Part shown: piece after piece, positions 1 to 35,136 of the stretch
Position numbering within the stretch: the stretch's first letter is position 1
How the letters are laid out: each line of letters opens with the position of its first letter
Source: Lachnospiraceae bacterium
GTDB taxonomy: Bacteria > Bacillota > Clostridia > Lachnospirales > Lachnospiraceae
Reading direction: 5' to 3'
DNA length: 35,136 bases
NCBI GenBank assembly: GCA_016281275.1
Contig: JAEEIH010000038.1
Location: 1 to 35,136, forward strand
Program-made: the position numbers and the translations under genes
Notes under the pieces: model-generated
Seen by the model: the letters and a program-made list of their open reading frames with translations, nothing else
Database searches by the model: none
What the model was told of the DNA's origin: nothing

Positions 1-31
1 CCGTTGCTCTATCCAGCTGAGCTACTGGCAC
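1..31 (-). tRNA. Partial tRNA (5' part only), possibly tRNA-Arg
   Basis: Read on the minus strand from position 31, this is the 5' half of a tRNA: a seven-base acceptor strand GTGCCAG, the TA spacer and a D arm (GCTCAGCTGGATAGAGC). The window edge cuts it just inside the anticodon stem, so the anticodon is not visible. The D-arm pattern and acceptor resemble clostridial tRNA-Arg, but that identity is a guess. It is the last visible member of a three-tRNA cluster read leftwards from the promoter at 345-373. Confidence 0.8.
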
Positions 32-51
32 ATATAGCTATGCAAGCATAA

Positions 52-122
52 AGCGGGTGATGGGAATCGAACCCACGTGTCCAGCTTGGAAGGCTGGTGT
101 TCTACCATTGAACTACACCCGC
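52..122 (-). tRNA. tRNA-Gly (anticodon TCC)
   Basis: The minus strand gives a complete 71-nt tRNA. The acceptor strand GCGGGTG pairs with CACCCGC, the discriminator is T, the D arm is GTTCAATGGTAGAAC, and the T arm carries GGTTCGATTCC. The anticodon stem CCAGC/GCTGG encloses the loop CTTCCAA, so the anticodon is TCC (glycine). CCA is not encoded after the discriminator. It lies 20 bp from the partial tRNA and 22 bp from tRNA-Pro, consistent with one processed transcript. Confidence 0.95.
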
Positions 123-144
123 ATGTCACATATATTTAATTAGA

Positions 145-219
145 TCGGGGTGACAGGACTTGAACCTGCGACCTCCGGATCCCAAATCCGGCACTCGTAC
201 CAAACTGAGCTACGCCCCG
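145..219 (-). tRNA. tRNA-Pro (anticodon TGG)
   Basis: On the minus strand this 75-nt tRNA starts CGGGGCG and ends CACCCCG plus discriminator A. The anticodon stem CCGGA/TCCGG holds the loop TTTGGGA, giving anticodon TGG for proline. The T loop is TTCAAGT. The sixth acceptor pair reads C opposite A, a single mismatch in an otherwise complete stem. This is the tRNA closest to the shared promoter at 345-373, so it is transcribed first. Confidence 0.95.
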
Positions 220-344
220 CAGATACGACGAGGAAACTCAGTCAGCCGCTGTCCGGCTGCAAGAGCCAAACAGAGCCACTCCCTCCCCGAGGATAAAAAC
301 CGCTCACGGCTGTGAGTGACAACGCTGCCTCAACAGCAGAAGTT

Positions 345-373
345 ATTATATAACAGGGATTCGCAGTTGTCAA
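345..373 (-). promoter_or_regulatory. Consensus sigma-A promoter of the tRNA operon
   Basis: On the minus strand TTGACA (373-368) is followed by a 17-bp spacer and TATAAT (350-345). Both hexamers match the sigma-A consensus exactly. The promoter points left into tRNA-Pro, tRNA-Gly and the partial tRNA, leaving about 120 nt of leader before tRNA-Pro. A perfect promoter fits a highly expressed stable-RNA operon. Confidence 0.88.
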
Positions 374-407
374 ATAGAAAAATCACATATTTGCCATTTT
401 TTTGTTT

Positions 408-435
408 TTGACATGACACAATGCCTTGCTATATT
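408..435 (+). promoter_or_regulatory. Candidate distal sigma-A promoter for the surface protein gene
   Basis: TTGACA (408-413), a 16-bp spacer and TATATT (430-435) form a good sigma-A promoter on the + strand, about 35 bp from the divergent tRNA promoter. A transcript would start near 442 and carry about 130 nt of leader to the gene at 575. A second candidate lies just downstream at 447-475; which one is used cannot be told from sequence. Confidence 0.55.
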
Positions 436-446
436 GATTTCGATGA

Positions 447-475
447 TTGTATTTTTATGGCGGGACGGATATAAT
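447..475 (+). promoter_or_regulatory. Candidate proximal sigma-A promoter for the surface protein gene
   Basis: TTGTAT (447-452), a 17-bp spacer and a perfect TATAAT (470-475) point into the gene at 575, leaving roughly a 90-nt leader. Together with the candidate at 408-435 this suggests tandem promoters. The rest of the 220-574 gap holds the tRNA promoter and no gene that I can support. Confidence 0.6.
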
Positions 476-574
476 ATCGCTATAAACATATTTTGTGTGA
501 AGCCTGATGTTATCATGTATTAGGCGGAAAACAAGGTGCGGCGTTCAGTCGTACCTAAAGTGTAAGGAGGTATT

Positions 575-3316
575 ATGAAGAGATTTACCAGGATTTTGGC
601 AGTTGTTCTGGCCCTTGTTCTTGTGGCCGGAGTCGTTCCTGCTTCAGCAGCATCCGGCGATCTGTCGCTCACAAAAACAAAGAAGACCATCTTCGCTGAC
701 GGGTGCAGGGGAACAACCGCTGAAGGCAAGGTTGCCAAGTATTACGATTTTGCCGGAATTAAAAAGTTAGTTAAGAACTTTAACAGCAAGACGATGGACA
801 TCAAGCTCGAGAGCAGCGATACATCCGTTGTCGCAACGGATGACAAGAAGGATCGTGTAAATGCGGTGAAGCCCGGAAAAGCAACCGTTACCGTTTCTGT
901 ATACAATAAGAAAAGCTCGGAGCTTCTGTTCAGCGGGAAGATTACCGTTACCGTTAAAAAGAATGCCACAACAAGCACGCTTTTCATCGACGGTGTAAAG
1001 GACGGAGATTCCTTCAAAGAAGGAGATTCCGTTAAGGTTACCCTTACGAGAAAGTCCGGAACCGATACCGACCTTCGTCGTCTCGTTTCATCGGGAGACG
1101 GTGTGTCGATCGAGGAAGCCGGAACCAGAAAGTATAAGGTTACATTCAAAAAAGCGGGTACATTCACACTTACGGCAGAAAGCTACATGAGTGAGAAGTA
1201 CAGCGGAGCCACAGCTTCCAAGAGCGTATCGGTTACGGTAGCCGAGGCAAAGAAGGAAGAGGAAAAGAAGGAAGAGGAAAAGAAGGAAGAAAAGAAAGAG
1301 GAAGAGAAAAAGTCCGAGGAGGCTAAGCTGACAGTTGTCCAGACTGTAACCAATCAGTTTAAGCTCAGCGGTTCTGTGATCACTTCCACATTAAAGAAGG
1401 AAGACATCAAGATTCATTATGTTATTGCCAATACCGATGTTCCTCACAGCGGACTTATCGATAAGATCACGGTGAGCGAGGGCAGCGCGGTGGTGGACAT
1501 GCTTGCCGATTTTGCGCAAGGCATTACCTACTACGTTACGGTTGGCGGTGAGGAAGCAAGCTTCACCACACCTACAGTCAGCGCTACCGACCCCTTGAAG
1601 GCGGTTAAGGCTATCGACTTCAAAAAGCATCAGGCAAATGTCGGAGAGATAACGGATCTTGAATTCGTATTCTTCGATGAGAACAATGTTGATATCACCA
1701 GCCTTGTTAAGAACTATGCGTTGAGCAGCCTCTCTGTAACGGTCGTATCGGGAGAGCAGAACGGATTCCTCTCCGGAACAACCATTACGATGTATGAAAA
1801 AGGCAAAACAACCTCAATAAAAGCAGTTTTGACCATAGGTTATGACAGCGTTACAAGCAAGCCGATCGAGGTAGTAAAAGAAGGCATCGTAATGTGTGTC
1901 GAAAAACAGCTCCCTGTTGTACAGGCAGTTTATTTCACATTGAGCAACGACGGCGATTCGGTTTACTACAAGAAGGGTGATAAAGAGAATAAGGTCGTTT
2001 GCGTAGGTGACGGAGACTATGTTCTTGAAGTTCTCTTCCAGTATTCGGACCAATCCGTTAAGACACCTGCCGAGATCGGTGCGATCGCTAAGTCCGAAAC
2101 GGAAATGGTTGCCATGATCGGCGGACAGGGTTCTTCGGGCGGCAGCTACATCATTCCCAACATGACGGGACAGGCACTGATCAGATTCTACGTAGATAAC
2201 AAGGTTGTTCCGGGTGCAGACGTGGCGTTCAGTGTTCAGGAAGCACGTAAGGCGACCAGGGTGATTGCAACTCCCGACAAGAATACTCTGAACATCGGTG
2301 TTCCCGATGATTCTATCGAGATTACCGCAAAAGTACTTGACCAGTACAACACCGAAATGAAGAATGTTCCTCTTTACATCACACAGACGGAAGCATCTCT
2401 GAAGAATGTATCGGCAAGCTTTGGCTCATTTGATGCCAAAGGCAAGCTTCTTATTCAGAGTTCTCAGTGTAGCATTATCGGATCGCTTCCTTCGTATCCG
2501 GTTATAGCTAATGTTACTAACGGAGGAAATCTCTCTTGTCCGATATCGTTCAATGTTAAGAGCGTACCTTACGACTCTACAAAGCTTGCTTCATACGAAG
2601 GTGAGGTTATACTCGAAGGGAATAAGGATGCCAACGGACAAGTTGTCATCGATACCACCCTTAAGCAGGGTAATCAGGAATTTGAGGATACCGTAGCATA
2701 TATCAGATTCAGCAGTAATGACGGCACCGGTAAATATGCGGTTAAGGAAACGGCAGGCGTTCTCCTTTCTACGGCGCCCACAACCTCATTAAAGCCTTCG
2801 GATCTGAACACTACAGCCGGGAACTCTGTTGTAGCCATGACTATTCAGTATAAACCCGATAACGGACAGCAAGTGTTCATTACTTCGGCTGCCAACATCG
2901 ATGTATCCGAGTTTGTCATCGGCTTCACTCCTGTAAAATCCGGAAGCAAGCTTGCCAAGGGAATCTACACACTGATGGGATATGTTATCACATTTACGGA
3001 TAGCAGTACTATTATAAAGCCTCTTGGAGCAAAACAGATCACTGTTAAGGAATCCACACTTGGCGGAACCATCACCCAGAAGAAGGAAACGTACGCCGCA
3101 GCGGGAAGCATGGAACAGAGAGTCGCCGAATTCTTCGATTTCTATCTTGAAGGAGCCAAGCTTGATCCTACCATGATCAAGTCGGTAGAACACAACGATT
3201 CGAGTGCAAACAATTCTTCATATATTGTCAGCGTTACATTTGCACTCAGCAACTCTGTATATGGATCGTTTGATCTTAAGATTCCTGTTAACAGACTGAT
3301 CAAATTCTCGGCATAA
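575..3316 (+). CDS. Secreted Big/Ig-like repeat surface protein
   Basis: This 913-residue protein begins with a clear signal peptide: MKR, a hydrophobic run at about residues 8-22, then PASAA with cleavage near residue 25. The start is fixed by AAGGAGG at 564-570. Residues about 27-130 resemble a Big2 (bacterial Ig-like) fold, with the typical SSDTSVV and VKPGKATVTV signatures, and a second Ig-like module covers about 132-222. A highly charged Lys/Glu linker at about 224-252 comes from a GAAGAGGAAAAG repeat in the DNA. The rest is beta-rich with no catalytic motif recognised. There is no LPXTG, SLH or transmembrane anchor, so attachment to the wall is unknown. Its role is probably structural or adhesive at the cell surface; the substrate is unknown. 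It is a single-gene unit with its own promoters and terminator. Confidence 0.85.
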   Translation: MKRFTRILAVVLALVLVAGVVPASAASGDLSLTKTKKTIFADGCRGTTAEGKVAKYYDFAGIKKLVKNFNSKTMDIKLESSDTSVVATDDKKDRVNAVKPGKATVTVSVYNKKSSELLFSGKITVTVKKNATTSTLFIDGVKDGDSFKEGDSVKVTLTRKSGTDTDLRRLVSSGDGVSIEEAGTRKYKVTFKKAGTFTLTAESYMSEKYSGATASKSVSVTVAEAKKEEEKKEEEKKEEKKEEEKKSEEAKLTVVQTVTNQFKLSGSVITSTLKKEDIKIHYVIANTDVPHSGLIDKITVSEGSAVVDMLADFAQGITYYVTVGGEEASFTTPTVSATDPLKAVKAIDFKKHQANVGEITDLEFVFFDENNVDITSLVKNYALSSLSVTVVSGEQNGFLSGTTITMYEKGKTTSIKAVLTIGYDSVTSKPIEVVKEGIVMCVEKQLPVVQAVYFTLSNDGDSVYYKKGDKENKVVCVGDGDYVLEVLFQYSDQSVKTPAEIGAIAKSETEMVAMIGGQGSSGGSYIIPNMTGQALIRFYVDNKVVPGADVAFSVQEARKATRVIATPDKNTLNIGVPDDSIEITAKVLDQYNTEMKNVPLYITQTEASLKNVSASFGSFDAKGKLLIQSSQCSIIGSLPSYPVIANVTNGGNLSCPISFNVKSVPYDSTKLASYEGEVILEGNKDANGQVVIDTTLKQGNQEFEDTVAYIRFSSNDGTGKYAVKETAGVLLSTAPTTSLKPSDLNTTAGNSVVAMTIQYKPDNGQQVFITSAANIDVSEFVIGFTPVKSGSKLAKGIYTLMGYVITFTDSSTIIKPLGAKQITVKESTLGGTITQKKETYAAAGSMEQRVAEFFDFYLEGAKLDPTMIKSVEHNDSSANNSSYIVSVTFALSNSVYGSFDLKIPVNRLIKFSA

Positions 3317-3349
3317 CCGCTGAAAGCAATAACTACAGATATAAAGCAG

Positions 3350-3384
3350 AAAGCCCTGCCTTCGAAAGAAGGTGGGGCTTTTGT
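3350..3384 (+). terminator. Rho-independent terminator after the surface protein gene
   Basis: A 14-bp stem (AAAGCCCTGCCTTC with GAAGGTGGGGCTTT, two G-U pairs) closes a GAAA tetraloop and is followed by TTTTGT. It sits 33 bp past the stop codon. The A tract on the 5' side may let it also act weakly on minus-strand transcripts from the convergent AAA+ gene. Confidence 0.85.
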
Positions 3385-3439
3385 GGCAGTGATAACATTG
3401 CGCTACGGCAAAATACTTTCCGCACACTGTGCAGAGACG

Positions 3440-3551
3440 GCATTATGTCGCGGTAGTATTATGTCGTGGCAGTATTGAGTCGCGACAGTATTATGTCGCG
3501 GCAGTATTATGTCGCGATAGTATTATGTCGAGACGGTATTATGCAGCGGCG
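3440..3551. repeat. Seven tandem copies of a 16-bp unit
   Basis: Seven head-to-tail units of exactly 16 bp fill this stretch, with consensus GTATTATGTCGCGGCA. Units start at 3440, 3456, 3472, 3488, 3504, 3520 and 3536. The GTATTATGTCG core is best kept and the last five bases vary. The array lies between the 3' ends of two convergent genes, starting about 55 bp past the terminator and ending 16 bp from the AAA+ stop codon. Sixteen is not a multiple of three and no open frame uses it, so it is non-coding. No spacers separate the units, so it is not CRISPR. Confidence 0.92.
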
Positions 3552-3567
3552 CCGGGATGAATGGGCA

Positions 3568-5721
3568 TCAGATCGTGTCCCCGGCGATGTCACTCAGATC
3601 AAAGTCTTGGGAGAAGAGAAGTGAAAGATCCCCGTTCGGTTCTGCAACAAGCCTCCTTGACTGGTTGAGGATCGCTTCCTCCACTTTGTTACGGGCGAGA
3701 CGACCGTTGCCCGCATCGGACGGACGAAGTGCCTGGACTGCATTAAAGTACGAAAGAAGTGACGGATCTGCTCCTTCGTCGATCGTGTACCCTTTGCTTC
3801 GGGCGATGGAATGAGAGATCGCGACAAGCTCTTCTCCCGTGTAATCGGGGAAGTTTATGAGGTTCGGGAAGCGACTCTTAAGACCTGAGTTTGAGGTCAG
3901 GAATTCTTCCATTTCATTACTGTAACCGGCGAGGATAACAACAAGGTTGTCCCGATTGTCCTCGATGCCTTTGACGAGCGTGTCGATCGCTTCGAGACCG
4001 AATGAATCATCGGTTCCCCGATAAAGGCTGTAGGCCTCGTCGATAAAGAGTACGCCGCCGATCGCAGATTTGATCACCTGATTGGTAAGAGGAGCAGTGT
4101 GACCGACATATCTTCCGACAAGGTCGGCGCGCGAAACCTCAACAAGCTGTCCGCCTGTGAGTACGCCGATCGCCTTCAGGTAGCGGCTTATGATACGCGC
4201 GATCGTTGTTTTTCCGGTACCGGGATTCCCGGTGAAGATCATGTGCTTTGAAACATCGCTGCTTTTTAAGCCTTCTTCCGATCTGCGTTTCTTTATCCTG
4301 TAGTATTCCTCGAGACCGAGGATGTATTCCTTGATTGCCTTTAGTCCGACGATCTTGTCGAGTTCCTCACGTACCGCTTCGAGACCAGCCGTATATGTTG
4401 CGGGAAGGCAGGCAAAGAGGTCTGTTACTTCACCGCCGCTCTCGGCTGTGACACGTCCTTCTTCCGACATATAGAGATGAATGTCGGCACCTTCGGGCAG
4501 ATCTGTTTCAAGCCTTATCTGCACAAGCGCATCAAGGAAGTCTTCATAAAACTTAAGAACCGCCTTGAGACCGGCATTTTTATCGCTCTGTGCGATGCTG
4601 AAGTCGACAACTTCGTCTGCAACGTGAAGGTTGAAGTGAAGGTGGGTAGAAGAGAGATCACGGAGCTTGTTCATCTCGATCGATGCGATCTGGGCAATCG
4701 TGTCGCGACCGAGTCGGTTTGTTTCGCAGATATCTGTTATCGAATTGACAAAAGGTGCGCCGAAGCAATCGGCGAGCTTTTCGATAGATCCGGTGCTCAC
4801 GAAAACCAAGAACTTGCCCTGAACGTCGAAGGTTCCGACAGCGTCGTGCGCGAGCGAGTTCGCAACGTTGATGAGCTGCCCGTTCTGAAGTACGTAACGG
4901 GACGAAAGTTGACACTGCCCTTTCATCACGAGGTCGCACAGATTGTTAAGGAATGAAATGTGGCAGTTCTCAAAATTCTCAAAGAGGATAACTTCATTAT
5001 CCGACGAGAGAGCGCAATAAAGATCCTGAAGGAAAAGCTTTTCTTCTCCCGCCGAAGGATAAAGGGAAAGATCGATCAACGTTACCTCGGGGTTGCGGAG
5101 AATTCCGCGCTCGGCCATCTTTTTGACTGCGGTGGAAAGAGCGAAGTGACGACCCGTATAGGCGGGACCGGTGATGTAAATCGTGTTGGCGGGAAGCTTT
5201 CCGGGACGGGACAGTACGTAGGGACGTTTGAAAGCAATCGTGAGCTTTTTCAAAAAAGCCTCCTGACCGAGGACAGTTTCCATAAGCTCGTCCGCGAGAC
5301 CGTTGAATTTCTCGGGACCGGGGGTTACGGGTTTGCCGCCGTTATAATCGTGATCGATATTCCCGGTAAAATCGTCGAGTTCCTTCTCGAGCTTTTTGGC
5401 GTCGGATAAAGCTTCGTTTATGCCGGAATAAGATACCTGTGTGTCAATATAGGCGCTTGAAGAGTCCTGCGCCGAAGCCGCGCTTTTGTAAGAGGGTCGG
5501 TCGTCAAGACTGATCCCGCGTTCTTCGCACATCTTACCGATGTCGAGTGCGGTTTGATATGATGCGTCAGGAAGGCTTCTGCCGGTAACCTTACGAAGGT
5601 TGTCGAGCAGGTTGCCGCCTTCTTTCTTGCGCCTTTTTTGAGCTTCTTTTATTTCTTCGAGAGTGTAGTTGTTTTTCTTTCCGAGGATTCCGTTCAGAGA
5701 ATCGTCAATATCGTCGCGCAT
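3568..5721 (-). CDS. Two-module AAA+ ATPase: degenerate Clp-like domain plus CbbX/SpoVK-like domain
   Basis: The 717-residue product has two AAA+ modules. The C-terminal one (about 445-717) is a classic CbbX/SpoVK/EccA-type ATPase: Walker A GNPGTGKT at 498-505, Walker B LFIDEA at 558-563, sensor region VVILAGY and an arginine in LKSRFPN. The N-terminal one (about 140-360) looks like a Clp D2 module with broken motifs: GPAYTGRH replaces Walker A at 185-192, and VILFENFENCH stands where Clp proteins have a Walker B Asp-Glu. A Lys/Arg-rich segment of about 100 residues precedes it. ATG at 5721 is chosen because AAAGGG lies just upstream; a longer frame opens only at a TTG inside the likely promoter. 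It is the only minus-strand protein gene here. Client and pathway are unknown. Confidence 0.85.
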   Translation of the reverse strand: MRDDIDDSLNGILGKKNNYTLEEIKEAQKRRKKEGGNLLDNLRKVTGRSLPDASYQTALDIGKMCEERGISLDDRPSYKSAASAQDSSSAYIDTQVSYSGINEALSDAKKLEKELDDFTGNIDHDYNGGKPVTPGPEKFNGLADELMETVLGQEAFLKKLTIAFKRPYVLSRPGKLPANTIYITGPAYTGRHFALSTAVKKMAERGILRNPEVTLIDLSLYPSAGEEKLFLQDLYCALSSDNEVILFENFENCHISFLNNLCDLVMKGQCQLSSRYVLQNGQLINVANSLAHDAVGTFDVQGKFLVFVSTGSIEKLADCFGAPFVNSITDICETNRLGRDTIAQIASIEMNKLRDLSSTHLHFNLHVADEVVDFSIAQSDKNAGLKAVLKFYEDFLDALVQIRLETDLPEGADIHLYMSEEGRVTAESGGEVTDLFACLPATYTAGLEAVREELDKIVGLKAIKEYILGLEEYYRIKKRRSEEGLKSSDVSKHMIFTGNPGTGKTTIARIISRYLKAIGVLTGGQLVEVSRADLVGRYVGHTAPLTNQVIKSAIGGVLFIDEAYSLYRGTDDSFGLEAIDTLVKGIEDNRDNLVVILAGYSNEMEEFLTSNSGLKSRFPNLINFPDYTGEELVAISHSIARSKGYTIDEGADPSLLSYFNAVQALRPSDAGNGRLARNKVEEAILNQSRRLVAEPNGDLSLLFSQDFDLSDIAGDTI

Positions 5722-5728
5722 ATACTTA

Positions 5729-5828
5729 CCCTTTCGTTTGTTCGCCTTTTCGAGCCCGTGTTTGTAGGGATCGATATAACCTTTCGTTTCTTCGGCTTTT
5801 CGAATCCGTGTTTGTAGGGATCGATATA
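5729..5828. repeat. 50-bp tandem duplication in the AAA+ gene leader
   Basis: Two head-to-tail 50-bp copies (5729-5778 and 5779-5828) differ at four positions. On the minus strand each copy ends in a GAAAGG Shine-Dalgarno-like sequence, but only the gene-proximal copy is followed by a usable ATG (5721). The duplication therefore lies in the 5' untranslated leader between the promoter at 5852-5880 and the start codon. It explains the spurious upstream extension of the reading frame. Confidence 0.9.
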
Positions 5829-5851
5829 TATGTAATTTTGATCGTAGAAGT

Positions 5852-5880
5852 ATTTTATAACATGGCGCTTTTTCTTTCAA
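5852..5880 (-). promoter_or_regulatory. Putative sigma-A promoter of the AAA+ ATPase gene
   Basis: On the minus strand TTGAAA (5880-5875), a 17-bp spacer and TAAAAT (5857-5852) form a plausible promoter. Transcription from about 5845 would exclude any start codon at 5880, supporting translation from 5721. The leader would contain both copies of the 50-bp duplication. Confidence 0.55.
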
Positions 5881-5912
5881 GCCGAGTCCGGAAGAAGACT
5901 ACGTTTCGCCGG

Positions 5913-5979
5913 AGGAAAACGATTTCCTCGGTCCAAGTTGGTCCTTTGGTCCGGGTGTGCGCGGAGACATCGTTTTCCT
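5913..5979. repeat. 11-bp inverted repeat between divergent genes
   Basis: AGGAAAACGAT (5913-5923) is perfectly complementary to ATCGTTTTCCT (5969-5979), with a 45-bp interior containing two AAGTTGG-type motifs. It lies in the gap between the minus-strand AAA+ gene and tgt, upstream of a TATAAT at 6019-6024 that may be the tgt -10 box. It could be an operator or a hairpin; nothing identifies a binding protein. Confidence 0.5.
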
Positions 5980-6082
5980 TTGCCCAAGTTGGGTATTGCG
6001 GGAATGCGGTTCTTTGGGTATAATCGTACCGTGTCGCATTCTTAGTGTTTGGGAAGTGCTTATAGGAAACAAATGCTAAATT

Positions 6083-7243
6083 ATGAGGGATGCGAATTCC
6101 GGGACAGACATGTACAGTATATTATGCAGGGACGGCGGCGCGAAACGTGCCAGGCTCGTTACCGTTCACGGGACGATCGAAACACCGGTGTTTATGAATG
6201 TGGGAACTGTGGCTGCCATAAAGGGTGCCGTTTCTTCGGTTGACCTTGAAGGACTCGGCACGCAGGTAGAGCTGTGCAATACCTACCACCTTCATGTGCG
6301 TCCCGGTGACGAAGTGGTCAAAAAGATGGGCGGACTGCAGAAGTTCATGAACTGGCATCGCCCGATCCTGACCGATTCGGGCGGGTTTCAGGTTTTTTCG
6401 CTTGCCGGACTGCGCAGGATCAAAGAAGAGGGAGTTACGTTCAATTCACACATAGACGGAAGGGTCATCCGGATGGGGCCGGAGGAGAGCATGCAGATTC
6501 AGTCGAATCTTGCGTCCACGATCGCGATGGCGTTTGATGAATGTCCTCCGAGCACAGCCGAAAAGTCATATATCACCGAGTCTGTTGCGAGAACCACAAG
6601 GTGGTTGGTGCGCTGTCGGGACAAGATGAGAGAACTGAATTCCCGTGAAGACACGATCAACCCCGACCAGCTGCTTTTCGGCATCAATCAGGGCGGCATA
6701 TATAACGATATCAGGACGGAGCATGCAAGGCAGATAAGTGAGCTCGATCTTCCGGGATATGCTATCGGAGGTTTGGCTGTAGGAGAAACGCACGAGCAGA
6801 TGTACGACGTGCTTGACCATGTGGTTCCCGAACTTCCTTCGGATAAACCGGTGTACCTTATGGGTGTCGGAACCCCGGCAAATATCCTTGAAGCCGTCGA
6901 CAGAGGCGTTGATTTCTTCGATTGTGTTTATCCCACAAGGAACGGACGCCACGGTCATGCCTATACGAGGTTCGGAAAGCTCAATCTTTTGAATGCAAAG
7001 TATGAAACGGATGAAAGACCGATAGAAGAAGGTTGCGACTGCCCGACCTGTAGAAATCATTCCCGCGCATATGTGCGTCACCTCTTGAAGAGCGGGGAGA
7101 TGCTCGGGTGCAGGCTGATGGTGATGCACAATCTTTGGTTCTACAACAACCTTATGGCTCAGATACGCGATGCGATCGAAAAAGGGTGTTACAGCGATTT
7201 TAAGAAGCACATTCTTGAATCGATGGAACAGGGTGAGAATTGA
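6083..7243 (+). CDS. tgt: Queuine/preQ1 tRNA-guanine transglycosylase
   Basis: The enzyme exchanges guanine 34 of GUN-anticodon tRNAs (Asp, Asn, His, Tyr) for the queuosine precursor preQ1. The 386 residues match the bacterial family length. Visible signatures are TDSGGFQVFSL (98 is the Asp matching the E. coli D89 position), FDECPP at 151-156, GGLAVGE for the base pocket, and D280 in FDCVYPTRNGRHG, the expected nucleophile. The zinc site CDCPTC plus H349 (Cys 318, 320, 323) is intact. ATG at 6083 is kept, but homologues usually begin near MYSILCRDGG, which would put the start at 6110; neither has a strong ribosome binding site. YajC follows, as in many bacteria. Confidence 0.96.
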   Translation: MRDANSGTDMYSILCRDGGAKRARLVTVHGTIETPVFMNVGTVAAIKGAVSSVDLEGLGTQVELCNTYHLHVRPGDEVVKKMGGLQKFMNWHRPILTDSGGFQVFSLAGLRRIKEEGVTFNSHIDGRVIRMGPEESMQIQSNLASTIAMAFDECPPSTAEKSYITESVARTTRWLVRCRDKMRELNSREDTINPDQLLFGINQGGIYNDIRTEHARQISELDLPGYAIGGLAVGETHEQMYDVLDHVVPELPSDKPVYLMGVGTPANILEAVDRGVDFFDCVYPTRNGRHGHAYTRFGKLNLLNAKYETDERPIEEGCDCPTCRNHSRAYVRHLLKSGEMLGCRLMVMHNLWFYNNLMAQIRDAIEKGCYSDFKKHILESMEQGEN

Positions 7244-7360
7244 CCGGTCTCGGTACATAATCAACAAGACACTTGCACAGAGTTGTGGTGTAAATAGAAA
7301 AGCCTGTATTCCGGGCAAAAGAAAAAAGAAATGAAGCAAAGCTTCATACAGGAGGTAAAC

Positions 7361-7708
7361 ATGTTTCCTTTTATACTTGACGAAGCAACAACAGCTGCTG
7401 CAGCCGGACAGGAAGCCGGCGGGATCGGATCTTGGCTTCCGATCATCATCTACGTTGTGATCCTCGGCGCAGTTTTTTATTTCCTTGCGATCAGACCCCA
7501 GAAGAAGCAGCAGAAGCAACAGGCAGCGCTCATCGAATCAATTGCGGTCGGTGACAGTGTACTTACTTCAAGCGGTTTCTACGGAGTTGTTATCGATGTT
7601 ATGGATGAAGTGCTCGTTGTTGAGTTCGGTAACAATAAGAACTGCCGTATCCCGATGAAGAAAACGGCCGTTGTTGAAGTGGAAAAGCCTGTTAAGGATG
7701 AACCGTAA
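7361..7708 (+). CDS. yajC: Preprotein translocase subunit YajC
   Basis: This 115-residue protein has one N-terminal membrane helix (about residues 25-45, IIIYVVILGAVFYFLAI) followed by the hallmark RPQKKQQKQQ and a small soluble domain with the VGDSVLTSSGFYGVV signature. YajC associates with SecDF-YidC and modulates SecYEG export. The start is chosen at 7361 because AGGAGG lies at 7350-7355; an in-frame upstream ATG at 7331 has no such site. It lies 117 bp after tgt, the conserved tgt-yajC order, though secD/secF do not follow. Confidence 0.94.
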   Translation: MFPFILDEATTAAAAGQEAGGIGSWLPIIIYVVILGAVFYFLAIRPQKKQQKQQAALIESIAVGDSVLTSSGFYGVVIDVMDEVLVVEFGNNKNCRIPMKKTAVVEVEKPVKDEP

Positions 7709-7723
7709 CAAAACAGATCCTTT

Positions 7724-7743
7724 TGTGACAAACATGTGACAAA
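7724..7743. repeat. Two direct TGTGACAAA repeats upstream of the Big2 lipid-less surface gene
   Basis: TGTGACAAA occurs at 7724-7732 and again at 7735-7743, an 11-bp spacing of about one helical turn; a related TGTGAC lies at 7770-7775. The repeats fall 60-80 bp upstream of the start codon at 7803. They could be an operator or -35-like elements; I found no matching -10 at standard spacing. Confidence 0.45.
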
Positions 7744-7802
7744 GTTCTATGGTATCCTCAGTATAGGATGTGACGCATGGATTTACACCGGAGGATCAGG
7801 AA

Positions 7803-8600
7803 ATGAAAGTGTTTAAGAACAACTTCATAAAAGTTCTTGGATTCGTTGCTGTCTTCGGGTTGTGTATTTTCATGGTCAGCGGAGTTGATGCTAAAGCGGC
7901 GGAGGCAGTCAGGCTTAACCTTCAGACCTGCTACGTTTCTGTTGACGGAACGTACTGGTTGAGAGTGTACAACCTTGACGGTCGTTCAGTGACCTTTAGT
8001 TCAAGTGATACATCGATCGTCACAGTTTCGAGCAGCGGAAAGTTAAAGGGTCGGAACTGCGGGGACGCGGTAATAACCGTACATGTCTACGAGAACGGAT
8101 CGGTGGTGTCCACTCTGCAGTGCGATGTTCATATAGGACCCGCAGCGGTGAGCCTCAGCTTTACCACAAAAAGGCTGGTGCTTAAAGAGGGTACTGCTAA
8201 GAGGATATATCCTCTCATTATCCCCAAGAACACGGTTGAGAAACCCATCTATTGGACGGAAGACGACCGGGTCGCAACTATTTCGTATGCCGGTACGATA
8301 CGCGCGCTTAGCGTCGGATCAGTCGACATTCACGGAATGCTCGATAACGGAGATTCAGACGTTTGCCGCGTTATAGTTCTCTCCGATGTGGACTACGAGG
8401 ACTACCATTATGGCAGGAGAAGTCTGGAAGACATTCTTTCGGACATCGAAAACGCAGAAGACGGGCAGGAGACCGAAGCAGAAGTCGAAGAGGAAATGAA
8501 CGAAGAACCCGTTCAGGGTGAATCAATCACAACCGCGCCTTTGCCTTCTACGGCTTCCTCAAGTGCTGCAGCACCGGTCGCACCGGTCGCAGCCAAGTGA
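7803..8600 (+). CDS. Secreted Big2-like domain protein
   Basis: The 265-residue product starts with an N-terminal hydrophobic signal segment (about residues 10-28, VLGFVAVFGLCIFMVSGV) followed by a likely cleavage region DAKAAEA. Two Ig-like Big2 modules follow, roughly 38-115 (FSSSDTSIVTVSSSGKLKG) and 118-195 (YWTEDDRVATISYAGTIRAL). The C-terminal 70 residues are acidic and then Ala/Ser/Pro-rich, suggesting a flexible tail. No sortase or lipobox motif is present. The start at 7803 follows GGAGG at 7790-7794; an in-frame ATG at 7770 lacks a site. It resembles the larger surface protein at 575 in domain type and is closed by its own terminator. Function is unknown beyond a probable extracellular role. 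Confidence 0.82.
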   Translation: MKVFKNNFIKVLGFVAVFGLCIFMVSGVDAKAAEAVRLNLQTCYVSVDGTYWLRVYNLDGRSVTFSSSDTSIVTVSSSGKLKGRNCGDAVITVHVYENGSVVSTLQCDVHIGPAAVSLSFTTKRLVLKEGTAKRIYPLIIPKNTVEKPIYWTEDDRVATISYAGTIRALSVGSVDIHGMLDNGDSDVCRVIVLSDVDYEDYHYGRRSLEDILSDIENAEDGQETEAEVEEEMNEEPVQGESITTAPLPSTASSSAAAPVAPVAAK

Positions 8601-8632
8601 TGAGCGTCTGAACGTATTACGAAGAGACTACG

Positions 8633-8673
8633 GATGACCGTCCCGGAGCAGTTCGGGCCGGTCATTCTTTTTA
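8633..8673 (+). terminator. Rho-independent terminator after the Big2 gene
   Basis: ATGACCGTCCCG (8634-8645) pairs with CGGGCCGGTCAT (8654-8665) with one mismatch around an 8-nt loop, followed by TCTTTTT. It separates the Big2 gene from the two-component operon that starts 25 bp later. Confidence 0.88.
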
Positions 8674-8697
8674 TAACAAAACGGAAGGAGACTTTTC

Positions 8698-9384
8698 ATG
8701 GAATACATTCTGATAGCGGACGATAATCCTGATATTACCGATGTTCTTTCCAATTACGCACGCAAAGAGGGCTACGAGCCCGTTATCGCTGCCGACGGTG
8801 ATGAAGCGCTCATCATGTTTAAAGAATATAAGCCCGTGTGTGTTCTTCTCGACGTTATGATGCCAAAGAAGGATGGGTACGCCGTATGCCGCGAGATCAG
8901 GCAGGTCTCTGATACTCCCGTCATTCTTGTGACCGCAAGAGGAGAGGATTTTGAAAAGATCATGGGTCTTGACATCGGAGCCGATGATTACATCCTCAAG
9001 CCCTTCAGCCCCAACGAAGTTATGGCGCGTGTCCGGGCCGTTCTCAGGCGCATGACCAAGACGGAAAAGCCTGAAGAAGACTGCATGACCATCGGGACCA
9101 TGAAGCTTTCTCTTTCGGAATATTCTCTTTCGATCGGTGAAACAAAGATCAACCTTACCAAAAAAGAAATCGAGACTATGTGGATCCTTGCAAAGAATCC
9201 GAACAAGGTATTTACCCGCGATAATCTTCTTGACAGCCTTTGGGGCTACGACTACTACGGCGACAACAGAACCGTCGATTCGCACATCAAGCGCCTTCGC
9301 GCGAAGATAGATGCGGTTCCTCATCCCGAATGGGATATAAAAACCGTTTGGGGCGTGGGTTATAAATTTGAGATCAAAGAGTGA
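8698..9384 (+). CDS. OmpR/PhoB-family response regulator
   Basis: The 228-residue protein has an N-terminal receiver domain: acidic pair D8/D9, phosphoacceptor D52 in LLDVMMPKKDG, T79 and K101 in the KPF motif. The C-terminal winged-helix DNA-binding domain (about 130-226) has the LTKKEIETMWIL helix, a TRDNLLDSLWGYDYYGDNRTVD recognition region and the terminal VWGVGYKFE hairpin. Phosphorylation by the downstream kinase should promote dimer binding to target promoters. The start follows AAGGAG at 8684-8689. The kinase gene begins 104 bp after the stop. The regulated genes are not evident from the window. Confidence 0.93.
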   Translation: MEYILIADDNPDITDVLSNYARKEGYEPVIAADGDEALIMFKEYKPVCVLLDVMMPKKDGYAVCREIRQVSDTPVILVTARGEDFEKIMGLDIGADDYILKPFSPNEVMARVRAVLRRMTKTEKPEEDCMTIGTMKLSLSEYSLSIGETKINLTKKEIETMWILAKNPNKVFTRDNLLDSLWGYDYYGDNRTVDSHIKRLRAKIDAVPHPEWDIKTVWGVGYKFEIKE

Positions 9385-9488
9385 GACGACGCCGAAAGAT
9401 TGATGATCGGGGAGCAAAACGATCACAAAAGATTACGGTTCAAAGAGAATCGATGGAGAAACGCTTGACGGATTTTTAAGAGGGGAAA

Positions 9489-10946
9489 ATGAAGGGTTTT
9501 TTCAGCAGGTTTAACAACATATTCTTCAAAGTGTTCGGTGCGCTTTCGGCACTGACGCTCATCTTCGCTCTTCTTTTGGGAATTGTTTTTCTGAGACTCT
9601 ACACTACAGCAACGCAGCGAAGCAGACAGGAACAGCTCATCCATGTATCGAACCAGCTTGCGACAAGACTTGGGGACACGATTATCTACGGCAACTACGA
9701 GGAAATGATGCAGTTCCTTGAAATATATAATTCCTTCGAGTCGGCAGAACTTTGGTACATTCCGAACGGGAATGCCGAACTCAGCGTGGAGGACGAGTTT
9801 TTGATTATAGACACAAAGATCCCGACCGAACAGGAGGAATTCGTCGAAGTGGTCAGAAAGGCCTCCGAAGGTAATCAGGAGGCGTCTGTTTTTTACAGCG
9901 AGATCCATAAAGCCACAGCTATAGTTGTCGGAACTCCTGTTTACGGAGCGAACGGAAGCGTTTATGGCGCTCTGGTGTCGATAGAGACGCTCGAGGATCT
10001 CGACGATGCGATCAGAAGTACCGGGCGGATGATCTTCATAAGCGCGGTCATGGCTCTTTTGGTGAGTGGTCTCCTCGCCTTTTTGTTTGCGCGAAGGATC
10101 ACAGAACCCGTAAGACAGATGCGTCTCATGACGCGTGACATGATGGACGGAAATTATAAGCTCAAAACCGGCATCAGTCGTCATGACGAGATCGGCGAGA
10201 TGGCGCGAAGTATAGACATGCTCTCGGACAAGCTGCTTGAAAATGAGGAGGAGCGAAAGAACATGGAGCAGATGAGGCTCGACTTCTTCGCGAATGTTTC
10301 ACATGAACTGAGGACTCCGATCACGGTTGTTCGCGCGTATGCGGAAAGCCTCGTGGACGGCGTGGTGACTTCAAAGGAAGCACAGGAGGACTACTACGCG
10401 CGCATTCTTCGCGAGTGCTCGAATATGGAACGTCTTGTGGGAGATCTGCTCACTCTCTCCAAGATGCAGAATCCCAACTTCCGTATCGAAAAGGAACTCG
10501 TGAGTCTCACACAGATACTTGAGGACGCTGTGGGTGGAGTTGCGGCGATAGCAGCGGATAAGGACATCGAGATAAGCCCTTCGGGACAATTCGACGAACC
10601 ATGCATGGTGATGGGTGATTACGGCAGGCTCAGGCAGATGTTTATGGTGGTCTTTGACAACGCTCTGAAATTTTCACCCGAGGGATCCACAATTCATGTG
10701 GATGTTAAGTGCGCCGGCGGGATCGAAGTAACGATCAGGGATGAAGGCTCGGGGATCGCGCCCGAGGATATTCCGAACATCTTCGAGAAATTCTACAAGT
10801 CCCGCCTGCTTGAGAATGAAAAAGGCTCGGGGCTGGGGCTCGCGATCGCAAAATATATCTGTGAGAAGCACAACGGTACGGTAAGGGTTGAAAGTGAACT
10901 CGGAAAAGGTTCGGCGTTCACATTTGCATTCGGAACAGTGAAATAA
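9489..10946 (+). CDS. Membrane sensor histidine kinase (HAMP-HisKA-HATPase)
   Basis: The 485-residue kinase has two membrane helices (about 16-37 and 181-201) around a 140-residue extracytoplasmic sensor with a PAS-like fold feel (VVGTPVYGANGSVYGALV). A HAMP linker follows (about 202-255), then the H box FFANVSHELRTP with phosphorylatable H272. The ATPase domain is complete: N391 in the N box (FDNALKFS), G1 DEGSGI, F box EKFYKS and G2 GSGLGLAIAK. It should autophosphorylate and pass phosphate to the upstream OmpR-type regulator. GAGGGGA precedes the ATG. The ligand is unknown. The next feature is a 6S-like RNA with its own promoter. Confidence 0.94.
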   Translation: MKGFFSRFNNIFFKVFGALSALTLIFALLLGIVFLRLYTTATQRSRQEQLIHVSNQLATRLGDTIIYGNYEEMMQFLEIYNSFESAELWYIPNGNAELSVEDEFLIIDTKIPTEQEEFVEVVRKASEGNQEASVFYSEIHKATAIVVGTPVYGANGSVYGALVSIETLEDLDDAIRSTGRMIFISAVMALLVSGLLAFLFARRITEPVRQMRLMTRDMMDGNYKLKTGISRHDEIGEMARSIDMLSDKLLENEEERKNMEQMRLDFFANVSHELRTPITVVRAYAESLVDGVVTSKEAQEDYYARILRECSNMERLVGDLLTLSKMQNPNFRIEKELVSLTQILEDAVGGVAAIAADKDIEISPSGQFDEPCMVMGDYGRLRQMFMVVFDNALKFSPEGSTIHVDVKCAGGIEVTIRDEGSGIAPEDIPNIFEKFYKSRLLENEKGSGLGLAIAKYICEKHNGTVRVESELGKGSAFTFAFGTVK

Positions 10947-11047
10947 TCTTGCACATATATTTAGTGCACACAATTAGTGAAATAAACGCAAAAATAATTG
11001 AAAATTCTGAAAAAGATAAAATAATTTCTGTAATCTGCAAATAACGC

Positions 11048-11076
11048 TTGCAATTTATTAGAAAATATGTTAGTAT
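11048..11076 (+). promoter_or_regulatory. Promoter of the 6S-like RNA
   Basis: TTGCAA (11048-11053), a 17-bp spacer and TAGTAT (11071-11076) lie in an AT-rich stretch. Transcription would start near 11083. That is about 58 nt upstream of the expected 6S closing stem, leaving a small structured 5' section. Confidence 0.6.
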
Positions 11077-11140
11077 AGAAACATCAAAAAAGCAATCGGC
11101 ACCGAGAGGTGAGATAAAGCTTTTTAGGCTCGCAAGAGCA

Positions 11141-11351
11141 GTGATATCCTGGGGTGTTCGATATTCCCGCGTTTTTGAACCTACATTACTTTAAAAGGGA
11201 TTCCGATATTTTTAAGTGGATGTCAGGCCGCCGGGTAAGCGGAAGGCAGAAGCTTAAGTGAGGTTACCCACCTAGCTTGGGGCTAGGAGTCAAAGATCGG
11301 GAGACGGCACTTTGGGGAACAATTTACGGGACTGATGTCCCGTATTTTTTT
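11141..11351 (+). ncRNA. ssrS: 6S RNA (SsrS-like), transcript possibly from about 11083
   Basis: 6S RNA mimics an open promoter and binds the sigma-A RNA polymerase holoenzyme. The candidate closing stem pairs TCCTGGGGTGTTCG (11147-11160) with the GGCACTTTGGGGA region (11306-11318), and CCCG (11166-11169) with CGGG (11298-11301). Inside are a hairpin built from ACTTTAAAA and TTTTTAAGT, and the CACCTAGC...GCTAGGAGTC hairpin (about 11270-11290) that I recall as typical of Firmicutes 6S RNAs. Length from the closing stem to the terminator is about 190-210 nt, the family size. Identification is by remembered consensus and fold, not a covariance search. It is not tmRNA, RNase P RNA or SRP RNA, whose conserved cores are absent. 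The 10947-11581 gap contains this RNA, its promoter and terminator, and the ftsH promoter. Confidence 0.72.
11326..11351 (+). terminator. Terminator of the 6S-like RNA
   Basis: ACGGGAC (11326-11332) and GTCCCGT (11337-11343) form a perfect 7-bp stem around TGAT, followed by A and seven T residues. It is a textbook intrinsic terminator and marks the 3' end of the structured RNA. Confidence 0.92.
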
Positions 11352-11468
11352 GATTTCTGAAAGCTTTATGGGTATCGATTCGGGTTTGGGACAGAATCCA
11401 GAGCTCATTTTTTATAGTTTCTACATACTTTCTTCACTTTTCGTTCTATTTTCTTTTACTATGTAATG

Positions 11469-11477
11469 TGATATAAT
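11469..11477 (+). promoter_or_regulatory. Extended -10 promoter for ftsH
   Basis: TGATATAAT is a perfect extended -10 (TGnTATAAT), which can work without a good -35; only T-rich sequence lies where -35 should be. Transcription would start near 11484, giving a leader of about 98 nt to the ATG at 11582. This makes the in-frame upstream start at 11492 unlikely. Confidence 0.65.
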
Positions 11478-11581
11478 ACCGCTCAGTTTGGATGTTATAT
11501 GCAACCCCAAAAATGTTCGCATCATGCAGAAAGGATACGGGCTTTACAGCACCCGTTCAGTATATACAGGCAGGTACCGTA

Positions 11582-13636
11582 ATGAATGATTTAAGAGGAA
11601 ATAAAAACAATAAAAACGATGGTAAGCCCAACAGCAGGCTGATACTCGCATGTGTCGGCATCACCGTTATGCTGATACTCTTTTTCAGTCAGATCTCAAA
11701 AAGCCTTCAGGCAGGACTTCAACAGGAAATCTCGTACGACACATTCCTCAGGATGGTTGAGGAAAATCTTGTGGACACGGTGTTTATTAAGCACGAGAAG
11801 CTCGAGATCGTGCCCAAAACGGCATCGACTAATCCCTACGAGGCTGTGACGTATTATACGGGCACCCTTGATGATTCAGACCTCATTGACAAGCTTTATG
11901 AATCGGGAATTACTTTCAGTGGTGAGATCGTCGATACGGGAACCACCATTTTTGATATAATCCTTGCTTACGGCGTTCCCTTTATCATCATTTATATCCT
12001 CATGTATTTCTTTATGAGGACGGTGACAAAAGGAGGCGGCGGAGGACTCATGGGCGTCGGCAAGAGCAATGCCAAGCTTTATGATGTCGAAAAGGAGACC
12101 GGCGTTACATTTAAGGATGTTGCCGGACAGGATGAGGCAAAGGAATCCATCTACGAGCTTGTGGATTTCCTTCACAATCCGGGTAAATATCAGCAGATCG
12201 GTGCAAGGCTTCCGAAGGGAGCGCTTCTTGTGGGACCGCCCGGAACCGGTAAAACGCTTCTTGCGAAGGCTGTCGCCGGCGAGGCGCATGTGCCTTTCTT
12301 CTCACTTGCGGGTTCGGCCTTTGTCGAGATGTTTGTCGGCGTCGGCGCTTCCCGTGTAAGAGATCTTTTTAAGCAGGCACAGGCGCAGGCACCTTGTATC
12401 GTGTTTATTGATGAGATCGACGCGATCGGCAAGAGCAGGGATTCTCAGTTCAGCGGAGGCAACGACGAGCGCGAGCAGACACTTAACCAGCTGCTTGCCG
12501 AGATGGACGGTTTCGATACATCAAAGGGTATCGTGATCCTTGCTGCCACAAACCGCCCCGAGGTTCTCGATAAGGCGCTTCTGAGACCCGGTCGTTTTGA
12601 CAGAAGGATAATTGTTGAGAAGCCCGATCTTAAAGGACGTGTTGAGGTCCTTAAGGTTCATGCGGCACATGTCAACCTTGACGAGTCGGTAAATCTTGAG
12701 GAAATCGGACTTGCAACATCGGGTGCGGTAGGCTCCGATCTTGCAAATATCATAAACGAAGCAGCGATCCTTGCCGTGAAGAACGGACGTAATGCGGTTT
12801 GCCAGGCAGATCTCATGGAATCCGTCGAGGTGGTCATCGCAGGCAAGGAAAAAAAGGACAGGGTTTTAAGTCCTGAAGAAAAGAAAATAGTGGCATACCA
12901 CGAGACCGGTCATGCGCTTATCACCGCGCTTGAAAAGAAGGCCGAACCCGTGCAGAAGATAACGATCGTTCCGAGGACCATGGGGTCTCTCGGGTATGTA
13001 ATGCAGGTTCCCGAGGAGGAGAAGTACCTTCAGAGTGCCGATGAACTCAGAGCACGTCTTGTGACGCTTTACGGCGGTCGCGCTGCGGAAGAGGTTGTGT
13101 TCGGTTCCATCACAACAGGTGCGGCGAGCGATATCGAAAAAGCAACTCAGATTGCCCGCGCAATGGTAACTCAGTACGGTATGTCCAAAAAGTTCGGTCT
13201 TGTGGCACTCGAGTCCGTAGAACACAGGTATCTTGACGGTCGGCCCGTGATGAACTGCGGACAGGACACAATCAGCGAAGTTGACCATGAGGTGATGGAA
13301 CTTCTTGAAGAGTGCCATGCCAAGGCAATCAAACTCCTGGAGGAGAACAGGGACGCGCTCGACAAGATCGCGGCATATCTTTCGGAAAAAGAGACGATCA
13401 CAGGTAAGCAGTTCATGGAACTCTACGAGCAGGCTGTTGCTGAGAGAGGAATGAATTCCGAAGAAAGCAATACCGCGACGGCTGAGGTTGGTGAAAAGAC
13501 TAAAGGTGGGGTTACGTTTTTAACGGATGAAGACTTTTTTGATGATTCACCCCCGAAATGGGATTCGGGAGATTCGGATCCTGAAGCAGGGGAATCCGAG
13601 ACGGATGATAGATCGCATAAGATTTGGAAGAGGTGA
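11582..13636 (+). CDS. ftsH: ATP-dependent zinc metalloprotease FtsH
   Basis: FtsH is a membrane-anchored AAA+ protease that degrades misfolded membrane proteins and short-lived regulators. The 684-residue product has two membrane helices (about 20-36 and 122-146) around an extracytoplasmic loop. The AAA domain has Walker A GPPGTGKT at 218-225, Walker B VFIDEID near 274-280 and the second region of homology [20 protein letters not shown]. The zinc site is HETGH at 440-444 with third ligand D517 in [11 protein letters not shown]. The last 45 residues are strongly acidic and probably disordered. ATG at 11582 gives a normal FtsH N terminus; a longer frame from 11492 adds 30 unmatched residues and would leave almost no leader. 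The site upstream (AGGCAGGT) is modest. Confidence 0.96.
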
Positions 13637-13662
13637 GTCTTCTGAGAATTGAGGAATTTAAG

Positions 13663-13872
13663 ATGGAACGTCCCGGTCAGGTAGAGATCGGGCAGCAAGT
13701 CGAGATAGTGGAACGCAACACGGTTGCGTTCTACTACTATATAATCGTGCCGGCTGTGGCGATGTCGGGAAATTACAAGTTCTCCGAAAGGATCAAAGCG
13801 AGAAGCGGCGTGGTAAAGGACATTAAAAGGGACGAAAGAGGATATTTCGTTTTTGTTGAATTCGAAGAGTAA
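13663..13872 (+). CDS. Small conserved-looking protein of unknown function
   Basis: This 69-residue protein has no signal peptide or membrane helix. It contains a central hydrophobic beta-rich stretch (TVAFYYYIIVPAVAM) and charged ends, suggesting a compact beta-barrel-like fold. The start at 13663 follows GAGGAA with six-base spacing; reading could extend upstream to a GTG or TTG, with poorer sites. It begins 27 bp after ftsH and is probably translated from the same transcript. I do not recognise the family. Codon usage resembles its neighbours, so a real gene is likely. Confidence 0.65.
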   Translation: MERPGQVEIGQQVEIVERNTVAFYYYIIVPAVAMSGNYKFSERIKARSGVVKDIKRDERGYFVFVEFEE

Positions 13873-13929
13873 GTAAACTGTTTCGGAATATCGTCATTGA
13901 CGCGGACCGGATCATATGGGAACGCAGGT

Positions 13930-13958
13930 GTGACGGCACGGTGGTTTTTTGCTATAAT
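13930..13958 (+). promoter_or_regulatory. Promoter of uvrC
   Basis: GTGACG (13930-13935), a 17-bp spacer and a perfect TATAAT (13953-13958) precede the uvrC start at 13983, leaving an untranslated leader of about 18-20 nt. It suggests uvrC can be expressed separately from ftsH. Confidence 0.65.
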
Positions 13959-13982
13959 GGTGTATCACGGTGGGGGAAGCAG

Positions 13983-15815
13983 ATGTTTGATATAAGCGAA
14001 GAATTAAAAAAGCTTCCGGATAAGCCCGGGGTGTATATCATGCATGATGCCCCCGGTAATATAATCTATGTCGGAAAAGCAATCAGTCTGAAAAATCGCG
14101 TCCGGCAATATTTTCAAAAAAGAGTGCGCTCGCCCAAAATCGAGCGGATGATCTCACTTATTGACCATTTTGAGTATATAGTGGTGGACAGCGAGGTCGA
14201 GGCGCTCGTTCTGGAATGTAATCTGATAAAAGAAAACAGACCCAAGTACAACACAATGCTCATGGATGACAAATCCTACCCGTTCATAAAGGTGACGGTA
14301 GGTGAAGATTATCCGCGCGTATTTTTAACACATAATGTAAAAAAAGACGGATCGAAGTATTTCGGACCATATACGGATGTGGGTGCAGCGAAGAACGCGC
14401 TTGCGCTTCTTGACAACCTCTACGGACTTCGACCCTGCAGAAAGACCATTGAAAAAGGAAAGCTCTTAAAGCCGTGCCTTTATCATGACGTTCACAAGTG
14501 TAAGGCTCCGTGCGCGGGGCTCGTGAGTGATGAGGAATACGGTTCACTTGTGAAAAATGTCATTGAGTTCCTTTCGGGAAACGTTGCACCGATCAGAAAG
14601 AAGCTCAAAGAAGAGATGAAGGAAGCGTCCGACAGCCTCGAATTTGAGCGGGCGGCGCAGCTACGCGATCTGATCGCTGACATTGAGAGAGTGGTAAAGG
14701 CACAGAAAATAACTGCTTCCGACGACGGTGACAGAGATGTGATCGGTCTGGCCGTAAAGGATGACAGAGCTGTGGCGCAGGTCTTTTTTATCCGCAAGGG
14801 AAGAATGACGGGCAGGGAACACTTCTATCTGACCGAAGCAGGAGAGGAAACCCCGGAATCGCTCCTCGGGACATTTATAAAACAGTTCTATACCGGAAAC
14901 CCCAACATTCCGGGTAACATTCTTCTGCCCGGAGAGCCTGAGGAAAAGGAATCGCTCGAGGAGATACTGTCTGCTATGGCCGGTTATAAGGTTACGCTCA
15001 GGATTCCCGCGCGCGGTGACAAGGAAGGGCTCGTACGGCTGGCAGTCGATAATGCGAAGATGGTACTCGAAAAAGACCATGAAAGGCTTGAGAGTGAACA
15101 CGAAGGCGCGATGGATGCCCTCAGGGAGCTCGCAGGGCTTCTGGATATTGAGCCGCCGCGCAGGATTGAATCGTACGACATCTCGAACACGAGCGGCTTT
15201 GAATCCGTGGGTTCCATGGTTGTTCATGAAAACGGTAAGCCGAAAAAAAGCGACTACCGCAAGTTCCGGATCAGAACCGTCAAGGGTCCGGATGATTACG
15301 CATCGCTTGCGGAAGTTCTTCGCAGGAGACTCACCCACCGTGAACGCATCGCGGACGGGGATGATTCGTTTAGCGACTTCCCCGATCTCATCCTGATGGA
15401 TGGCGGACGAGGTCAGGTTAACGTGGCACTTGAGGTCATGGAAGAACTCGGACTTGATATCCGTGTCTGCGGGCTCGTAAAGGACGATCATCACAGGACA
15501 CGCGGGCTTTACTGTGACGGTGTGGAAGTACCTATCAGCATGAGGAGCGCTGCTTTTATGTTCATCACGAGGATCCAGGATGAGACCCACCGATTTGCGA
15601 TCGAATATCACAGAGAGCTTCGCTCGCGCGCACAGACGCGCTCGATCCTTGATGATATCCCGAATATCGGACCCAAGAGGCGGCGCGCACTCCTGAAAGC
15701 GTTCGGATCGCTTGAGGCGCTCCGCGATGCGGATCTGCGGACTATCGCTAATGTCGAAGGTATGACGGAGGCGGCAGCGCAGTCCGTATATGAATTTTTC
15801 CATGCGGAGAACTGA
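13983..15815 (+). CDS. uvrC: Excinuclease ABC subunit C
   Basis: UvrC makes the dual incision in nucleotide excision repair after UvrA/UvrB mark the damage. The 610-residue protein has the N-terminal GIY-YIG nuclease (KPGVYIMHD at 14-22, NIIYVGKA at 26-33), the UvrB-interacting UVR helix pair (about 205-236, LEFERAAQLRDLI), and the RNase H-like C-terminal nuclease (ESYDISNTSG and LILMDGGRGQV). Tandem helix-hairpin-helix motifs close it (about 555-607, IPNIGPKRRRALL and VEGMTEAAAQSV). Length is normal. Start 13983 follows GGGGGAAG; an in-frame ATG at 13941 lies upstream of the -10 box, so it is not used. No terminator is obvious before the repeat region that follows. Confidence 0.97.
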   Translation: MFDISEELKKLPDKPGVYIMHDAPGNIIYVGKAISLKNRVRQYFQKRVRSPKIERMISLIDHFEYIVVDSEVEALVLECNLIKENRPKYNTMLMDDKSYPFIKVTVGEDYPRVFLTHNVKKDGSKYFGPYTDVGAAKNALALLDNLYGLRPCRKTIEKGKLLKPCLYHDVHKCKAPCAGLVSDEEYGSLVKNVIEFLSGNVAPIRKKLKEEMKEASDSLEFERAAQLRDLIADIERVVKAQKITASDDGDRDVIGLAVKDDRAVAQVFFIRKGRMTGREHFYLTEAGEETPESLLGTFIKQFYTGNPNIPGNILLPGEPEEKESLEEILSAMAGYKVTLRIPARGDKEGLVRLAVDNAKMVLEKDHERLESEHEGAMDALRELAGLLDIEPPRRIESYDISNTSGFESVGSMVVHENGKPKKSDYRKFRIRTVKGPDDYASLAEVLRRRLTHRERIADGDDSFSDFPDLILMDGGRGQVNVALEVMEELGLDIRVCGLVKDDHHRTRGLYCDGVEVPISMRSAAFMFITRIQDETHRFAIEYHRELRSRAQTRSILDDIPNIGPKRRRALLKAFGSLEALRDADLRTIANVEGMTEAAAQSVYEFFHAEN

Positions 15816-15897
15816 GGCTGCTAACGTGATATACATACGTAATGTTCGGATTCAGGCAGGGGCTGCATTGATAGGTAACGTGGGGTTCGGATTTGGT

Positions 15898-15939
15898 ACA
15901 TGCGATTTTACACATGCGATTATGTACATGCGGCTTAGG
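15898..15939. repeat. Three 14-bp tandem repeats (ACATGCGATT type)
   Basis: ACATGCG recurs at 15898, 15912 and 15926, an exact 14-bp period, with consensus ACATGCGATTWTRY; the third copy is diverged. The block sits directly left of the larger palindromic element and overlaps its possible outer arm GGCTTAGGC (15932-15940). Nothing suggests coding. Confidence 0.7.
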
Positions 15940-15950
15940 CTACCACGTAC

Positions 15951-16054
15951 ATAATTCCCGGCGAACGCTCTCGCTTGCGTTTCACACGCAGCGGTACTAA
16001 GCGACGAAAGTACCGTCGCTAAGTGCCGGCGTGTTCAAGCATCCCGGGAATTAT
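15951..16054 (+). repeat. Branched palindromic element, left copy
   Basis: An 11-bp perfect outer stem, ATAATTCCCGG (15951-15961) with CCGGGAATTAT (16044-16054), encloses a small arm (AACGC...GCGTT, 15964-15981) and a long hairpin. In the long hairpin, ACACGC (15984-15989) pairs with GCGTGT (16029-16034), a two-base bulge follows, then GGTACTAAGCGACG (15993-16006) pairs with CGTCGCTAAGTGCC (16014-16027) with two mismatches. A further 9-bp arm GGCTTAGGC (15932-15940) can pair with GCCTAAGCC (16065-16073). A homologous copy in opposite orientation lies at 16336-16438. No gene is apparent. It could be a structured RNA or a MITE/REP-like repeat. Confidence 0.9.
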
Positions 16055-16065
16055 CTACGGGCGCG

Positions 16066-16281
16066 CCTAAGCCTTGCGGGGAAACCATCAGTTGAAATGG
16101 TGAAATAAACCGTAGTAGGGAAAAATTAATTGTCGTACCTAAGCCTTGCGGGGAAACCATCAGTTGAAATGGTGAAATAGACCGTAGTAGGGAAAAATTA
16201 ATTGTCGCACCTAAGCCTTGCGGGAAATTGCCAGTTGAAATAATAATACAAACTGTTGTAAAGGATATTGTCAATTTGTAA
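16066..16281. repeat. Three 72-bp tandem repeats between the inverted elements
   Basis: Units begin with CCTAAGCCTTGCGGG at 16066, 16138 and 16210, an exact 72-bp period. Units 1 and 2 differ at only two or three positions; unit 3 keeps the first 15 bp and CAGTTGAAAT and then decays. Each intact unit holds a small inverted repeat, ACCAT...ATGGT. Because 72 is divisible by three the minus strand stays open with a 24-residue repeat, but there is no ribosome binding site and I do not call it coding. The CCTAAGCC at each unit start is complementary to GGCTTAGG at 15932-15939. Confidence 0.92.
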
Positions 16282-16335
16282 TATATGGGTCCCAGACAAA
16301 TTGCAGTAAAGAAAATAGCCGGAGCGCGTCCGAAA

Positions 16336-16438
16336 ATCATTTCCGGAACGCTGGAGTACGTCGGCACTTAGCGACGGTATTTACGTCGCTTAGTACCGTT
16401 ACGTACGACCGCGAGCGAGAGCGTTTCGCGGAAATGAT
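16336..16438 (-). repeat. Branched palindromic element, right (inverted) copy
   Basis: This is the reverse-complement relative of the element at 15951-16054. The outer stem is ATCATTTCCG (16336-16345) with CGGAAATGAT (16429-16438), 10 bp and perfect. The inner hairpin is GTACGT (16356-16361) with ACGTAC (16401-16406), then GGCACTTAGCGACG (16363-16376) with CGTCGCTTAGTACC (16384-16397), with the same two-base bulge as the left copy. The inner core is nearly identical between copies, while the outer and lower stems have changed on both sides so that pairing is kept. The right end lies only about 5 bp from the putative addB -35 box. Confidence 0.9.
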
Positions 16439-16442
16439 ATTC

Positions 16443-16476
16443 GTGACAGCGAAGGCGTAAGAACTATATATATAAT
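16443..16476 (+). promoter_or_regulatory. Candidate promoter of addB
   Basis: GTGACA (16443-16448), a 16-bp spacer and TATATA (16465-16470) make a plausible promoter; an overlapping TATAAT lies at 16471-16476 but at too long a spacing. It starts immediately right of the inverted palindromic element, so folding or protein binding at that element could affect addB transcription. Confidence 0.5.
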
Positions 16477-16520
16477 TTCAGGTCTGCATAGCACGGAATA
16501 ATTCACACACGGAGGCGCGC

Positions 16521-19500
16521 ATGGCATTATTTCTTCACATCGGTCCGTCAGGCAGCGGTAAATCACACCGCCTCTTGCAGACCGTCATCACGGAAGCTTC
16601 AAAAGACGTCAACCGGAACGTCCTTCTTATAGTGCCTGAACAGGTGAGCATGCAGGCGACTGCGCAGCTCGTCTCGGCGCACCCCGGCCATACGATCATG
16701 AATGCGGATGTCCTGAGCTTCATGCGGCTCGCGTACCGCGTGTTCGACGAGCAGGGACGGAAGGTCCCGCTTGTGCTTGACGATACGGGCAAGAGCATGA
16801 TCGTGAAGAAGGTCGCGCTCGATATGGCGGACAAGCTTTCTGTCTATGCGGGACTTGTGCGGAGACAGGGCTTCATCGAAGAACTTAAATCACTGATCTG
16901 CGAATTTTATCAGTACGGGATAGATGACGAAACGATAGGGAAGATGCTCGAGGCAGCGGGTGAGAGCGACAGACTCCGCGCCAAGCTGTCTGACGTTCGC
17001 ACAGTCTTTAACGGATTCAGGGACTTCATAAAAGAACGATTCGTGATGAACGAGGAATTGCTGGACCTGCTTGGCGAGGCAGTCGGGCGGTCGGAGATCG
17101 TCAGAGGCAGTGTGCTTGCGTTCGACGGATTCACGGGCTTTACCGCTCCGCAGTATAGGCTTCTCGAAAGCCTGATGCGTGTAGCGTGCGACATGCATTT
17201 TAACGTCACGATCGATCCGGGACTCGATCCTTCTCTTGCGAGAAATTCGATGTTCGCGCTCAGTCGGGAGACCATTGATAAGCTGACGGAGCTTGCCGGC
17301 CTTACGGGACATAAGGTTATCATCGACTGCCCGAAGACGGAGGGAGTCCGCTTTGAGAACGAAGCTCTGGCGCATCTTGAGAAGAACGTTTTTCGCTATC
17401 CTTACAGCAAGAGAGACGGGCATGAGGGCATTGTGATAGCGACATGCGAGAGTACCGGTGTCGAGACCGCCTTCGTGATCACGCAGATAAAGCGACTGGT
17501 CAGGGAGGAGAAGCTTCATTATAAGGATATGGCTGTGGTCATAGCGGATATGCAAGGGCTCTCCGCTACGGTAGCCGCAGTTTTTGAAAAGGCAGGTATT
17601 TCCTGTTTCCTCGACTCGAAAAAGAACATTCTCGGAACGGCGCCGGTCGAGATGATTCGCGCAGCTATAAGCGTTGCGATCTCCGATTATTCGTACGAAA
17701 GTGTATTCAGGTTCATAAAAGCACTTCCTGCAGACATGCGCGCCGGTATGGAGAGTGTCGAAAACTTCGTGCGCGGCAGAGGGATCCGGGGAGCAGGAAG
17801 ATGGAAGAAAGAGTGGACCGGAAGTGTTTACAGGCATTATCAGACCGATCTTGCGGAACTGAACAGCAAAAGGGAGATGGTAGTGTCTCTACTTGAACCG
17901 TGCGTGAAGGTGCTTGCTTCAAAGAAGTCGACCGTCAGGGAGAGACTCGAAGCCCTGATGACGCTCTTGACGGAGTGCGGCGTGAAGGAAAAGCTCGAGC
18001 AGAGAGTCGAACTCATGCAGACCTCGACTGTTGCACAGGAGAGACTTGCTGCCCGTGAGGACGCACAGCTTTTCGAGTCGATCGAGACGGTGTTCGAGCA
18101 TGCGGACAACCTCCTCGGAACGGACGTTATCACCCTCAAGGAGTTCGGGGATATCCTCGATACGGGATTCTCGCGTCAGGAGCTTGCGCTCTTACCTCCT
18201 TCCTCGGACTGTATTTTGATCGGAGACATCGAACGAAGCAGGATTGCGGATGTAAAAGCGCTTTTTGTGATGGGGCTCGGGGACAATGTTATCCCGTCTA
18301 AAAGCGGAGCGAGCGGGATCCTTTCTGAGTCTGAAAGGGATCTCTTGTACAACTGCAATATCACGCTTTCGCCCACACGCAGGCAGGCCATACTCAGCAG
18401 TGAATTTTATCTGTATCTTTGTCTTTCCAAGCCGTCAAGTCGGCTTTTCCTGAGCTTTCATGAGGGAACGGACGGAGACGCCCGGATAAGACCGGCCTAC
18501 GTTCTGGGTGCGGTTAAAAAAGTTTATAAGGATTTTTGTGAGACCAAGGTCAGAAAAGACAGCCCGGAGATCGCAGTCGGAGCTGACGGTGGGGAAGCGT
18601 TCTTTGCCCGCTTTGTAAAGGAAAAGAAGATCGAGCTTTCACAGACGGAACTCGCAGTGCTCGAGTCGGTCAGAAAGGATTCACCCGAAATTTTCGAGAG
18701 AGCGATCGAGGGCGCTTTTTACAAGACCGGAGGCAGGGACATTACTCCCGAAACAGCCGAGAAGATCTACGGCGACGTGATCGTGGGAAGCGTAACGTCG
18801 CTTGAAAAATATGCGTCATGTGCGTACTCGTACTTCATCAGGTACGGTCTCAGATGCGAGGATGAGCAGGAGTTCGCGATCGGAAGTGTCGAAATCGGAA
18901 ATATATACCACAAGGCGCTCGAGCTCTACGGAGGACTTTTAAAAGAGAGCGGACACACGTGGCACGATGAGGTCGGTGACGAAGCGCGCGGCGGGATGGT
19001 GACGGAGGCTTCACGTCTGGCTACGGGAGAGTACGGGGAACTGATCGAGGACAGCGCGAGAAACCGTTATGTGAGAACTCGTGTCGAGAAGGTGCTTTCC
19101 TTTACTGTCAGGACGATAGAGGCTCAGGTCAGGGCCGGAAGCTTTGAGCCGACATTCTTTGAGAAGAGCTTCAGAGCAGCCGATGAGTTCATGAACCTTT
19201 CGGGCAAGATTGACAGGATCGATGTCGCCAAGAGGAAGGGGAGAACATTCCTGCGAGTTGTTGACTACAAGACGGGAAACCGAGAGTTCGACCTTAACCT
19301 TCTTTATCACGGTCTTCAGGTTCAGCTCGCGCTCTACGCGAAAGTCGCGCGTGAGAGTATTGTAAGGGATGCCGGAATAGCCGGCGCTTATTACTACAAG
19401 ATCGACGACCCGATCGTCGAGGGCTCCCAGGAGATGACCGAAGAGGAACTTTTCAAAAAGAAAACGGAGGAACAGAAGCTTAAAGGACCCTCGGACAGGG

Positions 19501-19895
19501 AGCCCGCGAAGCTTATCTGTCTCGATAGGGGATTTGACGGCGGAGGTGAAGAAGATTCGCTTGCTTCGTCCTACAGGTCGTCCGTTGTCAGTGTCAAGAC
19601 CAACAAGGACATGACGCTTGACTCCAAATCGAAGGTCCTTGCAGAGGAGCAGTTCGATCAGGTCTTCGGACATGTCGACAGCCTCTTCAGAAACTGCGCG
19701 GAGGGAATCCGCGCCGGAAAGATCAAGCGTGACCCGTACAGGTACGGAAAAAAGACGGCCTGTGAGTACTGCACTTACAGCGGAATCTGCGGTTTCGATT
19801 CGAGGATGGGTGACGGATATCGGATTATAGAGAAGCTTTCGGACGGTGAGATCATGCAGAAGATCGCGCAGGAAAAAAAGAAGATTGAAGAATAA
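16521..19895 (+). CDS. addB: ATP-dependent helicase/nuclease subunit B (AddB)
   Basis: AddB joins AddA to form the Firmicutes counterpart of RecBCD, which resects double-strand breaks to a Chi-like site for RecA loading. The 1124-residue protein matches family size. It has an N-terminal Walker A, GPSGSGKS at 8-15, on a degenerate helicase body, and a C-terminal RecB-type nuclease (VVDYKTG with D915 and K917). The iron-sulfur cluster ligands are visible as C767 (YASCAYSYF) and the CEYCTYSGIC cluster (C1081, C1084, C1090). GGAGG at 16511-16515 sets the start. AddA follows after 155 bp rather than overlapping, a slightly looser arrangement than usual. Confidence 0.95.
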   Translation: MALFLHIGPSGSGKSHRLLQTVITEASKDVNRNVLLIVPEQVSMQATAQLVSAHPGHTIMNADVLSFMRLAYRVFDEQGRKVPLVLDDTGKSMIVKKVALDMADKLSVYAGLVRRQGFIEELKSLICEFYQYGIDDETIGKMLEAAGESDRLRAKLSDVRTVFNGFRDFIKERFVMNEELLDLLGEAVGRSEIVRGSVLAFDGFTGFTAPQYRLLESLMRVACDMHFNVTIDPGLDPSLARNSMFALSRETIDKLTELAGLTGHKVIIDCPKTEGVRFENEALAHLEKNVFRYPYSKRDGHEGIVIATCESTGVETAFVITQIKRLVREEKLHYKDMAVVIADMQGLSATVAAVFEKAGISCFLDSKKNILGTAPVEMIRAAISVAISDYSYESVFRFIKALPADMRAGMESVENFVRGRGIRGAGRWKKEWTGSVYRHYQTDLAELNSKREMVVSLLEPCVKVLASKKSTVRERLEALMTLLTECGVKEKLEQRVELMQTSTVAQERLAAREDAQLFESIETVFEHADNLLGTDVITLKEFGDILDTGFSRQELALLPPSSDCILIGDIERSRIADVKALFVMGLGDNVIPSKSGASGILSESERDLLYNCNITLSPTRRQAILSSEFYLYLCLSKPSSRLFLSFHEGTDGDARIRPAYVLGAVKKVYKDFCETKVRKDSPEIAVGADGGEAFFARFVKEKKIELSQTELAVLESVRKDSPEIFERAIEGAFYKTGGRDITPETAEKIYGDVIVGSVTSLEKYASCAYSYFIRYGLRCEDEQEFAIGSVEIGNIYHKALELYGGLLKESGHTWHDEVGDEARGGMVTEASRLATGEYGELIEDSARNRYVRTRVEKVLSFTVRTIEAQVRAGSFEPTFFEKSFRAADEFMNLSGKIDRIDVAKRKGRTFLRVVDYKTGNREFDLNLLYHGLQVQLALYAKVARESIVRDAGIAGAYYYKIDDPIVEGSQEMTEEELFKKKTEEQKLKGPSDREPAKLICLDRGFDGGGEEDSLASSYRSSVVSVKTNKDMTLDSKSKVLAEEQFDQVFGHVDSLFRNCAEGIRAGKIKRDPYRYGKKTACEYCTYSGICGFDSRMGDGYRIIEKLSDGEIMQKIAQEKKKIEE

Positions 19896-20019
19896 CATAT
19901 GTGTGACAAAGAAACTGAAACACAGCGTTTTGATAAGGAACATACGCTCAGACAGATTTCGTGATCGGCGAGACATCGAGCACGGAACCATGGATATGAT
20001 ATGGAAATCGGTTGAGAAT

Positions 20020-20037
20020 GGCATGGAAAAGCATGCC
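20020..20037 (+). other. Small hairpin just upstream of the addA ribosome binding site
   Basis: GGCATG (20020-20025) pairs with CATGCC (20032-20037) around six bases, ending one or two bases before the AGAGGA ribosome binding site of addA. It could limit read-through or modulate initiation; at six pairs it may also be chance. The 19896-20050 gap otherwise shows no gene. Confidence 0.35.
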
Positions 20038-20050
20038 AAGAGGAAAAGAC

Positions 20051-23000
20051 ATGGCAGAAAAAAGGTGGAGTCCCAAGCAACTCGAGATACTTGAGTCGGG
20101 TGGGGAGAACATGGAAGTGCTTGCGGCAGCGGGCGCAGGAAAAACAAGTGTCCTCGTTGAGAAAATCTTCAGGCTTATCAGCACACCTGACGGTACGGAT
20201 GTTGACCGTCTTCTTGTCATGACCTTTACAAGAGCGGCTGCGGCTGAGATGCGCGAGCGGCTCGCAACAAAGATCCGGGAAGCGCTCGAAAAAGAACCCG
20301 ACAACAAAAAACTTCTGCGCCAGCAGATGCTTCTGTACGGTGCGCAGATCTGCACGATAGACAGTTTTTGTCAGAGTGTCCTGAGGGAGTTCTACGGAAG
20401 CGTGGACGTTGATCCCGCGTTCCGTATCGGTTCCGAGCCGGAGCTTAAACTCATTAGTGCCGATGTGATCAAGGAACTTATTGAGGACCGCTACAATGAA
20501 GGCGATAAGGAATTTCTCGATTTTATCGAGTGCTATACCGGCGCGAAAAACGACGCCGGAATCGAGGACCTCATAAAGAAACTTGCGGTGTGCGCTCAGG
20601 CACATTCCGACCCGGGTGCGTGGCTTGAGAGTGAGTACGAAAAAGCGCAACCCATTGATCTTGGTACGTTCATGAAGTCCGAGAATGTTCAATTTGCGGT
20701 CAACTATTCTAAAGAGATCCTCACAGGAATCAAGGTCAGAGCCGGAAGGCTCGCCGCCGACGCACGCAGGCTCGGTCTCGAAAAGTATGATGTTACGTTC
20801 GTGAGTGATGCGAGCCTCGTGGAAAGCATGGCTTTAGCTGAGGATTACGAGACCATGAAAGTTGCTCTTAGTGGGAAATTCGCGAAACTGCCCGGAAAGG
20901 CGTCACTCATAAACGAATTTGACAAGGAACTTGCCGAAAAGCTTAAAGAGAAGCGTGACATCTATAAAAAAGAAGTCGAAAAAATCGCCTCCGATTTCTT
21001 CTTTGCGGAGCCACGGGAGCTTTTGCACGCCCGTAATACGGCATGCGCGGCATCGCGTACGCTGATCTCGCTCACACGCGAGTACCTCGAAAGACTCAGA
21101 GCGAAGAAGGTGGAGAAGGGTACCTTCGGATTCGACGACATAGCGCACTATGCGCTTGAGATCCTCACCGAAAAGGACGAGAACGGCAGGCTTGTTGCGT
21201 CGCCCCGCGCGCTGGCTCTCAGAAAGAGGTACGACAGGATTTTTATCGACGAGTACCAGGACAGCAACGATATCCAAGAGGAGATCGCAAACGCGCTTGC
21301 CGGACCCGCGTCGCTGGCGCCATACACCTTTATGGTCGGCGACGTAAAGCAGAGCATCTACAAATTCCGTATGGCAAAGCCCGAGCTGTTTATGCGCAGG
21401 TGCGAGCTCTACAGAAAGAACCCCGCCGAGGGTAGAGTGGTTGTTCTTGACAGTAATTACCGAAGCTTTTCATGCGTGCTTGACAGCACGAACGACGTAT
21501 TCTACAGCGCGATGAGGAAGGAGATCGGCGGCATCACATATGATGACGAAGCCGCTCTTAAGCCCGGCACCGATGCACAAAAGGAAGCTCCGCGTTTCAA
21601 GACCGAGCTGGCCGTGATCGAAGGCGATGTGGAGAGCGAAGCCGTGTATGCAGCCGACATAGCAAAGCGCCTGAAGGAAGAGACAGGTTCCTACAAAGGA
21701 ATTGCGGTACTGATCAGGACGAAGGGCAACATCAGCAAGTATAAGAGTGTTTTTGAAGACGCCGGGATTCCGGTCGTGACCGCCGAGAAGACGGGATTCC
21801 TCACGACCTTCGAGATCAGGACGATGCTCGATTTCCTCAAGATCATCGACAACCCCGCCCGTGACGTGCCTTTCGTCGGAGCGCTTGCTTCGCCGATCGG
21901 CGGTCTTGAGAACGAGGAGCTCGCAAGGATCAGGATCGAAGCGGGCGCGGACATCTTGTTCTGTGACGCCGCGCGCAAGTACGCGGAGGACGGCAGCGAC
22001 CCTGTGATAAGAGAGAAGCTTGGGAGGTTCTTCACGATCTGCGATGAGATCCGTGGCATGAACCTTTGCAGGGATCTGGGCGAGTGCATTTCGCGCATAT
22101 ATGAGCTCACGGGGTTCTACTCATTTTGCCGGACACTTCCGGGCGCTGAAGTAAGAACAGCAAACCTTGACCTGCTCATCTCCTACGCCAATGACTTTGA
22201 AAAAAGCTCTTACTCAGGTCTTTTCAGCTTTGTCAGGTATGTCGATCAGCTCAAAAGCACCGAGCAGGATCTTGACGAGAGCGCGCCCGCGGATGCAGAA
22301 AACGCTGTTGTGCTCATGACGGTTCATAAGAGCAAAGGACTTGAGTTCCCTTACGTTATCGTGGGCGGCATGAGCAGAGAGATGGTGGATATTGACTCCC
22401 GCCAATCTATCATCCTGAGCTCTGATTTCGGGATCCTTCCGGTGGCAATAGACCCCGAAAGAAAGATCAAGACCGCAACCCTCGACAAGCAGGTAATCAG
22501 AAAGCGCATGACCCTCGATATGAAAGGAGAAGAGCTCAGGCTGCTCTACGTGGCCATGACGCGTGCACGCGAGCGACTCTTCCTCGTCGGATCGGGCAAG
22601 GACAGAATGGATGTGTCGGTCTGGGAAGATGAGGCAAAGCTCTGCGTGGGAGGGAATCCGTATCCCTACAGCTATATCGCTTCGGTCAAAAACTGGCTCG
22701 ATATCGTGGGTCCCGTTACTCTCGCGAACCCGGATCATTTTGAGGTGAAGTCTGTTTCGGCGGATGAGATAAATGATCTTGAATTATCAGATACTCAAAA
22801 AGAAGAAACAAAGCATGAAGTCAGGGAGGAAGACTTCCTTGAGTATTATAAGAATGCGACATGCGATGAGGAAACAGGGGAGGCTCGAGACATTATCGAA
22901 CAGCTGAGTTACAGCTACCCTTACGAGGATCTTGCCAAGATCCCTGCGAAACTTTCTGTTTCTGACATAAAGAAGAAACACATGGACTTAAATGCTTCGC

Positions 23001-23581
23001 CGGAGAGTACTGTTGCTAAAGAAGACAATGATACTCCTGTTAAAAAAGAAGCAAAATTCGGCAAGTTCACGGGCGCGGATTATGGTACACTGTTACATAG
23101 AGTGCTCCGGTTCCTTCCTTTTGATCTGAGCAGGGACGGAATCGAGGCGTACCTTTCGGACCTTGAGGGGCGCGGTGTGCTGAGCAAAGAGGAAAAAGAC
23201 GCAATCAGGAGAGACGATATAGAAGGCTTCATTGCTTCGCCCGTTTATACGAGACTCAGGACCGCTTCGCAGAGCAAGACATTGCGAAGGGAGCAGCCTT
23301 TCATCACCGGGATCCCGGCATGCGAGATCGATAGTGAGTTGTACGGCGACTCGCAGACACTGATCCCCGTGCAAGGTGTCATCGATTGTCTCTTTGAGGA
23401 AGACGGCAAGGTGGTTGTGCTCGACTACAAAACCGATCACAGGGACGAGGCGTGGCTCAAAGAAAACTACAAACCTCAGCTCGACCTGTACATGCGTGCC
23501 GCAACTGCCGCACTCGGAAAACCGCAGGGTCACGAGCTTATATACTCGTTCTTCCTTAGAGAGTGTATGGAGCTTGAATGA
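20051..23581 (+). CDS. addA: ATP-dependent helicase/nuclease subunit A (AddA)
   Basis: AddA is the UvrD-type 3'-5' helicase and second nuclease of the AddAB complex. The 1176-residue protein has Walker A AAAGAGKTS at 25-33, TFTRAAAAEMRERL (motif Ia), the DEYQD Walker B at 400-404, VGDVKQSIYKFR (motif III), VMTVHKSKGLEFPYVIV (motif V) and LLYVAMTRARERL (motif VI). The C-terminal RecB-family nuclease has VVVLDYKTDH with D1125 and K1127. ATG at 20051 is chosen because AGAGGA lies just upstream; an in-frame ATG at 20012 lacks a site. The stop overlaps a possible ATGA, but the next gene more likely starts at 23614. Confidence 0.96.
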   Translation: MAEKRWSPKQLEILESGGENMEVLAAAGAGKTSVLVEKIFRLISTPDGTDVDRLLVMTFTRAAAAEMRERLATKIREALEKEPDNKKLLRQQMLLYGAQICTIDSFCQSVLREFYGSVDVDPAFRIGSEPELKLISADVIKELIEDRYNEGDKEFLDFIECYTGAKNDAGIEDLIKKLAVCAQAHSDPGAWLESEYEKAQPIDLGTFMKSENVQFAVNYSKEILTGIKVRAGRLAADARRLGLEKYDVTFVSDASLVESMALAEDYETMKVALSGKFAKLPGKASLINEFDKELAEKLKEKRDIYKKEVEKIASDFFFAEPRELLHARNTACAASRTLISLTREYLERLRAKKVEKGTFGFDDIAHYALEILTEKDENGRLVASPRALALRKRYDRIFIDEYQDSNDIQEEIANALAGPASLAPYTFMVGDVKQSIYKFRMAKPELFMRRCELYRKNPAEGRVVVLDSNYRSFSCVLDSTNDVFYSAMRKEIGGITYDDEAALKPGTDAQKEAPRFKTELAVIEGDVESEAVYAADIAKRLKEETGSYKGIAVLIRTKGNISKYKSVFEDAGIPVVTAEKTGFLTTFEIRTMLDFLKIIDNPARDVPFVGALASPIGGLENEELARIRIEAGADILFCDAARKYAEDGSDPVIREKLGRFFTICDEIRGMNLCRDLGECISRIYELTGFYSFCRTLPGAEVRTANLDLLISYANDFEKSSYSGLFSFVRYVDQLKSTEQDLDESAPADAENAVVLMTVHKSKGLEFPYVIVGGMSREMVDIDSRQSIILSSDFGILPVAIDPERKIKTATLDKQVIRKRMTLDMKGEELRLLYVAMTRARERLFLVGSGKDRMDVSVWEDEAKLCVGGNPYPYSYIASVKNWLDIVGPVTLANPDHFEVKSVSADEINDLELSDTQKEETKHEVREEDFLEYYKNATCDEETGEARDIIEQLSYSYPYEDLAKIPAKLSVSDIKKKHMDLNASPESTVAKEDNDTPVKKEAKFGKFTGADYGTLLHRVLRFLPFDLSRDGIEAYLSDLEGRGVLSKEEKDAIRRDDIEGFIASPVYTRLRTASQSKTLRREQPFITGIPACEIDSELYGDSQTLIPVQGVIDCLFEEDGKVVVLDYKTDHRDEAWLKENYKPQLDLYMRAATAALGKPQGHELIYSFFLRECMELE

Positions 23582-23613
23582 CATATGTTACAACACAGAA
23601 GAAGGAAAAAACT

Positions 23614-24369
23614 ATGCGTGAATATAGTGGTTTTGCACAGGTCTATGACCTGTTTATGGACAATATCCCCTATAAAAAGTGGTCCCGCTACCTGATATCG
23701 CTTCTTCATGCGCAGGGAGTTAAGGAAGGAATCGTTGCGGAGCTCGGCTGCGGCACGGGGCAGATGACGAGACTGCTCCGAGATGCGGGATACGACATGA
23801 TCGGGATCGATATGTCGGCCGACATGCTCGGCGTGGCGCGTGAGAGGGAGCAGGCGGGTGACGAGAGCATACTTTACCTGAAGCAGGACATGCGTGAGTT
23901 TGAGCTTTACGGAACGGTGGTTGCGATAGTCAGCGTCTGTGATAGTCTGAACTACCTTACGAATCCCGACGATCTTCTGAAAGTTTTCAAGCTTGCAAAG
24001 AACTACCTCGATCCCGGCGGAGTGATGATCTTTGACATAAACACGAGACATTATTACTCGCATGTGCTTGGGAATTCGACTGTCTGCGAAAACCGCGAAG
24101 AAGGAAGCTTTATTTGGGAGAATGAATATGATGAAACTACATTTATTAATACATCATATCTCACGATTTATCATAAAATCGAAAGTAACGGCAAAGAACT
24201 TTACGAGCGTATCGAAGAGGAGCACCGGCAGCGCGGATATACAAGCGGAGAAATCTTGCATTTCGCTCGCAGAGTAGGACTTACGCCGGTAAGGATGTAC
24301 GAAGCGTTTACAAAAAAAGCCCCCGGTCGCGTGTGTGAGAGAATGTATTTTGTTCTCCGTAATGTGTAA
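23614..24369 (+). CDS. Class I SAM-dependent methyltransferase
   Basis: The 251-residue protein has the Rossmann-type methyltransferase fold: motif I VAELGCGTGQMTRLL (about 30-44), motif II acid in MIGIDMS, and the post-motif sequence DSLNYLTNPDDL. The C-terminal half is a beta-rich region with several aromatic residues. It belongs to the broad Methyltransf_11/25 group and its substrate cannot be inferred. The start at 23614 has GAAGGA upstream; a longer frame from 23578 overlaps the addA stop by four bases but has no separate site. It is probably co-transcribed with addA. Confidence 0.82.
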   Translation: MREYSGFAQVYDLFMDNIPYKKWSRYLISLLHAQGVKEGIVAELGCGTGQMTRLLRDAGYDMIGIDMSADMLGVAREREQAGDESILYLKQDMREFELYGTVVAIVSVCDSLNYLTNPDDLLKVFKLAKNYLDPGGVMIFDINTRHYYSHVLGNSTVCENREEGSFIWENEYDETTFINTSYLTIYHKIESNGKELYERIEEEHRQRGYTSGEILHFARRVGLTPVRMYEAFTKKAPGRVCERMYFVLRNV

Positions 24370-24395
24370 AAAACAAATAACAAAAGAATAAAGAA

Positions 24396-24424
24396 TTGAC
24401 AAATACATGAAAAAACACTATCTT
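24396..24424 (+). promoter_or_regulatory. Upstream tandem promoter of cheY
   Basis: TTGACA (24396-24401), a 17-bp spacer and TATCTT (24419-24424) form a good sigma-A promoter in an AT-rich gap. A second promoter with the same TTGACAAATA sequence lies 61 bp downstream. Confidence 0.55.
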
Positions 24425-24456
24425 CTTTTCTTTTTTTATGAAATTCAAAACAAAAC

Positions 24457-24485
24457 TTGACAAATAACAAATATGAGAGTATATT
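24457..24485 (+). promoter_or_regulatory. Proximal promoter of cheY
   Basis: TTGACA (24457-24462), a 17-bp spacer and TATATT (24480-24485) are close to consensus. Transcription would start near 24492, giving a leader of about 64 nt to the cheY start. It pairs with the promoter at 24396-24424 as a tandem arrangement. Confidence 0.75.
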
Positions 24486-24555
24486 GTTAGAAGATGATAT
24501 ACAAAGGCACATTTTCGGGTTAGTCCCGTGATAATCAATTTATAGGAGAAATAAT

Positions 24556-24918
24556 ATGGCGAAGAGAGTTCTTGTATGTGATGACGCGGCGTTCATGAGG
24601 ATGATGATCAAAGATATCCTGACAAAGAACGGTTACGAAATAGCCGGCGAAGCAGAAAACGGTGCCGTTGCTGTTTCAAAATATGCTGAAACAAAGCCCG
24701 ACCTTGTCATGCTTGATATCACGATGCCCGAGATGGACGGAATTCAGGCACTTAAGAAGATCAAGGAGCAGGATCCCGGTGCTGTTGCCATCATGTGCTC
24801 GGCAATGGGTCAACAGGCGATGGTTATCGAGTCGATTCAGTCCGGAGCGAAGGATTTCATTGTTAAGCCCTTCCAGGCCGATCGTGTAATCGAGGCTATC
24901 AAGAAAGTAATCGGATAA
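24556..24918 (+). CDS. cheY: CheY-like single-domain response regulator
   Basis: The 120-residue protein is a lone receiver domain. It has the acidic pair D9/D10, phosphoacceptor D54 (VMLDITMPEMDG), S82 in the switch position and K104 (IVKPF). The sequence is typical of Gram-positive CheY (VCDDAAFMRMMIKDIL), which acts on the flagellar switch. AGGAG at about 24544-24548 gives the start. No other chemotaxis or flagellar gene is visible here, so it is an orphan locus. Its neighbour 126 bp downstream is a degenerate hybrid kinase with a likely HPt domain, which could be a functional partner. A strong terminator follows immediately. Confidence 0.93.
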   Translation: MAKRVLVCDDAAFMRMMIKDILTKNGYEIAGEAENGAVAVSKYAETKPDLVMLDITMPEMDGIQALKKIKEQDPGAVAIMCSAMGQQAMVIESIQSGAKDFIVKPFQADRVIEAIKKVIG

Positions 24919-24940
24919 TTACAGAATGTTTTCGACAGGA

Positions 24941-24969
24941 AATCCCGAGTCCCCACTCGGGATTTTTTT
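24941..24969 (+). terminator. Rho-independent terminator after cheY
   Basis: AATCCCGAGT (24941-24950) and ACTCGGGATT (24955-24964) form a perfect 10-bp stem around CCCC, followed by TTTTT. It separates cheY from the downstream pseudo-kinase gene. Confidence 0.95.
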
Positions 24970-25044
24970 GCATTCCTTTATTTGCATTAATATGTTATTA
25001 TATATGGGTCAACTTTTCGGATATGCTTGAGAAAAGAGGTTTGT

Positions 25045-26844
25045 ATGGCGGATAACCCTTACAATGTAAATATATCCAGAATCGATATTTCGGGCTTTTT
25101 AACTAACATTGGTCATGAAGTTCACATACCAATGAACATGATCCTCGGAAGCGCGGATCTTATTTCGCACGAGAACATCAGCAAGAAAGTTCACGACAGT
25201 GTTAATAACATTCGTCAGGCTGCCGACATGCTGCTCGGCATTACTGAGGATATCATCGACCTTGTCCGCATGGGCAACGGAACGCTCGCTGTCAGTGAGT
25301 CGGAATACAAGACAGAGGAGCTTCTCGTGGAGATCAGGAGCAATCTTGAAGGACGTGCTCTTTCGGCGGGGATCGAGGTGGATGTTCATGTTGACGGAGC
25401 AATCCCCTACAGGCTCATCGGGGATCGCGAGAGGATCAGATTGATGATAGAAAAGCTCGTGTCGAATGCTCTTGCGCTCACCTCGTCAGGTAAGATGCGC
25501 TTTGGCGTGAGATTTATGAAGGGCGGTCCGGGAGCCGGTTTCGTCAAGTTTGATATCATTGACGGTTCGCATAGGGCTTTACCCGAGGAGATCGTTAAGA
25601 TCGTTTCGGGGCAGGAGCTGAGCGAGGATGACAACATCACGGTATCCGACGGTAATGCCGTCAGGGTGTTCCTTGTCAAGAACCTCGCGACCATGATGGG
25701 CGGAAAGCTCACGGCGATCAGCTCAAGCACCGGCTCGAATGTTCTTTCCCTGCTTTTGTCCCAGAAGACGGTTGGGGTCGGAATCAGTTCGGACTATGAC
25801 ACGGCTGACGATGAAGAAGCCGGTACGGACGGCGAGGTGTTCGCCGCTCCCACGGCGCGGATCCTCGTCATTGACGGAACGGAAGCCGTGAGCAGGGCTG
25901 CAATAAAGATCTTCAGGAAATATCATATTGATGCGGATATCGTTGACAGCGGAGGGCAAGCGCTCGAACTGTGTAAGCGGATCGGGTATGATGCCGTGCT
26001 TGTGGGAAAAGAGATCAAGGAACTTGATCCGGTTGCGGTAAGAGACTCGATCAAGGCTCTTGAAGGGATGGAAAACGTGGCTGTTGCCGTGTATGGCAGC
26101 GGTAATGTTTCGGACGGCTTTGACGGAGCGTTCGATCCCGAAACATCGACGGAAAAACAGAAAGAATTCTTAAAGAAGGCAATTCCGGCCGAAAAGATCA
26201 ACATCGTCAGCAGAACACAGTACACGGGAAATGGACTTGAAGCGCTTGACAGTCTCGGACTCAATACAAAGGGAGCGCTTGAAAACTTCAACGGTGACGA
26301 GGAAGAGTACAAGGATGTTCTTCTGACGCTCTGCAGGAGCAGTGATACAAAGGGCAAGCTCCTTAGTCATTACATCGAAACCCATGACTACAAGAATTAT
26401 ATAGTTGCGATGCACGGAATCCTTGGGGTTGCCCGTGTTATCGGCGCGGACTGGCTTGCGACGAAGTCGAGAGAGCTTGAAAAGGCGGCAAAGCAGGGAA
26501 TTTACAGCATAATCGAAAAAGAAACAGGTGTCTTAAGCGACTACTTTGAAAAGCTTCTTTCATCGATAAGGACCGTTCTTACAAAGCAAAACGACGATGT
26601 GATAAAGGGTGAGATAAGCAGTGAAGACCTGCTTACCATAATCGGAGAATTACGCGGTTATCTTGATGAATATCAGCTCGACGAAGTGGAGGAACTTTTC
26701 TTTACGCTCGCGCAGTTCTCGTACCCCGACCCGCGGGTCATGGAGCTCATCCACGACGCTGAGGAACATATGCTTAACTACAGCTATACGGATGTTGCGG
26801 ATTGCCTCGACGAGGTTTCGAAGCTTTTGGAAAATGAAAAATAA
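25045..26844 (+). CDS. Degenerate hybrid histidine-kinase-like protein with HPt domain
   Basis: The 599-residue soluble protein keeps the order of a hybrid kinase, but most catalytic signatures are altered. The HisKA-like start has NIGHEVHIPMN, retaining H24. The HATPase-like region keeps an N-box Asn (N141 in KLVSNALAL), but the G1 box is IIDGSHRALP and no G2 glycine motif remains. A pseudo-receiver (about 270-385) has VIDGTE for the acidic pocket and LVGKEIK where the phosphoacceptor Asp should be (G321). The next 100 residues match an HPt domain, with H457 in AMHGILGVARVIGA. A helical C-terminal region of about 95 residues follows. Start 25045 has AGAGG upstream. There is no membrane segment. 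It may be a phosphotransfer scaffold near CheY; that role is inference. Confidence 0.75.
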   Translation: MADNPYNVNISRIDISGFLTNIGHEVHIPMNMILGSADLISHENISKKVHDSVNNIRQAADMLLGITEDIIDLVRMGNGTLAVSESEYKTEELLVEIRSNLEGRALSAGIEVDVHVDGAIPYRLIGDRERIRLMIEKLVSNALALTSSGKMRFGVRFMKGGPGAGFVKFDIIDGSHRALPEEIVKIVSGQELSEDDNITVSDGNAVRVFLVKNLATMMGGKLTAISSSTGSNVLSLLLSQKTVGVGISSDYDTADDEEAGTDGEVFAAPTARILVIDGTEAVSRAAIKIFRKYHIDADIVDSGGQALELCKRIGYDAVLVGKEIKELDPVAVRDSIKALEGMENVAVAVYGSGNVSDGFDGAFDPETSTEKQKEFLKKAIPAEKINIVSRTQYTGNGLEALDSLGLNTKGALENFNGDEEEYKDVLLTLCRSSDTKGKLLSHYIETHDYKNYIVAMHGILGVARVIGADWLATKSRELEKAAKQGIYSIIEKETGVLSDYFEKLLSSIRTVLTKQNDDVIKGEISSEDLLTIIGELRGYLDEYQLDEVEELFFTLAQFSYPDPRVMELIHDAEEHMLNYSYTDVADCLDEVSKLLENEK

Positions 26845-26845
26845 G

Positions 26846-26870
26846 ACCCGCACTTCACGGAGGTGCGGGT
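26846..26870 (+). terminator. Hairpin, possible weak terminator, between pseudo-kinase and aminopeptidase genes
   Basis: ACCCGCAC (26846-26853) pairs perfectly with GTGCGGGT (26863-26870), starting one base after the stop codon. The following TAAAATAAG has no T tract, so it is a weak terminator or an mRNA-stabilising hairpin. The aminopeptidase gene begins 48 bp later. Confidence 0.5.
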
Positions 26871-26918
26871 TAAAATAAGTAAAGTGCCGCAAAAACGGTG
26901 CTGAAAAGGAGGACAGAT

Positions 26919-28346
26919 ATGGCAACAAAAGCCGGCAGCAAGCCTGCTGCAACAAAAAAGGAGAACACAAAGAATAAGGAAGAAAAGAAGAATGCGTGGC
27001 TCAAGTACAGCGCTGCGGACAAGAAGAAGCTTGAAGAACTCTGCAAGGGTTATATAGACTTCATCTCGGACTGCAAGACAGAGCGCGAATGTACGGAAGA
27101 AATCGTCAAAGAAGCACGCGCTCATGGCTATAAAGATCTTGATACCGTTAAGAAGCTTAAACCCGGAGATAAGGTTTACCGTGTTAACAAGGGCAAGGCA
27201 GTAATCCTGTTCAATGTAGGGAAAAAGCCGATCAGGGAAGGCTTCAAGATCCTCGGCGCGCACATCGACTCACCGAGGCTTGACGTTAAGCAGAATCCGC
27301 TTTATGAGGACACACAGCTTGCTCTGCTTGACACTCATTACTACGGCGGGATCAAGAAATATCAGTGGGTTACGCTGCCCATGGCCATTCACGGAGTTGT
27401 CTGCAAGAAGGACGGCACAACGGTGAAGATCGTCATCGGTGAGGATCCTGCGGATCCTGTTGTCGGAATCTCGGATCTTCTCATCCACCTTGCTCAGGAG
27501 CAGATGAAGAAGGAAGCGCCGAAGGTTGTCGAGGGCGAGGATCTTAACGTCCTTGTCGGAAGCATCCCTTTGAAGGACGAGGAGAAGGACGCCGTCAAGG
27601 CGGGAATCCTTAAGATATTAAAGGACAAATACGGGGTCGAAGAGGACGACTTCATGTCGGCTGAGCTTGAGGTAGTACCCGCAGGTCGCGCGAGACACTA
27701 CGGTATCGACTCGAGCATGATCATCGGATACGGGCAGGACGACAGAGTGTGTGCATATACATCCGCTCAGGCGTTTTTCAATGTTCCCGATGTTGACAGA
27801 ACGGCGGTTTGCATCCTTGTTGACAAAGAGGAGATCGGCAGCGTCGGAGCCACCGGCATGACCTCGAGATTTTTTGAGAACACGGTCGCTGAGCTTATGG
27901 ACAGACTTGGATGCTACAATGAGCTCGATCTCAGACGCGCGCTTGCATCGTCACATATGCTTTCGTCCGACGTAAATGCCGCATTCGATCCGAACTACCC
28001 TTCGGTCATGGAAAAGAAGAACTGCGCGTATTTCGGAAAAGGCATGGCGTTCAGCAAATTTACGGGATCAAGAGGAAAGTCGGGATCGAACGATGCGAAT
28101 CCCGAGTTCATAGCTAAGCTTCGCGCTGCGCTTGACAAACATAATGTTTCGTACCAAATGGCGGAACTCGGAAAAGTCGACCTCGGCGGCGGCGGAACGA
28201 TCGCCTACATCATGGCTGAATACGGAATGGAAGTCATCGACAGCGGCGTCGGACTTCACAACATGCATGCGCCTTGGGAGGTTGCGAGCAAAGCCGATAT
28301 CTACGAAACAGAAAGAGGATACGAGGCATTTTTGAACGAAATTTAA
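26919..28346 (+). CDS. M18-family metalloaminopeptidase
   Basis: M18 enzymes are cytoplasmic, multimeric dinuclear-zinc aminopeptidases that prefer acidic N-terminal residues. The 475-residue protein shows the metal ligands and catalytic pair in order: AHIDSPR (H115, D117), DKEEIGS (E304 and E305), SSDVNAAFDP (D351) and GLHNMHAPWE (H447, with H450 nearby). The first 28 residues are a Lys/Ala-rich tail unlike the catalytic fold. ATG at 26919 follows AAAGGAGG, and an in-frame upstream start at 26898 lacks one. It is followed after 29 bp by the ECF sigma gene, so the two could share a transcript. Confidence 0.92.
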   Translation: MATKAGSKPAATKKENTKNKEEKKNAWLKYSAADKKKLEELCKGYIDFISDCKTERECTEEIVKEARAHGYKDLDTVKKLKPGDKVYRVNKGKAVILFNVGKKPIREGFKILGAHIDSPRLDVKQNPLYEDTQLALLDTHYYGGIKKYQWVTLPMAIHGVVCKKDGTTVKIVIGEDPADPVVGISDLLIHLAQEQMKKEAPKVVEGEDLNVLVGSIPLKDEEKDAVKAGILKILKDKYGVEEDDFMSAELEVVPAGRARHYGIDSSMIIGYGQDDRVCAYTSAQAFFNVPDVDRTAVCILVDKEEIGSVGATGMTSRFFENTVAELMDRLGCYNELDLRRALASSHMLSSDVNAAFDPNYPSVMEKKNCAYFGKGMAFSKFTGSRGKSGSNDANPEFIAKLRAALDKHNVSYQMAELGKVDLGGGGTIAYIMAEYGMEVIDSGVGLHNMHAPWEVASKADIYETERGYEAFLNEI

Positions 28347-28375
28347 GGGAACCGAAAAGGAAGGGGGATCGTCTA

Positions 28376-28894
28376 ATGGTTACAGAGACGGAGAATACCG
28401 TTTATGACATCGGTACTCTGATGCGAGAGTACGGCAACGATGTCCTCAGAACGGCATATTCCTTCGTCAGGGACAAGGAAGCCGCGAAGGATCTTTTTCA
28501 GGAAACCTTTATCAAAGCCAACTATAACCTTGATAAATTCAGGGGCGAAAGCTCTGTTAAGACCTGGCTTATCAGAATTACCGTCAATGTCTGCAAGGAT
28601 TATTTAAAGAGCGCGTACCAGAAAAAGGTTGTCCCTATGACTCAGGTCGAGGAGGACAGCCTGAGGGTTGAAGACGATTATGAGCAGATCGAGAACGAGG
28701 ATCGCGACGAGCAGATCAGGCGCGCCGTGAACTCGCTGCCCGAGATTTATCGTGAAGTGGTTTTGTGTGTTTACTTTAAAGAAATGAGCGTCGCCGATGC
28801 GTCGGCTTCGCTTGGCGTGCCCGAAGGTACGGTGAAAAGCCGGCTGGCTCGCGCACGCGAGGTTTTAAAATCTAAATTGGAAGGGAGGCTGTAA
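28376..28894 (+). CDS. ECF-type RNA polymerase sigma factor
   Basis: The 172-residue protein is a Group 4 sigma factor. Region 2 covers about 15-80 (AYSFVRDKEAAKDLFQETF and FRGESSVKTWLIRITVNVC), with the -10 recognition helix. Region 4 (about 115-170) has the helix-turn-helix MSVADASASLGVPEGTVKSR. Region 3 is absent, as expected. The start is ATG at 28376 after GGAAGGGGGA; a longer frame overlapping the aminopeptidase gene has no site. The membrane protein starting three bases after its stop is its probable anti-sigma factor. I find no clear promoter of its own kind within the window, so autoregulation is not shown. Confidence 0.93.
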   Translation: MVTETENTVYDIGTLMREYGNDVLRTAYSFVRDKEAAKDLFQETFIKANYNLDKFRGESSVKTWLIRITVNVCKDYLKSAYQKKVVPMTQVEEDSLRVEDDYEQIENEDRDEQIRRAVNSLPEIYREVVLCVYFKEMSVADASASLGVPEGTVKSRLARAREVLKSKLEGRL

Positions 28895-28897
28895 GTC

Positions 28898-30112
28898 ATG
28901 GATGATTTTGACAAACAATTTGATGAATTACTCAAAAATGCACTGAATGATGACCGTGACGCGGACGGCCTCACTGTTGACGAAGAACTGATCGCTTCCA
29001 CAATGAAAGCGATCGATGAAGCTGCTCCCGACAGGGAGAAGATCAGAGCTTCTTATGACGAAAGCTTTAAGAACGCGCCCCGGAAAAGTATTTTCACAAA
29101 GAAGAATGTGACCGCCGCTTTCGGCATTGTGGCCGGGCTGGCTGCGGTTGCTGTTACTGTGATATTTATTGGTATGGGAGGCGCAACTTATTCCAAATCC
29201 GAAAGCGTGTCGGGAGCGACGATGAGTACCTCGGCAAAAACCGATGCTTCGGCAGAAAGAAAGACGGAGAGCGCAGCGGATGGCATCGCTCGGGAAACCA
29301 TGGAATTTGAGATCATGGGGGCCAACGAAACCGAAACGGTATCAGCTCCCGCTGCAAGCGCGCCCAATTCGTACGGGATCGGTATGACCGAACCGGCCGA
29401 AGACGGATTGTACTACTTTGATGATGAAGAAATTGTCGAAAACGAGTCGGCTGTGACATCGTCGCTTCTGAAAGAGGTGTACACGGTTTATGACAAGCAA
29501 CTCTTTAAGCCGATGCTCGAAGCCGTGAGCGCTGCGGCAACCGGCGAACCCGAAGTGGTGGACCGCAGGACGCTCGTTGAGGAACCGGCAGAGGCATACG
29601 ATGTGTCCGGGAGTTCTTCGTCCGAAAGTGCGGCAGACATCGCGTACACAATCGGAGAATCCGGGGACGCGGCAGATTTTGACGTTGCAGCAGAGGAAGA
29701 AGAGGAAGAGTTCGATATCAACAATCCGGAAATGCTGTCACAAGCGCTGGAAGAATCAAAGGCGATGCTTGACGAAACGGGAGGACTCCCTTCTGAGAAT
29801 GCGAAGCACGTGATCGAGTTCGAAGAGTACCACGGCGAGATGATCCCCAAGGAGGAAATCCCGTACGACAACAATCCCAACTGGGTTGAGCTTGGTGATG
29901 CATCGGATGAAAGCTTTGAGGAATATGCTCCCCTCATCGTTGTTTACGATAAAGATGTGGAGGCGGACCTTGACATCTGCATTAAGGTCTTTGATGATTC
30001 ATGCATTTTGTACGATTTCGCATTAGATACAACGAGCACATATCCCATTACAAACGGAAGGGAATTGGCCGATAAATTGCTCGAGATTGTATCGAAAGAG
30101 AAAAATGAATAG
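28898..30112 (+). CDS. Probable membrane anti-sigma factor
   Basis: The 404-residue protein has a cytoplasmic N terminus of about 70 residues, acidic and helical, one membrane helix (about 71-94, AAFGIVAGLAAVAVTVIFIG) and a long extracytoplasmic part. That topology and its position 3 bp after an ECF sigma gene fit an anti-sigma factor that releases the sigma on an envelope signal. There is no zinc-binding HxxxCxxC motif, so it is not a ZAS-type. The outer region is low-complexity, rich in Ser/Ala/Glu with an EEEEEE run, and ends in a possible small folded domain (about 325-404). The sensed signal is unknown. The start has GGAGG 16 bp upstream, inside the sigma gene. Confidence 0.78.
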   Translation: MDDFDKQFDELLKNALNDDRDADGLTVDEELIASTMKAIDEAAPDREKIRASYDESFKNAPRKSIFTKKNVTAAFGIVAGLAAVAVTVIFIGMGGATYSKSESVSGATMSTSAKTDASAERKTESAADGIARETMEFEIMGANETETVSAPAASAPNSYGIGMTEPAEDGLYYFDDEEIVENESAVTSSLLKEVYTVYDKQLFKPMLEAVSAAATGEPEVVDRRTLVEEPAEAYDVSGSSSSESAADIAYTIGESGDAADFDVAAEEEEEEFDINNPEMLSQALEESKAMLDETGGLPSENAKHVIEFEEYHGEMIPKEEIPYDNNPNWVELGDASDESFEEYAPLIVVYDKDVEADLDICIKVFDDSCILYDFALDTTSTYPITNGRELADKLLEIVSKEKNE

Positions 30113-30119
30113 AAAATGC

Positions 30120-30148
30120 TTGTAACTGAAAATGAAAAAGTTTATGAT
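30120..30148 (+). promoter_or_regulatory. Promoter of dut
   Basis: TTGTAA (30120-30125), a 17-bp spacer and TATGAT (30143-30148) lie directly upstream of dut, giving a leader of about 26 nt. It is a moderate sigma-A match in an otherwise AT-rich 68-bp gap. Confidence 0.55.
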
Positions 30149-30180
30149 TATTAAAAGATGATCTTTACGGGGATGTTTTC

Positions 30181-30699
30181 ATGGAAAAAATCGCACAGTT
30201 TCAGAAGGTTTCACCCGAAAAATTCGTTGAAGCCGCAGTCGAAATGCTTGATTTGACCGAGTCTGAGGCGCTGTGCGCATTTGAATCGATCGTTCTTCCG
30301 AGAAGAGCAACCACGGGGAGCGCAGGGTATGATTTTTTTGCTCCCTCGACCATAAAGCTCGAGCCCGGACAGTCGTTGCGCGTTCCGACAGGGATCAGAG
30401 CGCGTATCGACGAAGGATGGGTGCTGATGCTCTATCCGAGAAGCGGACTCGGATTCAAGTTCGGTATGAGGTTAAATAACACGGTCGGAGTCATCGACAG
30501 TGATTATTTCTTTTCAGATAACGAAGGTCATATCATCGCCGGGATCACGAACGGTTCAAGCGACAAAACTCTCGTCATTGATCCGGGAAAAGGATTCATG
30601 CAGGGTGTTTTCTCGAGATTCGGGATTACTGTGGATGATGATGCGGACGGTGTTCGCAACGGGGGTATGGGGAGTACGACCGAAAGAAATCAGCAGTAA
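30181..30699 (+). CDS. dut: dUTP diphosphatase
   Basis: Dut hydrolyses dUTP to dUMP and pyrophosphate, keeping uracil out of DNA and supplying thymidylate synthesis. The 172-residue protein has all five trimeric dUTPase motifs: RATTGSAGYD (42-51), PRSGLGFK (86-93), NNTVGVIDSDYF (99-110, catalytic D106), DPGKGFMQGVFSRFG (134-148) and a C-terminal RNGGMGST (159-166). In the last one a Met replaces the usual Phe that stacks on uracil. A 40-residue N-terminal extension and a few extra residues around DSDYFFSDNEGH make it longer than the roughly 145-residue norm. The start has ACGGGGA upstream. Confidence 0.92.
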   Translation: MEKIAQFQKVSPEKFVEAAVEMLDLTESEALCAFESIVLPRRATTGSAGYDFFAPSTIKLEPGQSLRVPTGIRARIDEGWVLMLYPRSGLGFKFGMRLNNTVGVIDSDYFFSDNEGHIIAGITNGSSDKTLVIDPGKGFMQGVFSRFGITVDDDADGVRNGGMGSTTERNQQ

Positions 30700-30705
30700 A
30701 AACAC

Positions 30706-30828
30706 GCCGCTAAAGAAAAAACCGGTACATAGTCGAGTATTGGGAAAGGAATCGGCGGCAAAAAACTGCCGCCAAAGAAAAACCGGTACATAGTCGAGTA
30801 TTGGGAAAGGAAACAGCGGCAAAGAGGA
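30706..30828. repeat. 62-bp tandem duplication upstream of ddh
   Basis: Two head-to-tail copies (from 30706 and 30768) share about 50 bp of near-identity, including the block CCGGTACATAGTCGAGTATT and GGGAAAGGAA. The junction carries a hairpin, GGCGGCA (30754-30760) with TGCCGCC (30767-30773). The array sits between the dut stop and the AGAGGAGA ribosome binding site of ddh. It is non-coding and could act as a leader or as a read-through terminator. Confidence 0.88.
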
Positions 30829-30835
30829 GATTAAA

Positions 30836-31816
30836 ATGACCAGACTTGGTATACTCGGATACGGCAATCTTGGACGCGGCATCGAATTTGCAGCCGCACA
30901 GAACAGCGACATGGAGCTTAAGGCGGTATTCACAAGACGAGATCCCAAAAGCCTCACCATAAACAGCAACGCGGAGGTTTACAGCGCATCGGATCTTGCG
31001 GCACATAAGGACGAGATCGATGTCCTCATCATGTGCGGCGGAAGCGCCACGGACCTTCCTCAGCAGACACCGGAAGCAGTTAAGTACTTCAATGTGGTGG
31101 ACAGCTTCGACACTCATGCAAGAATTCCCGAACATTTCAAAAATGTCGATGAAGCAGCCAAGGCATCAGGCAAGATCGGATTTATTTCGGTCGGCTGGGA
31201 TCCCGGCATGTTCTCGCTCGCAAGGCTTTACTCCAACGCCATCCTCGTTGACGGCGCGGATTACACATTCTGGGGCAGGGGCGTAAGTCAGGGCCATTCG
31301 GATGCGGTTCGCCGTATCGAAGGAGTTCAGGATGCGCGTCAGTACACAGTGCCTGTTCCCGAAGCGGTTGCATCGGTCAGGAACGGTGAGATGCCCACGC
31401 TCACAACAGCTCAGAAACACACTCGCGAGTGCTTTGTTGTGGCAAAAGAAGGCGCAGACAAGGCAAGGATTGAAAAAGAGATCAAGACCATGCCCAACTA
31501 CTTCGCGGATTATAACACAACAGTTCATTTCATCTCACAGGAAGAGATGGATCGTGATCATAAGGGACTTCCTCACGGCGGAAGCGTGATCCGTACCGGA
31601 AAGACCGGAGCGGACAATGCCCATAATCACACGATCGAATTCAGCTTAAAGCTTGATTCGAATCCCGAATTCACTTCGTGTGTGCTCGTTGCTTTTGCTA
31701 GAGCCGCGCACAGGATGAATCTCGCAGGGATGAGCGGAGCAAAGACGGTATTTGATGTACCGCCCATCATGCTCCTTAAGGACGATCCCGATTTTGCAAG
31801 AGCGCATCTGCTTTAA
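30836..31816 (+). CDS. ddh: meso-Diaminopimelate D-dehydrogenase
   Basis: Ddh makes meso-diaminopimelate from tetrahydrodipicolinate by NADPH-dependent reductive amination, a one-step route for peptidoglycan and lysine. The 326 residues match the Corynebacterium enzyme (about 320) closely: a Rossmann glycine motif ILGYGNLGRG at 6-15, FTRRDP for NADPH, CGGSATDLP, VDSFDTHARIPEH, SVGWDPGMFS, FWGRGVSQGHSDAVRRI, HGGSVI and AFARAAHRM. The start has AGAGGAGA just upstream, next to the 62-bp duplication. The downstream amidase acts on the same wall, so the pair suggests a cell-wall theme. Finding Ddh suggests this lineage may not rely on succinylase or DapL alone. Confidence 0.96.
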   Translation: MTRLGILGYGNLGRGIEFAAAQNSDMELKAVFTRRDPKSLTINSNAEVYSASDLAAHKDEIDVLIMCGGSATDLPQQTPEAVKYFNVVDSFDTHARIPEHFKNVDEAAKASGKIGFISVGWDPGMFSLARLYSNAILVDGADYTFWGRGVSQGHSDAVRRIEGVQDARQYTVPVPEAVASVRNGEMPTLTTAQKHTRECFVVAKEGADKARIEKEIKTMPNYFADYNTTVHFISQEEMDRDHKGLPHGGSVIRTGKTGADNAHNHTIEFSLKLDSNPEFTSCVLVAFARAAHRMNLAGMSGAKTVFDVPPIMLLKDDPDFARAHLL

Positions 31817-31822
31817 GGGTGA

Positions 31823-31915
31823 CCGACAGACCGCAGTCGGAATAAATGGCGGTGTTGCCGCAGCGATTTGCCGGGGATTGCGGCAGGGGGGTCGGAAGAG
31901 CGTAAACGCTTCCGA
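31823..31915 (+). other. Three consecutive short hairpins before the amidase gene
   Basis: The 137-bp gap has CCGAC/GTCGG (31823-31840), TGCCGCA/TGCGGCA (31856-31885) and TCGGAAG/CTTCCGA (31892-31915), the last extended by GCG/CGC around TAAA. None has a following T tract, so they are not obvious terminators. They may be an mRNA leader structure or a processing element for the amidase gene. Confidence 0.4.
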
Positions 31916-31953
31916 TGGGGAGACTAAAATAGGGAAGAGAGGCCGCGCACAAC

Positions 31954-32898
31954 ATGTACGGACGTATCACAAGGGCATTTAAAGTGTTGATCAGCGTAGC
32001 TGCCGTAGCGGGTATCCTGACGGGATGCATCAGCTCGAGCAGTACTTTAACCGACGCTCCCGAAAAGCTTGAAAAGTCCATATCAAACGGCAAATCTCTT
32101 ATCCCTGACATTACGAGAGACACTCTTACTCTCCCCGATAAAGAGTTGGCATCTGTTGACGAATCCCTCAAAACTCCCGCAAAATCAACCGTATCAAACA
32201 AAACCGAAGAAAAAGAAGATGTGATCGGAGGAAGCCTGATCGATCCGGCCAAGTATGTGCCCGATCCGTCGGCGCGCATCAAGATCGTGCTTGACCCCGG
32301 ACACGGAGGAGTGCATAGCGGCGCGGTTTGTGACGGACTCAGGGAGCAGGATCTTAACCTTAAGGTTGCCATTCTCTGCAGAAATTATCTGATCACTCAT
32401 TACAGCGACGTGGCGGTATTCCTGACAAGAAGCACAGACAGAGAGCTCAACGAGACACTCAAGATCGATCTCGAGGAAAGGGCGAACGTGGCCGAATTTG
32501 CCAATGCGGACGCGCTCATCAGTCTTCACTTTAATGCTTCCGAGAACCATGACGCCAACGGCGCGATAGTTTATGTTTCGAAGCGTGACAATGTCAACGA
32601 AGAATCGGGCATGCTCGGGGATGCAATCCTCAAGCGGCTTGAGGATCTCGGGATAGAAAACCACAGCATTTCGATCCGAGACAGCAACGATCTTTTTGAT
32701 ACATCCGGGAATCCGTACGACTACTACGCTATCAATAGGCATTGCGCCGCAAAGGACATTCCGGGGATCATTGTGGAGCATGCATATATAGACAGTCCCA
32801 TCGATAGAGGATTTATCGACAGCGAAGAGGGGCTTGCGGCGATTGCAGAGGCGGATGCACTGGGAATCGCGGCGCATTTTGAACTGACACTTTATTAA
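31954..32898 (+). CDS. Lipoprotein N-acetylmuramoyl-L-alanine amidase (Amidase_3)
   Basis: The 314-residue enzyme should cut the bond between N-acetylmuramic acid and L-alanine of peptidoglycan. The first 25 residues form a lipoprotein signal ending in LTGC (C25), so it is tethered to the outer face of the membrane. Residues 26-105 are a Ser/Thr/Lys-rich linker. The catalytic Amidase_3 fold (about 108-312) has the zinc ligands H117 (LDPGHGG), E131 (REQDLNLK) and H192 (ISLHFNAS), plus the catalytic Glu E275 in IIVEHAYI. AGAGAGG lies about 11 bp upstream of the ATG. A strong terminator follows. Confidence 0.92.
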   Translation: MYGRITRAFKVLISVAAVAGILTGCISSSSTLTDAPEKLEKSISNGKSLIPDITRDTLTLPDKELASVDESLKTPAKSTVSNKTEEKEDVIGGSLIDPAKYVPDPSARIKIVLDPGHGGVHSGAVCDGLREQDLNLKVAILCRNYLITHYSDVAVFLTRSTDRELNETLKIDLEERANVAEFANADALISLHFNASENHDANGAIVYVSKRDNVNEESGMLGDAILKRLEDLGIENHSISIRDSNDLFDTSGNPYDYYAINRHCAAKDIPGIIVEHAYIDSPIDRGFIDSEEGLAAIAEADALGIAAHFELTLY

Positions 32899-32909
32899 CT
32901 TACCAAGGG

Positions 32910-32940
32910 CGCAGCGCTTAGAAAAAGGGCTGCGTTTTTT
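32910..32940 (+). terminator. Rho-independent terminator after the amidase gene
   Basis: CGCAGCGCTT (32910-32919) pairs with AAGGGCTGCG (32925-32934) with one mismatch, followed by six T residues. It isolates the amidase transcript from the T-box leader region. Confidence 0.88.
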
Positions 32941-33007
32941 GCGTGATAAACGAAAGCCGTCGTTTGCAAGCGTGCTTGTGGCGGTTGTTATGAATTCCTT
33001 GTCTGAT

Positions 33008-33030
33008 TGACAGGAAATCTGTCATGACAG
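33008..33030. promoter_or_regulatory. TGACAG palindrome upstream of the T-box promoter
   Basis: TGACAG (33008-33013) and CTGTCA (33019-33024) form a perfect inverted repeat around GAAAT, and a further TGACAG follows at 33025-33030. It lies about 16 bp upstream of the hisS -35 box, a typical operator position, but no regulator can be named. The 32941-33045 gap shows nothing else. Confidence 0.45.
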
Positions 33031-33045
33031 TCGCGGACTTTGGAC

Positions 33046-33073
33046 TTGACAAAAGTAAAAGAAATGCTAAAAT
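33046..33073 (+). promoter_or_regulatory. Promoter of the hisS T-box transcript
   Basis: TTGACA (33046-33051), a 16-bp spacer and TAAAAT (33068-33073) with TGC directly before the -10 make a strong extended sigma-A promoter. The transcript would start near 33080 at the T-box leader. Confidence 0.8.
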
Positions 33074-33079
33074 GTCCGT

Positions 33080-33412
33080 ATCAAAGGTCAGGAATTGACC
33101 GAGCTCGAACAAGAACAGAATCAAAACGTTGAAGGAGAAGGCACGATCGCAGGATCCGACAGAGAGGCAGCCCGTTTGGTGGAAGGGCTCCATGGAATTA
33201 CCGCGGTCAGAGATGTGCTACCGCCTCCCGAGTGACCCCAATCCGGTCCGTCAGGTCACGTTACGGCCTTACCATAAGCAGGGTTACAGACACCGTCCTG
33301 CCGCAGTGAAAGCGGTACGGAGGTAAAGAAGTAGCCAAACGGGGTGGAACCGCGGATAAAGTTTATTCGTCCCCTTGAAAGCAGAAATGTTTTCAAGGGG
33401 CTTTCTTTTTTT
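33080..33412 (+). promoter_or_regulatory. T-box riboswitch controlling hisS
   Basis: The leader has the T-box consensus GGGTGGAACCGCGG at 33342-33355 and a Stem I with ACAGAGAGG (about 33158-33166) and GGTGGAA. It ends in a terminator stem CCCCTTGAAA (33371-33380) with TTTCAAGGGG (33391-33400), then CTTTCTTTTTTT. Uncharged cognate tRNA should pair with the T-box and favour an antiterminator, raising hisS expression. The cognate is expected to be tRNA-His. I could not locate a CAC or CAT specifier with confidence in the 3' limb of Stem I, so specificity rests on the downstream gene. Confidence 0.92.
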
Positions 33413-33442
33413 CGCGAGAAGTCCTCAGAGAAAGGAGTATTT

Positions 33443-34861
33443 ATGGCAAACATCACAGAACCCAGGACGCTTTCCGGATTTATGGAGCTGCTTCCGGACC
33501 GTCAGGTTATTTTTGACAAGATCAGGAGGAAGCTTGAGGATGTCTACAGCCTTTACGGCTTTTATCCTCTCGATACACCCGTTCTTGAATACAGCGAAGT
33601 GCTTCTCGCAAAAGCAGGAGGAGAGACTGAGAAGCAGATCTACCGCTTTAATAAAGGCGATACCGATCTGTCCATGAGATTCGATCTCACCGTTCCGCTT
33701 GCAAAATATGTTGCTAAAAATGCCGGTGAGCTCACTTTCCCCTTTAAGCGTTACCAGATAGGTAAGGTTTACCGTGGCGAGCGTGCTCAGAAGGGTCGTT
33801 TCAGGGAGTTTTACCAATCCGATATCGACATCATCGGTGACGGAGAGCTTTCACTCGTAAACGACGCGGAAATACCCGGAATAATCTACAGGATTTTCAC
33901 AGAACTCGGCATTACCGGTTTCACGATCAGGATCAACAACCGAAAGGTTCTCGGCGGACTCTTTGAACTCTTCGGTCTCGGCGGCAATGAAGCCGAAGTC
34001 CTCCGTGTCATCGATAAGCTTGAGAAGATCGGTGGGGAGGCCGTTAAAGAAGAGCTTGAGAGCCTTGGGATTGACATGAAGGCTGCGAGCGAACTTCTTG
34101 AACTGTTGACACATAAGCGTTCGAATGCAGAAACGATCGAGGCGCTGCGCGCGATGGAGGGCAGATCGGAGCTCCTCGATGAAGGAGTAAATGAGCTCGC
34201 TGTCGTAACCGGGTACATGAGCGGTTTCGGAGTTCCCGAGGAGAACCTCCGCATCGACCTTACGATCGCAAGAGGCCTCGATTATTACACCGGCACCGTT
34301 TATGAGACGATGATAAACTCACACCCCGAGATCGGAAGCGTGTGCAGCGGCGGGAGGTATGAAAACCTCGCCGGATATTACACCAACCGTAAGCTTCCCG
34401 GCGTCGGGATCTCGATCGGTCTCACCCGTCTCTTCTACGTACTGAATGAGAACGGATGGCTCTGTGAGAGCCGGAGGTACCCTTCGGAGGTGCTTGTCAT
34501 CCCCATGATGGCTGACAACTGCACTCAAGTGTCCGACGGGGAAACGCAGTCGACTAAAAACCGAGTGCAAAGAGCTGATTACGCGAGGGCGATCGAAGTG
34601 TCCGAGTACCTTCGCGGACGGGGTATCAGCACGCAGATCTACTTCGAGAAGAAGAAGTTCAAGGCACGTATCGGCTACGCCGACAAGCTTTCGATACCGT
34701 TCTGTGTCTTCATCGGAGAGGACGAGATAAAGGAGGGCAACTTAAGCCTCAAAAATATGGCGGACGGCACACAGGAGAAGTACTCGCTTGAGGAGTGTGC
34801 GGCTGCTATAAAGAAGGCACTCGCGGACACAGGAAGTGCAGCGCTGGTGAAGTCGCTATGA
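33443..34861 (+). CDS. hisS: Histidyl-tRNA synthetase
   Basis: HisRS charges tRNA-His in the cytoplasm. The 472-residue class II enzyme has motif 1 around GFMELLPDRQVIFDKI (about 12-27), motif 2 with VYRGERAQKGRFREFYQ (about 109-125), the histidine-binding RGLDYYTGTVYE (from R277) and the glycine-rich CSGGRYENLAGYY. A C-terminal anticodon-binding domain follows. It is longer than the 420-430 norm, with extra residues around a QVSDGETQSTKNRVQ stretch in that domain. The start at 33443 follows AAAGGAG; an in-frame start at 33344 lies in the T-box and is discounted. A thrS-like gene follows. Confidence 0.95.
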   Translation: MANITEPRTLSGFMELLPDRQVIFDKIRRKLEDVYSLYGFYPLDTPVLEYSEVLLAKAGGETEKQIYRFNKGDTDLSMRFDLTVPLAKYVAKNAGELTFPFKRYQIGKVYRGERAQKGRFREFYQSDIDIIGDGELSLVNDAEIPGIIYRIFTELGITGFTIRINNRKVLGGLFELFGLGGNEAEVLRVIDKLEKIGGEAVKEELESLGIDMKAASELLELLTHKRSNAETIEALRAMEGRSELLDEGVNELAVVTGYMSGFGVPEENLRIDLTIARGLDYYTGTVYETMINSHPEIGSVCSGGRYENLAGYYTNRKLPGVGISIGLTRLFYVLNENGWLCESRRYPSEVLVIPMMADNCTQVSDGETQSTKNRVQRADYARAIEVSEYLRGRGISTQIYFEKKKFKARIGYADKLSIPFCVFIGEDEIKEGNLSLKNMADGTQEKYSLEECAAAIKKALADTGSAALVKSL

Positions 34862-34949
34862 TAGAAAGTCGCTGAACCGGAATGAGGTTGAGAAACTGCG
34901 ACCGGGAATTGAAAAAGGTGTGTAGGCACCCGAATAAAGTATTTGACAC

Positions 34950-34970
34950 ACGCCGGGAAATGGCCCGGCA
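34950..34970 (+). other. Hairpin in the leader before thrS
   Basis: GCCGGG pairs with CCCGGC around a short loop in this stretch, and smaller hairpins (CGCTTT/AAAGCG near 35039-35053) follow. A TTGACA at 34942-34947 lies just upstream but has no good -10 at standard spacing. I see no GGGTGGAACC T-box motif in the 34862-35074 gap, so thrS does not appear to share the T-box control of hisS. Confidence 0.4.
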
Positions 34971-35074
34971 TCACATAAACGTTAGAGAGAAAAACGCCGA
35001 AAAAAAAGCAGAAAAACCGCCGTGAAATGCGGAGAAAACGCTTTGAGAAAGCGAGAATCAGAAAAGGAGAAGAC

Positions 35075-35136
35075 ATGAAAATCACGTTAAAAGATTCATC
35101 AGTTAAAGAATATGCATCACCCATGACGGTGATCGA
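35075..35136 (+). CDS. thrS: Threonyl-tRNA synthetase, N-terminal fragment
   Basis: The frame opens at ATG 35075 after AAAAGGAGAAGAC and runs off the window edge after about 20 residues. The visible peptide, beginning MKITLKDSSVKEYASPM, matches the start of the TGS domain that leads threonyl-tRNA synthetases. The call rests on this short stretch; a different TGS protein is possible but less likely next to hisS. Confidence 0.68.
   Translation, partial: MKITLKDSSVKEYASPMTVI

Follow-up and report, generated by a model that had tools for sequence, protein, structure and literature searches.

The window analysed here is a 35,136-nucleotide stretch of a contig from a Lachnospiraceae bacterium, and the feature under study lies between two of its genes, uvrC and addB, where two branched palindromes in mirror orientation flank a short tandem array. 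An earlier note, made from the sequence alone, had placed the two copies at 15951-16054 and 16336-16438, and both were found exactly there, on (+) and (-) respectively; the units recognised by a covariance model built on 24 copies (R1) extend somewhat beyond those limits (15932-16071 and 16319-16457). The parts of the locus are as follows, the strand of a full module being the one that bears its GNRA-type loop:

13983-15815, plus strand: uvrC, flanking gene outside the element (Pfam UvrC domains)
15816-16520: intergenic region between uvrC and addB, enlarged to 705 bp by the insertion
15932-16071, minus strand: module 1, full modelled branched palindrome (R1, 120.8 bits; shuffle z, -7.3)
15951-16054: module 1 core, with outer stem ATAATTCCCGG/CCGGGAATTAT (read from the sequence)
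15967-15974, minus strand: module 1 mini-arm, GC-GAGA-GC on the minus strand, GNRA type (read from the sequence, with family statistics)
15984-16034: module 1 long arm, with a two-base bulge and a TTA-type internal loop
16062-16224: 72-bp tandem array between the modules, 2.3 copies
16319-16457, plus strand: module 2, whole branched palindrome as modelled, in the opposite orientation to module 1 (R1, 122.8 bits; shuffle z, -7.8)
16336-16438: module 2 core, with outer stem ATCATTTCCG and its partner (read from the sequence)
16356-16406: module 2 long arm
16415-16422, plus strand: module 2 mini-arm, GC-GAGA-GC on the plus strand, GNRA type
16521-19895, plus strand: addB, flanking gene outside the element (Pfam ADDB_N)

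The common fold that had been proposed for the two copies was borne out. The z values listed above refer to RNA folding against dinucleotide-preserving shuffles; DNA folding gave z values of -6.5 to -6.9 on each strand, and in every RNA or DNA test 0 of 200 shuffles folded as well as the real copies. A letter-by-letter check recovered all five paired substitutions described between the copies, two in the outer stem (ATAATTCCCGG versus ATCATTTCCG) and three at the base of the long arm (ACACGC versus GTACGT), with the partner strand altered each time. The composite is gene-free, as claimed, and its sole open reading frame (ORF) of at least 60 amino acids (110 amino acids, minus strand, 16035-16367) had no Pfam match at E ≤ 0.01. 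The repeats of the 72-bp array show 95% matches, and a degenerate third unit extends to about 16260. No homologue of the array was found at E ≤ 0.01 among 503 other fetched loci, and a likeness of its unit to the L099/L163 spacer was not significant. Module 1 is adjoined by three copies of GATTTGGTACATGCG at 14-bp spacing (15890-15932). Elsewhere in the window, further short tandem arrays occupy 3434-3550, 5730-5828, and 30682-30823 (periods of 16/48, 50, and 61 bp, respectively), and a 6S RNA gene, whose relatives form the RNA control set used below, lies at 11143-11322.

When a covariance model was built and searched over this genome and the Lachnospiraceae, as the earlier note had suggested, homologues proved abundant. 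A blastn search with copy 2 gave 12 matches in the window's genome and matched 8 of 24 genomes of the genus; with R1 at E ≤ 0.01 the figures were 33 matches and 13 of 24 genomes. At least 118 of 299 Lachnospiraceae genomes (298 genera) contained matches at E ≤ 1e-4, and in a class-wide search at least 7 of 291 genomes did, every one of them from the Lachnospiraceae. The family and class counts are lower bounds, with about 10 candidates scored per genome under stricter filters; the class listing shows 10 genomes of the same family, and 264 genomes without a match are absent from that listing. Fuller counts gave 80 matches in genome G060 and at least 128 in G290, the latter from 150 scored candidates out of 414. 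Eleven loci gave no Rfam match at E ≤ 5, nothing in Rfam reached its gathering score on the element stretch of the window, and in the plasmid and phage collections no DNA match was found to the window stretch, nor in the plasmid collection to an element of G210. As far as tested, the family is confined to the Lachnospiraceae. It is large and apparently undescribed, with no counterpart seen in the Rfam search or among the papers listed by the literature searches; microbiome surveys of candidate structured RNAs may include it under a different name.

The elements are mobile. At the uvrC-addB junction, where the earlier note had called for empty-site alleles in related strains, five relatives (G002, G007, G022, G019, and G015) lack the insertion: their two genes lie about 140 bp or less apart, with no module match in between. 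Among the nine relatives whose loci were tried, these five aligned cleanly at both genes, three aligned partly, and one could not be placed; loci L005, L006, L007, L008, and L011 represent the same junctions of G002, G007, G015, G019, and G022 and were counted once. Elements of G060 measuring about 497 bp, with 89-99.8% identity among them, lie at unrelated sites with sharp ends TAAACTGYAGTTTA, and single-module units are present as well (L373). A second type of end, AGGTAATTGYGAAACT, defines what is here called the AATTG subfamily, and the corresponding terminal pattern AATTGYGAAACTY had 94 matches in six genomes from six genera, versus 1 for the reversed pattern. Direct target repeats (score of at least 8.5) were present at 26 of 36 elements of this subfamily, versus a mean of 0.025 and a maximum of 1 in 200 shuffles of the flanks; among the 15 elements scoring at least 10, repeat lengths were 10-15. 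Two truncated elements, L404 and L405, which lack the long arm or the whole head, still have direct repeats. In a search for duplications outside the AATTG subfamily, 158 flank pairs, including that of the window composite, yielded 4 candidates (control, 1 of 173), of which 2 belonged to the AATTG subfamily after all and 2 were the G060 terminal motif itself.

Termini differ between genera, while the general properties of a miniature inverted-repeat transposable element (MITE) recur: short, non-coding, dispersed copies, sites occupied in one genome and empty in another, and terminal inverted repeats in the form of AATTGYGAAACTY in six genera and TAAACTGYAGTTTA in G060. Target duplications, together with a parent element that has the same ends, were found in the AATTG subfamily only. 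The MITE/REP-like option raised in the earlier note is supported, in its MITE-like form, by the dispersed copies, by the empty site of the relatives, and by the one subfamily in which terminal inverted repeats and target duplications go together with an insertion sequence that has the same ends. A separate observation concerns the insertion points. At the 32 element boundaries inspected in G060 (L257-L266 and L363-L382), an ORF of at least 100 codons runs into 23, and in 18 of these 23 the first TAA of the element is the exact stop codon (P of about 1e-5 for a random frame). At L261, a tmRNA gene occupies 980-1336, and the element begins at the next base, 1337. Beside an IS1182-like insertion sequence at L468 (350-380), a 76-amino-acid ORF stops with TAG exactly at the end of the insertion sequence, which again hints at insertion into stop codons.

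Composites like that of the window are inverted dimers around a spacer, and the units also occur singly. Among 30 pairs of modules less than 600 bp apart, 27 had the arrangement (+,-), the window composite included, 3 were (+,+), and 0 were (-,+). Where modules lie far apart, in L168 and L272, chromosomal genes separate them. At one orthologous site, the head in G000 (L110) and that in G002 (L186) are nearly identical and sit in opposite orientations with respect to flanks that share 82-88% identity; another such site holds a dimer in G000 and one module in both G002 and G007.

A candidate source of movement was found for the AATTG subfamily. A scan of viral contigs for its terminus gave 36 matches, 2 of which (L468 and L477) hold a transposase. 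In L468, both ends lie 1.79 kb apart around a 485-amino-acid ORF, whose product matches DUF772 above the Pfam cut-off and DDE models below theirs (DDE_Tnp_1, PF01609, 18.9 bits with a cut-off of 23); the best NCBIfam model, IS1182, scored 68.4 bits, under its cut-off of 270, and on these protein scores the matching insertion sequences appear to be distant relatives only of IS1182. Relatives of the transposase occur on another viral contig (80% identical in a protein scan), on the viral contig of L477 (64%), and on plasmids of Roseburia (81%), Butyrivibrio (66%), and Agathobacter (75%, a fragment); full-length relatives among the fetched loci were confined to viral and plasmid loci, and none was found in the phage collection. 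Both AATTG-type ends are present at five of the six transposase loci, 1750-1794 bp apart, and L514 has one end only. Compared with the 17-letter terminus, each two-ended insertion sequence has one end with 0 or 2 mismatches and another with 3 to 5; the weaker end of L513 taken alone is not significant (P = 0.14). Exact direct repeats of 11, 10, and 15 bp flank three of the five two-ended copies, and none was seen at L477 or L512. The branched head was found at none of the six transposase loci. Judged by its ends, the AATTG subfamily is a MITE of an IS1182-like insertion sequence, to which the head is an extra. The AATTG transposase would not need the head, because truncated, head-less elements carry direct repeats and the matching insertion sequences lack it.

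Other candidates for the moving enzyme or the autonomous element were set aside. Transposases with PF01609 (DDE_Tnp_1) are present in four of eight genomes and not in G210, a result compatible with the IS1182-like transposase, which falls below the cut-off of that model. Two end motifs 4.2 kb apart in G210 (contig C22) proved to be two separate short elements around chromosomal genes. No long element was seen at unpaired end motifs of G210, where 20 stretches were searched for a mate, four of them by eye; four G210 contigs end within an element. One-sided end motifs at 3 of 56 transposase loci (L391, L395, and L484) were attributed to chance, as was a weak match to the model (23.7 bits) close to a DDE gene at L479.

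What the elements share is the head. A family-level alignment of 60 distinct copies from 40 genomes in 40 genera (A4) supports 42 pairs, 41 of which show changes on both sides, so that covariation limited to the two window copies, named in the earlier note as grounds for abandoning its idea, was not what was found. In A4, 92% of paired cells are complementary, versus 28-40% with the partners slid by 1-3 columns, a comparison to be read with the alignment having been fitted to the model; the number of pair types is not above that of shuffles (109 of 500). The head is a three-way junction. Its long arm ends in a 7-nucleotide loop and bears a TTA-type internal loop and a two-base bulge; its mini-arm has two pairs, and 54 of 58 copies show a mini-arm loop of GNRA type on one of the strands (77 of 94 in a looser automatic parse of the genus set). 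Seven unpaired head positions show 98-100% identity across 58 copies. Mean conservation is no higher in unpaired head columns (0.71) than in paired ones (0.72), and it is 0.42-0.44 in the columns of the stalk, whose sequence is variable and nonetheless largely complementary. The two arms of a copy resemble each other (mean of 0.81 at the family level) more than the same arm resembles its counterparts in other copies (0.43), and in 56 of 57 family-level copies no arm matched better than the copy's own other arm. The corresponding figures were 0.89, 0.69, and 23 of 23 in G290, and 0.77, 0.60, and only 51 of 67 in the genus set. Three G290 elements (L491, L500, and L507) have palindrome arms of about 55 bp that are near-perfect within a copy and clearly unlike between copies.

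Departures from the common head were also seen. In L403, L415, and L418 (from G210 and G193), a second head-like stretch, recognised by eye, is nested in the long arm, inside its internal loop, at an identical position in the two genera. Other variant heads have one more arm inserted, have a long arm of another kind, or are plain hairpins; their lengths are about 200 nucleotides (L149, L151, L167, L181, and L192), about 155 nucleotides (L152-L156, L165, and L166), or 71-123 nucleotides (L157-L160); their terminal block GCGCCCG/CGTGGCAG is much alike.

The earlier note took the paired changes to mean selection on the folding of DNA or RNA. According to PMC8794818 and PMC8604942, template switching between DNA arms yields perfect paired changes without selection; it also makes inverted arms uniform and can flip the stretch that they enclose. 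Paired changes alone are therefore no proof of selection, because template switching can produce them. That part of the claim was too strong; what argues for selection is the set of seven near-invariant unpaired head positions, with the column averages showing no excess. Whether DNA or RNA is constrained can be read from the mismatches tolerated in the stems. Across three sets, the counts of G.T to A.C were 25:11, 54:34, and 51:62, so that wobble pairs are rare and symmetric between strands. In an RNA control of 29 6S RNAs from the same bacterial family, aligned and folded with the same script, G.U made up 16.3% and A.C 0.5% of cells, a ratio of 30 (3.6 on the antisense strand, over only 18 pairs), whereas in the elements G.U made up 2.1-5.5% and A.C 1.2-2.8%, a ratio of 1.3-2.3 on either strand. 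Of 144 copies, 60 lay between tandem genes, 19 between convergent and 16 between divergent ones, 23 overlapped an ORF call, and 26 had no usable flanks; orientation relative to the tandem genes was 31:29, with no bias. The structural constraint is read as acting at the DNA level because pairing is near-pure Watson-Crick and strand-symmetric and orientation is unbiased, and these observations point to DNA rather than RNA.

Four other accounts of the family were weighed. The elements could encode a structured RNA, whether a small RNA, a cis-regulator, or an omega/bridge-type guide RNA of a transposon, that spread with a transposon. The elaborate conserved fold, the strong covariation, the GNRA-type loop seen on one strand in most copies, and a tandem GA/GA seen by eye beside the long arm on the GNRA strand would all suit such an RNA. 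GNRA-like loops are, however, stable in DNA too, and neither a tolerance of G.U on one strand nor, at E ≤ 5 in 11 loci, a match to a described Rfam family was found; with the low wobble ratio and the even orientation, these results make the structured-RNA option of the earlier note very unlikely. Repeats of the REP/REPIN type, for which a Y1 (RAYT/IS200-like) transposase mobilises single-stranded hairpins, have in common with the present family that they are hairpin-ended, high-copy, intergenic palindromes occurring singly or as inverted dimers (PMC3733652 and PMC2817692). Moreover, many modules in G000 and its neighbours lie within an inverted GGGGACGGGGGTTGTGG repeat that is also found near a Y1 gene in G002, and CTGTAG/CTACAG occurs in the G060 termini. 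The present units are, however, branched and about 140-208 bp long, as against palindromes of 20-40 bp, and no palindrome of 20-40 nucleotides with a GTAG or CGTC tag was recognised, the GTAG of G060 lying inside its terminus. Of 20 element-bearing genomes, 11 have no Y1 gene, among them G060 (96% complete, 80 matches), and G000 and G004 lack one as well; within the genus it is present in 3 of 13 genomes with the element versus 9 of 11 without; and the 24 tested (of 25) fetched Y1 loci of the genus have no module closer than about 1.5 kb. Target duplications, which are not expected of HUH transposition, are present in the AATTG subfamily, whose ends are those of a DDE insertion sequence. A Y1/RAYT enzyme was accordingly rejected as the general mover, and we consider this account highly improbable. 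The inverted repeat GGGGACGGGGGTTGTGGTCCA that lies near the Y1 (RAYT-like) gene at L209 (G002, contig C43) and around many G000 modules is probably a separate REP family.

Inverted terminal repeats (ITRs) of the AAV type have a long stem with two small arms and stand in inverted orientation at both ends of an element. A parvovirus-type replicon with such T-shaped hairpin ends, whose rolling-hairpin copying would give flip and flop heads and perfect arms, would explain the branched palindromes at both dimer ends in one prevailing arrangement, the inverted head at the orthologous site of G000 and G002, and the concerted arms within a copy. The present elements are, by contrast, chromosomal bacterial repeats, and single-module elements with target duplications are common, so that two ends are unnecessary; the ends of single-module elements match a DDE insertion sequence, and inversion with homogenised arms is also expected from template switching (PMC8604942). 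This origin appears extremely unlikely. Somewhat better placed, and still unlikely, is a DNA structure useful to the host, such as a transcription barrier, a replication pause, or a nucleoid site, carried on the ends of several transposons and kept for its head. In its favour, the head is common across genera while the termini differ, it is missing from insertion sequences with matching termini, and the G060 elements coincide with stop codons and, once, with the end of a tmRNA gene. Against it, matches were found in only 118 of 299 family genomes (a lower bound), copy numbers are very uneven, orthologous sites are empty, and orientation shows no preference.

Bacterial imperfect palindromic repeats of roughly 100-200 bp include ERIC, BOX, RUP, and Correia/NEMIS. 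To our knowledge these belong to other lineages, and they are set apart from the present family here by description, not by sequence. QMITE2 is likewise an imperfect palindromic bacterial repeat of roughly 100-200 bp, as outlined in PMC10969869. As described there, MITEs are short, non-coding, dispersed, and able to form stem-loops, all of which the present family shares, and the AATTG subfamily adds terminal repeats and target duplications in common with a full insertion sequence. The family differs from MITEs in its conserved three-way-junction head, which spans 40 sampled genera, has differing termini, and is not found in the matching insertion sequences. Those insertion sequences (IS1182-like, with DUF772 and DDE matches) have the termini of the AATTG subfamily and, in three of five full copies, direct repeats of 10-15 bp, whereas they measure 1.75-1.79 kb, encode a transposase of about 485 amino acids, and lack the branched head.

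With a probability of roughly 0.78, the pair in the window is one dimeric copy of a non-autonomous, MITE-like DNA family. In this MITE-like family the unit would be a long DNA palindrome in which a variable stalk carries the conserved three-way-junction head. An IS1182-like DDE transposase would move the AATTG subfamily in trans, and subfamilies with other ends, that of the window included, would be moved by other transposases. Complementarity of the arms may be kept by DNA template switching or by copying of the hairpin form, and the head would be a passenger, retained as some factor other than that transposase recognises the folded DNA shape; the recogniser is placed apart from the parent transposase because the matching insertion sequences lack the head. 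More tentatively, and as a possibility we would rather doubt than assert, the head may be a constant DNA-shape module that has become attached to terminal repeats whose parent transposons vary from genus to genus, with the extruded three-way junction, not a linear sequence, being recognised by a separate factor. If true, this would account for the drift of the arms, the strand-symmetric complementarity, and the invariant loop and bulge positions, and also for the inversion of the head, the inverted dimers, and the changing ends across at least 40 genera.

The family also carries a warning, in that strong covariation, even with GNRA-type loops, can arise from DNA; the ratio of G.U to A.C against an RNA control tells DNA constraint from RNA constraint. 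In the Lachnospiraceae, major bacteria of the gut and rumen, it is mobile DNA that spans the family, often at very high copy number, and it provides a natural experiment in which the secondary structure of DNA, rather than RNA, has been under long-term constraint. With one module common to elements that differ in their transposon ends, the idea that a folded DNA shape can itself be the mobile, recognised unit becomes open to test.
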